Source: Gemmatimonadaceae bacterium (GTDB taxonomy: Bacteria; Gemmatimonadota; Gemmatimonadetes; Gemmatimonadales; Gemmatimonadaceae). Taken from it: a stretch of DNA of 64,000 bases. The stretch lies in the NCBI GenBank assembly GCA_020851455.1, contig JADZCT010000037.1, positions 62,001 through 126,000 on the forward strand, written 5' to 3'. Made by a program: the position numbers and the translations under genes. Below are positions 1 to 64,000 of this stretch, in pieces. Position 1 is the stretch's first letter; each line of letters begins with the position of its first letter. Below the pieces are notes generated by a model. That model was not told the origin of the DNA, did not search any database, and was given only the letters and a program-made list of their open reading frames with translations.

Positions 1-334
1 TCATGTCCGTCACGCCGGCGATGCGGATGACGCGGTCTTCGCCCGCTCCGGTTCCGCCCTGCCCGGTGGACAGGTGCGCCGCTCCCACCGCGCCTGCACC
101 GGACAGGTCGAACGTCCAGCGACCGAGCAACGTGCGCACGCGAAACGGAACTGCCAGTTCCGCCACGTCGGCAACGGATCCGGCGGCCTGCGGGATGGGC
201 GTCGAGAAGTGCCAGGCGCCCAGCCCGGCCGCCGCGCCCCATCCGGTTGAGGGAAGCAGCGATTCCTGCGCCCCTCCGCTGGCCGGAAGCGCCACGACGC
301 ATGCCAACGCGAGTCCCGCGCGGGCGGCGTTCAC
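1..334 (-). CDS. Exported protein of unknown function (3' end outside window)
   Basis: Not recognised. A GTG start at 334 overlaps the TGA stop of the upstream CsgG-like gene in a GTGA tetranucleotide, and 111 codons are open to the window edge. The N-terminus reads as a signal peptide: VNAARAG, then the hydrophobic LALACVVALPASGGAQE, with likely cleavage after GGA. The mature part is rich in Gly, Ala and Val with alternating polar and hydrophobic residues, which would fit a periplasmic or outer-membrane beta protein. The overlap puts it as the last visible gene of the kinase/CsgG-like operon, so a cell-envelope role is inferred. Confidence 0.6.
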   Translation of the reverse strand, partial: MNAARAGLALACVVALPASGGAQESLLPSTGWGAAAGLGAWHFSTPIPQAAGSVADVAELAVPFRVRTLLGRWTFDLSGAGAVGAAHLSTGQGGTGAGEDRVIRIAGVTDM

Positions 335-1299
335 GGCGTCACCTGGATGACGAAGATGAGCGAGAGCACGGGCGACGCCGCGAGCGGCGCGTCAATCGCC
401 TCGGGCAGCTTCGCGACAACCGGGGCGTTCACGGCCGCCGTCGCGAGGTCCAGTACGCGGGTCACGCCCGACGCGCGCTGCGATGCCGCCGGCGCACTCG
501 CGGTTGCCTGCATCCGCGCCGCCGTGAACGCCGCATCGAGCCGCGACGCCTCGTCGAATGCCGACGTTGCCCCGACTGCATCGCCGCGTGCCTCCGCCTC
601 GATACCGCGCCCGTACGCCACGAGCGCACTCAGCTTCGTCGTCTGACGCTGCTCCACCTGCGCCCGCTGCGCCGGCGTCAGCACGACGCCCATGCGCTCG
701 AAGAGGAGCAGGGCAAGCTGCTTCTCCGCTTCGAGCACGCGATCCATTGGCGCCTCGGCTGTCACCACCTCCTGCACGGTTCCCGCGATCACGTCCACGA
801 CCCGCGCCTGGAGGCGCAGCGTGCCGGGGCCAGATCTCGACGCGGTCCCGAGCAGCAAGCGGCGCGCGCCCACGAGCCGACCGACGCGCGGCGCCTGGCG
901 CGGATCGGTTACACCCTCATCCACGAGCGCAAGCTCGCGCAGCATGGCCTCCGTCCGCGTGCGCTCCACGAGCTTCAGCTCAGGCGATCGGGTAAGGTCG
1001 CCTGCAAGCAAGTCGGCAAGGCCGAACGCGAGCGGGCCTGTAAGCGTATCGCGCGAATCAACGGTGAATGGAAGAACCGCGAACGTTCGGGCAGGAATCC
1101 TGGCCGGATCCAGCGCGTTCTCCCGCGCGAGAGCGGCCTTGGCTGCCTTGTCCGCGTCTGCGATGACGGCGGCCCGGCGAACCGCAGGATTGGTAGCGCA
1201 CGCCCCCAGCGCCAATGGGGCGTACGCAACAGCAAGCAAGAGCAGCGACCGACAGGCGCACAATCGCGCAACGGCGCCTTGGATGCAGATGGCTGGCAT
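331..1299 (-). CDS. CsgG/FlgO-like lipoprotein with C-terminal TPR-like helices
   Basis: The 322-residue protein starts with a lipoprotein signal, a hydrophobic run ending in the lipobox LGAC. An FAVLPF strand follows, then GLADLLAGDLTRSPELKLVERTR and LVGARRLLLG. That pattern fits the CsgG/FlgO/LpoB-type nucleotide-independent alpha/beta domain used by envelope lipoproteins. The C-terminal third (around YGRGIEAEARGDAVGA..FDEASRLD) resembles a TPR hairpin. The ATG at 1,299 is chosen because it places the signal peptide at the N-terminus; the reading frame extends further upstream. It lies between a membrane-anchored Ser/Thr kinase and an exported protein, so it may report on or assemble an envelope structure. 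The family call is by motif only. Confidence 0.65.
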   Translation of the reverse strand: MPAICIQGAVARLCACRSLLLLAVAYAPLALGACATNPAVRRAAVIADADKAAKAALARENALDPARIPARTFAVLPFTVDSRDTLTGPLAFGLADLLAGDLTRSPELKLVERTRTEAMLRELALVDEGVTDPRQAPRVGRLVGARRLLLGTASRSGPGTLRLQARVVDVIAGTVQEVVTAEAPMDRVLEAEKQLALLLFERMGVVLTPAQRAQVEQRQTTKLSALVAYGRGIEAEARGDAVGATSAFDEASRLDAAFTAARMQATASAPAASQRASGVTRVLDLATAAVNAPVVAKLPEAIDAPLAASPVLSLIFVIQVTP

Positions 1300-1413
1300 A
1301 TGGATGGCCTGAGGTTGAGGAAGGCGGCCAACGACGGTGCACCAATATGTTGGCTCCCGGGGCCGGCGCAATGCCGATACCAGGGCCAGTGGCCCCCCGT
1401 GGCTCTCGGCGTA

Positions 1414-3324
1414 TCAGCCGGGCGGCTCGACCATCAGTCCGGCGACCCGCCACCCGGAACCGTCGGGCACCATATAGAGGCGCGCACGCAGCAGCTTCGA
1501 TCCGTCCCGGTATTGAAGGTCCAGGTCGAACTCCGTAAAGAACCCCGTGGACCACGCCTCCGGCGCGCTCGGCAGGCGGTCGAACCCGGCCGAGAAATCC
1601 GCGGCGGACTCGACGAGCCTGGCAAGGTGGGCGCGAGCGGCCTGATCCCCACCCATGGCTGGGATCTGCGCAAGCTCGCGGTAGCGTCGCTGGTTGAGCA
1701 TGGTCACGAACTCGCGGCCGACTCGCCTGGCATCCTCGCGCGACGCGGCGGGCGCAGTCGGCCCGGCAGGTAGCTCTGGCTCTGCCAACGGGCGCGCGGG
1801 GCGAGCCGCGGAAGGAGGCACCGCAGCATCGCCCGGAGATGGGGGGGCAATCGCAGCCCCGGGAATCACCGCCGCCCCTCCGGACGCCAGCGGTGCAGGC
1901 GCAACGCGCGCACCAGCCTGCACGCTCTGGCCGGCGGCGGGTGGCAAGCCGCGCGCGCCAGGGCTGCCCCGACGCGTTTCCGCGCCGGATGGCGGCGTGA
2001 CGTCCCGCGCGACCGGTGCGGAAGCTGGGGCCGGCACAGGCTCCACCGCACCGCCCGCGCCGGCCGCCGCGGAGTCGCTCCTGTGCATGAGCGCCCACGC
2101 CACCCCAAGAACGACAGCGCCCGCCGCGATACCGGCGATGACCGGCCACAGACGGCGACCGCCCCGGCTCTGCGCGGACGGATCGGGCGATCGCGCGAAC
2201 GGTTCGGACTCTCGCACGGGCTCGCTCGCGAGCCCTGGCGCCGCCGCGGAAGCCGGCCTGGCCGGCGCAGCGCGAACGCCTCGGGCGGCGATCCGAGACG
2301 CAGCCATCACCTGCGACCCGGACGCTTGCCGCACGTGGGAATACGCTGCGAGCTGAAGCGTCGTCTGCGCCTCGTCGGGCACGAGCGTGCGGAGCGCGCG
2401 CTCTACTTCGCGTAGCGACGGGAACCGCTCCGCAGGCGCCTTGGCCATCATGCGCTTGAGCACGGAGTCCACCGACTGCGGGACGTCGGAACGCATGTCC
2501 CTTACCGACGGCGGCGGGTTGTGGAGGTGCGCGCGCAGCATCTCGGCCGGTGTGCCTTCGAACGGCAGCCGACCGGCCAGGACCTCGAACGCCATCACGC
2601 CAAGCGCGTACTGGTCGGTTGCGGCCGTCACTGCGTCGGCCGACCGCTGCTCCGGGCTCATATACGCCCAGGTTCCGAACACGAGGCCGGTCGCGGTAGT
2701 GCGCGGCGTTCCCTCCCTGCGCGCAATTCCGAAATCCGACACGACAGCGCGGCCGTCGCGGTCAATGAGCACGTTGGACGGCTTCACGTCGCGGTGGATT
2801 ACCCCGCGATCGTGGGCGTGCTGAAGCCCGGCGGCTGCCTGCGCGAGGAGCATTCCCGCTACATGGACCGGGACCGTCTTCCGCTCGGCCAGCACCGCGT
2901 CGAGCCCGCGGCCGTCGACCATCTGCATCACGATCGCGTGGACGCCATCGCGCGACCGCACGGAGTGGATGGCCACCACGTGCGGGTGCTGGAGCGCGGC
3001 CACCGTGCGGGCCTCCTTGAGGAAGCGGTCGGCCATGCCGTTGTCATCCGCCACGTCCGGGAGGAGCACCTTCACGGCCACCCGCCGCTGGAGGGCCGGG
3101 TCGTAAGCTGCGTACACCGCCGCCATCCCACCCCTGCCAAGCTCGCGCTCGATGTCCAGGTCGGCGCCGAAGAGGTCGCAGACCCTGGCGCGGAGTGGAT
3201 CGTCACCGCCGGGAACCGCGGCTGACGCGCCGCACTTCGAGCAGAACGAGGTCGTTGCCGAGAGGCCAGCGCCGCAATGCCGGCACCGCCGCGTGAACTC
3301 GACCGTGGTATCCTGTTCGGCCAT
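1414..3324 (-). CDS. Zinc-ribbon, membrane-anchored Ser/Thr protein kinase
   Basis: This is a 636-residue Hanks-type kinase. A zinc ribbon comes first (Cys14, Cys17, Cys28, Cys31). The kinase domain follows at about 58-315, with the glycine loop LGRGGMAAVY, ATP-binding Lys85, catalytic Asp179 in HRD, the DFG Asp197 and an APE-like YMSPEQ. A Pro/Ala-rich juxtamembrane linker leads to one transmembrane helix (LWPVIAGIAAGAVVLGVAWAL). After a second Pro/Ala-rich linker, a compact C-terminal domain carries an EFVTMLNQRRYRELAQ helix and WSTGFFTEFDLDLQYRDGS strands, reminiscent of an NTF2-like fold. By topology the C-terminal domain is periplasmic and could sense an envelope signal. It sits 47 nt after a small gene and 114 nt before the CsgG-like gene. 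Confidence 0.93.
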   Translation of the reverse strand: MAEQDTTVEFTRRCRHCGAGLSATTSFCSKCGASAAVPGGDDPLRARVCDLFGADLDIERELGRGGMAAVYAAYDPALQRRVAVKVLLPDVADDNGMADRFLKEARTVAALQHPHVVAIHSVRSRDGVHAIVMQMVDGRGLDAVLAERKTVPVHVAGMLLAQAAAGLQHAHDRGVIHRDVKPSNVLIDRDGRAVVSDFGIARREGTPRTTATGLVFGTWAYMSPEQRSADAVTAATDQYALGVMAFEVLAGRLPFEGTPAEMLRAHLHNPPPSVRDMRSDVPQSVDSVLKRMMAKAPAERFPSLREVERALRTLVPDEAQTTLQLAAYSHVRQASGSQVMAASRIAARGVRAAPARPASAAAPGLASEPVRESEPFARSPDPSAQSRGGRRLWPVIAGIAAGAVVLGVAWALMHRSDSAAAGAGGAVEPVPAPASAPVARDVTPPSGAETRRGSPGARGLPPAAGQSVQAGARVAPAPLASGGAAVIPGAAIAPPSPGDAAVPPSAARPARPLAEPELPAGPTAPAASREDARRVGREFVTMLNQRRYRELAQIPAMGGDQAARAHLARLVESAADFSAGFDRLPSAPEAWSTGFFTEFDLDLQYRDGSKLLRARLYMVPDGSGWRVAGLMVEPPG

Positions 3325-3371
3325 CGCCTACGGTTGCCTCAGCACCGTACGCCGCCCGCGCAACGCCGGCC

Positions 3372-3803
3372 TCAAGGCTGCGAGATGCGCTTCACCGCCT
3401 CACGCGCACTCTCGCGCTGGCCCCACGTCGGAAGCAGGTCACGCATCGCCGGAATGCACCTGCCCGCGGGATCGGCCGTTTGTGGCGGACCCACTGGCAG
3501 CCACGCCATCACGCACCGCACCACCGCCTCGCCCTCCTCGCGCGTCCACCCGGCGGCGGCGCCGGCAACCATTGGCGCGGCGACTGAAGGCCTCGGCGAC
3601 ACCGCCACCCCCGGTCCGGGCGTTGCCGGCCGCGCGGCCCCGTGGGCCGCCGCGAGCGCGGCACGGGCATCCTTGACGAGAATCTCGCGCCGCGCCTTCG
3701 CCGTCGGCTGCGTGACCTCACCGCGGTACAACGCATGCACGCCGGCTTCAACTTCCTTCACCAGCTTGTCGAGTATCCCGTCCAGGTCCTGGATGTCCGC
3801 CAT
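3372..3803 (-). CDS. Small protein of unknown function
   Basis: Not recognised. The 143-residue product begins MADIQDLDGILDKLVKEVEAG and continues as amphipathic helix to about residue 55. A Pro/Ala-rich linker (AARPATPGPGVAVSPRPSVAAP) follows, then a second segment with two cysteines (VVRCVMAWLPVG, AGRCIPAMRDLLPTWG). There is no signal peptide or membrane segment. It is the first gene of the apparent kinase operon and is transcribed divergently from the peroxiredoxin, 69 nt away. Codon use and the compact operon fit support it being real. Confidence 0.6.
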   Translation of the reverse strand: MADIQDLDGILDKLVKEVEAGVHALYRGEVTQPTAKARREILVKDARAALAAAHGAARPATPGPGVAVSPRPSVAAPMVAGAAAGWTREEGEAVVRCVMAWLPVGPPQTADPAGRCIPAMRDLLPTWGQRESAREAVKRISQP

Positions 3804-3872
3804 ACACGGTCTCCGTGAGCGGTGAAGCGATGAAAGTTGCGTTCCACGCCGCCGGATGCAAAGTTCCCATTC

Positions 3873-4466
3873 ATGATGCCAGGCGTTCCCGGATCCCTCC
3901 AGCGCCCGTGGATGTTGCTGCTGGCCGCGGCGGCGATCACCGCGCCTGCAGCCCTGCGGCCGCAGGCGCACGCAGGCGCCCAGGGCCCTGCTGTGGGCGA
4001 CGCGGCGCCCGGTTTCGCCCTTCCCGGGAGCACCAGGGACGGCAAACTCCCCAAGCCCGTTCACCTCTCGGATTTCAAGGGCCAGGTGGTGGTGCTCGCT
4101 TTCTTCCCGAAAGCGCGCACCGGTGGCTGAACTGCCCAGATGAACGCGTACCGTGACCAGTACGCGCAGACATTCAGCGGCGGCAGGGGCGTGACGATCC
4201 TCGCGATCAGCGCGGACCCGGATACTACTCAGGCCAACTGGGCACGCGAGGCGGGCTACCCGATGACGTTCGTGAGCGACACGGCGAAGGTGGCGGGCCG
4301 CGCGTACGCGGTGCTTCCCGCCGGCGGCTCCGTGTTCCAGAGGGTCGTCTTCGTCGTCGGAAAGGACGGTCGCGTCGCGCACGTGATGCGGCCATTCCGC
4401 GAACTCGTCCAGGACTCGTACGACGAACTCGCCGATGCGGTAAGGAAGGCGGCTGGCGCCAGGTAG
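3873..4466 (+). CDS. Secreted AhpC/TSA-type peroxiredoxin, probable selenoprotein (in-frame UGA at the peroxidatic position)
   Basis: Two open segments in one frame are separated only by TGA at 4,128-4,130. Read through, they give a 197-residue thioredoxin-fold peroxiredoxin: AVGDAAPGFALPGS, LSDFKGQVVVLAFFPKARTGG-U-TAQM, ILAISADPDTTQANWAREAG, FVSDTAKVAGRAYAV. The TGA falls exactly on the catalytic residue of the PxxxTxxC signature (P-K-A-R-T-G-G-U), residue 86. No cysteine remains in the mature protein, so it would be a 1-Sec enzyme. ATG 3,873 (or 3,876) gives a signal peptide ending near AHAGA, implying export. Peroxiredoxins are an established bacterial selenoprotein family. The alternative is a nonsense mutation of TGC, which would have to fall precisely on the catalytic codon and upstream of a SECIS-like hairpin. 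No sel gene lies in the window. Confidence 0.8.
4145..4166 (+). promoter_or_regulatory. Candidate bacterial SECIS hairpin
   Basis: A perfect 7-bp stem (CGCGTAC at 4,145-4,151 with GTACGCG at 4,160-4,166) encloses the 8-nt loop CGTGACCA. It begins 15 nt after the in-frame TGA, and the loop starts 22 nt after it. The known bacterial SECIS pattern is a hairpin just downstream of UGA, with an apical loop roughly 16-37 nt away and a G among its first two loop bases. All three conditions hold. It would recruit SelB with Sec-tRNA. It is a small hairpin in GC-rich coding DNA, so it could be fortuitous taken alone. Confidence 0.6.
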
Positions 4467-4532
4467 CGCGCGGCGGACGGCGGCCACGCCGCCACTTCAA
4501 TCCGCGCCGGCACGCTGCGAGTTTTATCCGTC

Positions 4533-5444
4533 ATGACCCAGCGCGCTTCTGTCATGGTCGGGCTCGTGCAGGACGGCGTCGGGGCCGATCCGATCCGGAC
4601 ACTCGCGGCCACCGTCGTGCGGATCCGCGAGGCGGCGTCCGCCGGCGCACAGGTCATCTGCCTGAAGGAGCTCTTCAACTCGCCCTACTTCTGTAAGGCG
4701 CTCCGGCAGACGTACTTCGACTACGCCGAACCGATCCCCGGCCCAACCACCGAGTCGCTCCGCGCGCTCGCCGCCGAGCTCGAAGTCGTGCTCGTGATCC
4801 CCGTCTACGAGCGCGAAGCGCCCGGCGTATACCGAAACTCGGCGGTCGTGATTGACGCCGACGGCCGGCAGCTCGGCACGTACCGCAAGATGCACATCCC
4901 GCACGACCCGCTCTACGAGGAGAAGTATTACTTTGCCCCGGGCGACGCACTGCCCGCCGCCGACGGCGTCGCTGGCGGATTCAAGGCGTGGCGCACGCGG
5001 TACGGCACGATCGGCGTGCTCATATGCTGGGACCAGTGGTATCCCGAAGCGGCGCGAATCACCGCCCTGCTGGGCGCCGATATTCTCCTGTACCCCACGG
5101 CCATCGGCTGGCACCCCAAGGAGAAGGACGAGTGGGGCGCATCGCAAGTTGACGCGTGGCAGACCGCCCAGCGTGCCCATGCAATCGCGAACGGCGTGTT
5201 CGTAGCGGCCGTGAATCGCGTTGGCTTCGAGCCGGAGCCGGGGACGGATGGAATCGAGTTCTTTGGCCATTCGTTCGTTGCCGATCCGTTCGGGCGCATC
5301 GTCGTCGAGGGCGGAACGGAGCCGGCCGTACTGCTGGCCGCGTGCAACCTGGGCCTCGTGGAAGAGGCGCGGCGCAACTGGCCGTTCCTGCGCGACCGCC
5401 GCATTGACGCCTACGCGCCAATTCTGAACCGGTGGATCGGGTGA
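4533..5444 (+). CDS. aguB: N-carbamoylputrescine amidase
   Basis: A nitrilase-superfamily enzyme of 303 residues that hydrolyses N-carbamoylputrescine to putrescine, CO2 and ammonia. The catalytic triad is visible: Glu46 (CLKELF), Lys119 (YRKMHIPHDP) and Cys165 (VLICWDQWYPEAAR). Family signatures LYPTAIGWHPKEKDEWG and FFGHSFVADPFG are characteristic of AguB rather than generic nitrilases. Length is normal for the family. Its stop overlaps the GTG start of the agmatine deiminase by 4 nt, so the two consecutive steps of the agmatine route are translationally coupled. The product is cytosolic. Confidence 0.95.
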   Translation: MTQRASVMVGLVQDGVGADPIRTLAATVVRIREAASAGAQVICLKELFNSPYFCKALRQTYFDYAEPIPGPTTESLRALAAELEVVLVIPVYEREAPGVYRNSAVVIDADGRQLGTYRKMHIPHDPLYEEKYYFAPGDALPAADGVAGGFKAWRTRYGTIGVLICWDQWYPEAARITALLGADILLYPTAIGWHPKEKDEWGASQVDAWQTAQRAHAIANGVFVAAVNRVGFEPEPGTDGIEFFGHSFVADPFGRIVVEGGTEPAVLLAACNLGLVEEARRNWPFLRDRRIDAYAPILNRWIG

Positions 5445-6565
5445 GCCCGCGGCCGGCGAAGCCGGGCCGGAAGCGACGCGGCGCATCGCGCGCCGCCATC
5501 GCGCCACAGCATCCCGTCGGCGCCGTAAGATGGCCCGCCGAATGGGAGCCCCACGACGCCACATGGATCGCCTGGCCACACCACGAGCCGGACTGGCCGG
5601 GGAAGTTCGGGCCCATTCCGTGGGTCTACGCCGAGATCGCAAGGGTTCTCTCGCGGCATGAACGCGTGGAGATTCTCTGCCAGTCAACGTCCGTGCGCTC
5701 CCAGGCCCGCCGCATCCTGGACGCGCACGGCGTCCCGCGCCGGCGGACACGGCTCCATCGGTGCCCCACCGACCGCGTCTGGTTGCGCGACTCGGCGCCC
5801 ACCGGCATCCACGACGCCACCGGAGCGGTGCAATGGGTGGATTGGGGATTCACCGGGTGGGCCAAGTACCGGAACCACTCGCGCGATGCCAGGGTCGGCG
5901 CATTCGTCGCGCGCGCCTCCGGCCTCGGCCGCCGGACCCCGCTGCGCCACGACACCGGGAGCCACGCCGTGCTCGAAGGCGGCGGAATCGAGACCGATGG
6001 CCGCGGCACCATGCTCGTCACCGAGGAGTGGCTGCTCTCGCGGAAGCAGGTGCGAAACCGTGGCTTCGGGCGTGACGACTACGAGCGGCTGTTCGCGGCG
6101 CACCTCGGGATCCGCAGGACCATCTGGCTCGGCGAGGGGTGCGTTGGCGATGACACGCACGGGCACATTGACGACATCGCGCGCTTCGCCGCCCCGGGCC
6201 TCGTGCTGCTCGCGCACGAGCGCGACACGGCCGACCCGAACCACCGGCGGTCCGTCGAGAACCTGCGTCGTCTCCGTCTCGCCCGCGACGCGCACGGCCA
6301 CGGACTCGCGATCTGGACGCTGCCGTTCCCGCGTGCGGTCACCATGAATGGCCAGAGGCTCCCTGCTAGCTACGCGAACTTCTACGTCGCCAACGGTGTC
6401 GTGATAGTCCCGACCTTCAACGACCCCGCCGACCGTGAAGCGCTCGAGACGATCGCCCGGGCCTTCCCGCGACGCGAGGTGGTTGGAATCCATGCCGTTG
6501 ACCTCGTCTGGGGCCTCGGCACTCTGCACTGCCTTACCCAGCAGCAGCCGGCGGCCCGCCGGTGA
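5441..6565 (+). CDS. aguA: Agmatine deiminase
   Basis: A Porphyromonas-type peptidyl-arginine deiminase superfamily member of 374 residues, converting agmatine to N-carbamoylputrescine and ammonia. Motifs: [22 protein letters not shown] near the N-terminus, [28 protein letters not shown], and the C-terminal catalytic cysteine in [17 protein letters not shown] 5,441 gives a GTGA overlap with aguB; a GTG at 5,432 is also possible. The Arg/Lys-rich first ~20 residues are extra to the domain. With aguB it forms the bacterial agmatine-to-putrescine pathway. No arginine decarboxylase is in the window. Confidence 0.94.
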
Positions 6566-6623
6566 CACCCGGTCCGGCAGCCGCCCGGTTCCGCTCGGGT
6601 GCGGGCCGAGGCACATTCACCCC

Positions 6624-8333
6624 GTGACCATCCGCGACTGGACCACCTCGATCCGGGGCCGAATGCTCCTGGGCTTCGGTGCCATGATCCTCCTGCTCAT
6701 CCTGGCGGGGATCACGGGCCGCGCGTCGCTGACGTCCGTCGGCGACCAGATTGCCGCATCGCTCGCGGGCACGCGGAAGGAAGCGCAACTCACGTCTCGC
6801 CTCGCGTCGAGCGTGGCGCAGGCGCTTGCCGCCGGCTCACGCTACACCTCGCGGCGCGAGCCCGCCGTGCGCGACGCCTACGTGCGCGCCATGGAAGTCG
6901 CGCGCGCGGCGCAGAAGGAACTCACGACGCTGGACGGAATGACCGCGGACGACCTCAAGCGGCTCGTCGCGATTGACCGCCAGCTTGGCGCCGTTGATTC
7001 CCTCGTCTCCGGCGCCCACCGCATGGCCGACGCGCGGCGGCAGGACGAAGCCCAGCGGAAGGCCGATTCGGCCGCGGTCGTGGAAGCGGATCTGATCGCG
7101 AACGTGCAGACTCTGGGGCAGACCCGCGCCATCCTCATGGAGGCCACCTCGCGCGCGCTGCGGGAGCACACGGAAGACCGTGGCAACCAGCTGGTCATCG
7201 TCATCGTCGCGGCCATCACGCTCGGCGCGTTCGCGGTCCTGACCACGGTCAAGTCCATCGGCGAGCCCCTTGGCCACCTCGTGGCGCACGCCCGCGCGCT
7301 CGCGGACGGGCACCTCGACACGCGCACCGACGAAGACATGCCCCGCGAGTTCCGCGAGCTTGCCGACGCCATGAACACCACGGCGGCTTCGCTGTCGCGC
7401 GTCGCGGGCGTCGCGGCGGAGACCGCCGACGGCGTATCGGAATCTGCGCACCAGCTGTCGTCGGCGGCCGAGCAGATCTCGGTCGCGGCAAGCCAGACGG
7501 CCTCGGCGATGACCGACGTCACCGACGGAGCGGAGAAGCAGGTCGCCGCGCTCCAGGGCGTTGACGAGACGCTGGCCCGCATGAAGGTGCGCGCCGGCGG
7601 AATGCGCACCGGCGCCGCAGAGGTCCGCGCGCTTGCCGAGGAGATCGAGCGATCCGCCGAGGCAAAGCGTGAGGAGATCGGGCGCGGCGTAGGCTTGCTC
7701 GGTGAGATCCGTGGGACGGTCGAGCACGCAGCCGGCGAAGTGAACGAGCTGAACGCGACAATGGAGAGCATCAACCGGTTCGTCACGGTTGTGGGGCGGA
7801 TCGCCGAGCAGACCAACCTCCTCGCGCTCAACGCCGCGATCGAGGCGGCCAGGGCCGGGTCCGCTGGCCGCGGGTTTGCCGTCGTTGCCGACGAGGTGCG
7901 CAAGCTCGCAGAGCAGGCGCGCGAGGCCGCGCAGGACGTGGTCCAGCTCACGACCGTCGTCAGCGCACGCGTGGCGAGCACCACGGACGCCATGCGGGCC
8001 GGCACGGCGCGCGTGAGCGAGATCGAGCGGATCACGTCGGACATTGACGCCGCGCTTGCGGCGATCACCAAGGCCGCCGGGCGCACGCGCACGGCGGCGG
8101 CAGCGGTAACCGTCTCCGCGAACGACAACGTGAACGCCGTCGAGACCGCATCCACGCTGGTGACCGAGGCCGCGCGCACCGCCGAGGGCCATGCGGCAGC
8201 GGCTGAGCAGGTGGGCGCCTCGACGGAAGAGCAGAGCGCGGCCTGCGAAGAGATGAGCGCGGCGTCTGCGGCACTGCTCGAGGGCGCCGGTCGCCTCAAG
8301 GCCATCGTCGCTGGACTCCGGTCGGGATCGTGA
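6624..8333 (+). CDS. Methyl-accepting chemotaxis protein
   Basis: A 569-residue transmembrane chemoreceptor. A short basic start ([13 protein letters not shown]) leads into TM1 ([19 protein letters not shown]). A helical periplasmic ligand domain of about 160 residues follows, then TM2 ([20 protein letters not shown]), a HAMP domain and a long cytoplasmic coiled coil. The signalling hairpin tip is [18 protein letters not shown] with [19 protein letters not shown] 6,624 was chosen because it sits directly before TM1. No CheA or CheW lies nearby. It follows aguA by 58 nt and shares a GTGA overlap with queC, so it may only be co-transcribed. A link to polyamine sensing is unproven. Confidence 0.93.
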
Positions 8334-9043
8334 CGCCTGCGGCGCCGGCCGGCGGGCGTCCGGCCGTGATCCTCTTCAGCGGCGGGCTCGACTCGGCGAC
8401 GGTCCTGGCGCTTGCCCTCGGCGAGGGATGGAAAGTGCACGCGCTCACCTTCAGCTACGGACAGCGCCACACGGTGGAAGTGGAGCGCGCGAGAGACATG
8501 ATCGCGCGCCACCCCGTGGCACGCCACGCAGTAGCGGATATTGACCTGAGGATCTTCGGGAGGTCGGCGCTCACCAGCGATGAAATCCCCGTGCCGGCCG
8601 CGCGACCTGCGGGCGAAATCGCCGCCGGCGCGCCCTCGACGTATGTCCCCGCGCGCAACACGATCTTCCTCTCGTACGCGCTCGCGTGGGCCGAGGTCAT
8701 CGGCGCGCGCGACCTGTTCATTGGCGTCAACGCGCTCGACTACAGCGGCTACCCCGACTGCAGGCCCGAGTTCATCGCAGCGTTCGAGGCGCTCGCGAAC
8801 GTCGCCACCCGCGCTGGTGCCGAGGAGCGCGCGCGGTTCACCGTGCACGCGCCGCTCATCGGCATGCGCAAGCACGAGATCATCGCGCTGGGGATGTCGC
8901 TGGGCGTGGACTACGGCGCCACGACGAGCTGCTACGATCCCGATACCCATGGCCGCGCCTGCGGGCGCTGCGAGGCATGCGGGCTGCGGCGGGAAGGGTT
9001 CCGCCTCGCAGGCGTCGCCGATCCCACGACGTACCGGCCCTGA
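8330..9043 (+). CDS. queC: 7-cyano-7-deazaguanine (preQ0) synthase
   Basis: A 237-residue adenylate-forming enzyme that makes preQ0 from 7-carboxy-7-deazaguanine and ammonia with ATP. The PP-loop [14 protein letters not shown] is near residue 17. Family motifs [26 protein letters not shown] and [17 protein letters not shown] are present. The C-terminal zinc site is [25 protein letters not shown] 8,330 overlaps the upstream stop (GTGA). queE follows with a 1-nt overlap. The product feeds queuosine tRNA modification or 7-deazaguanine DNA modification; no queD, queF or dpd genes are seen here. Confidence 0.96.
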
Positions 9044-9675
9044 TGTACACGCTCCGCGAGATCTTCTACACGCTGCAGGGTGAAGGCCACCACGCCGGGC
9101 GGCCCGCGGTGTTTGCGCGGTTTTCCGGGTGCAACCTATGGACGGGCCGTGAGGAGGACCGCGCCTCCGCGACGTGCAGGTTCTGCGACACGCAGTTCGT
9201 TGGCACCGGCCCCGATGGCGGCCGCTTCGCGACCGCCGACGCGCTCGCGGACGCCGTCCTCGCCCGCTGGCCCGAGGGGGCCGCCGGCGCCCGTCGCTTC
9301 GTGGTCTGCACGGGCGGCGAGCCGCTCCTGCAGCTCGATGCGGCCGCGGTTGACGCGCTGCACGCGCGCGGGTTCGAGGTGGCGGTCGAGACCAACGGCA
9401 CGCAATGCGCCCCGCGCGGACTGGACTGGCTGACGGTGAGCCCGAAAGCCGGCGCACCCCAGGTGCTCACGCACGGCGATGAACTCAAGCTCGTCTTCCC
9501 GCAGGACGGGGCGCCGCCTTCCGCGTACGAGCACATGGCATTCACCCACTTCTCTCTCCAGCCGCTCGACGGGCCGGATCGCGAGCGCAACACCGCGGCC
9601 GCGATCGCAGTTTGCCTCGACAATCCCCGCTGGCGATTGTCGCTGCAGACGCACAAGTACACGGGGATGCGCTGA
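9043..9675 (+). CDS. queE: 7-carboxy-7-deazaguanine synthase (radical SAM)
   Basis: A 210-residue radical SAM enzyme that contracts the ring of 6-carboxytetrahydropterin to 7-carboxy-7-deazaguanine. The [4Fe-4S] cluster motif is the widened CX14CX2C type (CNLWTGREEDRASATCRFC), known for QueE, instead of CX3CX2C. Other motifs are FYTLQGEGHHAGRPAVFARFSG, VVCTGGEPLLQ, VETNGT and WLTVSPK. The ATG at 9,043 shares one base with the queC stop. QueE supplies the QueC substrate, so the pair encodes consecutive steps. Confidence 0.95.
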   Translation: MYTLREIFYTLQGEGHHAGRPAVFARFSGCNLWTGREEDRASATCRFCDTQFVGTGPDGGRFATADALADAVLARWPEGAAGARRFVVCTGGEPLLQLDAAAVDALHARGFEVAVETNGTQCAPRGLDWLTVSPKAGAPQVLTHGDELKLVFPQDGAPPSAYEHMAFTHFSLQPLDGPDRERNTAAAIAVCLDNPRWRLSLQTHKYTGMR

Positions 9676-9718
9676 GGGTTCACAACCGGGGGGTTTGTCG
9701 GTATGTTTGAGGGTTCCG

Positions 9719-10324
9719 ATGACCCAAGCGCCCCGCCTTCTTTTTCCGGCCATCGCCGCCTTGCTCGTCGCCGTTTCCGCAGGCGCTCAGGGCGCGCGCC
9801 CGGCTGCGTCGGGCAAGACAGCTGCGACTCCGCGGATGACGGCCGCCCCGAAGGGGCCGATCGCCGCCATCGAAGCGCGCGGCCCGAACCCGGCGGGCCC
9901 CTTCGCACGGCTCACCGAGGTGCAGCGCGATTCGGTCGTTGAGAGCACGCGCGCACTCCTGGGCGTCCGCTACAAGTGGGCAGGCACGGCTCCGGAACGC
10001 GGCGTGGACTGCAGCGGGCTGGTCCGGTACGTGTTCTCGAAGATGGGCATTGACCTGCCCCACAGCGCCGCACAGCTGGCCCGGCTCGGGCAGCCAGTCG
10101 AGCGCGACACATCCGAGATGCGCCCAGGCGACCTGCTCGTCTTCAGCAAGCCGGCGTCAAAGCGCATTTCGCACGTGGGCGTTTACGTCGGCGACGGCGT
10201 CATGGTGCACGCATCGTCCACGAACCGGCGCGTCGTGGAGACCCCCGTCGCCGGTTACGGCCTCAAACTCCGAGGCGTCCGACGCGTGTTCTCCGTGGAC
10301 TCGGCGGGAGCCAGCGGCAACTGA
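9719..10324 (+). CDS. Secreted NlpC/P60 peptidoglycan endopeptidase
   Basis: A 201-residue exported cysteine peptidase. The N-terminal signal peptide is LLFPAIAALLVAVSAGAQG. A disordered Ala/Pro linker precedes the NlpC/P60 domain from about residue 75. The domain has YKWAGTAPERGVDCSGLVRYVF with catalytic Cys98, PHSAAQLARLG, MRPGDLLVF, and His152 in ISHVGVYVGDG. Such enzymes cleave D-Glu/meso-Dap bonds in cell-wall peptides. ATG 9,719 puts the signal peptide at the N-terminus. It lies 43 nt after queE and 157 nt before the TonB receptor. Confidence 0.92.
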   Translation: MTQAPRLLFPAIAALLVAVSAGAQGARPAASGKTAATPRMTAAPKGPIAAIEARGPNPAGPFARLTEVQRDSVVESTRALLGVRYKWAGTAPERGVDCSGLVRYVFSKMGIDLPHSAAQLARLGQPVERDTSEMRPGDLLVFSKPASKRISHVGVYVGDGVMVHASSTNRRVVETPVAGYGLKLRGVRRVFSVDSAGASGN

Positions 10325-10481
10325 CGCGCTGGAGCCGGGGAGCACGCGGACGCAATCCGCGCTTGCCAACACCGGCGCAGCCCCCAAAGTTGTAGGCCAT
10401 CCGGCGCAGCTTCGGCCGACGCAAGTCCAGCGGGCTGGCGGTTCCGCGCCCGCTCCCCCAACTCGCCTTGACGAGGTGAAC

Positions 10482-13310
10482 ATGGTTCGGAGGATCGTTG
10501 GCAACCTGCTGGCCGGCGCGCTGCTCATCGCGGCCGCCCGCGCCGCTGGAGCGCAAGGTTCGCTCGCGGGGAAGGTGACCGACGGCGACAAAGGCACGCC
10601 AATCGCGAGCGCGAATGTCCAGGTGATGTCCGGGCTCACGGTCGTCGGCCGGGCGCAGACGGGCGACGACGGCACGTACCGCGTTTCGGGCGTGGCCGAC
10701 GGCACCTACGCCGTGGTCCTGACGCGAATCGGCTACTCCGCGCGCCGCATCGAAGGCGTCGCCGTCTCCGGCGCGTCAACGGCGAACTTCACGATGGTCG
10801 AGTTCGCGTCGCGGCTGAATGCCGTGGTAACGACCGCCAACCGCGGCGCCGAGCCGCAGAAGGAACTCGACATCCCGGCGTCGCTCTCGGTGGTGTCGGC
10901 CGATGCGCTCGACTCCAAGCCCGCGCCAACGATCGCCGGGTACCTCGAGTCCGTGCCAGGGCTGAGTGTGTCGTCCGGCGGCATCCTGCAGAGCAACATC
11001 GTCTCGCGCGGATTCAACAACGCGTTCTCCGGCGCGATGCTCAACCTGCAGGACTACCGCTTCGCCGGCGTGCCCTCGCTGCGCGTGAACGTCCCCGCCC
11101 TCTACACGGGAACGATGGACGACATCGCCAGGATCGAGGTGCTGAACGGGCCGGCGTCGTCGCTCTACGGCCCGAACAGCGCCAACGGCGTCATCCACAT
11201 CATCACGAAATCGCCGTTCGAGTCGCAGGGCACCTCGCTCTCGCTCGAGGGTGGCAACCAGTCGCTGATGCATGTGAGCGGCCGCCACGCCGGCGTCTTC
11301 GGCGCGGGGAAGGAATGGGGCTACAAACTCTCCGCCGAGTACTTCAGCGCCCAGGACTTCAAGTACGTGGACCCGAACGAACCGGCTGTTTTCCCCTCCA
11401 CCGCCCCGGCTGGGCGCGCAGGGCAGCCCGTCCAGCGTGACTTCGCGCTCAAGCGGACGAGCGCCGAGGCACGGCTCGACTACCGGCCCAACGACCACCT
11501 CGAGAATATCCTGACTGCTGGCTACACCGACCTCGGAAGCGCCATCGAGATCACTACGGCCTTCGGCGCCGCCCAGGCAAAGAACTGGTCGTACAAGAGC
11601 CTGCAAGACCGGTTCAAGTACAAGAACTTCTTCGCGCAGGTGTTCTGGAACGGCAACAACTCGGGCAACAGCAACGGAAGCGACCTGAACGGCACGTACT
11701 ACCTTCGCACCGGCATCCCGGTGGTGGACAAGTCGAACGTGCTCGTCGGGCAGGTGCAGCAGGCGGGCAGCATCGGCGACTGGAAGCTCGTGGGCGGCAT
11801 TGACTACATCAACACGCAGCCGCGCTCGGAGGGCACGATCTTCGGGCGCAACGAGGGCTCGACCGACATCCACGAGCAGGGTGCTTACATCCAGGGCGCG
11901 TACCCGCTCGCCCCGAAGACGGACCTCACGATTGCGCTCCGCGGCGACCAGAACGACCGCATCACCGGAACGCAGTTCTCGCCGCGAGTGGCGTTCACGT
12001 ACAAGCAGAGCGAGACGGCGAACTGGCGCCTGACGTTCAGCCGCGCGTTCAACTCGCCGGCAAGCTTCTCGTTCTTCCTCGACCAGGTGTCGAACCCGAC
12101 CCAGGCGCCGGGCTTCGCGCTGCGCGCGATCGGCAACCCGCCCAAGGAAGGGTGGCAGTTCAACCGCTCGTGCGACGCGTCAATCAACGCGGGGCTCTGC
12201 ATGCGGTCGCCGTTCGTCCCGGGCGGCCCCGGCACGGCGATCGCGTCATCTCCGGCGAACGCCTTCCCTGGCTTCGTCTCGCAGCTCTCGACAATCGCAA
12301 ACCAGCTCCCGGCGAGCACGTTTGGCGACGCGACCAAAAAGGCACAGTTCCTCGGCCTCCTCTCCCAGATGATGCCCATCCTCTCGGCGCTTCGCCCCAC
12401 CGACGCAAACGTCGGGAGCGTCCTCAGGATCGGATCGGCCCCGGTGGCGGCGTCGAGCGTCCAGGACGCGCAGCCGCTCAACGCGTCATTCAACAACACG
12501 TGGGAACTCGGGTACAAGGCAATCCTGCGCGACCGCGTTCGCCTCGCGGTGGACTTCTGGTACCAGATCCGCGGCGACGTCGGCGCGCCGATCGGACAGC
12601 TCAATCCGCTGGTCTTCTACGATCCGAACAAGCTTGGCGCCTACCTCGGCGCGCAGATCGCCACCGCGCTGATCATGCAGGGAATGCCCGCGGCGCAGGC
12701 ACAGGCCACGGCTGGAGCCGCCGCGCCGGCGCTGACGCAAGTCATGGCGGCCCTGCCGCAGGGTTCGGTCGCGCTGAACAACGCCAGGCTCGCCACCGAC
12801 CAGTCCATCATCGCCACCTACACCGCCGGCATCGGCACCATTGACGTGCACGGCATAGACATGGCGCTCGACTGGCAGGTGAGCGATCACTGGGCGCTCG
12901 GCACCACGTTCTCCCATCAAGGCAAGATCGTCTTCCCTGAAGTCGGCGGCACGATCAATCCGCTGATGTCGAACTCGCCGAAGTACAGAGCGACCGGGAA
13001 CGTCAAGTACAGCAACGACCAGAACGGCCTCACGTGGCAGCTCGGAACGCGGTACTCGGACGCGTTCCCCGTGAACTCCGGCCTGCTGAACTCGCTGGGT
13101 AGCCCGCCGAACCCGGCAGGAACGCAGCTCTACCCGCCGATTCCCGCCCAGACACTTTTCGACATGAGCGCAAGCTGGCGCCTCCCGACGCAGCAGAACA
13201 TCACATGGTCCGTCAACGTGCAGAATCTTCTCGACACCAGGGCGGCATCATTCGTCGGAACCGCGCCAGTGGGCCGGCTGGCCCTCACGCGGCTGCAGTG
13301 GAGCTTCTAG
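10482..13310 (+). CDS. TonB-dependent receptor with N-terminal carboxypeptidase-regulatory-like domain
   Basis: A 942-residue outer-membrane receptor. After the signal peptide (LLAGALLIAAARAAGAQG) comes a CarboxypepD_reg-like domain (LAGKVTDGDKGTPIASANVQV..GTYAVVLTRIGY). A plug domain follows (IPASLSVVSADALDSKP, GLSVSSGGILQSNIVSRGF, IEVLNGPASSLYGPNSANGVIHI), then a long beta-barrel ending in LTRLQWSF with terminal Phe. ATG 10,482 is preceded by a GAGGTGAA Shine-Dalgarno. An Ala/Gln-rich stretch (residues ~730-770) is probably an extracellular loop. The substrate cannot be told; no siderophore or SusD-like gene is adjacent. A strong terminator follows. Confidence 0.95.
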   Translation: MVRRIVGNLLAGALLIAAARAAGAQGSLAGKVTDGDKGTPIASANVQVMSGLTVVGRAQTGDDGTYRVSGVADGTYAVVLTRIGYSARRIEGVAVSGASTANFTMVEFASRLNAVVTTANRGAEPQKELDIPASLSVVSADALDSKPAPTIAGYLESVPGLSVSSGGILQSNIVSRGFNNAFSGAMLNLQDYRFAGVPSLRVNVPALYTGTMDDIARIEVLNGPASSLYGPNSANGVIHIITKSPFESQGTSLSLEGGNQSLMHVSGRHAGVFGAGKEWGYKLSAEYFSAQDFKYVDPNEPAVFPSTAPAGRAGQPVQRDFALKRTSAEARLDYRPNDHLENILTAGYTDLGSAIEITTAFGAAQAKNWSYKSLQDRFKYKNFFAQVFWNGNNSGNSNGSDLNGTYYLRTGIPVVDKSNVLVGQVQQAGSIGDWKLVGGIDYINTQPRSEGTIFGRNEGSTDIHEQGAYIQGAYPLAPKTDLTIALRGDQNDRITGTQFSPRVAFTYKQSETANWRLTFSRAFNSPASFSFFLDQVSNPTQAPGFALRAIGNPPKEGWQFNRSCDASINAGLCMRSPFVPGGPGTAIASSPANAFPGFVSQLSTIANQLPASTFGDATKKAQFLGLLSQMMPILSALRPTDANVGSVLRIGSAPVAASSVQDAQPLNASFNNTWELGYKAILRDRVRLAVDFWYQIRGDVGAPIGQLNPLVFYDPNKLGAYLGAQIATALIMQGMPAAQAQATAGAAAPALTQVMAALPQGSVALNNARLATDQSIIATYTAGIGTIDVHGIDMALDWQVSDHWALGTTFSHQGKIVFPEVGGTINPLMSNSPKYRATGNVKYSNDQNGLTWQLGTRYSDAFPVNSGLLNSLGSPPNPAGTQLYPPIPAQTLFDMSASWRLPTQQNITWSVNVQNLLDTRAASFVGTAPVGRLALTRLQWSF

Positions 13311-13351
13311 GCGCGAAGCCAGGCAGAAACGTGTACAGGAAGGCGTAGCGG

Positions 13352-13380
13352 AAGGGGCGGGCCACGACGGCCCGCCCCTT
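13352..13380 (+). terminator. Rho-independent-type hairpin after the TonB receptor
   Basis: A perfect 12-bp stem (AAGGGGCGGGCC with GGCCCGCCCCTT) has a 5-nt loop and lies 41 nt after the receptor stop. There is no long T tract, as is common in high-GC genomes. It separates the receptor from the ABC transporter. Confidence 0.8.
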
Positions 13381-13410
13381 CACGCATTTCCCCTGCGCTA
13401 GCTTTCGAAC

Positions 13411-15264
13411 GTGACTGCACCAGCCGCACCGAAGAAGCCCGTCAACTACGCGAACGCCTGGGCCGAGACGCGGGAACTGCTCCGCGGCCACCGGGCGAGC
13501 CTCACCCTCGGCTTCGCGATCATGATCGTGAACCGCGTGGTCGGGTTCGTGCTGCCGTACACGTCCAAGGTTCTGATAGACGACGTCATCGGGAAGCACC
13601 GCGCCGAGCTGCTCGTTCCGCTCGCGCTTGCCGCCGGCGGCGCAACCGTGGTTCAGGCGGCGACGTCCTTCGCGCTCTCGCAGGTAGTCAGCATTGCCGG
13701 CCAGCGCGCCATCACCGACCTTCGCCGCCGCGTGCAGGCCCGGGTGCTGCGCCTGCCGGTGAGTTTCTTCGACTCCACCCAGAGCGGGATCCTCATCCAG
13801 CGCGTCATGTCCGACGCCGAAGGCGTCCGCAACCTGGTGGGAACCGGGATCGTACAGCTCATCGGCTCGATCTTCACCGCGACGATTGCGCTCGGGGTGC
13901 TCTTCTGGCTCAACTGGCGGCTCACGACGTCCACGCTCGCGGTACTCGCCTTGTTCGGCGGCGTGCTGGCCTATGCCTTCAAGAAGCTCCGGCCGGTGTT
14001 CCGCGACCGGAGCAAGATCTACGCGGAGGTGTCGGGCCGCCTTGGCCAGGCGCTCGGCGGCGCGCGCGTGGTGAAGGTCTATACGGCGGAGAAGCGCGAG
14101 GAGGCGGTGTTCACGCGCGGCGTGAACCGGCTCTTCCGCAACATCGCAAGCACCATCACGGGGACGTCGGCCGTGACCGCCTTCGGCACGCTCTTCGTGG
14201 GCATCATTGGCGTGCTCATGACCGTGATCGGCGGGCGCGACGTCCTTGCCGGAAGGATGACGCCCGGCGACTGGGTGATGTACGTGTTCTTCATCGCGCT
14301 CGTGACCGTGCCGGTGATGCAGCTTGCATCCATTGGCACGCAGATCACCGAGGCGTTCGCTGGGCTCGACCGCATCCGCGATATCATGCAGACGCCCACC
14401 GAGGATGCCGGCGATGCGGCGCGCTCGCCGCTCGCGGGCCTCGACGGCGATATCGCGTTCGACCACGTGTGGTTCGAGTACCGCGAGGGCATCCCGGTTC
14501 TCAAAGACATCAACTTCGTGGCGAAGGAAGGCACCACTACCGCGCTGGTGGGACCCAGCGGAAGCGGAAAGAGCACGCTCATATCGCTGATCATGGCGTT
14601 CGCTCGCCCCCTCAGGGGCCGCATCCTCGTTGCCGGCCATGACCTGCAGTCGGTTCGGCTCAGGGATTACCGGAGACTGCTGGGGGTGGTGCTGCAGGAC
14701 AATTTTCTCTTCGACGGCACTATCGCCGAGAACATCGCGTTCTCGCGCCCCGGGGCGTCCATTGACGATGTCCGCGCCGCCGCGAAGGTTGCGCACTGCG
14801 ACGAGTTCATCTCCCAGTTCCCCGACGGCTACGACACGGTGGTCGGCGAACGCGGGGTGAAGCTATCGGGCGGCCAGCGGCAGCGCGTGGCCATCGCTCG
14901 CGCCATCCTTGCCGACCCGAAGGTCCTTATCCTCGACGAAGCGACGTCGAGCCTCGACTCCGAGGCGGAGGAGCAGATCCGCGAGGGGCTGCTGGCGCTG
15001 CGGCGCGGGCGCACGACCTTCGTCATTGCCCACCGGCTTTCCACCATCACGAGCGCCGACCAGATACTCGTACTCGACGGCGGGAGCATCGTGGAGCGAG
15101 GCACGCACGCCGAGCTTCTGGCGCGCGGCGGCCGCTACCGCCAGCTCTACGACAAGCAGTACCGGATCGAGCGGGACCAGTTCGTGAATCCCGGCGAGGA
15201 CTTCACCCCGGAGCCAGCCGTCGTGGAAACGGCCGCGCGGCCCGTGCGCGCCACGCGGCTGTAG
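13411..15264 (+). CDS. MsbA-type ABC exporter (fused permease and ATPase)
   Basis: A 617-residue half-transporter. The N-terminal six-helix exporter permease spans about 30-320, with the coupling segment RRRVQARVLRLPVSFFDSTQSG. The ATPase domain has Walker A VGPSGSGKST, Q-loop VLQDNFLFDGTIAENI, signature LSGGQRQRVAIARAIL, Walker B VLILDEATSSLD and H-loop IAHRLSTI. It would act as a homodimer exporting lipids, peptides or drugs. MsbA-like lipid flippases are the closest pattern, but substrate cannot be assigned. GTG 13,411 is the start; a weak C-terminal tail follows the ATPase. Confidence 0.93.
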   Translation: MTAPAAPKKPVNYANAWAETRELLRGHRASLTLGFAIMIVNRVVGFVLPYTSKVLIDDVIGKHRAELLVPLALAAGGATVVQAATSFALSQVVSIAGQRAITDLRRRVQARVLRLPVSFFDSTQSGILIQRVMSDAEGVRNLVGTGIVQLIGSIFTATIALGVLFWLNWRLTTSTLAVLALFGGVLAYAFKKLRPVFRDRSKIYAEVSGRLGQALGGARVVKVYTAEKREEAVFTRGVNRLFRNIASTITGTSAVTAFGTLFVGIIGVLMTVIGGRDVLAGRMTPGDWVMYVFFIALVTVPVMQLASIGTQITEAFAGLDRIRDIMQTPTEDAGDAARSPLAGLDGDIAFDHVWFEYREGIPVLKDINFVAKEGTTTALVGPSGSGKSTLISLIMAFARPLRGRILVAGHDLQSVRLRDYRRLLGVVLQDNFLFDGTIAENIAFSRPGASIDDVRAAAKVAHCDEFISQFPDGYDTVVGERGVKLSGGQRQRVAIARAILADPKVLILDEATSSLDSEAEEQIREGLLALRRGRTTFVIAHRLSTITSADQILVLDGGSIVERGTHAELLARGGRYRQLYDKQYRIERDQFVNPGEDFTPEPAVVETAARPVRATRL

Positions 15265-15295
15265 CACTTGCTGCCGGAGCCGGCAGCCGGAGCCG

Positions 15296-15778
15296 CTACG
15301 GAAGCTTGCGGCCGCGCACCTGCGATCCGTCGCCGCCCGACGACCGCCACGCGCCGGTCAGGTCCACGCCCTCGACCTTGAATTCCATTGACACCACGGA
15401 ACCGTCGGGCGAACTGAGCGTCGCCTGCACCACGTTCTCCTTCACGGTCAGCGAATTGAACGGGATCGTGCCGGCCATATCAACGTACAGGGATCCGCCC
15501 CACGTGCCGTCCTCGCGTTTGCCAAGGTAGAGGGTGGCGTCAATCGGTTGCCCGCCATAGCTGAGGGATACGCCGTACGATCCCGCGATGTCCGGCTCGG
15601 CGCTCTTCGCGGGCTCCGGCGCCTTTGGCGGTGCGGCGTCGGCCGCCTGGCGCATCACGGCCGCCACCGCCGGGGAGGGCGGAGCCGGACTCGGCGATGG
15701 CGTTGGCGCAGGACCGGAAGATCCGCTGGCGCACGCGATGCCAAGCGCGGACGAGAGAGCGAAGAGAGTCGGGCGCAT
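15296..15778 (-). CDS. Lipoprotein with C-terminal beta domain
   Basis: A 160-residue lipoprotein: the signal MRPTLFALSSALGIAC places the lipidated Cys at 16. A low-complexity Ser/Pro/Ala linker follows. The last ~95 residues (GSYGVSLSYGGQPIDATLYLGKREDGTWGG..LTGAWRSSGG) read as an all-beta domain with repeated polar strands. Similar small domains are known in predicted secreted proteins, but I do not recognise a named family. It stands alone between convergent and divergent neighbours. Confidence 0.75.
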   Translation of the reverse strand: MRPTLFALSSALGIACASGSSGPAPTPSPSPAPPSPAVAAVMRQAADAAPPKAPEPAKSAEPDIAGSYGVSLSYGGQPIDATLYLGKREDGTWGGSLYVDMAGTIPFNSLTVKENVVQATLSSPDGSVVSMEFKVEGVDLTGAWRSSGGDGSQVRGRKLP

Positions 15779-15904
15779 GGGGAAGGTCGAGTTGGGGTAG
15801 CAAGCCGGGGCGATCACCCCGTTGCTCCACCAATCTACGGGTTCCGTGGCGCGTGGCCATCCCCTCGGCCTGCCAGGCCATGCCCTACGGCGTAATTTGC
15901 GGCC

Positions 15905-16723
15905 GTGAACACCACGCTCCTTGGTGCCCTCAAGCGAATCGAGCAGTTGCGCGAACGGTCGGATTTCTACCGGTCGTGGGAGGTGGCGCTGCGAACGCAT
16001 CATGACGCGGCGCTGTCGGTCCAGGTCATGGATGAACCGCGAGACGCGAAGTTCCGGACTGTGCGCGCGTTCCTTGCCGAGGGAAGCACACGCGGCCGGC
16101 CTGCCGGAGTGGTGGCCAAGATGCACCCGCACCTTTTTCCGCCCCTCGACCAGTTGTTGATTGGCGCCGGAGATTCCTTCGGCACGCTCGCCGACTCATG
16201 CCGCCTGCTCTCGGAGTACTACCTGCGTGACTACGAGCGCATGGTGCGCGTGCGGAGCCGCGTGAGCATTCCGCTCGTCACGTATTTCGCCGCCGTATTC
16301 ATCGTGCCATTCCCGCTGGTATGGGACTACGGCACTCTGGCCTACTCCGCCGCCATCATCGGCGCGGTGGCGCTCATCTTCCTCCTCGGAGGCATCCCGG
16401 TCTCGCTTCTCTATTCATTGTCGGAGAACAGCGCCCGCATCAGCCGGCCGCGCTTCGCGTGGACCCTCGCCGTCGGGCTCGAGGGCGGACTGACCTTCGC
16501 CGGGGCCGCGCGGCTGGCCGCCACCACGAGCGGAATGTCGGCCGTTGGCCGTCACCTCGATGCAGCGCCGTCCAGGTCGCTGAAGGCGATGACGCTTACG
16601 CAGATGCTCGAGCTCGCGGACGCGTGGCCGGAGATGGTGAGCCACGCGCGCAAGGCGGATCTGGCCGGCGAATACATCTCGACGCTGCGACTGTTCGCGG
16701 CAGAACTCGAGTCGCCAGCGTAG
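15905..16723 (+). CDS. GspF/PilC-like inner-membrane protein (single T2SF-like domain)
   Basis: 272 residues. The first half matches the pattern of a T2SF (GspF/PilC) cytoplasmic domain: FRTVRAFLAEGSTRGRP, HLFPPLDQLLIGAGDSFGTL, LSEYYLRDYERM. Two hydrophobic segments follow (IPLVTYFAAVFIVPFPLVW and AYSAAIIGAVALIFLLGGIPVSLLYSL), then a second partly helical domain. Typical GspF/PilC proteins have about 400 residues with two repeats, so this is a shortened or divergent relative. Such proteins are the platform of type II secretion or type IV pili. No GspE or PilB gene adjoins it; the pilin lies 7 kb away. GTG start. Confidence 0.55.
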   Translation: MNTTLLGALKRIEQLRERSDFYRSWEVALRTHHDAALSVQVMDEPRDAKFRTVRAFLAEGSTRGRPAGVVAKMHPHLFPPLDQLLIGAGDSFGTLADSCRLLSEYYLRDYERMVRVRSRVSIPLVTYFAAVFIVPFPLVWDYGTLAYSAAIIGAVALIFLLGGIPVSLLYSLSENSARISRPRFAWTLAVGLEGGLTFAGAARLAATTSGMSAVGRHLDAAPSRSLKAMTLTQMLELADAWPEMVSHARKADLAGEYISTLRLFAAELESPA

Positions 16724-16726
16724 CTG

Positions 16727-17824
16727 CTACGGCTTCCCACCTGGCTTCCACTGCGGCTTCGGTCCGTCGCTAAGCAGCCGCGCCGCGCGCGTCGCCGCAT
16801 TGATCACCGCGGCCATGTGGTCGAAGTCCACCTTGTCAACGTCGTCCGACGGCTGGTGGTAGTCAGTGTGCAGGTTGAACGTCGAAAGCGTGTGCGCCGG
16901 GATCCCGGCGCGGGCGAAGGCGATGTTGTCGCTGCGCTGGAAGAAGTTCTGCTCCGGCCTGCGATCGGGCCCGATCGGCACGCCTGCCGCAGCGAGTTCG
17001 TCACCCATCGTAGACCGCTCGTACCCGGTAAGCCACGCGCGCCCGGAACCGCCGGCAAGCGAGTCGGGCCGCGCGATCATCTCGATCTCGAGATTCGCGG
17101 CCATGCGGTCGAGCGGAATCACAGGGTGCGATATGTACCACCGGGTGCCGAGCAGGCCGCGCTCCTCGCCGATCGTCGCCATGAATACCACGGTTCGGCG
17201 CGGCTTTGGCCCGGCGGCCATCTGGCGCGCTATCTCGAGCACCGCGACGGTACCGGAAGCGTCGTCGTCGGCGCCATTGTAGATCGAGTCGCCGTTCACG
17301 CTCGCGCCAATGCCGAGGTGGTCATAGTGCGCGTCAATGAGGACGTACTCGGCCGCCACGGCGGGATCCGAGCCGTGAATGATTCCGACGACGTTCACCG
17401 CGGGCACCCGCCGAACGGGGGGCACCGTATCGAGATCCGCGAGGGTGGGAAGTACCTTGAACGTCGTTCGCCACACCGGCGGCCCGTCCACGGTCTCGAA
17501 GCGGAACCGGGGCTTGCCGGCCGAGTCAACGCCGTCGCTCACACGGCGGCGCTGGGGAACGGCGACGGAGTCTTTCGCGACGGCGACGCGCTGGAAGAAG
17601 CCGCTGTCGCCCGCGGGCGCAATCCCGGCCTGCGCCATTACGCCGGCGATGAACCTCGCGGCCTTGGCGGCGCCGGGCGTTCCGGTCGCACGGCCAGCCA
17701 TCGAATCGTTGGCAAGCGCGCCAAGGAGCGCGCGAACGCGCTGCGGCGTGGCAGGGGCCTGGGCGGCCGCGACGACTGGCGCCGTCGCGGCAAGCGCTGC
17801 CACCACTGCGAGGGGACGGAGCAT
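16727..17824 (-). CDS. Secreted M28-family metallopeptidase
   Basis: A zinc aminopeptidase or carboxypeptidase-like enzyme of about 365 residues. Signal peptide: MLRPLAVVAALAATAPVVAAAQA. Co-catalytic zinc ligands of family M28 are recognisable: His and Asp in VLIDAHYDHLG, Asp in NGADDDASGT, the catalytic Glu pair in ATIGEERGLLGT, Glu in NLEIEMIARPD, and His in LHTDYHQPSDD. The frame is open upstream to 17,863, and ATG 17,824 was chosen to start at the signal peptide. It converges with the GspF-like gene with only 3 nt between stops. Confidence 0.92.
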   Translation of the reverse strand: MLRPLAVVAALAATAPVVAAAQAPATPQRVRALLGALANDSMAGRATGTPGAAKAARFIAGVMAQAGIAPAGDSGFFQRVAVAKDSVAVPQRRRVSDGVDSAGKPRFRFETVDGPPVWRTTFKVLPTLADLDTVPPVRRVPAVNVVGIIHGSDPAVAAEYVLIDAHYDHLGIGASVNGDSIYNGADDDASGTVAVLEIARQMAAGPKPRRTVVFMATIGEERGLLGTRWYISHPVIPLDRMAANLEIEMIARPDSLAGGSGRAWLTGYERSTMGDELAAAGVPIGPDRRPEQNFFQRSDNIAFARAGIPAHTLSTFNLHTDYHQPSDDVDKVDFDHMAAVINAATRAARLLSDGPKPQWKPGGKP

Positions 17825-17983
17825 ATGGATGAGAAGCATGGATTCAAGGATGCTGGTGGCCACAGGAAGCTACCCGAATCGCCGCGAAGCGTGGTGACGC
17901 CGGAATGAGCCGGGCCGGGCAGGCGGCCGTCGGGCAACTCAACGCCTCTGGCGCGGGCGCACGCGCGGTACGAAGATGAAGGT

Positions 17984-18457
17984 GTGAATGCAGCATCCCA
18001 GCGCGATGCCACGTCGCCCGCCACGACCACGCCCGCACTGCACTTCATGGCGCAGCGCGCGGACCACTGGTCTCCTGCGCTACTCGGCAACGACGCGCTC
18101 GACCGCGCCGTTGGCTCGCTGGAGCGCAAGCGGCGCTCGCTGCGGCGCGCCTCGCTGGCTGCGACGTTGCGGCAGGTGGCGATGGTTGCAGGGCTCGTGG
18201 CGGGCGGGATCGCCGTGATGACGCTCGGTCCGGCTCCCGTCATCGAGTTCATGCAGAGGCGCCGCCCGCTCGCCACCACATGGGACGTCTTCGCATGGTG
18301 GGCGATCGGCCTCGCGCTGCTGGTCGTTGGCGGCGCGGTCGGTATTTCCGCCATCCGCGAGGGCGGGCGTCGGTCCGCCGGATGGCGCAATCGCGCGGCG
18401 GAAGTCGCGCGGCGGCTCGCCGCCGCAAAGGCGGAGCAGCGGTCCCGGCGGCACTGA
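17984..18457 (+). CDS. Two-helix membrane protein of unknown function
   Basis: Not recognised. The 157-residue product has a basic amphipathic region (LERKRRSLRRASLAATLRQ), two predicted membrane helices (VAMVAGLVAGGIAVMTLGP and VFAWWAIGLALLVVGGAVGIS) and a basic C-terminal helix ending RRLAAAKAEQRSRRH. Both termini are probably cytoplasmic. GTG 17,984 is preceded by a GAAGATGAAGG ribosome-binding region. The hybrid kinase gene follows 55 nt later, so they may be co-transcribed. Confidence 0.65.
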   Translation: MNAASQRDATSPATTTPALHFMAQRADHWSPALLGNDALDRAVGSLERKRRSLRRASLAATLRQVAMVAGLVAGGIAVMTLGPAPVIEFMQRRRPLATTWDVFAWWAIGLALLVVGGAVGISAIREGGRRSAGWRNRAAEVARRLAAAKAEQRSRRH

Positions 18458-18512
18458 TCGCGCCACGTCCGGCGATTGCCGCGGGAGCGCTGCCACACCA
18501 TCTTCTCCTTCG

Positions 18513-20810
18513 ATGAGCACCCCCGCCCTGACGCCGGCTGGCGCCAAGCCAGCCCCGGCGCGACCGCTGCTTGCTGCCATGCTTGCGGGGGCGTTCACCG
18601 CCGTAACCCTCATGGCGCTCGGCGCGATATGGGTGCTCTCGGTAGGCAAGATCGCCAACCGTGTCGCCGTTGATCGCGCGTCGGCTGCGCTGACGGCGGC
18701 TGCGCGGACCATGTCAACGGCTGGCATCGCGCCCGACGCCCGGCACACGCTCGCCATCCTCGATGCCGTGCTCCCGGAAGCGATCGCCCGTGAGGTGGCC
18801 GCGATCCGCGGCGACACGATGACCATCGTGGCCACCAGCATCGCACTGTCGCCGGCAGGCGACAGCGCCGCCGCGTCACGCCTGGGACAATCGTTCCGCA
18901 TCCCCGCCGAGGTTGCCGAAGACTGGCGGGCCGGCTCGATCGGAACCGCAACGCTACCCACGGGAGCCAGGGGCCGCGAAGCAGTGAGCATCTGGGAGCC
19001 AGTGCGCGGGGCTGCCGGCAGCGTTACCGGCGCCGTGGGCGCATTGGTGCCGGCCTCCACGATGACGGCGGCGTCCCGCGCCGAATTCAAGGACGAGATG
19101 CTCGCGTCGGCCGCAGTCACGCTTGCTCTGTCGCTCCTTGCCGGCATCGGGCGCTACCACGCCGAGCGGAGCCGCGCGCTGAGCGAAGCCGAGATGCGCG
19201 CCGCCAAGGAAGCCGCCGAGGAGACCGCACGGGCGCGCGGCGAGTTCCTCGCCAACATGAGCCACGAAGTCAGGACCCCGTTGCACGGCGTGCTGGGCAT
19301 GACGGAGGCGATGCTGGCAGCGCCGCATACCGAAGCCGACCGCCGGTCAATCGAGGTGATCAACCGTTCCGCATCGAACCTGCTGGGCATCCTCAACGAC
19401 ATCCTCGACTACTCAAAGCTGGAGGCGGGCCGCGTCGAGCTCGTCAACGCGCCGTTCGACCCGCGAGCACTGGTTGACGACGCCATAGACCTGTTTGCCG
19501 TGCGGGCCGACGAGAAGGACATTGACCTTGCCATAACGGAAACTGCCACCTTCGGCCTCTGGCCGGTTGGCGATGCAACCCGCATCCGGCAGGTCCTGCT
19601 GAACCTCATAGGGAACGCAGTCAAGTTCACCGAAAAGGGCAGCATCCGGATAGCCCTCTCCACGATCGCGATCGGGAGGAAGGCCGCCATCGTGCGCTTC
19701 GCGGTGAGCGACACGGGGATCGGCATCGCGCCGGACAAGCAGGAGCGCGTGTTCGAGCAGTTCGCGCAGGCCGAAGGCACTACCGCGCGCAGGTTCGGGG
19801 GAACGGGCCTCGGGCTCACCATCTCCCGACATCTGGTAACGCTGATGGGCGGGTCCATATCGGTTTCGTCCGTTCCGGGTGAGGGCGCGACATTCGTGGT
19901 CGAGCTCAGCCTGCCTGCCGTGCCGGCTCGCGCCGAACCGGGCAGGATGCCGGCCGCCGGCACACACGTTCTCGTGTGCACGCACCGTGACGCCACGCGG
20001 GCTGCGATCGCCGACATGTGCGCGAAGGAACGCCTCATCGTTGACGGCTGCGCCACCCCCGGGGACGCCGCAGCCGTGCTACGCAAGCGCAGCTATGCCG
20101 TCGTGATCAGCGAGGCCGCCGAAACGGACGGGCCGCATCAGCTCAGCGGCCTTGGAGCGCCGCTGGTCGTTCTCACCACGGTGGCCAGGCCGCTGAACAA
20201 CTCCGCCCTCGCCGCCATGGGTGCCGCGGCGCAACTCAGGCGGCCAGTTCGCCACGATCACATGCTGGAACTGCTGTCCGCGGTCGCCGCGGGCCAGCTC
20301 GGGATGCAGGCCCCGCCGGTCTCGCCGGCGTCGTTCAAGGCCACTGCATGGCGCGTGACGGAAGCCGCGGCAGTGCCCGCGCACGCCGCGGAGGACGGGC
20401 GGACCACGCCATCGGGCTCGACGGCAGCCGAGGCCCCGCGCGTGCTCGTGGTGGACGACGTCGAGTTGAACCTGATGGTGGCCAAGGCGATGCTCACCGC
20501 GGTTGGCGTGGCCGCGCGAACCGCCGCTGGCGGCGAGCAGGCAATTGAAGTCCTCTCACACGAGCCGATGGATCTCGTGCTCATGGACTGCCACATGCCG
20601 GGCGTTGACGGGTACGAAGCCACCCGCCGCATCCGGGCGTCCGATGGCCCGAACCGCGAGACGCCGATCGTCGCCCTCTCCGCCAGCGCGTTCCCCGCCG
20701 ACCGGGACCGCGCGCTGGCGAGCGGAATGAACGACTTCGCCACCAAGCCCATCGAACTCACCACGCTCTCCGCGCTGCTGGAGCGCTGGACGCAAGAGGT
20801 GCCGACATGA
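18513..20810 (+). CDS. Hybrid sensor histidine kinase with two receiver-like domains
   Basis: A 765-residue membrane kinase. TM1 (about 19-43) and a second hydrophobic segment (ASAAVTLALSLLAGIG) enclose an extracytoplasmic sensor of about 150 residues. A HisKA domain follows with His251 in FLANMSHEVRTPLHGV, then HATPase_c with N-box LLNLIGNAVKFTE, DTGIGI and GGTGLGL. The C-terminal receiver has VLVVDDVELNLMVA and phospho-acceptor Asp692 in VLMDCHMPGVDGYEATR. Between ATPase and receiver, residues ~490-600 form a degenerate receiver-like unit without the acidic pocket or acceptor Asp. Its stop overlaps the DUF4956 gene in ATGA, so the two are coupled. No separate DNA-binding regulator is adjacent. 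Confidence 0.93.
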   Translation: MSTPALTPAGAKPAPARPLLAAMLAGAFTAVTLMALGAIWVLSVGKIANRVAVDRASAALTAAARTMSTAGIAPDARHTLAILDAVLPEAIAREVAAIRGDTMTIVATSIALSPAGDSAAASRLGQSFRIPAEVAEDWRAGSIGTATLPTGARGREAVSIWEPVRGAAGSVTGAVGALVPASTMTAASRAEFKDEMLASAAVTLALSLLAGIGRYHAERSRALSEAEMRAAKEAAEETARARGEFLANMSHEVRTPLHGVLGMTEAMLAAPHTEADRRSIEVINRSASNLLGILNDILDYSKLEAGRVELVNAPFDPRALVDDAIDLFAVRADEKDIDLAITETATFGLWPVGDATRIRQVLLNLIGNAVKFTEKGSIRIALSTIAIGRKAAIVRFAVSDTGIGIAPDKQERVFEQFAQAEGTTARRFGGTGLGLTISRHLVTLMGGSISVSSVPGEGATFVVELSLPAVPARAEPGRMPAAGTHVLVCTHRDATRAAIADMCAKERLIVDGCATPGDAAAVLRKRSYAVVISEAAETDGPHQLSGLGAPLVVLTTVARPLNNSALAAMGAAAQLRRPVRHDHMLELLSAVAAGQLGMQAPPVSPASFKATAWRVTEAAAVPAHAAEDGRTTPSGSTAAEAPRVLVVDDVELNLMVAKAMLTAVGVAARTAAGGEQAIEVLSHEPMDLVLMDCHMPGVDGYEATRRIRASDGPNRETPIVALSASAFPADRDRALASGMNDFATKPIELTTLSALLERWTQEVPT

Positions 20811-21844
20811 CCGAAGGCCAGGGATGGCGCCAGTCAATATTTGTCCGGAATGTGCTGCTGCGGGCGATCGCTTACTACGTCATCGTTGGTGCTGTGGCAT
20901 GGCTCATGCGCGCGTACACGCCCACGGCATGGGGCGTCCTCGGGGCAGAGTTCGGCGACATCGGAGTGTCCGTGGGCGCATCCCGCGCTGCCGCCGCGCG
21001 CGAAGCAGCGCAGCTCGGCGCCGAATCGGCAGCCCTGCCCACCACGATCGCGATGGTCACGGCGTTCCTCACGGCGCTGCCGGTGGCGTGGATCTATACC
21101 CTCACGAGGAACAAGAAGGGCTACCAGCAGTCCGTGGTGCAGACGTTGCTCATCCTCCCGGTGGTGGTGGCGGGAATCGTCGTGCTGGTCAAGCACTCCG
21201 TTGCGCTCGCCTTCTCGCTCGGCGGCATCGTCGCCGCCGTTCGCTTCCGCACCACCCTCGACGACACCAAGGATGCCGCCAATGTGTTCGTCGCCACCGG
21301 CATCGGCATGGCGGCTGCGGTGGCGCCGCCGGTCGCCTGGGTGCTCTCGGCGCTGTACAACGCGCTCGCGGTGTTTCTCTGGCAGAGTGACTTCGGACGG
21401 ATGCCCGCGGCACTCGAGGGCAAGCACGCGGCCCGCGCGCTCGACCGGGCGCTGGCGGTGGCGAACCGCACGGGTATGTTCGTGGCGCGGCTCGACGAGG
21501 AAGTGCTCGACAACCTGTCGCCCGAGCAGCTCGAGGCGGTCGCCGACCGCGCGTGGCGAAAGCGGAAGCGCGCAGCCCCCGAACTGGCTGACAGCGCCCG
21601 CCCGATTGCAGACTACCTGTTGCGCGTCCGGTGCACCGACACTGACGTCGCCCGCGCCGCGTGCGAGGCGCAGTTCGCAGGCTTGTTCAGCCGGTGGAAG
21701 TACGTCGGAAAGTCCAAGGAAGACGGCGTGCGCATCGTGGAGTACGCCGTCGCACCGCTCGACACCGTGACGCCCGGTGTGATCAAGGAGATCCTCCGGA
21801 ACCTCCCGGGCGGAGCGGTGACGGACGTCGAACTGCGGCAGTGA
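20807..21844 (+). CDS. DUF4956-family membrane protein
   Basis: 345 residues. Hydrophobic segments are LLRAIAYYVIVGAVAWLM, LPTTIAMVTAFLTALPVAWIY, QTLLILPVVVAGIVVLVKHSVALAFSLGGIVAAVRFR and an Ala-rich helix. The signature region, ending SLGGIVAAVRFRTTLDDTKDAANVFVATGIGMA, is that of DUF4956. The C-terminal ~140 residues are cytoplasmic and mixed alpha/beta. DUF4956 genes are often found beside VTC-type polyphosphate polymerase and CotH kinase-like genes, and here a CotH-like gene follows. The function of the family is not established. ATGA overlap with the upstream sensor kinase. Confidence 0.85.
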   Translation: MTEGQGWRQSIFVRNVLLRAIAYYVIVGAVAWLMRAYTPTAWGVLGAEFGDIGVSVGASRAAAAREAAQLGAESAALPTTIAMVTAFLTALPVAWIYTLTRNKKGYQQSVVQTLLILPVVVAGIVVLVKHSVALAFSLGGIVAAVRFRTTLDDTKDAANVFVATGIGMAAAVAPPVAWVLSALYNALAVFLWQSDFGRMPAALEGKHAARALDRALAVANRTGMFVARLDEEVLDNLSPEQLEAVADRAWRKRKRAAPELADSARPIADYLLRVRCTDTDVARAACEAQFAGLFSRWKYVGKSKEDGVRIVEYAVAPLDTVTPGVIKEILRNLPGGAVTDVELRQ

Positions 21845-21899
21845 GCCACCTGCCCGGCGGCGCTCGCCGCTGGGCATCCCCCCCAACACGGGAGAAGTC

Positions 21900-22943
21900 G
21901 TGCGACACCGTGCGTATGCCGTTACAGCCACCGCAGCAGCAGCCACCGTGTTCGGCGCGCAGGGCATCCAGGCCCAGCGCCTATTCCGCAGCACGGAGCC
22001 CGTCGAGGTGACGTTCACGACGTCGCTCAAACGGCTGGTCGCCGAACGCGACTCCACCAAACTCAACCCCTACGGCGCCCTGATGACGTACAAGGACTCG
22101 GCCGGCAAGGAGGCAAGCCTGCCCGTCACCCTGCGCGCTCGCGGCCACTTCCGGCGGCAGGCGCGGAACTGCTACTTCCCGCCCATCCGCTGGGACGCGA
22201 AGCGCGCCGACGCACAGGGGACGCTCTTCCAGGGGCTCACGAAGATGAAAATCACCACGAGCTGCCGGCCGGGAACTCCCGACTACGAGCAGTACATCCT
22301 CGCAGAGTACGCCGCTTACCGCGCGTACCAGGTGATCAGCCCACTGCACTTCCGCACGCGGCTCGCCCGCATCACCTACCGCGACTCAGCCAAGGCCACG
22401 CCTGACGTCACCACATGGGCGTTCTTCATCGAGGACGACGCCGAAGTGGCCAGGGAGAACAAGCTGAAGGTGATGGAGACCAAGGGCGCCCTCTTCCGCG
22501 ACCTCGACGAGAAGCAGCTGATGATCACGACGCTCTTCGAGTACATGGCAGGGAATACCGATGTGTCAATTTCCGGCCTTCACAACATCGTTCTCCTCCG
22601 CGATTCCACTGGCATGTCGGTCTATCCCGTCGCATACGACTTCGATTTCTCGGGCCTCGTGAACACGCGCTACGCGACGCCCGACCCGCGCCTCGAGATC
22701 CGCAAGGTGACGGAGCGGCTCTTCCGCGGCCCCTGCATGCCGGTCGCCCAGTGGAAGCCGGTCTTCGAGCTTTTCCAGTCGAAGCGCGCCGCGGTGGACA
22801 GCGTTTACGGAGCGGTGCCCGGGATGAGCCCCGGGCGCGCAAAGGATTCGAGGCAGTACCTGGACGATTTCTGGAAAGTGATCGCGAACGATCGCGAGGC
22901 GAGGGCAGAAATCTCCGAACACTGCCAGAAGGCTGGGATGTAG
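21900..22943 (+). CDS. Secreted CotH-like (kinase-fold) protein
   Basis: 347 residues with a signal peptide (AVTATAAAATVFGAQGIQAQ). The region LTLRARGHFRRQARNCYFPPIRW, KMKITTSC and YILAEYAAYRAYQVISPLHFRTRLARITY resembles the N-lobe of CotH-type proteins. The GNTDVSISGLHNIVLLRD stretch and the DFDFSGLVN motif look like the catalytic loop and metal-binding DFG equivalent of that kinase-like fold. CotH proteins phosphorylate coat or surface proteins in some bacteria. Activity here is inferred. GTG 21,900 follows a GGGAGAAG ribosome-binding site, 55 nt after the DUF4956 gene. Confidence 0.65.
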   Translation: MRHRAYAVTATAAAATVFGAQGIQAQRLFRSTEPVEVTFTTSLKRLVAERDSTKLNPYGALMTYKDSAGKEASLPVTLRARGHFRRQARNCYFPPIRWDAKRADAQGTLFQGLTKMKITTSCRPGTPDYEQYILAEYAAYRAYQVISPLHFRTRLARITYRDSAKATPDVTTWAFFIEDDAEVARENKLKVMETKGALFRDLDEKQLMITTLFEYMAGNTDVSISGLHNIVLLRDSTGMSVYPVAYDFDFSGLVNTRYATPDPRLEIRKVTERLFRGPCMPVAQWKPVFELFQSKRAAVDSVYGAVPGMSPGRAKDSRQYLDDFWKVIANDREARAEISEHCQKAGM

Positions 22944-22946
22944 CCG

Positions 22947-23729
22947 ATGGCCCAGGTTGAAGTTGAACGCAGACGACGTGCGCGGCGGCGCCTCCTCGCG
23001 GCGCTCGCCGCGTCGGCCCTCGGTGCAGGCGCCAGCCGGGCGGCCGCGCAGGCCGACCCGCCCCCGGCTCAGCCCGTCGGCTGGACGTTCCACGGCACGG
23101 TAGACGCCGCCTACGTGAGCGCCACCGGCAACAGCCAGATTACCACGGGCAGCCTTGGCGACAAACTGGCCCTCGCCCGCGGAAACTGGACGCTGCGCCA
23201 GAACGCAGCATACGTGTACGGCAAGACCGACGGAACCGAGAGCGCCAACCAGCTGCGGGCCGGCGTGCGCGCGGAGTACCGGCTCACCAGCCGGTTCTCC
23301 GCATTTGCCGGTGCGAACTACGAGCGCAACCCGTACGCCGGGTTCTCGCGCCGGCTCGACGAGCTGTTCGGCGCCCAGTGGCGTGCGCTGGCCGCGCCGA
23401 GCGACAGCGTCACCATCAGCGTGGGCGGCCTGTACACGCTGCAATCGAATACCGACGGGACAACGTCCGACTCGCCGTCCGGACACCTCGCGATGTGGTA
23501 CAAGCATATCTTCCGGCCCAACACGTTCTTCAGCCAGTCGGTGGACTACATCCCGGACCTCACGCAGCCGGGCGAGCGCCGCACCAACGCCGAGAGCATC
23601 CTCTCGGCTCCGCTCACCTCCCTGGTGAGCCTCCGGCTCAGCTACCTCATGCAGTACAACAGCCAGCCGCCTGCCGGCTTCCGCACCACCGACCGGATCT
23701 TCACCTCGGGCCTGCAGGTCGCGTTCTGA
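22947..23729 (+). CDS. DUF481-family outer-membrane beta-barrel protein
   Basis: 260 residues. A very basic n-region (ERRRRARRR) precedes the signal peptide core LLAALAASALGAGASRAAAQA. The mature part has alternating strands typical of DUF481 proteins: WTFHGTVDAAYVSATGNSQ near the N-terminus and a final GLQVAF with terminal Phe, suited to outer-membrane insertion. Strand pairs such as GVRAEYRLTSRFSAFAGANYERN are visible. It starts 3 nt after the CotH-like gene and is therefore co-transcribed. A bidirectional terminator follows. It may act as a porin or anchor for the CotH-like/DUF4956 system; this is inference. Confidence 0.85.
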   Translation: MAQVEVERRRRARRRLLAALAASALGAGASRAAAQADPPPAQPVGWTFHGTVDAAYVSATGNSQITTGSLGDKLALARGNWTLRQNAAYVYGKTDGTESANQLRAGVRAEYRLTSRFSAFAGANYERNPYAGFSRRLDELFGAQWRALAAPSDSVTISVGGLYTLQSNTDGTTSDSPSGHLAMWYKHIFRPNTFFSQSVDYIPDLTQPGERRTNAESILSAPLTSLVSLRLSYLMQYNSQPPAGFRTTDRIFTSGLQVAF

Positions 23730-23841
23730 CCGCCACGCGCGCACCGTTCGTGAACACGATGAGCTTCGAGCGGTCCGTGCTTGGGTCCTGCCGCGCTGGT
23801 TCCTGGCCTGCGGCGTAGCGCCGCGGCGCTCCCGAACGCAA

Positions 23842-23879
23842 CCCGGCCGCCTCCGCGACGAATCGCGAAGGCGGCCGGG
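23842..23879. terminator. Bidirectional terminator between DUF481 gene and pilin
   Basis: A 38-nt hairpin: an 11-bp stem (CCCGGCCGCCT with AGGCGGCCGGG), one mismatch, then 5 further pairs (CGCGA with TCGCG) and a 4-nt loop. It lies between two convergent genes and can serve both. Confidence 0.8.
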
Positions 23880-23906
23880 GATCGGGCTGCCGTCAAGTCG
23901 GCTCGA

Positions 23907-24281
23907 TCAGGTGCAGATCGGCTCGCCTTCGGCGGTGGATGCGCCGCCCACGGAGATCTTGCAGGTCTTCGCGGTGGCGTTGTGCTTGGCCGTAGCGTCC
24001 CAGCCGGTGTTGGTCACGGTGCCGATCGTGACGGTAACGCCGCTCGACGCCTTGTAATTCGTGCCCAGGTTCGTCAGTGCGCTGGCGTACGAACTGTTGT
24101 TGTCCGAGAAGTAGGCTTCCTGCGCGGTGATAAGGTTGCGAAGGTCGGACTTCATCGAGGCGACGTACGCCTTTTCCTTCGTGTTCGCGAACTTCGGGAT
24201 CGCGATCGCGGCCAGGATGCCGATGATCACGACGACGATCAGGAGCTCGATCAGCGTGAAGCCCTTCTTGTTGTTCGTCAT
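23907..24281 (-). CDS. pilA: Type IV major pilin-like protein
   Basis: A 124-residue class III prepilin. The short leader MTNNKKG ends at the prepilin peptidase site, followed by FTLIELLIVVVIIGILAAIAIPKF with Glu5 of the mature protein. The alpha-1 extension (KEKAYVASMKSDLRNLITAQEAYF) is standard. The globular domain is small and ends with two cysteines (KTCKISVG and EPICT) that probably form the D-region disulphide. ATG 24,281 has GAGGACCTCC upstream. No other pilus gene adjoins it. A sigma-54 promoter candidate lies 74 nt upstream of the start. Confidence 0.95.
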   Translation of the reverse strand: MTNNKKGFTLIELLIVVVIIGILAAIAIPKFANTKEKAYVASMKSDLRNLITAQEAYFSDNNSSYASALTNLGTNYKASSGVTVTIGTVTNTGWDATAKHNATAKTCKISVGGASTAEGEPICT

Positions 24282-24354
24282 GCGGAGGTCCTCAAGAGGA
24301 GGTGAGACTGTGCGTGTCCGGAGCACGCGGTACCAGCTTGGTGTTGCCGTGTAG

Positions 24355-24370
24355 TGCAGGAACCTTGCCA
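24355..24370 (-). promoter_or_regulatory. Candidate sigma-54 (-24/-12) promoter for the pilin
   Basis: Read on the minus strand the site is TGGCAAGGTTCCTGCA. It matches the RpoN pattern TGGCAC-N5-TTGCA, with the invariant GG and GC dinucleotides separated by exactly 10 nt. The predicted transcript would start about 60 nt upstream of the pilin ATG. PilR/RpoN control of pilA is known in several bacteria; whether this genome has them is unknown. Confidence 0.55.
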
Positions 24371-24519
24371 TTCTCGTTGCCGATCTCCAAGTCGTTGATT
24401 CAGCGCGACTTGCATGGTTTCGCCCGTAGCATTGTCCGGCGGCCATTCGTCAATCGGCACGGAACCATGCGTTTTGCGGCACCAGCACCACGCGGCTGGT
24501 AACGGCGAGCGTCTTCCCG

Positions 24520-24540
24520 AAAAAAAACCCCGCAGGGCGC
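24520..24540 (-). terminator. Probable terminator of tRNA-Gln
   Basis: On the minus strand, about 30 nt after the tRNA, GCGCCCTGCGGGG is followed directly by eight T residues. The stem is short (CCC-TGC-GGG core), but the T tract is exceptional in this GC-rich sequence. Confidence 0.5.
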
Positions 24541-24569
24541 GAAGCTGAGCCCACCGATCTACCTCGGAG

Positions 24570-24642
24570 TTGCCCCTCCTGGGATCGAACCAGGACTCTC
24601 CTGATCCAGAGTCAGGCGTGTTGCCAGTTACACCAAGGGGCA
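24570..24642 (-). tRNA. tRNA-Gln (anticodon CUG)
   Basis: A 73-nt cloverleaf. Acceptor stem TGCCCCT/AGGGGCA with discriminator A. The D arm includes GTGTAACTGGCAACAC. The anticodon stem CCTGA/TCAGG encloses the loop CTCTGGA, with anticodon CTG. The T arm contains GGTTCGATCCC. The 3' CCA is not encoded. Confidence 0.95.
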
Positions 24643-24739
24643 GTTGCCCGGGGCCAAACCACTGCGGTCAGCCCGGGCCAGCAAGTTACCGGCCCATCCC
24701 ACACCGAGCAAGACCGCGGCCAGGCTGTAGTTTGTACTC

Positions 24740-25267
24740 ATGACCGACAACCCACGCTACCCGATCGGCGGGTTCCATCTCCCTGGCTCGCACACTCCGG
24801 CAACCCGCTCGGCGGCTATCGCCGCCCTCGACGCCCTCCCGGCCGACCTCCGCAAGGCCGTGCACGGACTCTCCGATGCCCAGCTCGATACGCCGTATCG
24901 CGACGGAGGCTGGACGCTACGCCAGGTCGTGCACCACCTCGCCGACTCGCACGTGAACGCATACATCCGTCTCCGCTTCACGCTCACCGAAGACCGCCCC
25001 ACCGTGAAGCCGTACGACGAAGGCGACTGGGCCAACCTGCCCGATGCCCGCACGGGCCCGGTCGCCCCTTCGCTCTCGCTCCTCGACGGCCTCCATACCC
25101 GCTGGGCGATTCTGGCCCGGACCTTCACGCCGGCAGATTTCGCCCGCATCTGGATCCACCCCGTGAACGGGGAGCGCACAGTGGACTGGACGATCGAGTT
25201 CTACGCATGGCACTCGCGCCACCACGTCGCGCATATCACGGCGCTGCGCGCAGCCAGGCACTGGTAA
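24740..25267 (+). CDS. YfiT/DinB-family metal-dependent transferase or hydrolase
   Basis: A 175-residue four-helix-bundle protein. The first metal ligand is in WTLRQVVHHLADSH, and the second and third are in FYAWHSRHHVAHI; this three-histidine pattern is that of the YfiT/BstA group within the DinB superfamily. The N-terminal YPIGGFHLPG and the DEGDWANLPDA region are also YfiT-like. Relatives transfer bacillithiol or other thiols to electrophiles. Whether this bacterium makes bacillithiol is unknown, so the acceptor cannot be named. It sits between two tRNA genes on the opposite strand. Confidence 0.85.
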   Translation: MTDNPRYPIGGFHLPGSHTPATRSAAIAALDALPADLRKAVHGLSDAQLDTPYRDGGWTLRQVVHHLADSHVNAYIRLRFTLTEDRPTVKPYDEGDWANLPDARTGPVAPSLSLLDGLHTRWAILARTFTPADFARIWIHPVNGERTVDWTIEFYAWHSRHHVAHITALRAARHW

Positions 25268-25396
25268 CCGCCAGGCGCCGGCGCCCGGATACGAAGACGG
25301 CCACCCGTGTGGAGTGGCCGCGTAAACTGTGCCACGCTCGCCGGCATTGGAACTCTACGTCCTACCGCGCGGCGGCGGGCAAGCTGATTATTCGAG

Positions 25397-25469
25397 TGGA
25401 GCTGAGGGGGATCGAACCCCTGACCTCTGCAGTGCGATTGCAGCGCTCTCCCAGCTGAGCTACAGCCCC
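25397..25469 (-). tRNA. tRNA-Ala (anticodon CGC)
   Basis: A 73-nt cloverleaf. Acceptor stem GGGGCTG/CAGCTCC with one G-U pair and discriminator A. The D arm has GCTCAGCTGGGAGAGC. The anticodon stem CTGCA/TGCAG encloses the loop ATCGCAC, with anticodon CGC. The T arm contains GGTTCGATCCC. CCA is not encoded. Confidence 0.95.
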
Positions 25470-25637
25470 TCGCCTTCGGGGACGCGCAGCGCGACTGGTC
25501 GGTCAGCGGCCCCGGTCGCACTCCGGTCCCTGTAACAGCAAGCCCCGCCATATGACGCTCGGGCGGGGCCGACGTTACTGACCTAAAGTTATGAGGCAAC
25601 AAGGAAATGTCAATCCGGCGCCCGTCACCGACCGCCG

Positions 25638-26639
25638 ATGCCTGAACATCCGCTGCCGCACATGACTGGCAGCCCGACGGCGTCCATCCTCCCATCTGCG
25701 GCCTCCGTCCGCGAAGCGGCGGCGCGTATCGCACCTCACGTCGTCCGCACGCCACTCGCGCGGTCAGAGGGGCTCTCTGCCTTCCTGGGCGGCGACGTGT
25801 GGCTCAAGCACGAATGCGGGCAGCACACCGGCTCGTTCAAGCTGCGCGGCGCGAGCAACGTCGTTGCGCTGCTCGATGCCCCTGCCCGTGTGAAGGGCGT
25901 TGTTGCGTCGAGCGCCGGCAACCATGGCGCGGGTATCGCCGCGGCGGCGGCTTCGGCCGGCGTGCCGTGCATGGTCTTCATCCCCCGCACCGCGCCCGCC
26001 GCGAAGCGTGGCTGGATTACGGCGGCAGGGGCGGCGGTGGATGCGTCGGCTCCTCACTACGACGACGCCGAGGCACTCGCGCGCGCCTTCGCCGCCGAGA
26101 CCGGCGCCATGTTCGTGAGCCCGTGCACGGGACTCGACCTCATGGCGGGCCAGGGCACGGTCGCGCTCGAAATAGTCGAAGACCTGCCATCCGTCAGGAC
26201 CATCGTAACAAGCGTTGGCGGCGGCGGGCTCTCTGGCGGGATGGGCGGCTTCCTCAACGACGCCGCCCCGCACGTGACGCTCATCGGGGCGCAGAGCGCC
26301 AACACCGACGCCATGGCTCGCGCCCTGTCCGCCAACGCACCAGCCGACGACCCGCACCTCCCTACGGTCTGCGACGGACTCTCGGGCCTCGTGGATGCCG
26401 AAATGCTCGCCCAGGGCCGCGAATCGCTGGATCGCATCGCCATAGCGAGCGAGGACGCCGTGCGCGACGCTATCGCTTACCTCTGGATCGAGGAGGGACT
26501 CCGCGTGGAGGGCGCGGGCGCCGCCGGGGTGGCGGCTCTGCTCGCCGGCACGGCCGGCGATGTCCCGTTCCCCTGCGCCGTGGTGCTGTCGGGCGGCAAC
26601 ATTGACGACGCCTTGCACCGCGAGATCTGCGGGCTGTAG
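25638..26639 (+). CDS. PLP-dependent threonine/serine dehydratase family enzyme
   Basis: A 333-residue fold-type II PLP enzyme. Lys68 in GSFKLRGASN is the Schiff-base lysine. SSAGNHGAGIAAAA is the substrate loop, SVGGGGLSGGM binds the phosphate, and VVLSGGNID is the C-terminal PLP-ring strand. It lacks the regulatory ACT domain of biosynthetic IlvA. That leaves catabolic threonine dehydratase, serine dehydratase or serine racemase as options, and the sequence alone does not choose. ATG 25,638 is used; ATG 25,662 is an alternative. RNase Z follows 19 nt later. Confidence 0.87.
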   Translation: MPEHPLPHMTGSPTASILPSAASVREAAARIAPHVVRTPLARSEGLSAFLGGDVWLKHECGQHTGSFKLRGASNVVALLDAPARVKGVVASSAGNHGAGIAAAAASAGVPCMVFIPRTAPAAKRGWITAAGAAVDASAPHYDDAEALARAFAAETGAMFVSPCTGLDLMAGQGTVALEIVEDLPSVRTIVTSVGGGGLSGGMGGFLNDAAPHVTLIGAQSANTDAMARALSANAPADDPHLPTVCDGLSGLVDAEMLAQGRESLDRIAIASEDAVRDAIAYLWIEEGLRVEGAGAAGVAALLAGTAGDVPFPCAVVLSGGNIDDALHREICGL

Positions 26640-26658
26640 CGCGGCATTATTCTTTGCC

Positions 26659-27597
26659 ATGCTACTCTCGGTCGGTTTCCTGGGTACCTCGGCGTCGCGC
26701 CCGACCATCGAACGCGGGCTGAGCTCGCTCGCGATCGTGCGCGAGGGTGAGACGATGCTCGTGGACTGCGGCGAGGGCACGCAGCGCCAGATGATGCGCT
26801 ACGGCGTCTCGTTCGCGCTTGGCGACATCTTCTTCACGCACTTCCACGCCGACCACTTCCTCGGCCTTCCCGGCCTGCTGCGCACCCTCTCGCTGCAGGA
26901 CCGCACGGAGGTGCTGCGCCTGTGGGGCCCGCGTGGCGTGCTCCAGATGGTCAAGTGGGCGGAGGGTGCCGGTGTCGAGCGGCTAACCTTCCCGATCGAA
27001 GTGCACGAGGTGGCGCCCGGCGAGGCAATCCGCCGCGACGGGTATTCGATGATCCCGTTCCCCGTGGACCACCGGGCGCCGGTCGCCGTGGGCTACGCGT
27101 TGATCGAGGAGGAGCGACGCGGCATCTTCGACCCGGTGAGGGCGCGCGAGCTTGGAGTACCCGAGGGACCGCTCTGGGGGCGGATCCACAGGGGCGAGGC
27201 AGTCACGCTCGGCGACGGCCGCACGATTGATCCTTCCGAGTTGGTCGGCCAGCCGCGTCCCGGACGCCGCGTGGTTGTCACTGGCGACACCCGCCCGTGC
27301 CAGTCAACGATCGAGGCGTCGCGTGGAGCCGATCTCCTCGTGCATGAAGCCACGTTCGGCGACGAGGAGGCAGCGCGCGCGGTCGAAACCGGACACACCA
27401 CGGCGCGCGAAGCCGCGGAGGTGGCAGCAGCGGCCGGCGTGAAGCGGCTCGTGCTGACCCACTTTTCCGCGCGCTACTCGCGCGATCCGTCGGAACTCGT
27501 GCGCCAGGCCCGCGAGCGCTTCGCCGCGACGTCGTGCGCACGCGACGGCCATGAGGAAGTCGTGCCGTTCGCCGACACGCCTGCGGGCCAGTCGTAG
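26659..27597 (+). CDS. rnz: Ribonuclease Z
   Basis: A 312-residue metallo-beta-lactamase fold endonuclease that removes tRNA 3' trailers. Motifs are FLGTSASRPTIERGLSSLAI, LVDCGEGTQRQMMRYG, the zinc motif THFHADHFLGLPGLLRTL, VTGDTRPC, LVHEATFGDE and the HTTAREAA stretch with LVLTHFSARY. The histidines and aspartates expected for two zinc ions are all present. Both tRNA genes seen nearby lack an encoded CCA, consistent with a need for this activity. ATG 26,659. Confidence 0.95.
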   Translation: MLLSVGFLGTSASRPTIERGLSSLAIVREGETMLVDCGEGTQRQMMRYGVSFALGDIFFTHFHADHFLGLPGLLRTLSLQDRTEVLRLWGPRGVLQMVKWAEGAGVERLTFPIEVHEVAPGEAIRRDGYSMIPFPVDHRAPVAVGYALIEEERRGIFDPVRARELGVPEGPLWGRIHRGEAVTLGDGRTIDPSELVGQPRPGRRVVVTGDTRPCQSTIEASRGADLLVHEATFGDEEAARAVETGHTTAREAAEVAAAAGVKRLVLTHFSARYSRDPSELVRQARERFAATSCARDGHEEVVPFADTPAGQS

Positions 27598-27643
27598 GAC
27601 GGCGCGCCGCCGCTCGCGCGGCTTCCGGGCCAGGCAGCGCGCC

Positions 27644-28159
27644 TCATGCAGAGGTTCCTCCTCCTGCGCCCTCCTGCCCATGGTCCAGATGGTCCTCGAT
27701 GCGCCGCTTGCGCCGCGCCTCCGCAGCGCGGTTGCGGCGCCGGTCTTCGTCGGTCTCGCAGATCAGCCGCGGGACTTCGACCGGGCAACCTTCATCGTCT
27801 ATCGCAACGAACGTCGTGTAACACGAGTTGGTGTGGCGGCGCACGCCGGTCAGCAGGTTCTCGGCCTCCACGCGGACGCCGATTTCCATTGACGTGCGGC
27901 CCACCCAGTTGACGCTCGCCTTCATGATGACCAGCTCGCCGACCATTATCGGCTCGCGAAAGTCCATTCGGTCAACCGATACCGTGACGCATGGCGTCCG
28001 GCAGTGCCGCATCGCGGCCACGGAGGCGGTCTTGTCGAGCATTGCGAGTATCGCCCCGCCGAATACGTGGCCGCGGATGTTCTCGTCCTGCGGCATCATC
28101 AGGGCCGACGACTCGTGGCGGGACGCCGAAACGGGGCGGGCTTGCTGTGGAGCGGTCAT
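27644..28159 (-). CDS. Acyl-CoA thioesterase (hotdog fold, YciA/Acot type)
   Basis: About 171 residues. Motifs of the hotdog acyl-CoA thioesterase group: SALMMPQDENIRGHVFGGAILAMLDKTASVAAMRH, VTVSVDRMDFREPIMVGELVIMKASVNWVGRTSMEIGVRVEAEN, and HTNSCYTTFVAIDDEG. The catalytic Asp or Asn lies in the NIRGHVFGG loop. The last ~40 residues are a charged tail. The ATG at 28,159 begins an ATGA that would overlap a stop in one frame of the upstream region; a later ATG at 28,099 is possible. It hydrolyses acyl-CoA to free acid and CoA in the cytosol. Confidence 0.88.
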   Translation of the reverse strand: MTAPQQARPVSASRHESSALMMPQDENIRGHVFGGAILAMLDKTASVAAMRHCRTPCVTVSVDRMDFREPIMVGELVIMKASVNWVGRTSMEIGVRVEAENLLTGVRRHTNSCYTTFVAIDDEGCPVEVPRLICETDEDRRRNRAAEARRKRRIEDHLDHGQEGAGGGTSA

Positions 28160-29363
28160 GCGAGGCAAGATGCACCGGCGCGGCCGCGGGTGCGAGTGCC
28201 GCCACCTGCCGCTCGCCGTCGTACCCGCTTGCCTCCGCGAATGCCCGCATCAGCGCGGCCCGGTCGGCGGCGGTGACGGTTCCGTCGAGCCACAGCACCC
28301 GTTCCACGGCCGAGGAAACCCGGACGGATGGCTGCGCGGCCGCGGCCCCCCGCCGAAACGCGACCGACCATGAGCGCGCCTCGCCGTCCACGCGAACCAC
28401 GATTGTGTCGGAGCCGCTCGCCCACGTGCCCGCTTCACCCGGGGCAACCGGCAGCTCCTCCGTAACCGATTGCCACCAGCCGGGCGCCGCGACGGGGCGC
28501 TGCGTCAGTACGACGGGCTCGAGGTCCGGATTCGCGCCCGATACGGGCACGGCGAACCTGATCACGGGGTCCCTCCCGCTCGCGCCAATCGTGAAGCTCG
28601 TCGGGTCGAAGTGGAACGCGCTCAAGGCGCGCCGCACGCGGCTCGCGGCGGTGTCGCCTGCAACGGCAAGGAGCGTATCGCGCGCAGCGCGCCACTCCGC
28701 CTGCGCCGAGGAAATCATCGCGTCGGCGGCAGCGCGGCCAAACAGGGCGGCAACCGACGCCGGAGCGCCGGTACGGGCGTCGAGCACCCCGCGACGCGAC
28801 GCGTGGCGGTGCGCAACTGGCTGCCCCTCGCTGGCCTCGACGTCGAGGTGATGTTCGTACGACAGATACGGCCCGTGGGCGCCGACGATCTCGAGGTCCG
28901 AGGTCGCGCGGATGGCGGCATCGTCGTTCTCGGGGTCGTCGGGACCGAGGGGCCGTTCGTCCGGATGCGCGATTCCGTACTCCCTCGCCAGCCGCGCCAC
29001 CGTGGTGTCGCGGCCGAGTTCGGTCGAGTCGCCGGACAGGAGATCGCGCACGAAGAGCCTGTACCCTACGAAAACGGCATCGTAGTACGAGCAGTCGTCG
29101 TCGGTCACGTAGAGTTCCTTGAACCGCCCCTCGATGCGCGCGACCAGCATGGGCACGCCGCGGACCCGCACGCCGCCTCCCTCCGCGGTGAGCCAGAAGG
29201 TGGAATCACCGGTGACGAGCAGCACCTCCGAGCCCGGCGCACCACGCGACCTGTTGCAGGCCCCGGCAGCGAAGCTGGCGGCCGCAACAAGCGGCCAGAC
29301 TGCACGTCGCCACGCGATGCGCCGCAACGAGGCACGCGGCCACGAGCCACGCAGCCACGCCAC
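27972..29363 (-). CDS. Lipoprotein of unknown function, with doubtful 3' end
   Basis: Not recognised. Up to 463 residues. The signal AVWPLVAAASFAAGAC is a lipobox with Cys. Mature sequence holds LLVTGDSTFWLTAEGGGVRVRG, YVTDDDCSYYDAVFVGYRLFVRD, ATSDLEIVGAHGPYLSYEHHLDVEASEG and a C-terminal part with LDGTVTAADRAALMRAFAE. The start is uncertain: GTG 29,363, TTG 29,327 or TTG 29,417 all precede the signal, and no ATG does. The final ~60 codons overlap the thioesterase gene in another frame and are Arg-rich, unlike real coding. A small indel near 28,160-28,220 would instead end the gene at an ATGA overlap with the thioesterase start. Confidence 0.6.
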   Translation of the reverse strand: MAWLRGSWPRASLRRIAWRRAVWPLVAAASFAAGACNRSRGAPGSEVLLVTGDSTFWLTAEGGGVRVRGVPMLVARIEGRFKELYVTDDDCSYYDAVFVGYRLFVRDLLSGDSTELGRDTTVARLAREYGIAHPDERPLGPDDPENDDAAIRATSDLEIVGAHGPYLSYEHHLDVEASEGQPVAHRHASRRGVLDARTGAPASVAALFGRAAADAMISSAQAEWRAARDTLLAVAGDTAASRVRRALSAFHFDPTSFTIGASGRDPVIRFAVPVSGANPDLEPVVLTQRPVAAPGWWQSVTEELPVAPGEAGTWASGSDTIVVRVDGEARSWSVAFRRGAAAAQPSVRVSSAVERVLWLDGTVTAADRAALMRAFAEASGYDGERQVAALAPAAAPVHLASHDRSTASPPRFGVPPRVVGPDDAAGREHPRPRIRRGDTRNARQDRLRGRDAALPDAMRHGIG

Positions 29364-29406
29364 ACACCGGCGCCTGCCGCCCGGCGCCGCTACGCCCCTC
29401 CGGAGT

Positions 29407-30624
29407 TCACCGGGCAATCGCGGCTACTCCCTCGATGAGCCGCTCGACCTCGTCGGCGCTGGTGTAGCACGCGCAGCCGGCCCTGACGAGCCCGTCCAGC
29501 GCATGGCCAAGCTGCGCGACGATTGTGCTCGCGTAGAAGTCTCCGTGTGTGACGAAGACGCCCTGCGCGGCAAGCGCGCGCGCGACCTCCACCGACGTCC
29601 GGCCACGCACCGTGAACGCGATCGTCGGGGTGCGCGGACGGCCTGGCGGCGGGCCGTAACGCGTGACGCCAGGGATCGCGCCGACGCCGTTCCAGAGCCG
29701 GGCGAACAATCCGTGTGCGCGCTCGTGGAGCATGGCGTGCGCCGAGGCGATCCGCTGGCGCCGCTGCACGCCGTCGCCGAGGGACGCGAGAAAGTCCACC
29801 GCGGCCGCGGCCCCGGCAATGCCTTCGTGGTTCTGCGTCCCGGTCTCGATCCGTTCGCCGCCCGCATTGGGCGCGGGGTCGAGCCGCGGTACGTCGAGGT
29901 CATTCACGAGGCCATGGCGCGCGTAGAGAACGCCGCTGTGCGGGCCGTAGAACTTGTACGGGGAGCACGCGAGGAAGTCACACCCGATCGCGCGTACGTC
30001 AATGAGGCCGTGCGGCGCGAAGTGCACCGCGTCCACGAAACAAAGGGCTCCCACGGCGTGCGCAGCCGCCGTTGCCCGCGCAACGTCGTTGACGGTGCCC
30101 ACGGCGTTCGACGCCGCGCCAATCGCGACGAGCTTCGTCCTGTTCGACAGAGCCGACTCGAAGGACGCCCAGTCCAGTTCGCACGCTTCGAGGTTTACCG
30201 CCACCCGCCGTATCGTGACGCCGCGCTCCTCGGCAAGGCGCAGCCACGGGGCAACGTTGGCCTCGTGGTCGAGGTCGGTCACGACGACTTCATCGCCAGC
30301 GCCCCATCGAGCGCCGAGCGCGCGAGAGAGGTGGAAGGTGAGCGTCGTCATGTTGTTGCCGAAGGCAACCTCCCCCGGGTCGCATGCGAGGAAGTCGGCC
30401 ATGGCGCCGCGAGCGCGGGCGAGGATGTCGTCCGTCTCCTCGCTCGTTGGGTACGCCCAGTGAGTGTTTGCGTTGTGCCCGAGCAGGTACCCGTGCATGG
30501 CTTCGGCCACCTCTGCGGGCACCTGCGTCCCGCCGGGGCCGTCGAAGTAGGCCACGGGGTTCCCGCCATGCACACGTTCGAGCCCGGGGAACCGTGCGCG
30601 CACCTGACTCAGCGTCGCGCTCAA
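29407..30624 (-). CDS. Cysteine desulfurase-like class V aminotransferase
   Basis: A 405-residue fold-type I PLP enzyme. Motifs are VAYFDGPGGTQVPAEVAEAM, FGNNMTTLTFHLSRAL, VVTDLDHEANVAPWLRLAEERG, AIGAASNAVGTVNDV, and the lysine of LACSPYKFYGPHSGVLYAR. This is the subgroup often annotated cysteine desulfurase-like, which lacks the mobile IscS cysteine loop, so sulphur mobilisation is not assured. The TTG start at 30,624 overlaps the preceding stop in TTGA. It follows a beta-hydroxyacid dehydrogenase gene. It is not SelA: the N-terminus and lysine context differ. Confidence 0.85.
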   Translation of the reverse strand: MSATLSQVRARFPGLERVHGGNPVAYFDGPGGTQVPAEVAEAMHGYLLGHNANTHWAYPTSEETDDILARARGAMADFLACDPGEVAFGNNMTTLTFHLSRALGARWGAGDEVVVTDLDHEANVAPWLRLAEERGVTIRRVAVNLEACELDWASFESALSNRTKLVAIGAASNAVGTVNDVARATAAAHAVGALCFVDAVHFAPHGLIDVRAIGCDFLACSPYKFYGPHSGVLYARHGLVNDLDVPRLDPAPNAGGERIETGTQNHEGIAGAAAAVDFLASLGDGVQRRQRIASAHAMLHERAHGLFARLWNGVGAIPGVTRYGPPPGRPRTPTIAFTVRGRTSVEVARALAAQGVFVTHGDFYASTIVAQLGHALDGLVRAGCACYTSADEVERLIEGVAAIAR

Positions 30625-31511
30625 TCAATCACCTCGCCAGCCATCCGCTCGATCACCTTGACTGCCTCGACGTGGTCGGCGTCGTTGCCAAGCTCGCGGT
30701 GCGCCATCGTCATCAGCTCGGCCACGAGCTGAGTGAGGGGCCCCGGGACTTTCTGCTCGCGCAGCACGCGCGCGGCGATGCCGACGTCCTTGTCGAGCAG
30801 GGCAAGCCTGAAGGTGCGCGGGAACGCGCGCGTCACCACGCGCTGGGGGAACAGGTTCTGCGACGTATTCGACCGGCCGCTCGATGCGTTGATGATATCG
30901 AGCGCAACCGCCGGCTTGACGCCCATGCGCGCCAGCGCGACGAGCCCCTCGCCAAGCCCCCAGACGTGGAGCGCAAGCATGGCGTTGTTGACCGCCTTCA
31001 CGGCATGGCCCGAGCCCACTTGTCCGCAGTGCACGATCTTCTCGCCGAACGCATCCAGCACCGGCATCGCCCGCTCGAGCACGGCCGCGTCGCCACCCAC
31101 CATTACGGTGAGCGTGCCGATCTCCGCGCCTCCTACACCGCCCGACACGGGTGCGTCGAGGAACGCGACTCCATTCTTCGCGAGACGCGCGGCGATCCTC
31201 CGTGATGCCGCCGGGTCGCCGGAGGTGCAGTCAATGAGCACCGCGCCGCTCCCGAGGCCCGCTTCCAGGCCATTGGGGCCATCGAGCACCGACTCTACGT
31301 CTGCCGAGGTGGGAAGGCAGGTGATCACGAAGTCGGCGCCTGCGGCCGCCTCGCGAGGGGTGGTCGCCGCCAGCGCGCGATGCTGCGCTGCGAAATCCGT
31401 TGCCTTCGCCGCGGTACGATTCCACACGCGCAGCTCGAACTCGGGGGTGGCGAGGTGCCGGGCCATTGGCGCTCCGATGGCACCGAGCCCTGCGAACGCG
31501 ACGACTGGCAT
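30621..31511 (-). CDS. 3-hydroxyisobutyrate dehydrogenase-like NAD(P)-dependent oxidoreductase
   Basis: A 296-residue beta-hydroxyacid dehydrogenase. The Rossmann start is VVAFAGLGAIGAPMARHL, followed by VWNRTAAKA. The substrate motif DAPVSGGVGGAEIGTLTVMVGG is present, and the catalytic Lys lies in GSGHAVKAVNNAMLALHVWGLGEGLVLA-type sequence. The C-terminal helical domain starts near 165 and has FRLALLDKDVGIA. Substrate could be 3-hydroxyisobutyrate, tartronate semialdehyde or a reduced metabolite. ATG 31,511 gives the standard N-terminus. It is coupled to the class V aminotransferase by a 4-nt overlap. Confidence 0.92.
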   Translation of the reverse strand: MPVVAFAGLGAIGAPMARHLATPEFELRVWNRTAAKATDFAAQHRALAATTPREAAAGADFVITCLPTSADVESVLDGPNGLEAGLGSGAVLIDCTSGDPAASRRIAARLAKNGVAFLDAPVSGGVGGAEIGTLTVMVGGDAAVLERAMPVLDAFGEKIVHCGQVGSGHAVKAVNNAMLALHVWGLGEGLVALARMGVKPAVALDIINASSGRSNTSQNLFPQRVVTRAFPRTFRLALLDKDVGIAARVLREQKVPGPLTQLVAELMTMAHRELGNDADHVEAVKVIERMAGEVID

Positions 31512-31977
31512 GGCGGGTGGGGTGAGGACGGGTCGGTTGCGCGGACGGGGCGGTGCGCCCGCGACGGATGGCGCTGCGCCTCCAAGATACGAGAACGGGC
31601 AACTGATAAGGGAGGAGGCCGGCCCCCCACCAGCACCGGCGCTCAACCCGACTTACCAGCTGCCCGCTCCGTCCTTCGTTCTGCCTATTTGGACACCGCA
31701 GCGGCCGAAAAGTTTCCGGCCCCGACCCGCGGCGCAGTCTCACCCGTTTGGATACTACGTCTTCGCGCACGGGAAGGTTGCATGGGTTTTCGGAGATATC
31801 GGCCCATCCGTGTTACTACGGATGCCGGATCGTCCGGCAGGGACGCTCCTCCGGCGGGCACGGGAAGGGTTTTCGCTTCATCGCAACTCGGTTAGCTTCG
31901 GCTCAACTACAGACAGGCCAAAGCTTTTCGATTGATTGCGCTGCGGGCGCGCGCACGTCCGCGGGGGGTTCGGGTCC
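31512..31977. other. 466-nt intergenic region between the dehydrogenase and mgtE
   Basis: Divergent promoter region for the minus-strand dehydrogenase operon and plus-strand mgtE. It contains an imperfect hairpin around 31,702-31,722 (GGCCGAAA with TTTCCGGCC, one bulge) and an approximate TTTGGA(C/T)AC repeat near 31,689 and 31,747. I looked for an M-box magnesium riboswitch and did not find its conserved core. No gene or tRNA is seen. Confidence 0.5.
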
Positions 31978-33441
31978 ATGACGCCAGACAAGCCGCACAA
32001 CGTGGAGCAGGAGTCGCTCGCGGCATTGCTGGCGCCTGACATCCTGGACCTGCTCGAGACGGAACCGGGAACGGTCGCGGCCGAGACGGAGGACGTGCAC
32101 CCGGCCGATCTCGCCGACGTCGCCGAGGCGCTGCCGCACACGCAGGTGCCGGTGCTCCTGGCAACCCTCCCGGCGGCGCGCGCGGCGGCAGTGCTCGAGT
32201 ACCTCAAGGAAGAACTGCGCACTCGCCTCCTCGAGGAGATGAGCCCGGAGCAGGCGGCCACGCTCGTCGCGGCGATGACGCCGGACGACCGCGCCGACAC
32301 GCTCGAGGAAATCGGCGGCGAACACGCTGAGGACATCGTCGAGGCGCTGCCCGCCGAGACACGCGCGGTCACAGAACGCCTGCTGCTCTACCCGCCGCAC
32401 AGCGCAGGCGGCCTGATGACTACGGACGTCGTGTCGGTGCCGGCCACGTACACCGCCGAGGAGGCGCTGCGGCGCGTTCGCGAGATCGCGCGGTCGGGCC
32501 GGCGCGAAGCGATGAACGTCGTGTACACGCTCGACGCGGCAGGCGGCCTGTCCGGCGTGATGTCGCTGCGCGAACTGCTCGCGGCGCCGGAAGGGGCGCG
32601 CATGGCCGACGTCGCCTGGCCCGAAGTGCGCAAGGTCGCTGTGCTGGCAGACCGGGAAGAGGTCGCGCGGCTCATTTCCGAGTACGACCTGGTCGCGGTC
32701 CCCGTCGTTGACGACGCCAACCGCCTGCTCGGGGTGGTGACGTTCGACGACGTGATTGACGTGATACAGGAAGAGCAGACGGAGGACGTGCAGAAGCTTG
32801 GCGGCGTCGAGGCGTTCGACGCGCCGTACATGCAGATGAGCATCGGTGGGATGCTGCGGAAGCGCGCCGGCTGGCTGAGCGTGCTGATGGTGAGCGAGAT
32901 GTTCACCACCCAGGCCCTCCAGCACTTCGACGCGGAACTCGAGAAGCTGCCGGTCCTGATGCTTTTCATTCCCCTGGTTATGAGTTCCGGGGGCAACTCG
33001 GGGTCGCAGGCGACGTCGCTCATCACGCGGGCGATGGCGCTGAAGGAAGTGCGGCTCAAGGATTGGTGGCGCGTCGCGCTGCGCGAGCTTCCCACGGGAC
33101 TGGCCCTGGGCGCCCTCCTGGGCGCCATTGGATTCGCGCGAGTCGAACTCTGGCAGATGATGCATGACTCCGGGGCGCACCTCGGGTCGTTCGCGCTTGG
33201 CTACGACTACACGTCCGGCGGCACGCCGTCGGTGCTCGTGGCGCTGAACACGTTCTTCGCGCTCGTGGGCATAGTGACCTTTGGCTCGATGACGGGCTCG
33301 ATGCTGCCGTTCATTCTCAGGCGGTTCGGCTTCGACCCCGCGAGCGCGTCGGCTCCGTTCGTCGCGACGCTCGTTGACGTCTCCGGCCTCGTCATCTACT
33401 TCACCGTGGCCCTCGTCGTGCTCGGCGAGTTCATGGGTTGA
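31978..33441 (+). CDS. mgtE: Magnesium transporter MgtE
   Basis: A 487-residue Mg2+ channel/transporter. The N-terminal superhelical domain (HPADLADVAEALPHTQVPVLLATLP, LEEMSPEQAATLVAAMTPDDRADTLEEI) is followed by two CBS domains (SAGGLMTTDVVSVPATYTAEEAL and YDLVAVPVVDDANRLLGVVTFDDVIDVI) that sense cytosolic Mg2+. The plug helix leads to five membrane helices. The conserved LVMSSGGNSGSQATSLITRAMAL segment forms the ion path. Length is about 35 residues over the usual 450. EamA transporter gene follows with a 1-nt stop/start overlap. Confidence 0.95.
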   Translation: MTPDKPHNVEQESLAALLAPDILDLLETEPGTVAAETEDVHPADLADVAEALPHTQVPVLLATLPAARAAAVLEYLKEELRTRLLEEMSPEQAATLVAAMTPDDRADTLEEIGGEHAEDIVEALPAETRAVTERLLLYPPHSAGGLMTTDVVSVPATYTAEEALRRVREIARSGRREAMNVVYTLDAAGGLSGVMSLRELLAAPEGARMADVAWPEVRKVAVLADREEVARLISEYDLVAVPVVDDANRLLGVVTFDDVIDVIQEEQTEDVQKLGGVEAFDAPYMQMSIGGMLRKRAGWLSVLMVSEMFTTQALQHFDAELEKLPVLMLFIPLVMSSGGNSGSQATSLITRAMALKEVRLKDWWRVALRELPTGLALGALLGAIGFARVELWQMMHDSGAHLGSFALGYDYTSGGTPSVLVALNTFFALVGIVTFGSMTGSMLPFILRRFGFDPASASAPFVATLVDVSGLVIYFTVALVVLGEFMG

Positions 33442-34340
33442 TGCAGGAACCATCCCCGGGGTCGCGTTCGGCGGGCACGACGCTCACCCTGCTCGCCGCG
33501 CTCGGCTTTGCCGCGGTGAGCACCCTCACGAGCATCGCGGTCGGGCAGGGAACTTCGCTCGCGAACGTGCTCACGTGGCGGTACGCGCTCGGCTGGCTCG
33601 TGCTCGCCGTTTTCGTGCGCGCCCGCGGCTACGGGCGGGTTCCGCGCCGCGAGGTGGTCCTCCTCGTCGTCATCGGCGGCGGAGGGCAGGCGCTCTTCGT
33701 CGGCCTCGCGCTCTCGAGCATCGCGTACATCTCGGTCGGGACGCTGGCTTTCCTGTTCTACACCTACCCGGCGTGGGTCACGCTATTCCAGGCGGTGCGG
33801 GGCGCCGAGCGGCTGACCGCACGCCGCGTCGTTGCGCTCGGGGCGAGTTTCGCCGGGACGGTGCTCGTGGCGGGAACTCCTTCCGGCGCGGGGACGGCTC
33901 CGGGTTACTGGACGGGGGTCGTGCTCGCGCTCTCGGCCGCGATGCTCTACGGCGCGTACATCCCCACGATGCTCTACCTCCAGAAGGACCACCCCGTCTC
34001 GGTGACGAGCGCGCTGGCGAAAGTCGGCACCGCGGCCTGCTTCCTGACGTGGGCCCTCTGGAACCACACGTTCAGCTTCGCGCTCACCGGCCAGGCATGG
34101 GTCGCGATCGGTACGCTGACGATAGTCAGCACCGTGTTGCCGTCTATCTTCTTCCTGATGGGCCTGATCCGACTCGGCCCCGTTCGCACGGCGATCGTGA
34201 GCACGGTCGAGCCGTTCCTGACCGCGGCGATCGGCGCGGCAGTGCTCGCGCAGCCGATGAGCGCGCGGATGATCGGGGGCGGCGCGCTTATCGTGGCGGC
34301 GGTCGTGCTGCTTCAGTTCAGGCGCGAACGGGTCGCCTGA
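33441..34340 (+). CDS. EamA/DMT-family transporter
   Basis: A 299-residue ten-helix membrane protein made of two EamA repeats. The first repeat has TLLAALGFAAVSTLTSIAVGQG, LTWRYALGWLVLAVFVRARG and LSSIAYISVGTLAFLFYTYPAWVTLF. The second has GVVLALSAAMLYGAYIPTML and LGPVRTAIVSTVEPFLTAAIGAAVLAQPM. The usual role is export of metabolites or amino acids; substrate cannot be deduced. ATG 33,441 shares one base with the mgtE stop. Its 3' end overlaps the convergent acyl-CoA dehydrogenase gene by 28 nt. Confidence 0.9.
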   Translation: MQEPSPGSRSAGTTLTLLAALGFAAVSTLTSIAVGQGTSLANVLTWRYALGWLVLAVFVRARGYGRVPRREVVLLVVIGGGGQALFVGLALSSIAYISVGTLAFLFYTYPAWVTLFQAVRGAERLTARRVVALGASFAGTVLVAGTPSGAGTAPGYWTGVVLALSAAMLYGAYIPTMLYLQKDHPVSVTSALAKVGTAACFLTWALWNHTFSFALTGQAWVAIGTLTIVSTVLPSIFFLMGLIRLGPVRTAIVSTVEPFLTAAIGAAVLAQPMSARMIGGGALIVAAVVLLQFRRERVA

Positions 34341-36277
34341 TTGAGCGCGGCGTGGGCTCTGCGCGCCGCCGATTCCACGGCTTCGTCAACGATCCCGTGC
34401 TCGAGCCACGCGTGCTCTCCCGCCAGCACGCGCTGGGCCAGCCGGTACATCGCGATGTCGTGCGCGCCAGAGAGTGCGTCGAAGAGCGCCTCGATGCGGC
34501 CCCGCGCCTGTCGGCAGAAGGCGTCGGCCAGTTCCACCGCGCCGCTTGCCGCGGCGGCGTCCGCCGTCGAGCCGGGCCCGCCGCTCGCCGCCATGCTCGC
34601 CGCCTTCGCGCACGCGGCCGTCATTGCGTACAGCTCCGCGCCAATGTCAACGGCACGGAAGAGGACCATCTGCCGTTTCTCCAGCCCAGGCCCGAACCGC
34701 AGCATCGCGTGGAACAGCGCGCGGCCCAGCCGCTTGGCTGCACGCGCCACGTAGCGCGCGTGGTGGGCGAGCGGGCCGAAGCCCGGTGGCTTGCGCAGCA
34801 CCGGCACCCACAGACTGGGGTACCACATCGCGTAGAACGGGGCTGCGCGGAAGAGCGCCGATAGCCGCTGCTTCAACGTCGAGTCGGGCGCGACGATCGG
34901 GAACGCCATCGAGAAATGGTGGTCAACCGCCTCCCGGGCGATGAACAGCCGCATGATCTCGCTCGACCCCTCGAAGATCAGGTTGATGCGCGCATCGCGC
35001 ATCATGCGCTCGATCGGGATCGGCGGCTCCCCGCGCGCGCGAAGCGAGTCGGCGGTCTCGTAGCCGCGGCCCCCCCGGATCTGGAGCGCGTCGTCAACGA
35101 TCCGCCATCCGTTCTCCGTGTTCCACATCTTCGCGATGGCCGCTTCGAGGCGGATGTCCGCGCCGCGCTCGTGCAGGCCTGTCGTGAGCGACGACACCGC
35201 GTCGAGCGCGAAAGTGTCGGCGGCCATCCGCGCGATCTTCTGCGCGACGGCGTCGTGCTTTCCCACGGGCTGGCCCCACTGCACGCGCTCCACCGCCCAG
35301 TCGCGAACCCAGCGCAGAATCGCCTTCGACGCGCCCGCAACGCCAGCCGGGATCGTCAACCGCCCGGTGTTGAGCGTGGTCAGCGCAAGCTTGAGTCCCT
35401 TCCCTTCGCCCCACAGTACGTTCTCGGCCGGCACGCGCACATCGGTGAAGCGTATCCAGCCGTTCTCGAGCGCCTTGAGGCCCATGAAGCGGCAGTGGTG
35501 CAGCACTTCGATCCCCGGCGAGTCGGCCTCGACGATGAACGCCGTAATCTGCCTGCGCGGCTTGCCGCCCACGATCCGGTCCGGCGTGCGCGCCATCACC
35601 ACCATCAGCTCGCAGCGCGTGCCGTTGGTGCACCAGAGCTTCTCGCCGTTGATGATCCACGACTTGCCGTCGTCGGCGAGCGTCGCCGTGGTGCGCATGT
35701 TGGCCGGGTCGCTCCCCACGTCCGGCTCGGTGAGGGCGAACGCGGTGATCGCTCCTTTCGCGATGCGCGGGAAGTAGCGCCGCTTCTGTTCTTCGGTGCC
35801 GGCGAGCGCCAGGGGCTGCGGCACGCCGATGCTCTGCGACGCCGAGAGCAACGCCACGAGGTTCCCGCACCTGGCGGCAGCCAGCGACATCGCCTCGGTG
35901 TACGCGTGCATCGAGAGACCGAGGCCGCCGTACTCGCGCGGAACCTTCATGCCCAGCGCGCCAATCTCCCGCAGGCGCTGGATGTTGGCGTCGCTTATGC
36001 GACCAACGCGGTCAACCTCGTCGGCGTCGTACTGCGCGAGGAACGCGCGAAATGCGTCCAGGAACGGCTTTGCGCGCGCTGCTTCGGCGGGATCCTCGTC
36101 CGGGAACGGTGCGACAATCGAGGCGTCGAATCGTCCCATGAAGAGCCCCGCCACGAAGCTCGGCCGCGTCCACTCCGTCTCGCGCGCCGCTTCCGCCACG
36201 GCCCGTGCCTCGTCCACCGATGCCGCGCCATTGGGCCCGGCGCTCCCGCCCGCGCGATCGTTTCCGGCTTCAGCCAT
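34313..36277 (-). CDS. Acyl-CoA dehydrogenase (VLCAD/ACAD9-like, with C-terminal extension)
   Basis: A 654-residue FAD enzyme of beta-oxidation. N-terminal helical domain, then the FAD/substrate motifs FALTEPDVGSDPANMRTTATL and WIINGEKLWCTNGTRC, FMGLKALENGWIRFTDVRVP, and LQIRGGRGYETADSLRA. The catalytic base is the Glu of INLIFEGSSEIMRLFIA. A further ~190 residues (from AVDHHFSMAFPIV) form an extra helical domain, as in membrane-associated very-long-chain dehydrogenases. ATG 36,277 has GGGAGGAGG upstream. It is co-directional with SURF1, 21 nt downstream of that gene. Confidence 0.92.
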   Translation of the reverse strand: MAEAGNDRAGGSAGPNGAASVDEARAVAEAARETEWTRPSFVAGLFMGRFDASIVAPFPDEDPAEAARAKPFLDAFRAFLAQYDADEVDRVGRISDANIQRLREIGALGMKVPREYGGLGLSMHAYTEAMSLAAARCGNLVALLSASQSIGVPQPLALAGTEEQKRRYFPRIAKGAITAFALTEPDVGSDPANMRTTATLADDGKSWIINGEKLWCTNGTRCELMVVMARTPDRIVGGKPRRQITAFIVEADSPGIEVLHHCRFMGLKALENGWIRFTDVRVPAENVLWGEGKGLKLALTTLNTGRLTIPAGVAGASKAILRWVRDWAVERVQWGQPVGKHDAVAQKIARMAADTFALDAVSSLTTGLHERGADIRLEAAIAKMWNTENGWRIVDDALQIRGGRGYETADSLRARGEPPIPIERMMRDARINLIFEGSSEIMRLFIAREAVDHHFSMAFPIVAPDSTLKQRLSALFRAAPFYAMWYPSLWVPVLRKPPGFGPLAHHARYVARAAKRLGRALFHAMLRFGPGLEKRQMVLFRAVDIGAELYAMTAACAKAASMAASGGPGSTADAAAASGAVELADAFCRQARGRIEALFDALSGAHDIAMYRLAQRVLAGEHAWLEHGIVDEAVESAARRAHAALNQATRSRLN

Positions 36278-36298
36278 GCTGCGCCTCCTCCCGAATGA

Positions 36299-37027
36299 CT
36301 AGCGCCTCGCGTCGTGAATCGCGAGAGTCACGCCGCCAACCACCGCGATGACCGCAAACCCGAACCACTGCACGGCGTAGCTGAAGTGCGGGCCTTCGTC
36401 GAGGACTGGCTCGCTGAGGCGCACCGGCACGGAGTCTGCGCGCAGCGCGCTATCGGAGGTCTGCACGAGCAGGTACGGGGCGACCGGCGCACCGGCGAGG
36501 CGCGACGCCGTCGTGCTGTCGAGACGCCGCAGGATGCGAAGCGCCGTGTCGCCGCAGGTCACCGGGATCGCCGCGGCCGCCGCGCCGCAGAACGCAGTCC
36601 ACGTTTCCACGTACCCCCTTACAGTCGCGGTGTCGCTCTCGCGCCATCTCGCCAGATCAACCGTCCTGGCATCGGGCGAGTACACCCATCCCCGATCCAC
36701 CACCAGCAGGCCTTCGAGCCCCTCGACCCGCATCGGCGTGAGCAGGTTCACGCCCGGCGATTCCTGGCGCATTCGTGCGGCCCAGGCGAACTCGCGCGGG
36801 TACTCCAGCGTCCCGTGCGCCTGTACGGTCCGGTAGTGGCCCGCGCCGGTATCGGCGGGAAGCTGCGCGATTGGGACAACGGGCTCGCGCATGCGGGAGA
36901 GGAGGAGCGCGTTGAATGCGCGACGCTCGTTCAGCCGCCGGATCTGCCACACGCCGAGCCGCGCGCACGCGAAAGCTGCGATCGCGGCAATCGCCAGCAA
37001 TACGATGGTGCGTGGACGGAGTGACAT
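36299..37027 (-). CDS. SURF1-family cytochrome oxidase assembly protein
   Basis: A 242-residue protein with an N-terminal membrane helix (IVLLAIAAIAAFACARLGVWQIRRL), which contains the SURF1 signature GxWQxxR. A periplasmic domain has YRTVQAHGTLEYPREFAWAARM, GVNLLTPMRVEGLEGLLVVDRGWV and YLLVQTSDS. A C-terminal helix follows HFSYAVQWFGFAVIAVVGGV. SURF1 proteins deliver haem during assembly of haem-copper oxidases. No oxidase genes are in view. It is divergent from the large Ig-like lipoprotein gene. Confidence 0.92.
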   Translation of the reverse strand: MSLRPRTIVLLAIAAIAAFACARLGVWQIRRLNERRAFNALLLSRMREPVVPIAQLPADTGAGHYRTVQAHGTLEYPREFAWAARMRQESPGVNLLTPMRVEGLEGLLVVDRGWVYSPDARTVDLARWRESDTATVRGYVETWTAFCGAAAAAIPVTCGDTALRILRRLDSTTASRLAGAPVAPYLLVQTSDSALRADSVPVRLSEPVLDEGPHFSYAVQWFGFAVIAVVGGVTLAIHDARR

Positions 37028-37118
37028 TCGCGAGTGCGGCTGGCACCGGGTGCAGGAAATGCCCGAAAGCTACCCGCCGGGCGGCGGGCAGAGTCCAACT
37101 CCCCGGAAACCGCTCTCT

Positions 37119-37142
37119 CTTACGTGACGCGCGTCACGTAAG
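37119..37142. promoter_or_regulatory. Perfect 24-bp palindrome, probable operator
   Basis: The half-site CTTACGTGACGC is followed immediately by its exact reverse complement, with no spacer. It lies in the 263-nt divergent region between SURF1 (minus) and the Ig-like lipoprotein (plus), about 92 nt from the SURF1 start. The TTACGTGACG core and 12-bp half-site size suit a TetR-like or other dimeric regulator. Which one is unknown. Confidence 0.6.
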
Positions 37143-37290
37143 ATAGGGACACCGCGTCCCTTGTAAGCGGACGCCCACAGGCCGTACGTTAGGTGCTCCG
37201 GGCGCGGGCTCTGGCGGAGGGAAGCCGGAGCCCCCGGCCCGTTGTTGGCAGGGCATGATACATCGCACCCCCATCAGGCACGGAAGCCAT

Positions 37291-40200
37291 ATGCACCCGA
37301 CCCGTAGCGGAGCAGCCCACCTTCGGAGCGCAGTGATCGCGGCAGCGGCGATAGCCCTTTCGACGCTGAGCTGCGGGCGTGAGCCCACGGCGCCTGCAGG
37401 CGGCGCGGGGATGGTGGTTCGCTCGCAGGGGATCGCGTTCTCGACCGAGTTTCCGGCCGCGTTCCCCGCATTCCAGGCCGCCGGCGGCGCGAGCGGCGTC
37501 GTTGACGTGGCCAAGGTCAGGATCCTGCTGCACAACCCTGACGGCACCGTTGCGCTCGACACCCTCGTGACATTCCCCGCGGGCTCGAGCGAGTTCCAGC
37601 TCACGCTCACGGTACCGCTGCCTGCGGGCTCGCCCGCCTCGGGCGTGCCGATGTCGCTGGACCTGGACTACCAGAACGCCGCGGGCGAGGTGGTCTTCCA
37701 CGGCGGCCCGGTGACGGTGACGGCGGTGCCGAGCACGGCTGGGGGTGGCGCGCCGCCGCCGTCGGCTGTGACGATCCCGATCAAGTACACGGGCCCCGGC
37801 TCCAATGCGGCCTCGGTGAGGATCAGCCCAAGCTCGCTGACGGTGAACACTGGCGGCGCTTTCAGCTTCGCGGCGCAGGCGCTGGACGCGAGCGGCGCGG
37901 TGCTTGCCGGCACACCGGTGCTTTTCTCGGTGAGCGACCCGTCGAAGGCAACGATCGGCGGGGCGTCGGGGAGCGGAACGGCCGGGAGCGCGCGGGCCTC
38001 GGTGACGGTGACGGCCACGCTGCTCACGGGGCAGGTTGCCACGGCGGCGCTCACGATCGTATCGCCACCGGCTGGCGTGGCGCTCGTCTCCGGCGGCGGG
38101 CAGACGGACAAGGCGGGCTCGACCCTGGCGAACCCCGTGGTGGTGCGCGTGACGGCGGCCGACGGCGGCCCCGCGGGTGGCGTGACGGTGACCTTTGCCG
38201 CGGGCCAGGGTGGAACCGCGACGCCAGCCACGGTGACCACGGGCGATGACGGCCTGGCGCAGACGTCGTGGAAGCTGGGCCCGGGCGCGGGCGCCCAGAC
38301 GCTGACGGCGAGCGTGGCGGCGGTCGCGGGGCCGGCCGGCCAGGTGGCGGCCAGCGCCACGGCGCTGCCGCTCGACCCCGCGCGGCTCGACGTGGTCACA
38401 GCCCCTCCGGCGTCGGTGGCCGCGGGCGATGCGTTCGGCCTCGTGGTGCGGGCAGTGGACGAGACAGGGGCGCTGGCGCCCGCGTTCACGGGCACGGTGA
38501 CCGTTTCGGCGAGCGGTGGAACGGGCGCGCTTCAGGGCACGACATCGGTGCAGGCAGTCGCGGGCGTCGCGACGTTCGCGGGCCTCAAACTCACGGCACC
38601 CGGCACGTACGCCATCACGGCGAGCGCGTCGTCGCTCCAGTCGGTGGCGGTGGGCACGGTGGCGGTGACGCCGGGCAGCGCCGCGCACATGGCGTTCACT
38701 GCCTACCCGACAGGCTCGGTGGCCGGCCAGGAGCTCGGCGCGGTCGCGGTGACCGTGCGTGACGCCCAGGGCAACGTGGCAACGTCGTTCACGGGCGACG
38801 TTACGATCAGCATCGCGGCGTCAGTGGCCGATGCCGCCCTGGGCGACTCCTCTTCGGCCCACGCCGCGAACGGAATCGCCGCGACGCCAGACCAGCAGGC
38901 AGCGGTAACGCTGCTCGGCTCGACCAAGGTCAAGGCCGTCGCGGGCGTGGCCACGTTCAACGGCCTGCAGATCAATACAGCAGGGCGCCACGCGCTCGCG
39001 GCGTCGGCCGACGGGCTGCCTTCCATCACGGGGCCCGCCTTCCCGGTGGCGGCGGGCCCCGCCACCACGCTCGCCCTCGCCTCGGGCGGTGGCCAGAGCG
39101 GACCCGCGGGGAGCCCGCTGCCCAGCCCCATCGCGGTGCATACGACGGACAGCTACGGCAACGGCGTCGCCGGAATCACGGTAACGTTCGCGCCCGTGGG
39201 TGGCGGCTCGGTGGCGCCCGCCGCGGTGACGAGCGATGGCAGCGGCGTCGCAAGAACCACGTGGACGCCCGCGGCCGCCCAAGCCAACACGGCCAAGCTC
39301 AACGTCACGGCGCCGGGCCTCTCGCCAAGCCCGCTCGTCGTCGCCGCCAACCTCACCGGAGGAGGAGGCAGCGGCGGCGTGCTCCGCACTTGGAACGGCA
39401 CGGCGAGCGACGACTGGAACACCGCGGCCAACTGGACTCCGTCCGGGGTGCCGGGGGCCAGCGACTCGGTCAAGATCCCGGGCGGCGCCCCCAACGCGCC
39501 CAGTCTCACGACCGCGGCCACCATCGCCAACCTCGACATCGCCAGCGGCACCCTGCTGCAGGGCGCGGCCGGCCTCAACCTCACCATCAGCGGATCGCTG
39601 CTGCTGCCACCCGGAACGGGAATCACCGGTGGAGGCACCATCACGCTTACCGGCACGGGCACCATTGGGCGCAACCCCGCCTACAGCTACGCCGACTACT
39701 CGGGAGAGGTGTACGCGAACGTCTTCGTAGCAGGGAGCGCCAACTATTCCGTGAGCGGACCGATGGAGGTGGACGGCAACCTGTCGCTCGGAGGGTCCGG
39801 CACGCTCACGCTCAACGGCCAGTCTCTCCAGGTTGACGGCGATTTTAAGACAGCCGCAGGCGGTCGCCTCAAGATGACCGATGCCAACGACTACCTGCTC
39901 GTCTATGGAAGTGCCACGTTCGCCGGCGGAAGCACCTCCGGGCTCCTCACGGATGGTGAGTTGGAGGTTGGCGGGGACTTCACCGAAGCGGGCAGCGTGC
40001 CGGATGCGTTCGCGCCATCGGTAAACTTCGTGACCACGCTGAGCGGATATTGCGACTGCAACGCGGTCAGGTTCGCGCGAGAACCGGGTATTGCATTGCG
40101 CGCGCCACGCGAAGTCGCCGCTCCTCGTGACGCCGTTTCAGTGAGCACCGGTGCCGCCCGTGGCCGGAGCCGCACCACGGGTGCGTTCGGGCGAATGCTG

Positions 40201-42315
40201 TCGCGGCGGTTGCCGCCAGAAGCGCAGCAGCGCCATGTCAAGGCGGAGCAGGCGCTCGCCCAGCGTGATGCCGCACGCAAGCGCGCACAAGAACGCGGCG
40301 CGGCAGCCAGGATGCAGGCCGCGGCGGCACGTGCCGCGAAAGATCAGGGCATGCGCGCGCGCAGGACGGCTCGCGACCAGGCACGCGCGGAACGAAGGGC
40401 CGCCGCCTACGCCGCCCGCGGCCTCCCCGTGCCCTCGATGACCGCACTGATGGCGCCGCGCCGAAAGGCCGGGAGGGCGACACGGGCACCCATACTGGCG
40501 ATGGCCAGCCAGATGACCGGCATCACGGTGTCGTTCCAGCATCCAGCTACGTCGTTCTTCAACGAACTGAATGCGTACGTTGATGGCACCATCGTGCTGG
40601 CGAGCAACGTGGGCGTCGCCGCGTCTCTCTACGCCTCCGGCGAGGCGAGCACTACGACTATCGCCTCCTCCGGCGGCTATGTGCTCACAGCGCACGGCGC
40701 CGATCTTTACGGCAGCCCCACGTTCGACAACGTGCCGTTCGTGCTCATGGATGGAGCGGACGTGTACGGGATGTCCTACGTCAGGTTCGTGAACATGGAT
40801 CCGACCAAGGATCAGTTCACGCTCATCCGGAGTGGCGATGAACTCGATGGCGCGCCATACGACCTCAGCGGCTGGACTTTCGAGACCGTTCCCTCGACCG
40901 GCCACTTCGTAAAGGTGGTAGACACCAACGCACCCGCCACGCCGTTCACCGTCATCGTGGACGGCGCCAACGTGGAGTACGGCGGCGGGTACTACCCGAA
41001 CATCTACGTGGACGGCATGCTCATGGCCACCGCGGCCGGCGAGGCCTGGCCAGGCGACCGCACGTGGACCGGCGCGGTGAGCGGCGACTGGACCGACTCC
41101 GGTAACTGGGGCGGTGGCGGCACGCCCTTGATGCTCGACAATGTCACCGTCGCAACAGCCGCGTTGCACGACCCCGACTTCTCCGACAGCGCGGCACCGC
41201 TGGTGATCTACCTCAGCAATCTGACCGTCGCGGCGGGGCGGCAGATCGTACTGGCGAGTACGGGCCTGTACATTTTCGGCAACGTCATAGCGTCAACCGA
41301 TGACGTTCCCGCAATCTCCGGGGGAGACTGCGACTGCGGCGGGTTTGTCGCGCTGGTCGGCGGAACGCCTACCGTAGCACGTTCGATTACCGGACGGTTT
41401 ACCGGCTTCGTCATACCAGGAGGCAACTACAACGTTTCGGGAAAGGTCATTGCGGATGTGTTCATAGACATCGTCAGCGACGGCAACCTCACCGTAAACA
41501 GCGGGAAGCTTTACCTGGGCGACTCTGACGGCGATGGCGCGCTGCTATCCACGACGGACGGCGGTACGCTGACGATGACCAACAGTTACGATGAAGTCTT
41601 CGTCGCGGGCGGCTTGCATTTCGATGGCGGCAGCACGGCCAACCTGCTGACGGCAGGCACCATCACGCTGATTCCCTCAACGAACGACGGCTACGGCAGC
41701 GCGTGGCTGGACGCATTTGCGGGCTCGTTCACGCCGAGCGGGACGCACGCATTGGTCGTTGCCGGGCCCAGCAGCGACGGAGCCACCCTATCGCTCGACC
41801 CGGCCAGCTTCCTGAACGACCTCCATATCGCGGCAGGCTCAGGCATCAGCACATACGGCGACCTCACCGTGAAAGGCACCATGGCGCGCGACGGAGGCGC
41901 GGCAGCCGTGTTCATTGACGGGTACAGCGCGGACGGGCCAGCCCAATACGCCACAATCACGGCATCGGGGCTGTCGTTCTCATCGGCGGCAACCACGAAC
42001 GTTTCTGGCGCGCTCATCGTCTTGACCGGAACGGGCAGCGCAGTGTTCGACAACGTTGCATTCACGGGGAGCGTCACGGGCTGGGGAGGCACTTACGGCG
42101 ACCTGGCCTTGTTCAACGTGAACCGTGCCGTCGGCACCTTCACCTTCACGGGGCTCGACTTCAGCGGCATGCCGACAGCATCCGCGACCGACCACTATGT
42201 GACCAACCTGGGCGCCGCTAACATCGCAATAATGAGCGCCAACCCGTCGTCAGCGACCTCGGGCGTCGAGTGGGTGGCGAAGAGCACTGGATCGGTCGCA
42301 TGGTTCACGCCATAA
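37291..42315 (+). CDS. Giant Ig-like repeat lipoprotein with Arg/Ala-rich insertion
   Basis: A 1,674-residue surface protein. ATG 37,291 (GGAAG upstream; ATG 37,255 also possible) gives a lipoprotein signal ending TLSC at Cys28. Residues ~40-690 hold bacterial Ig-like domains, with VRISPSSLTVNTGGAFSF, GGVTVTFAAGQGGTATPATVTT and GNGVAGITVTFAPVGGGSV as repeat signatures. Two long beta modules follow, each opening with a W-DW-NW motif (RTWNGTASDDWNTAANW and DRTWTGAVSGDWTDSGNW). They resemble the parallel beta stacks of adhesins. In the first module a loop after TLSGYCDC carries an Arg/Ala/Gln-rich helical insertion (about 933-1,060). No barrel or sorting signal ends the protein. An adhesive surface role is inferred. 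Confidence 0.85.
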   Translation: MHPTRSGAAHLRSAVIAAAAIALSTLSCGREPTAPAGGAGMVVRSQGIAFSTEFPAAFPAFQAAGGASGVVDVAKVRILLHNPDGTVALDTLVTFPAGSSEFQLTLTVPLPAGSPASGVPMSLDLDYQNAAGEVVFHGGPVTVTAVPSTAGGGAPPPSAVTIPIKYTGPGSNAASVRISPSSLTVNTGGAFSFAAQALDASGAVLAGTPVLFSVSDPSKATIGGASGSGTAGSARASVTVTATLLTGQVATAALTIVSPPAGVALVSGGGQTDKAGSTLANPVVVRVTAADGGPAGGVTVTFAAGQGGTATPATVTTGDDGLAQTSWKLGPGAGAQTLTASVAAVAGPAGQVAASATALPLDPARLDVVTAPPASVAAGDAFGLVVRAVDETGALAPAFTGTVTVSASGGTGALQGTTSVQAVAGVATFAGLKLTAPGTYAITASASSLQSVAVGTVAVTPGSAAHMAFTAYPTGSVAGQELGAVAVTVRDAQGNVATSFTGDVTISIAASVADAALGDSSSAHAANGIAATPDQQAAVTLLGSTKVKAVAGVATFNGLQINTAGRHALAASADGLPSITGPAFPVAAGPATTLALASGGGQSGPAGSPLPSPIAVHTTDSYGNGVAGITVTFAPVGGGSVAPAAVTSDGSGVARTTWTPAAAQANTAKLNVTAPGLSPSPLVVAANLTGGGGSGGVLRTWNGTASDDWNTAANWTPSGVPGASDSVKIPGGAPNAPSLTTAATIANLDIASGTLLQGAAGLNLTISGSLLLPPGTGITGGGTITLTGTGTIGRNPAYSYADYSGEVYANVFVAGSANYSVSGPMEVDGNLSLGGSGTLTLNGQSLQVDGDFKTAAGGRLKMTDANDYLLVYGSATFAGGSTSGLLTDGELEVGGDFTEAGSVPDAFAPSVNFVTTLSGYCDCNAVRFAREPGIALRAPREVAAPRDAVSVSTGAARGRSRTTGAFGRMLSRRLPPEAQQRHVKAEQALAQRDAARKRAQERGAAARMQAAAARAAKDQGMRARRTARDQARAERRAAAYAARGLPVPSMTALMAPRRKAGRATRAPILAMASQMTGITVSFQHPATSFFNELNAYVDGTIVLASNVGVAASLYASGEASTTTIASSGGYVLTAHGADLYGSPTFDNVPFVLMDGADVYGMSYVRFVNMDPTKDQFTLIRSGDELDGAPYDLSGWTFETVPSTGHFVKVVDTNAPATPFTVIVDGANVEYGGGYYPNIYVDGMLMATAAGEAWPGDRTWTGAVSGDWTDSGNWGGGGTPLMLDNVTVATAALHDPDFSDSAAPLVIYLSNLTVAAGRQIVLASTGLYIFGNVIASTDDVPAISGGDCDCGGFVALVGGTPTVARSITGRFTGFVIPGGNYNVSGKVIADVFIDIVSDGNLTVNSGKLYLGDSDGDGALLSTTDGGTLTMTNSYDEVFVAGGLHFDGGSTANLLTAGTITLIPSTNDGYGSAWLDAFAGSFTPSGTHALVVAGPSSDGATLSLDPASFLNDLHIAAGSGISTYGDLTVKGTMARDGGAAAVFIDGYSADGPAQYATITASGLSFSSAATTNVSGALIVLTGTGSAVFDNVAFTGSVTGWGGTYGDLALFNVNRAVGTFTFTGLDFSGMPTASATDHYVTNLGAANIAIMSANPSSATSGVEWVAKSTGSVAWFTP

Positions 42316-42360
42316 GGTCCCCGCGGGCGCGTCCAGCCGCGCGAGCGCAGCGTCGGTGAA

Positions 42361-42396
42361 GCAGGAGGGGCGCCCCGATCGGGGCGCCCCTCCTGC
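42361..42396. terminator. Strong bidirectional terminator
   Basis: A perfect 16-bp stem (GCAGGAGGGGCGCCCC and its complement) has a 4-nt loop, GATC. It lies between the convergent Ig-like lipoprotein and DUF72 genes, 46 nt after one stop and 27 nt from the other. Confidence 0.88.
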
Positions 42397-42422
42397 GTTC
42401 TCGTCAAGATCCAGCTCGGGAG

Positions 42423-43313
42423 TCACAGCAACCTGAGCTGCTCACCCATCTCGTCCGGCCGCACGACGCGCTGCCCCAGCTCTTCCGCGAGCATGCGCAG
42501 CGTAGCGGGACTGTGCCCCGCGAAGTGGTTGTTCACGTACCCGTACACCGCCCTCACCCGGCCCGCCAGACCGCGCAGTGTGCGCGCCCAGCCGATCACG
42601 TCCTTCGTGCGATCAACCTGCACGCGCGAGTAGTCCACGATCGTTCGGTCTGGCCCCATCCACCGCACGTACGCAAAGTCCGCCGTGGGTTCCTCTGCGA
42701 GCTTCTGGAGGACGTTGCGCGGAACCCACCTGCCGTCCGAGAGCGCGAGCGCCACGCGGTACTCGCGCAGCAGCGACAGCACGCCCTCGTTGATCCACCG
42801 GCGCTGGCGAAACTCCACCGCGAAGTCCTGCTCCGGCGGGAGGAGCGGCAGGAACGAAGCAAGGGCGGGCAACTCCGCCGGCCCGAAATCAGGACCTAGC
42901 TGGATCAGGATCGGTCCCAGCTTGGAGCCGAGTTCCCGCGCAGAATCGAGGAAGGCGAGCAACGGATCGCCCGCGTCACGCAGCCGGCGCTCATGCGTGA
43001 TCTGCTGCGGGAGCTTGAGCGCGAAGGTGAAATCATCCGGAGTTCGCGCGCGCCACCCCTGCACCACTGCCGCCGGAGGAATCGCGTAGAAGGTCGAGTC
43101 AACCTCGACGGTATTGAACGCTCGTGCATAGGTGGAGAGGAACCGCGGCGGCCTGGTTCCAGCCGGATAGAACGGCCCCACCCACCCATCGTAGTTCCAC
43201 CCCTGCGAGCCGAGCCGGATCACGCCCGGTCTCACGGGTGCGGCATGCTGCTGCGCGGCCGGCTCCTGCCGGCTGCGCGCATCCTCCTGACGGCCTTGAC
43301 GGGCGTCTATCAT
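42423..43313 (-). CDS. DUF72 (YecE-like) family protein
   Basis: 296 residues, TIM-barrel-like. Family motifs are IRLGSQGWNYDGWVGPFYP, FNTVEVDSTFYAIP, FTFALKLPQQITHERRL, LIQLGPDFGP, FAVEFRQRRWI and YGYVNNHFAGHSPATLRML. The biochemical function of DUF72 remains unknown; it is widespread and cytosolic. The first ~28 residues are polar and probably disordered. It is divergent from the SPFH gene, 40 nt between starts. Confidence 0.93.
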   Translation of the reverse strand: MIDARQGRQEDARSRQEPAAQQHAAPVRPGVIRLGSQGWNYDGWVGPFYPAGTRPPRFLSTYARAFNTVEVDSTFYAIPPAAVVQGWRARTPDDFTFALKLPQQITHERRLRDAGDPLLAFLDSARELGSKLGPILIQLGPDFGPAELPALASFLPLLPPEQDFAVEFRQRRWINEGVLSLLREYRVALALSDGRWVPRNVLQKLAEEPTADFAYVRWMGPDRTIVDYSRVQVDRTKDVIGWARTLRGLAGRVRAVYGYVNNHFAGHSPATLRMLAEELGQRVVRPDEMGEQLRLL

Positions 43314-43353
43314 GATGATATCACTTCGATACCCTCAACACGGTAACAGAATA

Positions 43354-44223
43354 ATGTTCCGCGAAACCGAGTTCCGCCCGGCACGGGGCTTTCCGGCCCT
43401 GTTCTCCCTTGTCCTGCTCATCGCCCTCTCGATTGCGACGCTGATAGTGGCGGTCGCAACGCAGTCGGTGCCACTGGTGGTCGTGGCGCTGCTCGGGTTC
43501 ATCGTCGCGGCGATCTCACTCGGAGGGTGCTTCATCGTGAACCCCGGCGACGCCAAGGTGCTGCTCCTCTTTGGCGACTACCGCGGCACGGTGAAGAAGC
43601 CTGGCTTCTGGTTCGCCAATCCGTTCCTCGCGAAGAAGCGCATTTCGCTCCGCGCCCGCAACTTCGAGACGGCGAAGCTCAAGGTGAACGACGCGCGCGC
43701 AAACCCGATAGAGATCGCGGCAATCGTGGTGTGGAAGGTGGTGGAGACCGCCGAAGCGCTCTTCGAGGTGGACGACTACCAGAAGTACGTCGCGGTGCAG
43801 AGCGAGAGCGCGGTGCGCACTGTTGCGCAGGGATACCCGTATGACTCGCACGCCGAGGGCGAGCACTCACTCTCGACCCACACGGACGAAATCTCGGGGT
43901 CGCTCAAGGCGGCGCTCCAGGATCGCCTGGCGCGCGCGGGCGTCGAGATCATCGAGGCCCGTATTTCGCACCTCGCCTACGCGCCTGAGATCGCGCAGGC
44001 AATGCTGCGCCGGCAGCAGGCGACCGCAATCATCGCGGCGCGTTACAAGATTGTGGAAGGCGCCGTCGGAATGGTGGAGAATGCGCTCGAGATGCTGAGC
44101 GCGAAGGGCGTTGTGCACCTTGACGAAGAGCGCAGGGCGCAGATGGTGAGCAACCTCCTCGTCGTGCTCTGCTCCGAGCGCGACGCGAGCCCGGTGGTGA
44201 ACGCGGGTTCCATCTACCAGTAA
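43354..44223 (+). CDS. SPFH/band 7 domain membrane protein
   Basis: 289 residues. Two adjacent N-terminal hydrophobic segments ([23 protein letters not shown] and [24 protein letters not shown]) anchor the protein. The SPFH domain follows: [56 protein letters not shown], and [16 protein letters not shown] coiled-coil region runs through [26 protein letters not shown]. Such proteins assemble oligomeric scaffolds in the membrane. The adjacent small Arc-like gene 39 nt downstream is a frequent partner. ATG 43,354 chosen; the frame is open 42 nt further upstream. Confidence 0.9.
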
Positions 44224-44262
44224 CGGGCCTCACGGCAGCCGACCTGAGGACCCGCACACACG

Positions 44263-44445
44263 ATGGCCGAGCGCAAGGCGTTCCTGCTGCGCGTTGACCC
44301 CGCGCTGCTCGAGGCGGTGCAGCGCTGGGCCGACGACGATCTGCGCTCGCTCAACGCGCACATCGAGTATCTGCTTCGCGATGCGCTGCGCAGGTCGGGG
44401 CGGTGGCGCAGCCCGGACAAGCGCGCGACTACGGAGGATTCATGA
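44263..44445 (+). CDS. Small Arc-like (ribbon-helix-helix) protein
   Basis: 60 residues: MAERKAFLLRVDPALLEAVQRW gives a beta strand (FLLRV) and helix A, then LRSLNAHIEYLLRDALRRSG forms helix B, matching the ribbon-helix-helix pattern. A DNA-binding or protein-contact role is possible. It lies between the SPFH gene and an alpha/beta hydrolase gene, whose ATG overlaps its stop (ATGA), so all three are probably one operon. Confidence 0.8.
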   Translation: MAERKAFLLRVDPALLEAVQRWADDDLRSLNAHIEYLLRDALRRSGRWRSPDKRATTEDS

Positions 44446-46154
44446 TCGTCACGCAGGTACCGCACCGTGAGCCGTCCGCCCCGCCCGCCGACGAATCTCC
44501 GTCGGGGCTCGACCAGGAATCACGCGGGCCGATCGCGCTGCTCGTCATTGCCTCCGCCGTCACGGCCATCGCGCTCGGCATCCTGCTCGGCGCGCTGGCC
44601 ACGAGAGCGGGCGCCCAGGCCGCGCCCGTCGAGCGGGGCGGCTTTGCGATACTGGCGGGCGCCGATACGATCGTACACGAGGCGTTCGCGCGGGGGCCTG
44701 CGGCCCTGCATGGGTCGCTGCGCATCCGCGGCGCGCCGAAGCAGGACTACTTCGTGACGCTGGGCCCCGGCAACATGGTGCAGTCATTCACGCTCTCGGT
44801 GTGGGCTCCCGACGCGGCGGAATCGAGCCCGCCCGCGCAACGGATCCCGATGACCGTCATGCGCGATACCGTCGTGGCGCAGACGCCGGCCGGCACGCAG
44901 CGCATCCCCACCCGGTACGGCGCGGTGCCAACGCTCAACAACTCGATGGCGCTCACCGAGATCTTCACCCGTCGCGCGCTTGCGGCGGGCGGAAGCGGCG
45001 AGTTTCCGTTCTTTGCCGTTGCCGGCGGCCAGACGCTCCCTGCAACCGTCGCCGCGCTGGGAACCGACTCGGTGACCTTCACCGTCGCCGGGCAGACGAC
45101 TCGCCTTGCCGTGGACGCGACAGGCCGCATACTCGGCGGCAGCGTTGGCAAGTACCGGATAGTCCGGCTCGGCGCCGACGCAGCCGCAGGGCTCGACCTC
45201 ACTCCGCCGGCCGAGGCAAAGTCCACGCCGCCCGACTACTCCGCGCCGCGCGACGCTCCGTACAAGGCGGAGGAAGTGCGGGTACCCGGCCCCGGCGGAA
45301 TCACGCTCGGCGGAACCCTTACCGAGCCAGTCGGCGCCGGCCCATTTCCCGCTTTCATCACGATATCCGGGTCGGGGCAGCAGGACCGCGACGAGTTCAT
45401 TCCGCTCGCCGGTGGCGTACGGCTCTTCCGGCAGCTGGCCGATACGCTCGGCCGCCGCGGGATCGCCGTGCTCCGGCTCGACGATCGCGGGCTTGGCGCG
45501 TCGGGTGGTGACGCCACCATGGCCACCACCGCTGACTTTGCCGACGACACCCGGGCCGCCGTCGCCTGGCTCCGCTCACGCCGCGATATTGATGGCGCAC
45601 GCATAGGGCTCATCGGCCACAGCGAGGGCGGAATCATCGCGCCGATGGTCGCCGAGCGCGATCCCGGGATACGCGCGGTGATACTCCTCGCCGCGCCGGC
45701 ATCGAAGGGGTCTGAAATCAGCAAGGCGCAGAACCGGTACTTGATAGATCGCATGCCCGGCCTCACGCAGCGCCAGAGAGACTCGCTCCATGATGCCGCC
45801 GCGAGGCAGCTCGATGGCGCGTCGAGCGCGAGCCCGTGGATACGATGGTGGCTGCAGTACGACCCTGCGCCCGCTGCGCGGAAGCTCGGCGCTGCAACGC
45901 TGATCGTTCAGGGCGCCACCGACCGGCAGGTACCGGCGCGCGAAGCCGCGAAGCTGGCGGAGTTGATTCGCTCGGGGGGGAACAGCGACGTAACCGTTCG
46001 CGTGATTCCGGACGTGAACCACCTGTTCCTCGCCGACACGTCGGGCGACTTTACGCGTTACGACGCGCTTCCGACGAGCGTCGTTGGGGCTGGGGTGCTC
46101 GGCGCAATTGCCGACTGGGCCGTGCTGAAGCTGGGGAAGCCGGCGCGCCGGTAA
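44442..46154 (+). CDS. Membrane-anchored alpha/beta hydrolase
   Basis: 570 residues. A membrane helix near the N-terminus (IALLVIASAVTAIALGILLGAL) is followed by a ~190-residue beta-rich domain. The hydrolase domain starts with VRVPGPGGITLGGTLTEPVG. The nucleophile is Ser394 in GLIGHSEGGIIAP. The acid is probably Asp in VQGATDRQVP, and the catalytic His is in VIPDVNHLFL. LRLDDRGLGASGGDATMATTADFADDTRAAVAWLRS marks the dienelactone-hydrolase/DUF1749-like esterase class. ATG 44,442 overlaps the Arc-like stop and has a GGAGGA site. The 3' end overlaps the convergent regulator gene by 104 nt. Confidence 0.9.
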   Translation: MIVTQVPHREPSAPPADESPSGLDQESRGPIALLVIASAVTAIALGILLGALATRAGAQAAPVERGGFAILAGADTIVHEAFARGPAALHGSLRIRGAPKQDYFVTLGPGNMVQSFTLSVWAPDAAESSPPAQRIPMTVMRDTVVAQTPAGTQRIPTRYGAVPTLNNSMALTEIFTRRALAAGGSGEFPFFAVAGGQTLPATVAALGTDSVTFTVAGQTTRLAVDATGRILGGSVGKYRIVRLGADAAAGLDLTPPAEAKSTPPDYSAPRDAPYKAEEVRVPGPGGITLGGTLTEPVGAGPFPAFITISGSGQQDRDEFIPLAGGVRLFRQLADTLGRRGIAVLRLDDRGLGASGGDATMATTADFADDTRAAVAWLRSRRDIDGARIGLIGHSEGGIIAPMVAERDPGIRAVILLAAPASKGSEISKAQNRYLIDRMPGLTQRQRDSLHDAAARQLDGASSASPWIRWWLQYDPAPAARKLGAATLIVQGATDRQVPAREAAKLAELIRSGGNSDVTVRVIPDVNHLFLADTSGDFTRYDALPTSVVGAGVLGAIADWAVLKLGKPARR

Positions 46155-46905
46155 CCCACACGTTCGCGGCCGCCGCCGGGGACATGGTGACGCGCTTTCG
46201 CCCGACGAGCAAGGCGATTGGCCCCTCGAACGGCTCACGTGACTCGACGGTCACGCGTGCGCCGGGGCGGACGCCACGCCCGGCGAGGTAACGCAGCAAC
46301 GCCGGGTCTCGCCCGCTCATTCCCTGCACCTGCGCCGACGCGCCCGGTTCGAGCGAAGCGAGCGTGGCGAACCGGCGCTCGTCCACTTCGCCCGCAGCAG
46401 TCGGAATCGGCGCTCCGTGCGGATCCGACGCCGGGTCACCCAGGTCGCGCGCCATCCGATCAACGAGGCCCGCGCTCGCCGCGTGCTCGAGCCGCTCGGC
46501 TTCGTCGTGCACCTCCTCCCACGCGTACCCAAGGCGCGTGACGAGGAAGGTCTCGATCACGCGGTGCCGCCGGATGAGCTGCAGCGCGATCGCGCGCCCG
46601 CGCGGGGTGAGCCGCGCGCCACGGTATCGGGCAGCGCGAACGAGTCCCGCCTTCGAGAGCCGACGCAACATCCCGCTCACGCTCGCGGCGGCAACGCCAA
46701 GGCGCGCGGCGAGGGCCGTGGTGCCAACGGGCACATCAACGCCGCCTGGACTGCCCGCGCCGTCGGCGCCCGCCGCATCCCTGGTTCCGGCGGCGGAGCC
46801 ATCCGCGGATCGCCGCGGCGCCCCGACGATCCCGTGACTGAGTTCGTAGATCGCCTTGAGGTAGTCCTCCGCTTCAACCGTGAGCCCCGCCGGCGACCGA
46901 CTCAC
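46051..46905 (-). CDS. DtxR/MntR-family metal-dependent repressor with an internal insertion
   Basis: 284 residues. The HTH domain begins EAEDYLKAIYEL and resumes at TTALAARLGVAAASVSGMLRRLSKAGLV. A Gly/Ala/Asp insertion of about 34 residues (26-59) separates helix 1 from the HTH, unlike the family. The dimerisation/metal domain has RRHRVIETFLVTRLGY and HDEAERLEHAAS. The residue equivalent to DtxR Cys102 is Glu, as in MntR. The C-terminal FeoA-like domain ends near TMSPAAAANVWV, and a basic tail follows. GTG 46,905 overlaps the UspA stop in GTGA. Being in an operon with an Nramp transporter, it probably represses Mn uptake. Confidence 0.88.
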   Translation of the reverse strand: MSRSPAGLTVEAEDYLKAIYELSHGIVGAPRRSADGSAAGTRDAAGADGAGSPGGVDVPVGTTALAARLGVAAASVSGMLRRLSKAGLVRAARYRGARLTPRGRAIALQLIRRHRVIETFLVTRLGYAWEEVHDEAERLEHAASAGLVDRMARDLGDPASDPHGAPIPTAAGEVDERRFATLASLEPGASAQVQGMSGRDPALLRYLAGRGVRPGARVTVESREPFEGPIALLVGRKRVTMSPAAAANVWVTGAPASPASARPSRQLRRAPQPQRRSSEARRNA

Positions 46906-47339
46906 GCGCCGCCCTCGGCCTGTTGCCGCACCATCAGGACCGGCACGAGGGTGCCGTGCCGCACCGCTTCGGCCACGCTCCCGAAGAAGACGTCCTTGAG
47001 CCAGCGATGTCCGTGGGTAGCCATTGCAATGAGGTCGCAATGCTCGCGATCGGCTGCGGCAATGATCTCCTTCGCCGGATCACCCGTGCCGAGCACGGCG
47101 TCCACGCGCAGGCCCTCGCCGGCAAGCCGCGCAGCCATGTCGTCGAGGTAAGCGCGATCCTTCCGCATCTCCTCGGACTCGCGCAGGTTCAGCGCGCGGA
47201 TGTTGCGCGCTGCAAAGCCATCGGCGACATGGATCAGGACGAGACTCGCACCATCGTGGCGCGCGAGTCTCGCCACGTGGCGAATGATCGCCGCGTCGGC
47301 CCTGGTGTTCTCGAGCGGAACGAGGATGCGCTTGTACAT
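46902..47339 (-). CDS. Universal stress protein (UspA family)
   Basis: 145 residues, alpha/beta ATP-binding fold. It starts YKRILVPLENTRADAAIIRHV and ends with the nucleotide motif ATHGHRWLKDVFFGSVAEAVRHGTLVPVLMV, which fits the G2xG9xG(S/T) ATP-binding pattern. It sits between mntH (6 nt upstream) and the MntR-like gene (4-nt overlap), so it is part of the manganese operon. Confidence 0.92.
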   Translation of the reverse strand: MYKRILVPLENTRADAAIIRHVARLARHDGASLVLIHVADGFAARNIRALNLRESEEMRKDRAYLDDMAARLAGEGLRVDAVLGTGDPAKEIIAAADREHCDLIAMATHGHRWLKDVFFGSVAEAVRHGTLVPVLMVRQQAEGGA

Positions 47340-47345
47340 GGCAGG

Positions 47346-48767
47346 CTACACGCCCTTCCCGGCGAATGTGAGTACGAGCAGCCACGCATTGAGCGCGGCA
47401 ATGACGACTGCGACGGCCCAGGCCAGCGCCTTGACCCACGGGGCGTTCACGAACTCCCCCATCTTGGCACGGTCCGAGGTGAATTGCACGAGCGGGACGA
47501 CCGCGAAGGAGAGCTGCAGCGAGAGGATGACCTGCGAGAATACGAGTAGTTTCGCCGTGCCGCTCTCGCCATAGGCGATGGACACGATGACCGCAGGGAC
47601 GATGGCGATGGCGCGCGTAATCAGGCGGCGGATCCACGGACGGAGCCGGATGTCGAGGAACCCCTCCATCACGATCTGGCCTGCAAGCGTCCCCGTGAGA
47701 GTGGAGTTCTGTCCGCTGGCGAGCAGCGCAATGGCAAACACCGCGCTCGCGCCGGCCGTCCCCAGGAGTGGGGTCAGGAGGTGGTACGCATCCTGTATTT
47801 CGGCAACTTCCGTATGGCCGGCGGTGTGGAATGTCGCCGCCGCCACGACGAGGATCGCCGCGTTGATGAAGAGGGCGAAGAAGAGCGCGATGGTGGAGTC
47901 TACGAAGGCGTACCGCACCGCCTCGCGCTTGCCGGCAAGCGTCTCCTCGTAGCGGCGCGTCTGCACTATGGATGAGTGCAGGTAGAGGTTGTGCGGCATC
48001 ACCGTTGCGCCAAGGATGCCAATGGCGATGTAGAGCTGCGCGTTGTCGGAAAGAATCGAAGGTGACGGGACGAAGCCAGCGGCGACGGCGGACAAGTCGG
48101 GCCGCGAGATGACGATCTCGAAGAGGAAGCATGCGCCGATCGTTGCTATGAGCGTGATGATCACAGCTTCGAGCAGCCGGAACCCGCGGTTCTGGAGGAG
48201 CAGAACGATCATCACGTCGGCGGCGGTGATGATGATTCCCCACGTGATGGGGATATGGAACAGCAGGTTGAGGGCGATCGCGGTGCCGATCACCTCGGCG
48301 AGGTCGCACGCGGCAATGGCGACTTCGCAAAGCAGCCAGAGAACGAACGATACGCCCGGGGTGTAGTGGTCGCGGCAGGCCTGCGCGAGGTCGCGCCCCG
48401 TGACGATGCCGAGCTTCGACGAGAGTCCCTGGAGCAGCACCGCCATCATCGTGGAGAGCAGGATGACCGAGAGGAGCGTATAGCCGAACTGCGAGCCGCC
48501 AGCGATATCGGTGGCCCAGTTGCCCGGGTCCATATAGCCCACGGCGACCAGGTACCCCGGCCCGGCGAACGCGAGGACCTTCCGCCACCATGTGCGGTGC
48601 GCTACCGGCACGCTTCGGTAGGCCTCGGCGAGCGACGGTGCGTTCCGGGCGCGTCGCCACGCGCCCGGCTGGTCGCCGTGGTGCGGCGGCTCGAAGGCAT
48701 TGCTGCCGGGGGCCCGGCCAGCGTCGGGCCGCGTACCCTCGCCAGCGCGTGGTTGCGTACCTGCCAT
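47346..48767 (-). CDS. mntH: Nramp-family Mn2+/Fe2+ transporter
   Basis: 473 residues, eleven helices. The metal-site motif [21 protein letters not shown] in TM1 and [18 protein letters not shown] in TM6 are intact, with the Asp-Pro-Gly and Met-Pro-His signature of manganese or iron carriers. The family consensus [19 protein letters not shown] is present. About 60 polar residues precede the first helix. It imports divalent metal with protons. It is the first gene of the mntH-uspA-mntR-like operon and has a dyad operator candidate directly upstream. Confidence 0.95.
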
Positions 48768-48773
48768 GCATCG

Positions 48774-48793
48774 AAGTTAGTAGATCCTAAGTT
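48774..48793 (-). promoter_or_regulatory. Candidate MntR/DtxR-type operator overlapping the mntH promoter
   Basis: A near-palindrome, AAGTTAG-TAGATC-CTAAGTT, with six of seven arm pairs complementary, lies 7 nt upstream of the mntH ATG. Inverted TTAG/CTAA arms resemble DtxR/IdeR boxes. On the minus strand TTGAAC, a 16-nt spacer and TAACTT form a possible -35/-10 pair that the dyad covers. The transcript would start close to the ATG. Confidence 0.5.
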
Positions 48794-48920
48794 CGGTTCA
48801 AGGGAAGTGGAGACGACGGACGGCAGGCGCCTCCACTTCCGCGGTCGCCGTGGGCAGGCGGGAGTGGATACGGCGAGGAGAGTGCGGTATTGTCCCTGCA
48901 GCCCCAACCGAGACTCCTCA

Positions 48921-51900
48921 ATGCGCCTCATTTCTCTTCGCAGGGCAGCCGCGGTGCTTGCCCTCGTTCCAGCGATTGCCGTCGCCCAGCGCGGCCCCCA
49001 GGGCGGCAGTGGTCAGAACGCCGCAACAAACCCGCAGGGCGACCTCCCTTACGGGGCCGCGAGCGCCGAGCCGGTGTCGAAGTGGACGCCCCCGGCGTCG
49101 GCGGGCAGGCAACTCACGCTGAACGACCTCCTCACGTGGAAGTCCATCCGCAACGCCGACCTCTCCAACGACGGAAAATGGTTCGCGTACATCGTCGCGC
49201 CCAACGAAGGCGATGCTGAGGTGGTCGTTCGCGGAACGGCTGACGGCGCGAAAGAGATGCGGTTCCCCGTGGGGAGCGCGCCTGGCGGCGGGGCGGGAGG
49301 CCGCGGCGGAGCCGGCGCAGGCGGCGGCCCGGTTTCCATCTCGGGCAACAACCGCTGGGTCGCGTTCATGGTGTACCCGGCGGCGGCAGTCGAGGGCGGG
49401 CGGGGCGGAAGGGGCGGGCGCGGCGCGACGGGGACAGGCGCGCCCGCAGCCGGCGTCGGCAATAACTCACCAAAGCTCGCCGTCATCAACCTGGCCGATG
49501 GATCCAGGCGCGACTTCGAGAACGTGCGCGCGTATCGCTTCGCGGGCGACAAGTCCGACTGGCTCGCTGTCCATCACACTCCTCCGGCAGCCGCGCCCGC
49601 CGCGGGAGCGGCAGGCGCGGCCGGGGGACGGGGAGGAGGCGGAGCGGGCGGTGGCGGTGCATCGGTCCTCGAGCTGGTGAACCTCGCGGGCGTCGGCAAC
49701 ACGATGCAGATCGCGAACGTTTCCGAATTCACGTTCAACGACCAGGGCGAGTGGCTCGCGTACGCCATCAGTGAAACCGATCGCGTTGGCAACAGCGTAC
49801 AGCTGCGCCAGCTCGCCTCGGGGGTGACGCGCTCGCTCGACGCGGAGAAGGCAAGTTACCGCCGGCTGACGTGGGGCGATTCGAGTAACGCGCTTGCCGC
49901 GATCCGCAGCCAGAGCGACTCGGCCAGCGCCCCCGAGCGCTCGACGCTGATCGCGTGGACCGATGCGACCGCTGCCGGTGCGAAGCCGGCGGTGATTGAC
50001 GCCTCAACGCAGGGCGTTGCGGGTGGGCTCGCTGTCAGCGCTGACCGCGCCCCCGTTTGGGGTGACGGGCAGAAGGTCGTTTACTTCGGCCTCAGCAAGC
50101 CGCTTCCGCCGCCGGCGCCATCCACGTTCAATGGCACCACCACGCAGGGTGTTGCACCGGGGGCCGGCAGCACGGGGCAGGTTGCTGCCGCGCCGCAGAC
50201 CGACGCCGAGGTTCCGTCGCTCATACTCTGGCACTGGAAGGATCCGCGCACGCAGTCAACCCAGCAGGTGCAGGAGTCGCAGGATCGCGCGTTCAGCTAC
50301 CTGGCATCGTACAGCTTCGCGTCGAACCGCGTCACGCAGCTCGCAACGGAGTCTATGCGCACGGTGCAGACCGGTCCCAGGGATACGTGGGGTATCGGCT
50401 CGGACGAAACCGAATACGAGCGCGAGGCCGGCCTGCGCGGCTACCAGTATCGCGACATGTACGCCGTGAACCTCGCCAGCGGCGAACGCAAGCTCATCCA
50501 GAAGAAGGTGCCGGGCGCCGGTGGCGGAGGCGGTCGCGGCGGGTTCGGGCCGAGCACCTTCTCGCCCGACAACGGCAAGTACGCGTACTACGACACCGGC
50601 GACTGGAAGGTGTACGACTTCGCGACCGGCACCACGAAGACGATTACGACCGGCGTGCCCGCGAAGTTCTGGGACGTGGACGACGACCACAACCAGGTGA
50701 AGCCGGCCATCGGGGGTGCGTTCATTGGCTGGTCCAACGACGGGACGAACGTCCTCATCCGCGACAGCTGGGACGTGTGGCGTATCCCTGTTGACGGCGG
50801 CAAGGCCCAGAACATCACCGGGAACGGGCAGAAGGATCAGATCCGTTACCAGGCGCGCGAGATCTTCGACCCGCGCGACCGCGGCGGCATTGACCTCTCG
50901 AAGCCGCTCTACTTCGAGACGTACGGCGAGTGGACGAAGAAGGAAGGCCTCTCGACGGTTGACGGCTTGAAGGGCGGCGCCACGCCCATCACGTGGGAAG
51001 ACGCCAAGGTGGACTACCGCCGCGCGCGCGACGCCAACACGTGGGTCTTCACGCGGCAGACGGTGCAGAAGTTCCCGGACTGGTACGCAGCCGACGACGG
51101 AATCCGGAACGAGCGGCGGCTCACCGACGCCAACCCGCAGCAGAAGGATGTTGCGTGGAGCGGCGGTGCGGTCCTGATCAACTACACCTGCGAGAACGGG
51201 CTGGGCAAGCGGCAGGCGGCGCTCTACCTGCCCGCGGGCTACGAGAAGGGCAAGAAGTACCCGACGCTCACTTACATCTATGAGAAGCTCTCGCAGGGCT
51301 TCCACGTCTATCCCGCCCCAAACACGACGCGCTACTCCAACCCTGCCGTCTTCACGTCGCGCGGGTACGCATTCCTGCAGCCGGACATCGCGTACAAGAT
51401 CAACGACCCGGGCCGTTCGGCGGTCTGGTGCGTGGTGCCCGCGGTGAAGGCCGCCGTCGCGGCTGGCTACGTTGACCCCGACCGCGTAGGCCTGCAGGGC
51501 CACAGCTGGGGCGGCTACCAGACGACTTTCATCACGACGCAGACGAAAATCTTCAAGACAGCCGTGGCCGGCGCGCCGCTCACGGACATGGTGTCAATGT
51601 TCGCGTCGGTATACTGGAACTCCGGCAACACCGACGCCTCGATCTTCATCGCAAGCCAGGGGCGCTTCACCGGCGGCCCCAACGATGTGCCCGACGCCTA
51701 CATGCGCAACTCGCCGCAGGTCTTCGCGCAGAACCTCTCGATGCCGTTCATGATACTGCACAACGACCGCGACGGCGCGGTGGACTTCAACCAGGGCATC
51801 ACCTACTACAACCACCTGCGCAACCTGAACAAGGACGTCGTACTGCTCGAGTACGTGGGCGAGAACCACGGCCTGGCGCGGCCGGCGAATCAGAAGGACT

Positions 51901-52067
51901 ACGCGCTGCGCATGACGGAGTGGTTCGACACGTTCCTGCGCGACCAGCCCGCGCCCGACTGGCTCAAGGACGGCGTGCCGCGGCTCAAGATGGAAGAGCA
52001 CCTCAAGGAACGACGTCCACTGGTTGACCCGAAAGCCACGAAGCCGGCTGCGCGCATCACACCATGA
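48921..52067 (+). CDS. Secreted S9-family prolyl oligopeptidase
   Basis: A 1,048-residue exported serine peptidase. The signal peptide is MRLISLRRAAAVLALVPAIAVAQ. A long beta-propeller-like region carries unusual Gly/Ala-rich stretches (around GGGAGGRGGAGAGGG and GAAGAAGGRGGGGAG). The C-terminal alpha/beta hydrolase domain has nucleophile Ser862 in GLQGHSWGGYQTTF, Asp in LHNDRDGAVDF, and His983 in VGENHGLARP. The family cleaves oligopeptides, often after Pro. ATG 48,921 puts the signal at the N-terminus. It is divergent from the mntH operon, and a terminator follows. Confidence 0.93.
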   Translation: MRLISLRRAAAVLALVPAIAVAQRGPQGGSGQNAATNPQGDLPYGAASAEPVSKWTPPASAGRQLTLNDLLTWKSIRNADLSNDGKWFAYIVAPNEGDAEVVVRGTADGAKEMRFPVGSAPGGGAGGRGGAGAGGGPVSISGNNRWVAFMVYPAAAVEGGRGGRGGRGATGTGAPAAGVGNNSPKLAVINLADGSRRDFENVRAYRFAGDKSDWLAVHHTPPAAAPAAGAAGAAGGRGGGGAGGGGASVLELVNLAGVGNTMQIANVSEFTFNDQGEWLAYAISETDRVGNSVQLRQLASGVTRSLDAEKASYRRLTWGDSSNALAAIRSQSDSASAPERSTLIAWTDATAAGAKPAVIDASTQGVAGGLAVSADRAPVWGDGQKVVYFGLSKPLPPPAPSTFNGTTTQGVAPGAGSTGQVAAAPQTDAEVPSLILWHWKDPRTQSTQQVQESQDRAFSYLASYSFASNRVTQLATESMRTVQTGPRDTWGIGSDETEYEREAGLRGYQYRDMYAVNLASGERKLIQKKVPGAGGGGGRGGFGPSTFSPDNGKYAYYDTGDWKVYDFATGTTKTITTGVPAKFWDVDDDHNQVKPAIGGAFIGWSNDGTNVLIRDSWDVWRIPVDGGKAQNITGNGQKDQIRYQAREIFDPRDRGGIDLSKPLYFETYGEWTKKEGLSTVDGLKGGATPITWEDAKVDYRRARDANTWVFTRQTVQKFPDWYAADDGIRNERRLTDANPQQKDVAWSGGAVLINYTCENGLGKRQAALYLPAGYEKGKKYPTLTYIYEKLSQGFHVYPAPNTTRYSNPAVFTSRGYAFLQPDIAYKINDPGRSAVWCVVPAVKAAVAAGYVDPDRVGLQGHSWGGYQTTFITTQTKIFKTAVAGAPLTDMVSMFASVYWNSGNTDASIFIASQGRFTGGPNDVPDAYMRNSPQVFAQNLSMPFMILHNDRDGAVDFNQGITYYNHLRNLNKDVVLLEYVGENHGLARPANQKDYALRMTEWFDTFLRDQPAPDWLKDGVPRLKMEEHLKERRPLVDPKATKPAARITP

Positions 52068-52147
52068 GGGCACTGACCGCTCTGCGCGCGCGGAGCGGCG
52101 ATCATCCGGCCGGCGGTCTGCCGCGACGGCAGCAGAATGACTGAACG

Positions 52148-52175
52148 AAGGGTCAGGCGATGACGCCTGGCCCTT
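52148..52175. terminator. Hairpin terminator at the S9 peptidase/PAP2 junction
   Basis: A 12-bp stem (AAGGGTCAGGCG with CGCCTGGCCCTT, one G-U pair) has a 4-nt loop, ATGA, and is followed by TCGTTTCG. It lies 80 nt after the peptidase stop and overlaps the end of the convergent PAP2 gene, so it can serve both strands. Confidence 0.65.
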
Positions 52176-52854
52176 TCGTTTCGCTGCGCCTCATTGCCGC
52201 AAGCGTTGCCCAGCCCAGCGCCCAGCCCAGTAAGGCGCCGAGCGCGACGTCGGAGACGAAGTGCGCATGCGCCATCACTCGAGTGATGGCGCACCCCGCC
52301 GCGAGCGCGTACCATAGCCATCGCGCGCCGGGGAAGAGCCGCGCGAGCGCCGTCGCAGCGGCGAAGGCAACCATGGCGTGGCTGCTTGGCGTGGCGAGCC
52401 CGGCGGTAGAGAACGGCTGGTCGCTCCACGGACGAAATCCATAAGCGCCCGCGTGCACTTCCGGCCGCTGCCTGCGGATGACGAGCTTGAGGACCTCGCA
52501 GGCGATTCCGGATACCGCAGGAGCGAGCAGCATGTAGAGAGAGCGCGCGCCTGCCGACCAGGCCGCCGCACCTCGCGCGCGCGGCCCGACCTCCTCTCCC
52601 GGCGCGCAGGCTGCGCCACCCGCGCGTCCGGCGAGCAAGATCGCGAGCGCGGCCAGCATCCACGTGGGGTACCATCCCATCAGGCGAAGCAGCCGCGCCC
52701 AGTCCTGGTCGTACACGCGCGGCGAGAACATGGCGTCGTACGCCCACCTGTCGCCGAGCATCGGCACGAAGGTGACGAATGCGGCGGCAGCAAGGAACGC
52801 CAGCCCGCGTACCGGCGCCGGCGCGCTCCGGAGATAGCGCCAGGCCGCAATCAA
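52153..52854 (-). CDS. PAP2-family membrane phosphatase
   Basis: A 233-residue membrane protein with the three phosphatase motifs: KLVIRRQRP, PSSHAMVAF (PSGH variant) and RVMAHAHFVSDV (RX5HX3D). The six-helix layout and periplasmic active site are typical of undecaprenyl or lipid phosphatases. The TTG at 52,854 overlaps the Nudix stop in TTGA and gives a short basic start (LIAAWRYLRSAPAPVRG) before the first helix. Substrate is unknown; lipid or isoprenoid phosphate is likely. Confidence 0.88.
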   Translation of the reverse strand: MIAAWRYLRSAPAPVRGLAFLAAAAFVTFVPMLGDRWAYDAMFSPRVYDQDWARLLRLMGWYPTWMLAALAILLAGRAGGAACAPGEEVGPRARGAAAWSAGARSLYMLLAPAVSGIACEVLKLVIRRQRPEVHAGAYGFRPWSDQPFSTAGLATPSSHAMVAFAAATALARLFPGARWLWYALAAGCAITRVMAHAHFVSDVALGALLGWALGWATLAAMRRSETKGPGVIA

Positions 52855-53432
52855 CCGGCCAGTCCCTGCAGCATCCTGACGATCCTCTCCGTGAGCCCCC
52901 AGATCACCCTGCCATCGTAATGGATGGCTTCGTTCCACATCGTCACGCCCCTGCCCCGGACCTGCGCGGGCCGGGTGTTGGCGGGGTCGAAGATCGCGTC
53001 GAGCGGCGCCCAGAAGTACCCGGCGACTTCCTTGGACGTCACCAGTTCGGGCGTCGTGTTCAGGCGCGCCACGTACGGGCGCACAATGAACGGCGGAAGT
53101 GAGGGCGTGCGCGGGCGGAGTTCGTCGAGCGGCCCGAAGATCTCGCCTTGCGTTGCAAGATCTATCCCGGTCTCTTCATGCGTCTCGCGCAGCATGGTGT
53201 CGAACAGGTCCGGCTCGCCCGGGTTGCGCCGACCGCCGGGAAGGCCAATCTGGCCGCTCCATGGGTCGCGCTCTTCGACAGCGCGCTGGATGAACAGGAG
53301 ATCCGCACCAGACACTGCCGGCCGGAGCACCAGCGCAACCGCGGCCTCCCAGAATGGCTCGTCGCGCGCCGCTTGCGCGGGCGACAGCGCATGTACGGCC
53401 GCGCCGATCCGGGCGATGCGGTCGGCCGTCAT
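52851..53432 (-). CDS. Nudix hydrolase, probable CoA pyrophosphatase
   Basis: 193 residues. The Nudix box is LPGGRRNPGEPDLFDTMLRETHEETGID. The preceding RDPWSGQIGLPGG and following ELRPRTPSLPPFIVRPYVARL match the NudL/CoAse (UPF0035) subgroup, which hydrolyses CoA to 3',5'-ADP and phosphopantetheine. The ATG at 53,432 overlaps the upstream SDF-transporter stop (ATGA). The PAP2 phosphatase gene is coupled downstream, so three genes form one operon. Confidence 0.88.
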   Translation of the reverse strand: MTADRIARIGAAVHALSPAQAARDEPFWEAAVALVLRPAVSGADLLFIQRAVEERDPWSGQIGLPGGRRNPGEPDLFDTMLRETHEETGIDLATQGEIFGPLDELRPRTPSLPPFIVRPYVARLNTTPELVTSKEVAGYFWAPLDAIFDPANTRPAQVRGRGVTMWNEAIHYDGRVIWGLTERIVRMLQGLAG

Positions 53433-54685
53433 CGCGCCCCGCTTGCCATTAAGCCATGGCGGTCGAGTACCGTCGCGGCGGAAAGGTCGGCCGTGACATT
53501 GGCTGCGGTGCGGAACATGTCCGGAATCGTGTCCACCGCGAGCAATACGCCGACTCCCTCCGCGGGAAGCCCAACCGCAACCATCACCGGCACCATCAAT
53601 ATGATCGAGCCGCCGGGAATGCCCGGCACGCTGAAGCTCGTGACGACGCTGGCCAGCGTCAAGGTTGCGTACTGAGCTACGCCCAGTTCCACGCCGTAAA
53701 GCCGCGCGATGAACATCGCGCCCACCAGCTGGCCGATGACCGCGCCGATCCGGAACATCGTGATCATGACCGGCATGAGGAACGCCGTCGTCGGCTCGGC
53801 CAGGCCCAGGCGCTCGCGGGCGGCCGTGAGCATCGCCGGGAACGCAGCGAGTGAGCTCCGTGAACTGAAGGCCACTGCCTGCGCGGGAAGGCACGCGCGC
53901 GCGAAGTCGCGAAGCGCAACGCCACCGGCAGTCACCGCCATCGGGTAGAGGACGGCGACGGAATACACCACGCACACTCCACTCACAACGGCAACGTACG
54001 TTGCGAGCGCGCCAGCCGCGGCTGCGCCCATGCGAGCCGCCAGCGCGAACGAAAGGGCGAAGACACCGATCGGTGCAAGCTCGATCACCGCGCGCATCAC
54101 CCACAGCGACGCGTCGCGTACTCCTTCCATCACCGTGAGGATCGCCGCGCGCCGCGCCGCCTCGACCTTCGTGAGCGCCGCGCCGAACGCCACCGAGAAC
54201 ACGATCACTGGCAACAGAGCGCCATCGGCAGCCGCCTTGACCGGATTCACGGGCACGAGATCCACGAACCACTGGGCGACCGATGGGAGGCCGCGGGCGC
54301 CTTCAACTGCGCCAGCGCCTGCCTGCAGCGCGCTGTTCCGCAGCGCAGCCGCTGCTTCAGGAGCCACGCTCAGCCGCGCAAACACGGGCAACGCAAGCGT
54401 CAGGGAGAAGGCGGCTGCCACCAGGAGCAACACGATGAACAGCGCGAGCCCGCGAATGCCGAGCACGGCAACCGTTCGCGTATCCGCTGCGCCGCCCACG
54501 GCCACGAGGATCGCGGCCATTACGAGCGGGATGATCGTCATGCGGATGGCCGCCACCCAGGTCGCTCCCACCGGCTGCAGCACGCCAGCCAGCATTCCGG
54601 CGGATCCGGGCACGGCGTGCGCGGCGGCGATCCCCAGTATGAGTCCAGCCACGAGCGCGGTGAGAACCTTGGCAGCGAGCGACAT
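53429..54685 (-). CDS. SDF (DAACS) family dicarboxylate/amino acid:cation symporter, motif variant
   Basis: 418 residues, eight helices and two re-entrant loops. The start MSLAAKVLTALVAGLILGIAAAHAVPG and segment TIIPLVMAAILVAVGGAADTR match the family. HP1 contains AFSSRSSLAAFPAML, close to the usual SSSATLP. HP2 is SVPGIPGGSIILMVPVM, and TM8 has DTIPDMFRTAANVTADLSAATVLDR. The TM7 sodium-binding NMDGT sequence is replaced here by MFRIGAV, so ion coupling may differ. Substrate is not assignable. ATG 54,685; divergent from the HAD gene. Confidence 0.87.
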   Translation of the reverse strand: MSLAAKVLTALVAGLILGIAAAHAVPGSAGMLAGVLQPVGATWVAAIRMTIIPLVMAAILVAVGGAADTRTVAVLGIRGLALFIVLLLVAAAFSLTLALPVFARLSVAPEAAAALRNSALQAGAGAVEGARGLPSVAQWFVDLVPVNPVKAAADGALLPVIVFSVAFGAALTKVEAARRAAILTVMEGVRDASLWVMRAVIELAPIGVFALSFALAARMGAAAAGALATYVAVVSGVCVVYSVAVLYPMAVTAGGVALRDFARACLPAQAVAFSSRSSLAAFPAMLTAARERLGLAEPTTAFLMPVMITMFRIGAVIGQLVGAMFIARLYGVELGVAQYATLTLASVVTSFSVPGIPGGSIILMVPVMVAVGLPAEGVGVLLAVDTIPDMFRTAANVTADLSAATVLDRHGLMASGAR

Positions 54686-54759
54686 CGCCCGGAGAAGGTA
54701 CGTGCTGCCCCGGCCGCGCGCATCCGCGGCGCCTGCGTTCCCGCGGGTAGGTTTCCGGT

Positions 54760-55443
54760 ATGCACGCGCAGCCCGCCACCCGGCCCCCTCGCCGCGCACC
54801 CGCTCTGCTCTGGGATCTCGATGGCACGATCCTCGATTCGATAGACCTGATAGTCGAGGGCGCCGACTACGCATTCGCAGGGCGCGAAGGCCCGCGGCCC
54901 ACCCGCGCGGAATGGCAGGCCCTGATCGGTACATCGCTCGACTCCATGCTGGCGCGCTGGGCGACTGACGTTGGCGACCTCACCGCTCTGCGCGCGCGGT
55001 ACCGGCAGTTCCAGGTCCAGAACCATGATCGGCTCGTACGGCTCTACCCGGGCGTGGCGGACCTGCTGCGCGACATGCATGCGCGCGGCCACCCGATGGC
55101 AATCGTCAGCAGCAAGATGGAAGCTGGCATCCTGCGCTCGATGGATCACTTCGGCCTCACGCGGCTCTTCGAGAGGATCGTTGGCACGGAAAGCACGGCT
55201 CGCCACAAGCCGGATCCCGAGCCGGTGCGCTTTGCGCTCGACGCCCTCAGTGTCGCGCCCGCTCACGCGCTCTTCATTGGCGACTCGCCTCACGACTCTG
55301 CCGCGGCCAACGCGGCGGGAGTCTCCATGGTTGGAGTTACGTGGGGCGCATATACTGACGACGAGATCGCCGCGGCCGGTCCAAGCCGCCGCGTTTCGTC
55401 GGCTGCGGAGATCGCAGCCCTGGTTGAAGCCCTCGGCGGCTGA
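54760..55443 (+). CDS. HAD-superfamily phosphatase (Gph/PpaX-like)
   Basis: 227 residues. Motif I is LLWDLDGTILDSID with the nucleophile Asp, motif II IVSSKM, motif III Lys in RHKPDPEP, and motif IV FIGDSPHDSAAANAAG. The helical cap between motifs I and II is of the phosphoglycolate phosphatase or pyrophosphatase PpaX kind. Substrate could be phosphoglycolate, PPi or a nucleotide. It starts at ATG 54,760 and ends 75 nt before the methyltransferase gene. Confidence 0.9.
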   Translation: MHAQPATRPPRRAPALLWDLDGTILDSIDLIVEGADYAFAGREGPRPTRAEWQALIGTSLDSMLARWATDVGDLTALRARYRQFQVQNHDRLVRLYPGVADLLRDMHARGHPMAIVSSKMEAGILRSMDHFGLTRLFERIVGTESTARHKPDPEPVRFALDALSVAPAHALFIGDSPHDSAAANAAGVSMVGVTWGAYTDDEIAAAGPSRRVSSAAEIAALVEALGG

Positions 55444-55518
55444 CGGGCTGCAACAAAACGGGCCCGGCTGCGATAATCGGGTGACGGTCCGGCGGAATCC
55501 AGCGCGCATCATGGGTGC

Positions 55519-58500
55519 GTGTCATCCCTTCGAGACATCGCAGAAGTCCTGCGCGGCGCGGCCACCCCGGCAGGAGGCGCGCGCGTGCTCGCGTCGCTGG
55601 GGTTCCCGGAGCTTCTCCCCCTGGACGCCGCCGCCCGCGCCGACCTTGGGATTGCCCTTGTCGCCGCGAGGGCGTCGGTCGGCTCGGCCGACTCGCTCCT
55701 GCGCGTGCTGCTGGCTACGCCCCCCCGCGGAACGCCCGCGCGCATCGCCGCGGCACGTTGTGCGGCTGCAGCCGCGGCCCGTTCGCCGCACCTCCTCTGG
55801 CTCATAGCCGTAACCCAGGCCGAAGAGAGGCAGTTCGTCGTTGCAGTGCCGCCCGTAGCCGGTGAGTCGCGCGTTCTCGCACTGGCGGTGGATACACGGC
55901 ACGTGCGCGACTCGGACGCCGAGACGCTCGCTGCAATGGCCGACGCGCGAAGCGGCAGCGACGCCCTCGCCTACCAGCGGTGGAGGGAGCTGCTCGGCCG
56001 CGACGCCCTGACGCGCAGGTTCTATCGCGAACTCGAGCGCGCGGTGAACGACCTCGCCGCCACGGCAACCGGCCGCGCTCCCGACGCTGCCCGGCGCGAG
56101 CTCGCCCTGCTCTGCGCATCACGCCTTGTCTTCCTGGCGTTCCTCGAAGCCAAGGGGTGGCTCGACGGCGACCGCGGCTTCCTGCGAACCCACTTCGACT
56201 CGTGTTGCGCGAGCGGCGGCAGGGTGCAGCAGCGCGTTCTCGACCCGCTGTTCTTCGGCACGCTCAACACGCGGCTGAGCAACCGATCCCCGCGGGCGCG
56301 CCAGTTCGGCCGCGTACCGTTCCTCAATGGCGGGCTCTTTGCCCGCGCTCCCATCGAGCGGCGATGGCGCGACGCCACGTTCACCGACGCGGCGCTCGGC
56401 AGCGTGGTGTGCGATGTCCTGGGCCGCTATCGCGTCACGGCCCGCGAAGAATCCACCGCATGGAGCGAAGCCGCGGTGGATCCGGAAATGCTGGGCCGTA
56501 CCTTCGAGTCGCTGATGGCCTCGGACGAGCGGCGCGAGTCGGGCGCTTACTACACGCCGCTGCCCATCATAGAGCGCGTGGTGGCCGCGGGGCTGGAGGA
56601 ATGGCTCGCGACGGCGGGGATCCAGGACGCCGCGCGGGCGGCGTTCGCGAGCGGCGAGCCAATCCCGTACGGCTCGCGCAGGGCGCTGCTCGAAGCCGTG
56701 AGCAGCGTGCGCGTGCTGGACCCTGCATGCGGCAGCGGCGCGTTCCTCGTGCATGTGCTCGATCGGCTCACGCGGCTGCGCGAGCTGTCCGGCGACCGCC
56801 GTCCCGCCGCCGAACAACGCCGCGAAGTGCTCACGCGCAGCATCTTCGGCGTGGATATCAACCCCATGGCGGTGTGGCTCTGCGAACTTCGACTTTGGCT
56901 CGCGGTGGTGATAGACGCTGACGATCGCGACGGCATGGCCGTTGCGCCGCTCCCCAACCTCGACCACAGCATCCGGGTTGGCGACGCGCTGGCCGGGCCT
57001 TCGTTCTCCGGGTGCGTTGGCAACACGCCCGTAGGGCTTACCTCCTCCAGGCGGGACGCTGCGTCCGCCGCGCGCATGGTAGCGCTGCGGGCCGGGTATG
57101 TTCGCGCGAGCGGCCCACGAAAGCGCACGCTCGCCCGCGCGCTTGCGCTCGAAGAAAGGCGAATCGCGCTCGCCTCCGCCGTCTCCGACCTGGACGCTGC
57201 AACCGCCCGGCGGCGCGACCTCGTGATGGCCGCGCGGGGACCGAACCTCTTTTCGCGGCGTCCCGCTCTTTCCGCAGCCGTGCGCGCTGAACTGATATCG
57301 CTTCGGGAAGCGCAGCGTGAGGCAAGGCGACGCGTCGCGCTGCTACGGGCTGGCGCCGCGCTGCCGTTCACGTTCGGCGTGCAGTTTGCCGATGCAGGAG
57401 CAAACGGCGGTTTCGATTTCGTGCTGGGCAACCCGCCCTGGGTCCGGCTGCACCGTATCGGGCCTGCCCTGCGCTCCGAGCTCTCCGCGCGTTACCGGAG
57501 CTGGCGGGAGGCGGCGTGGGTCAGCGGTGCGCGTGACGCCCGGGCGGGGCGCGGGTTCGCCTCGCAGGTGGACCTCGCGGCGCTGTTCGTCGAGCGCGCG
57601 CTGCAGGTCGCGCGCCCCGGCGGCATCGTGAGTATGCTCGTCCCTGCCAAGCTCTGGACATCGCTCTCGTCGGGCGGCGTGCGCCGCGTCGTGGCGAGCG
57701 AAGCGCAGCTCGTCGCGCTCGAAGACTGGAGCGAGTCTCCGTCTGCGTTCGACGCCGTGGTGTACCCGTCGCTGTTGGTGGCGCGGGCGGGCGGTACCAC
57801 GCCGGGAACGGAAGGGCCACCGGTGCGCGGGGTCGTCCATCGCCGCGGCGGCCCCCTTGCGTGGGCAACGAGCCCTGCCCGCATCCCGTTCGACGGATCG
57901 CCGGGCGCGCCGTGGCTGCTGCTCCCCGGCGAAGTACGCGCGGCGTTCGACCTTCTTGCTTCACGCGGGATCCCCTTGGCGCATACCCGCATCGGGCCGC
58001 CTCTACTGGGCGTGAAGACGGGATGCAACGATGCCTTCGTGCTCACGCCGCGGCCGGGGTGGCAGACGGCGGGCGGCGAGGCGGAGGCCTGGCCCGTACG
58101 CAGCGGCTCGCGCGAAGCCGACGTCGAGCGTTCGCTGATGAGGCCCGTGCTGCAGGGCGAGCAGATCCGCGCCTGGGTCGCCGCATCGGACGACAGGGCC
58201 ATCCTCTGGACCCATGGCAAGACGGGCAGGCCGCTCGACCGGCTGCCGCCTCTCTCGGCCGAGTGGCTCGCGGGCTGGCGGCGAGAACTGGAGCGCCGCA
58301 GCGATGCCTCGCGCGGCTCGCCGTATTGGTCGCTCTTCCGTACCGATGCGGCAAGCTCCGCGCGGCATCGGGTGGTCTGGAGCGACATCAGCCGCGTGCC
58401 GCGCGCCACGATCATCCCGGCAGGCGATCCCAGCGTGCCGCTCAACACGTGCTACGTGGCGTTTGCGAGCGACATGCGGGAAGCGCTCGCGCTGGCCGCA

Positions 58501-59076
58501 CTGCTCAACTCCGCACCGATCTCCGCGTGGCTCTGCGCCCTCGCAGAGCCCGCGCGGGGGGGCTACCGCCGCTTCCTTGGCTGGACGGTCGCGCAACTGC
58601 CGGTGCCCGCGAAGTGGGAGCGCGCCGTGCCGATCCTGGCACCACTGGCCCACGCCGCAATGAACGGGTCGCCGCCAAACGCCCATGACCTCGCGCTTGC
58701 AGTCGCGCGCGCGTTCGGCACGCGGCTCTCGCGGGTGGAGCCGCTGATGCCCTGGTGTCTGCGCTCGCCGAGGTCGTCGCGGGCCTCGCGCGCGCGGCCG
58801 GCACCGGCGCAACCGCCGACCCGGAGCAGATCGGCACTGTCGCGCTCACACCCGGTCAGACAGCCGCCGCCGGGCTCGCAAGGGCGGCGATCGAACGGTA
58901 TGGTGGCGCACTGCTCGCAGACCCACCGGGATCGGGAAAGACGTTCGTTGCACTTGCCGTGGCGCGTGGCCGCGGGCGCGTGCTCGTGCTCGCCCCGGCC
59001 GCGCTTCGGGAAATGTGGACGGCTGCTTCCGGCCGCACGGGCGTGCAGGCCACTTTCTGGTCGCTCGAAGCGCTAA
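55519..59076 (+). CDS. N6-adenine DNA methyltransferase (type IIG/PglX-like)
   Basis: An 1,185-codon frame. After an N-terminal ~150 residues of unclear fold, RRELALLCASRLVFLAFLEAKGWLDGD matches the helical region of type IIG and PglX-like enzymes. Residues ~350-660 form the methyltransferase: SGAYYTPLPIIERVV, motif I VLDPACGSGAFLVHVLDRL (Asp401), GVDINPMAVWLCELRLWL, and motif IV GNPPWVRLHRIG (Asn638). The C-terminal half resembles TaqI-type target recognition (GVKTGCNDAFVLTP, VWSDISRVPRATIIPAG, WTVAQLPVP). No nuclease motif is evident. After residue ~1,080 the frame turns Arg/Ser/Pro-rich, overlaps the helicase for 322 nt and looks non-coding, so the real end is doubtful. Confidence 0.85.
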   Translation: MSSLRDIAEVLRGAATPAGGARVLASLGFPELLPLDAAARADLGIALVAARASVGSADSLLRVLLATPPRGTPARIAAARCAAAAAARSPHLLWLIAVTQAEERQFVVAVPPVAGESRVLALAVDTRHVRDSDAETLAAMADARSGSDALAYQRWRELLGRDALTRRFYRELERAVNDLAATATGRAPDAARRELALLCASRLVFLAFLEAKGWLDGDRGFLRTHFDSCCASGGRVQQRVLDPLFFGTLNTRLSNRSPRARQFGRVPFLNGGLFARAPIERRWRDATFTDAALGSVVCDVLGRYRVTAREESTAWSEAAVDPEMLGRTFESLMASDERRESGAYYTPLPIIERVVAAGLEEWLATAGIQDAARAAFASGEPIPYGSRRALLEAVSSVRVLDPACGSGAFLVHVLDRLTRLRELSGDRRPAAEQRREVLTRSIFGVDINPMAVWLCELRLWLAVVIDADDRDGMAVAPLPNLDHSIRVGDALAGPSFSGCVGNTPVGLTSSRRDAASAARMVALRAGYVRASGPRKRTLARALALEERRIALASAVSDLDAATARRRDLVMAARGPNLFSRRPALSAAVRAELISLREAQREARRRVALLRAGAALPFTFGVQFADAGANGGFDFVLGNPPWVRLHRIGPALRSELSARYRSWREAAWVSGARDARAGRGFASQVDLAALFVERALQVARPGGIVSMLVPAKLWTSLSSGGVRRVVASEAQLVALEDWSESPSAFDAVVYPSLLVARAGGTTPGTEGPPVRGVVHRRGGPLAWATSPARIPFDGSPGAPWLLLPGEVRAAFDLLASRGIPLAHTRIGPPLLGVKTGCNDAFVLTPRPGWQTAGGEAEAWPVRSGSREADVERSLMRPVLQGEQIRAWVAASDDRAILWTHGKTGRPLDRLPPLSAEWLAGWRRELERRSDASRGSPYWSLFRTDAASSARHRVVWSDISRVPRATIIPAGDPSVPLNTCYVAFASDMREALALAALLNSAPISAWLCALAEPARGGYRRFLGWTVAQLPVPAKWERAVPILAPLAHAAMNGSPPNAHDLALAVARAFGTRLSRVEPLMPWCLRSPRSSRASRARPAPAQPPTRSRSALSRSHPVRQPPPGSQGRRSNGMVAHCSQTHRDRERRSLHLPWRVAAGACSCSPRPRFGKCGRLLPAARACRPLSGRSKR

Positions 59077-61043
59077 GCCGCGGGGCACGGTCGCCGCCTG
59101 CGTCCTTCATCATCGTGGACGAAGCTCACCACGCGGGCCGGCCGGCGACACGGCGATATCGCGAACTTGCCGCGCTGGCGCACCATGCCAGGATGCTCCT
59201 CCTGACGGCAACGCCGGTCCGCAACCGTCCAGCGGAACTCCGGGCCCTGCTGGCGCTGTTCATCGGCGCGGAAGCGGAGTGCGCGAGCGACGAGACGGTG
59301 TCACGATGCGTGATCGGGGGAGTGCGCCCACCCGGGGTGACGCCCAGGGTGGTTGCGCATCCACCGGTCACCATCCGTGGCGCACGCGGGATAGCCCAGT
59401 GCCTGAGGCAGCTCCCGCCACCGCTGGCCCTTGCCGACGGCGCAGCCGCCGCAGGCCTGGTGCGGACCGGGCTGGCACGGGCGTGGTCGTCGAGTGTCGC
59501 GGCGCTCGAATCCGCACTCGGGCGTCGCATGTTGCGCGGCGGTGCGATTCTCGCCGCCCTCGACGCCGGCCGGGTGCCCGCGCGTTCCGACCTGCGCGCC
59601 TGGGTCATGGGCGACGGCTCGCTGCAGCTCTCGCTGCCCCTGGGCATGAGGCTGGACGATTCCGCTTCCGTTGCGGCTGCGCGTGCGACGATCCGAGAGC
59701 ACATGAAAAGCGTGGAGCGGCTCCACGCCACGGTGCGCAACTCGACTGCGGCCGACACTCGAAGGCGTGCAGCGATCCTTCAGGAGATCATCGGGCGCCA
59801 CCCGGGCCGCATCATCATGGCGTTTACCTGCTTCGAGTTCACGGCACTCGCGCTGTTCCGCGCATTGCGGCAGCGACCGGGAGTCGTGCTGCTCACCGCG
59901 AACGGCGCGCGGTCGGGCGCAGGGCCGCTGCCACGAGCCGAGATCATAGCGGAACTTGGCCCGCGCGGCGCGGCTCCCGGCCCGTCGCGCGAGAGCCGAC
60001 TCATGCCGATTTCGCTCGTGATTGCCACTGACCTCCTCGCTGAAGGAATGAACCTGCAGCGGGCTTCTGTGGTGGTTCACCTCGACCAGCCGTGGACGCC
60101 GTCCACGCGCGAGCAGCGTGAGGGCAGGGCCGCTCGCGCGGGATCGGCATTCGACACGGTGGATGTGTACCGGCTCCGGGAGCCGCCTGTGATCGCGGCA
60201 CTCACTGCCATGGATGCGCGCCATCGGTACAAGGCGCGGAGCGCGGCTGTCGCGGGAAGGCCGGCACGGGCCGCAGGCCGCACTCGCGCGATCGTAGCCG
60301 GATGGGACGATGCACTCTGCCATTGCGCCACCCGCAGCGAGCCAGTACGCCAGCCGCGGGGTCATGACGCCGCGGCTCCAAGCCCGCTGGCCAGTGCAAC
60401 GGATGTGCGGCACGCGGTGGCGGCAACCATGGGATCGCGCGACTCATTCCTCGCCGCTGTCACCGTGCGCGGCCGGAAGACACTCCTGGCCGGACGGTAC
60501 CGGCGAGGCGCATGGACCGTCACGGATGACCCGACTCGAGTCCTCGAGGTGATGGAGTCGGTTGCACTGGCCGAACTTCCGCCGCCACTGACCGCCTCAG
60601 TGAAGCAGGCGGGCGCCGCGATAATCCGCTGGGGAAAGCGCCGGGCGGCGCGGGGGGCCGCCGGCCTCGGCCGCTCGGGCGGAAGCGCCGAGCGCCAACT
60701 CATCGCGGACGTTGACCGTGCGATGCGCGCCGTGCCTGCATCGGAACGGGCCGGGATCGCCGAGCGTGCCGCCCGGATCCGCAATGCGCTGGCAACCTCG
60801 GGAGGGGTCGCGATGAGCCACCGGCTCGCCAGGCTGCATCACCTGTACGAGCCAGGCCACGCGCTGCTCGTGGCAGTGGAAGCCATGATCGGGCGGAGCG
60901 GCACGCCGCCGTACGGCAGCGCCGATCGGTGCGAGATAGAAGCGCTCCTGCTCATCCGGGCCGCGCCGCCCGCTGGGCAGTTGCCGCCCCGCTCGCCTCG
61001 CCCCCGGCCAGCAGCTTCGACTGAAACCGCTGCGCCTCGCTGA
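58755..61043 (+). CDS. SNF2/superfamily 2 helicase partner of the methyltransferase
   Basis: 762 residues. LTPGQTAAAGLARAAI is a Q-like motif, then Walker A ALLADPPGSGKTFVALAVA (about 57-63), DEAH box IIVDEAHHAG (Asp122) and motif III LLLTATPVRN. The C-terminal RecA lobe contains IIMAFTCFEFTALALFRAL, VIATDLLAEGMNLQRASVVVHLDQPWTPSTREQREGRAARAG with motifs V and VI. The remaining ~250 residues are helical and unrecognised, with no nuclease motif. GTG 58,755 is the first start in frame and lies inside the methyltransferase frame, implying tight coupling. Helicase plus adenine methyltransferase is a combination seen in restriction or DISARM-like defence; other components are missing. Confidence 0.85.
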   Translation: MSALAEVVAGLARAAGTGATADPEQIGTVALTPGQTAAAGLARAAIERYGGALLADPPGSGKTFVALAVARGRGRVLVLAPAALREMWTAASGRTGVQATFWSLEALSRGARSPPASFIIVDEAHHAGRPATRRYRELAALAHHARMLLLTATPVRNRPAELRALLALFIGAEAECASDETVSRCVIGGVRPPGVTPRVVAHPPVTIRGARGIAQCLRQLPPPLALADGAAAAGLVRTGLARAWSSSVAALESALGRRMLRGGAILAALDAGRVPARSDLRAWVMGDGSLQLSLPLGMRLDDSASVAAARATIREHMKSVERLHATVRNSTAADTRRRAAILQEIIGRHPGRIIMAFTCFEFTALALFRALRQRPGVVLLTANGARSGAGPLPRAEIIAELGPRGAAPGPSRESRLMPISLVIATDLLAEGMNLQRASVVVHLDQPWTPSTREQREGRAARAGSAFDTVDVYRLREPPVIAALTAMDARHRYKARSAAVAGRPARAAGRTRAIVAGWDDALCHCATRSEPVRQPRGHDAAAPSPLASATDVRHAVAATMGSRDSFLAAVTVRGRKTLLAGRYRRGAWTVTDDPTRVLEVMESVALAELPPPLTASVKQAGAAIIRWGKRRAARGAAGLGRSGGSAERQLIADVDRAMRAVPASERAGIAERAARIRNALATSGGVAMSHRLARLHHLYEPGHALLVAVEAMIGRSGTPPYGSADRCEIEALLLIRAAPPAGQLPPRSPRPRPAASTETAAPR

Positions 61044-61506
61044 TTCGCTCCAGTTCCACGGCGATGGCATCCACGCTCTCCTGAAGCTGCTGGATCTGTG
61101 GCGTCACGTTGCGCCCGGCGTCGCTCAGCGCGCGGGAGCGAGCATCCAGGCGTCGCGCAAATGCGCGCGCGATCGGCCCAAGGATCACCGCGGCAGCAAC
61201 TGCCGCGAAGAAGCCAAGGCTGACCTGAACCGCGCCACGGGGCACCGCGTTCGTGAAGTCGTTCGGGATGACGATCTGCGGCTCGCCCTTTCCGACAGCG
61301 TCTTGAATCGTCTGCCGCACCTGGTCGCGGACTTCCTTCGCAGACAGCGTCTTGGCCGCGCCCGGGTTGCTGCCGGGCCCCTGCGTGGCGCCCGGCACGG
61401 TTGAAGGAGGGGATGGCGAACCCTGTTGGGTGCCCGCGCCGTAAGCTCCGTGCTCTGCCGAAATGGCCAATGGAGTTGGCGCCACCGCCGAGACCCGACC
61501 TTTCAT
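60952..61506 (-). CDS. Membrane protein with C-terminal coiled coil, function unknown
   Basis: Not recognised. 184 residues: a Gly/Ser/Pro-rich N-terminus, the segment LSAKEVRDQVRQTIQDAVGKG, one membrane helix (VSLGFFAAVAAAVILGPIARAFARRL) and a cytoplasmic coiled coil (LQESVDAIAVELERISEAQRF). ATG 61,506 with GGAG upstream was preferred to ATG 61,533. The 3' end overlaps the convergent helicase gene by 92 nt. No functional link to the methyltransferase/helicase pair is shown. Confidence 0.7.
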   Translation of the reverse strand: MKGRVSAVAPTPLAISAEHGAYGAGTQQGSPSPPSTVPGATQGPGSNPGAAKTLSAKEVRDQVRQTIQDAVGKGEPQIVIPNDFTNAVPRGAVQVSLGFFAAVAAAVILGPIARAFARRLDARSRALSDAGRNVTPQIQQLQESVDAIAVELERISEAQRFQSKLLAGGEASGAATAQRAARPG

Positions 61507-61633
61507 AGTGTGCTCCGCTGCTGTTCGCTCCATTTCATACTAGTACGGAATGTAGCTTCACCTGGTGTCGGCCTTCCGGGCAGCCGCACGTAGCTCACGC
61601 CTAAGTGATTGTCCGTTCACCACTTACCATCCA

Positions 61634-61662
61634 GGAACAGAGTCGGTGATTTTCGTTATAAT
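61634..61662 (+). promoter_or_regulatory. Sigma-70-type promoter of the Bax1-I gene
   Basis: A perfect -10 hexamer TATAAT (61,657-61,662) follows a 17-nt spacer after GGAACA, a weak match to TTGACA. The -10 ends 34 nt before the ATG. Such an AT-rich hexamer is rare in this GC-rich sequence. Confidence 0.5.
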
Positions 61663-61696
61663 TCAGCATCCACGTTCAATCGGAGCTTCGCGGATC

Positions 61697-62389
61697 ATGG
61701 GTTTCTCGCGGTACTACGCTGCACAGGCCCCGGGCCTCGTCCTCACGGGCGAACAGCGTGCCACGCTGGTACGCCGGACGTATTCCCTCGTCCTGGCGTG
61801 CGTGTTCGTCACGATTGGCGGCACATGGTTCGGGCTCAGGAACGAGGCGATCCTCGCCGGAGTCGCGCAGCACCCGATCATCACCATGCTGCTCGCCTTC
61901 GTGCCGCTCTGGGCTGCGTCGGCGATGCGCTCGATCTCCGCGCCTCAGCGCCTTGGCTTGGTGGTTCTGTTTTCCGCGATCATGGGAGTTGCCATTTCGC
62001 CCGCCATCTACGTGGCCGGCCGCACTGCGCCCGACACGATCTGGCAGGCAGGAGTGCTCACGGCCAGTGCGTTTACGGTACTGACGACATATGCGTGGCT
62101 GAGCCGGCGCGACTTCAGCGCATGGGGCTCGTTCTTCACGGTTGGGCTCTTCGTGCTCATCCTGGCGTCACTGCTCAACATCTTCTTCCAGAACCAGGGC
62201 GCGCAGCTCTGGATTGCGGCCGTTGGCGTTCTGATCTTCAGCGGGCTGCTCGTGTTCGACACGTGGCGCCTGCGCAACTCGTACGGCCCGGATCACTACA
62301 TCCAGGCGGCGGTGCAGATCTACCTCGACCTGTTGAACATGTTCCTGTTCATCCTCTCGCTTCTTGGCGGACGGAGGAGCAGCAACTAG
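61697..62389 (+). CDS. Bax inhibitor-1/YccA family membrane protein
   Basis: 230 residues, seven hydrophobic segments. The N-terminal RRTYSLVLACVFVTIGGTWFGL helix and the signature region GVLTASAFTVLTTYAWLSRRDFSAWGSFFTVGLFVLILASLLNIFF are of the Bax1-I family. It closes with SGLLVFDTWRLRNSYGPDHYIQAAVQIYLDLLNMFLFIL, which has the conserved aspartates of the pH- and Ca2+-related site. Bacterial relatives are calcium leak channels or modulators of FtsH proteolysis. ATG 61,697. A terminator follows. Confidence 0.92.
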   Translation: MGFSRYYAAQAPGLVLTGEQRATLVRRTYSLVLACVFVTIGGTWFGLRNEAILAGVAQHPIITMLLAFVPLWAASAMRSISAPQRLGLVVLFSAIMGVAISPAIYVAGRTAPDTIWQAGVLTASAFTVLTTYAWLSRRDFSAWGSFFTVGLFVLILASLLNIFFQNQGAQLWIAAVGVLIFSGLLVFDTWRLRNSYGPDHYIQAAVQIYLDLLNMFLFILSLLGGRRSSN

Positions 62390-62415
62390 CGTCCGGCCCG
62401 GAATCCGGACGCACA

Positions 62416-62445
62416 GCGGGCCGCCCAGTGGATCGGGCGGCCCGC
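62416..62445. terminator. Terminator between Bax1-I and FKBP genes
   Basis: A perfect 11-bp stem (GCGGGCCGCCC with GGGCGGCCCGC) with an 8-nt loop, 27 nt after the Bax1-I stop and 81 nt from the stop of the convergent FKBP gene. Confidence 0.8.
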
Positions 62446-62525
62446 ACTCTTACAGCGTCGGCTCACGCGCGCGTCTCCGCTTCGGCTTGCCTCACGTGCG
62501 TGCCGCTGCTTTGCGACAGTGCCGA

Positions 62526-63035
62526 CTACTCCACCACGAGGAGCTGGATCCGGAACAGGAGCGTTGAGTTGGGCGGAATCTTCCCCACCTCCCGCCATTC
62601 GTAGCCAAGCTCCGGCGGCACGATGAGGATGCGCGACCCGCCGACTTTCATGCCCGGAATGCCAAGCCGCCATCCCTCGATGATCGGGTCACCGCCCTGG
62701 AGCCGCACGGTCAGGCCTCCGGAGCTGTCCACCTGGACGCCGCTGGCCAGGAGCATTCGATAGGCAACCTTGACCCGGCTTGCGGGCTTTGCCTCGGCGC
62801 CATCGCCCACGACGGCGTCCTTGTAGTAAACACCCGACGGAGCACGCGTATACTCGGCGAGGTTCACGCCAAGCGACGGCGACAGCGATACGCTGGCGAT
62901 CTCGGTCACGCTCGCGGGAGCGCTCGCGCACGCGGTGGCGCCACCCGCGGTGGCCAGCGCAAGCGCGGCGACGCCGGACATGAGTCCACGGCTTGCGACT
63001 TTCAGGCCGCTGGATGACCAGGCACGACGTTTCAC
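62526..63035 (-). CDS. FKBP-type peptidyl-prolyl isomerase lipoprotein
   Basis: About 169 residues. A signal with a lipobox (LMSGVAALALATAGGATAC) precedes the FKBP domain: GVYYKDAVVGDGAEAKPASRVKVAYRM, a variant GGDPIIEGWRLGIPGMKVGGSRILIVPPELGY and the final IPPNSTLLFRIQLL. The conserved core of FKBP (VI.GW..G, GM..G, IPP.LGY) is intact, so prolyl isomerase activity on periplasmic proteins is likely. GTG 63,035 is preceded by GAGG; GTG 63,062 would instead overlap the upstream stop in GTGA. Confidence 0.88.
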   Translation of the reverse strand: MKRRAWSSSGLKVASRGLMSGVAALALATAGGATACASAPASVTEIASVSLSPSLGVNLAEYTRAPSGVYYKDAVVGDGAEAKPASRVKVAYRMLLASGVQVDSSGGLTVRLQGGDPIIEGWRLGIPGMKVGGSRILIVPPELGYEWREVGKIPPNSTLLFRIQLLVVE

Positions 63036-63058
63036 GCCTGTCGTCACCTCGCGCCGCT

Positions 63059-63712
63059 TCACCGCGGCGGACGCCCGCGCAGCATGGCGCCCATGTCCAT
63101 CTTCGAGTAGTCGGCCGGCGGCGCGAACAGCGCGGCATCCAGCGGCTTCTTCTCGATGCTCGTCACCAGCATTTCGACCTTGTCGCCAGTCTGTACCTTG
63201 AGCGGGAAACCGTCTTCGCCGAGTCCACGCTCCCACGGTGAGTTCGCCCGGCCCGGGCCGCGCCCGCCCGCCGAGGGCAGCACGAAAGCACCGAGTCCTC
63301 TGGCGATGCATACATCGGTAGGGGGGTTCCCTTCCTCAGCAACGGTATAGTGCTCGCAGGAGTAGCCCGCGATCGTTTCCTTCCGCCCCGTGGGCGTGAT
63401 CGTCGGCGGCTTTCCCTTCGACGTTGCGGCGCCGGCCCCGACAGCCAGCCCGGCGTACGACTGCTCGATGTACATCTTCTGGGCGGGCATGATGATCAGC
63501 ATTTTCCGGGCGGCAGCATCCATGATGAACGTGCCGGCCCCATCTCCACGCCCGCCCGGCATCTCCATCCTGACTTTGCCGTCCTTGACCATGTACGCCA
63601 TCTCGATCGCGCGGGCTTTCCCGTCGCTGAACTGCATGGAGATGGCGCCTTCGAACGACTGCGCCTGTACTGCCGTGGCGGCGCAAAGCGCAACGAGTAT
63701 CGGGCGAATCAT
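63059..63712 (-). CDS. Secreted DUF4412-like protein
   Basis: 217 residues. Signal peptide MIRPILVALCAATAVQAQ. The mature domain has FEGAISMQFSDGKARAIEMAYMVKDGKVRMEMPGG, MDAAARKMLIIMPAQKMYIE and TGRKETIAGYSCEHYTV, which is the pattern of DUF4412 proteins. The C-terminal section (DKVEMLVTSIEKKPLDAALFAPPADYSKMD) is also typical. The function of the family is unknown. It is coupled to the FKBP gene by overlap or a 23-nt gap depending on the start. Confidence 0.8.
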   Translation of the reverse strand: MIRPILVALCAATAVQAQSFEGAISMQFSDGKARAIEMAYMVKDGKVRMEMPGGRGDGAGTFIMDAAARKMLIIMPAQKMYIEQSYAGLAVGAGAATSKGKPPTITPTGRKETIAGYSCEHYTVAEEGNPPTDVCIARGLGAFVLPSAGGRGPGRANSPWERGLGEDGFPLKVQTGDKVEMLVTSIEKKPLDAALFAPPADYSKMDMGAMLRGRPPR

Positions 63713-63728
63713 AACGTGGCCTCCGGAT

Positions 63729-64000
63729 CTACTTTCTGAGGTATGAGTCCGTCTTTGCGAGCCAGTCGGCGCGGGGCGGATCGAAAATATCGAGGTCGAG
63801 TGTATCCTCGAGGGCTTCAGCCTTGTGCCACGCCATCGAGGGGATGTGCAGAACCTCGCCGGCCATCACGTCCACGACCTGCTTCTCATCTTCGCCAATC
63901 CAGAATCTCAGACCACCCTCGAGGATGTACGTGTACTGTTCGTTCTCGTGCTGGTGGCGCGGCACCACACAACCCTTCCTGAGGAAGACCTGCGCGAGCA
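63729..64000 (-). CDS. Cupin-domain protein (5' end outside window)
   Basis: Ninety codons are visible. LAQVFLRKGCVVPRHQHENEQYTYILEGGLRFWIG contains the first cupin metal motif with two His and Glu, and VMAGEVLHIPSMAWHKAEALEDT contains the second with His. A double-stranded beta-helix with one metal site is expected. The reading is open to the window edge, so the start lies beyond 64,000. Ligand and reaction cannot be inferred. The DUF4412-like gene is 16 nt downstream. Confidence 0.85.
   Translation of the reverse strand, partial: LAQVFLRKGCVVPRHQHENEQYTYILEGGLRFWIGEDEKQVVDVMAGEVLHIPSMAWHKAEALEDTLDLDIFDPPRADWLAKTDSYLRK

Follow-up and report, generated by a model that had tools for sequence, protein, structure and literature searches.

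The gene at positions 3873-4466 of the window, the whole 64,000-nucleotide stretch of DNA that was analysed, almost certainly encodes a selenoprotein, with an in-frame UGA predicted to be read as selenocysteine (Sec). Taken as a whole and leaving its reductant aside, the reading of this gene as a selenoprotein peroxiredoxin is very probable, and much of the phylum Gemmatimonadota appears to read UGA as Sec in such a peroxiredoxin. If this is true, a common environmental phylum employs selenium in peroxide defence outside the cytoplasm. Gene callers that treat TGA as a stop would break the gene in two or truncate it in Gemmatimonadota genomes. All features of the window described here lie on the plus strand.

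The gene product and its known relatives

Translation of 3873-4466 gave 197 residues, of which residue 86 has the single non-standard codon, TGA at 4128-4130; the frame closes with TAG at 4464-4466, and the ATG at 3876 is another possible start. The residues around the TGA read FFPKARTGG-U-TAQM, which places U86 at the peroxidatic position (P79-x3-T83-xx-U86). This bears out the original prediction that the sole in-frame stop is a TGA on the catalytic residue. The Pfam AhpC-TSA profile spans the TGA (residues 41-170, E 2.3e-26, 92.6 bits against a cut-off of 26) and the Redoxin profile also matches across it, and these matches, together with the homologues, agree with the claim that domain and homology run past the TGA to a peroxiredoxin end. 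The active-site set of peroxiredoxins is present as Pro79 (4107-4109), Thr83 (4119-4121), U86 and Arg157 (4341-4343), the last by position the active-site arginine; Thr83, position 86 and Arg157 are invariant in our homologue alignment (A1). A further expectation, that no other Cys follows the signal peptide, held for the whole frame, which contains no Cys even in the signal region. As a resolving Cys is absent, the protein would be a one-Sec enzyme that needs an outside reductant. The window's genome holds eight AhpC-TSA matches, and a TGA falls inside this one only. Promoter and terminator scans of the region returned no match.

The nearest folds were those of Bcp4 (Z 23.4) and the 1-Cys enzyme AhpE (Z 23.2). 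Bcp4 of Sulfolobus solfataricus (3hjp), also the top match by sequence (E 1.7e-14), differs in being an archaeal Cys enzyme and is not known to carry a signal peptide. AhpE of Mycobacterium tuberculosis (rmsd 1.6 over 147 residues) likewise has a single catalytic chalcogen residue and no resolving Cys, but it is a Cys enzyme without Sec, and identity is 27-29%. These comparisons bear on the question of whether the selenoprotein might be mainly a periplasmic thiol-disulfide or selenol redox partner and not a peroxidase. A peroxidase role is assigned here from family membership, and 31 of the 48 Sec relatives carry Phe or Tyr in place of the canonical motif proline, which the window protein retains; both points leave room for such a partner. 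However, the conservation of Thr83, residue 86 and Arg157, the lack of a CxxC or UxxC motif, and a fold nearest to AhpE and Bcp argue for a peroxidase, and we consider the redox-partner role improbable.

Sec-peroxiredoxins with a TxxU motif are an established family (PMC13188914, PMC9312934, PMC1088965), and a 2016 survey counted 91 Prx (TxxU) genes in 78 organisms (PMC5029168). A review of the prokaryotic selenoproteome includes Prx (TxxU) as a family and names neither Gemmatimonadota nor exported forms. PrxU of Eubacterium acidaminophilum (TxxU; NCBIfam NF040737) resembles the window protein in being a peroxiredoxin with Sec in a PxxxTxxU peroxidatic site and a bacterial SECIS. The window protein differs in its signal-peptide-like N-terminus, in its lack of Cys and in being found here in Gemmatimonadota only; it scored 42.3 bits against the NF040737 cut-off of 270, below the level of an equivalog. 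All 26 aligned members matched NF040737 weakly, and no NCBIfam model reached its cut-off for the window protein. A literature search combining selenoprotein or selenocysteine with Gemmatimonadetes, Gemmatimonadota or Gemmatimonas, which covered few subscription journals and no preprints, returned nothing on this gene. The enzyme kind and the use of UGA as Sec are already known; the exported, phylum-wide Sec-peroxiredoxin that is free of a resolving Cys appears to be undescribed.

The UGA codon, Sec machinery and a SECIS hairpin

The original prediction pointed out that no gene in the window makes Sec and that genome context was needed. All four of selA, selB, selC and selD indeed had matches in the genome that contains the window (2.96 Mb in 139 contigs, 97% complete, 4% contaminated). 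SelA (E 1e-137) and SelD (378 bits against a cut-off of 125) were found, SelB was recognised from its C-terminal winged-helix domain, and next to selD lies a tRNA-Sec whose anticodon is tca. These genes are on contigs C76 and C14, and the window is on C92. The genome has a second UGA gene outside the window, for formate dehydrogenase alpha (FdhA), with the TGA at a canonical Sec site, CNRT*HAPSVV (L052:1729-1731, on contig C105 of the same genome, G000). FdhA and the window protein are unrelated enzymes; FdhA would be the second client of the Sec machinery.

We surveyed 249 genomes of the phylum, of which at least 139 are covered by the best matches listed. Among the matches listed, at least 124 genomes carry a TGA gene, and SelA was found in 117 of these 124. 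The other seven all have a tRNA-Sec above the cut-off, so SelA is probably missing from their assemblies. At least 15 genomes have open-frame genes only among the matches listed, and 2 of these 15 have SelA. The association of SelA with the TGA gene among these matches gave a Fisher p of 1e-11 with kinship left in. Genomes G113 and G146 each gave a second tRNA-Sec match above the cut-off, a weak one that may represent a different tRNA.

A homologue scan over 84,980 species genomes yielded 28 loci, 26 of which are labelled Gemmatimonadota or one of its lineages. The two remaining loci, L027 (on a contig labelled Terrabacteria ANGP1) and L030 (Acidobacteria gp6), carry genes near-identical to those of the Gemmatimonadota loci L028 and L033, which points to probable misbinning. 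Most of the genomes compared are metagenome assemblies. The codon at position 86 in the scan loci, tallied without restriction on codon, was mostly TGA, with TGC in both L021 genes, both L022 genes and the second L023 gene. From many Gemmatimonadota assemblies we also collected 48 distinct Sec (TGA) and 26 distinct Cys sequences, using a search motif that allowed no codon at this position other than TGA or one for Cys. In all 26 Cys members the Cys at position 86 is the sole Cys in the compared core. The alignment of homologues for Cys or Sec that had been proposed as a check thus came out as predicted, with relatives carrying TGA or a Cys codon there, and neither TAA nor TAG was seen at this position among the homologues.

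Downstream of the UGA, a hairpin at 4145-4166 has the form of a bacterial SECIS element, with helix 4145-4151/4160-4166 and loop 4152-4159 (CGUGACCA). It has a 7 bp stem and an 8-nt loop and starts 14 nt past the UGA, with 21 nt from UGA to loop. The published bSECIS model specifies a loop of 3-9 nt, a stem of 4-16 bp, a G in the first two loop positions, a spacing of 16-37 nt and an MFE of at most -7.5 kcal/mol (PMC13188914), and the window hairpin lies within it on every count (8 nt, 7 bp, G at loop position 2, 21 nt, -9.4 kcal/mol). Loop positions 2 and 3 are G and then U. The fold of the short hairpin (-9.4 kcal/mol) had a z of -2.7, and a 66-nt fold of the region was no better than shuffles (z -0.83); the signal comes from the short hairpin and how well it is conserved rather than from long-range structure. 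Rfam gave no match at the hairpin region.

The inner six pairs are held in 47-48 of the 48 Sec genes, and 47 of the 48 have the loop CGUGAYCA. The outer pair, formed by two third codon positions, is C-G in 17 Sec genes, U-A in 19, G-C in 9 and A-U in 1, and is unpaired in 2, so that 46 of 48 are paired, versus just 5 of the 26 Cys genes. Similarly, every one of the 48 Sec genes uses CGT as the Arg codon in the loop, against 2 of the 26 Cys genes, whose loop is loosened. In controls on 40 distinct Sec rows, none of 500 shuffles attained the paired fraction or the covariation score, and slid versions failed. As the inner pairs never or hardly vary, the covariation rests on one base pair together with the contrast with the Cys genes. 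Judged from these alignments, synonymous-site constraint at the hairpin is present only where the codon is UGA.

These data bear on three other accounts of the TGA. The first is that it is a true stop, either in a pseudogene or between two proteins, the second of which would start anew at ATG 4140. A mechanically called ORF does begin there, and the 111 stop-free codons after the TGA, taken alone, fit chance (p ~0.23 in DNA of such G+C-rich composition). Nevertheless, the frame is more than chance because homology extends on either side of the TGA and because many independently assembled genomes have TGA at this very codon. TGA at exactly that codon in many species, at ~45-72% protein identity and with both halves conserved, the lack of TAA or TAG there, and a hairpin held at synonymous sites in TGA genes only make a true stop very unlikely. 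Less probable again is readthrough of the UGA with an amino acid other than Sec, either Trp or one set by a reassigned code: the alternative in homologues is Cys and not Trp, the full Sec machinery and a UGA-containing FdhA gene are present, and the hairpin is conserved and conforms to the bacterial SECIS model. Finally, a sequencing or assembly error in which TGC was read as TGA, a concern of the original prediction for which the TGC at position 86 of close Cys homologues could speak, is excluded in practice because the same TGA recurs with the covarying hairpin in dozens of independent assemblies, accompanied by the Sec machinery.

For the UGA as a Sec codon, the machinery and the covarying hairpin suggest a mechanism in which SelB with Sec-tRNA(UCA) would bind the hairpin at 4145-4166 and the UGA at 4128-4130 would be decoded as Sec. 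As in the peroxiredoxin family, Sec86, with Thr83 and Arg157, would then attack peroxide to give a selenenic acid.

Sec/Cys exchange and the motif proline

With the active-site columns left out of the tree, 10 changes between Sec and Cys were required, at least 6 of them on well supported branches. Several genomes of the window's genus (L098-L103), and also locus L023, have a Cys copy beside a Sec copy. Tandem copies of the same type also occur, with two Sec genes in L020 and two Cys genes each in L021 and L022.

The replacement of the motif proline by Phe or Tyr in 31 of the 48 Sec members (e.g. L025:5115-5117) was found in none of the 26 Cys members. Three Cys members are nested in the aromatic Sec clade, and all three have Pro. 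Across 6 independent pairs, 2-3 changed in the same direction and none in the opposite one, too few for significance. The link between Sec and the aromatic-for-proline change is therefore suggestive. A tentative reading, which we would put somewhat below even, is that of an exported, phylum-wide one-Sec peroxiredoxin whose Sec has relaxed the requirement for an otherwise near-universal motif proline. If it is true, the family, with its repeated Sec/Cys switching and its tandems, would lend itself to asking why an extracytoplasmic peroxidase retains Sec. Sec and Cys can be compared directly across the many naturally occurring exchanges, in some cases with both forms adjacent in a single genome, and across the linked change between proline and aromatic residues. 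Neither Sec/Cys tandem pairs nor Phe or Tyr for the motif Pro in Sec members only was described in the literature searched.

Probable export and a possible reductant

A probable signal peptide spans 3873-3974 (residues 1-34), as judged from a hydrophobic run, low pLDDT and an A-x-A/AQ end seen by eye, with putative cleavage after AHA. Hydropathy showed a hydrophobic stretch near the N-terminus, within the first 35 residues, in all 26 aligned members, and in most of them an A-x-A/AQ end follows it by eye. In the structure model, pLDDT was 55-68 in the N-terminal region versus 81-98 elsewhere. The chain would thus be exported by way of this signal peptide, and a periplasmic or secreted location for the peroxiredoxin is likely, with a confidence only a little below that in the peroxiredoxin reading itself.

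Re-reduction of the selenenic acid would fall to an outside thiol, for which the likeliest source may be an exported TlpA-type thioredoxin fed by a membrane protein of the CcdA/DsbD type. A gene for a TlpA-like thioredoxin (WATWCP.C or WAIWCENC) is found downstream, on the opposite strand, at 12 of the 28 loci, and in 7 of those 12 it is accompanied by a recognisable CcdA/DsbD transmembrane protein (DsbD_TM); L027/L028 and L030/L033 are near duplicates. The ccdA-tlpA genes of these relatives are convergent with the peroxiredoxin gene and do not form one operon with it, and in the window's genome the pair is on another contig, unlinked to the peroxiredoxin gene. TlpA/CcdA is put forward as the likeliest donor because the pair adjoins the gene in many relatives and occurs in the window's own genome; as the actual reductant, this route is possible but falls short of an even chance.

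Immediately downstream in the window are genes for a carbon-nitrogen hydrolase (N-carbamoylputrescine amidase-like, 4533-5444) and a member of the agmatine deiminase family (PAD_porph, 5432-6565). We weighed both as possible functional partners and decided against this, as they are polyamine synthesis genes and are retained downstream in the nearest relatives only. Among the relatives, the N-termini encoded at L041:1463-1540 and L042:1028-1110 end in ...ACGG and ...ACAGG, respectively; these ends are lipobox-like, and the two proteins may be lipoproteins.
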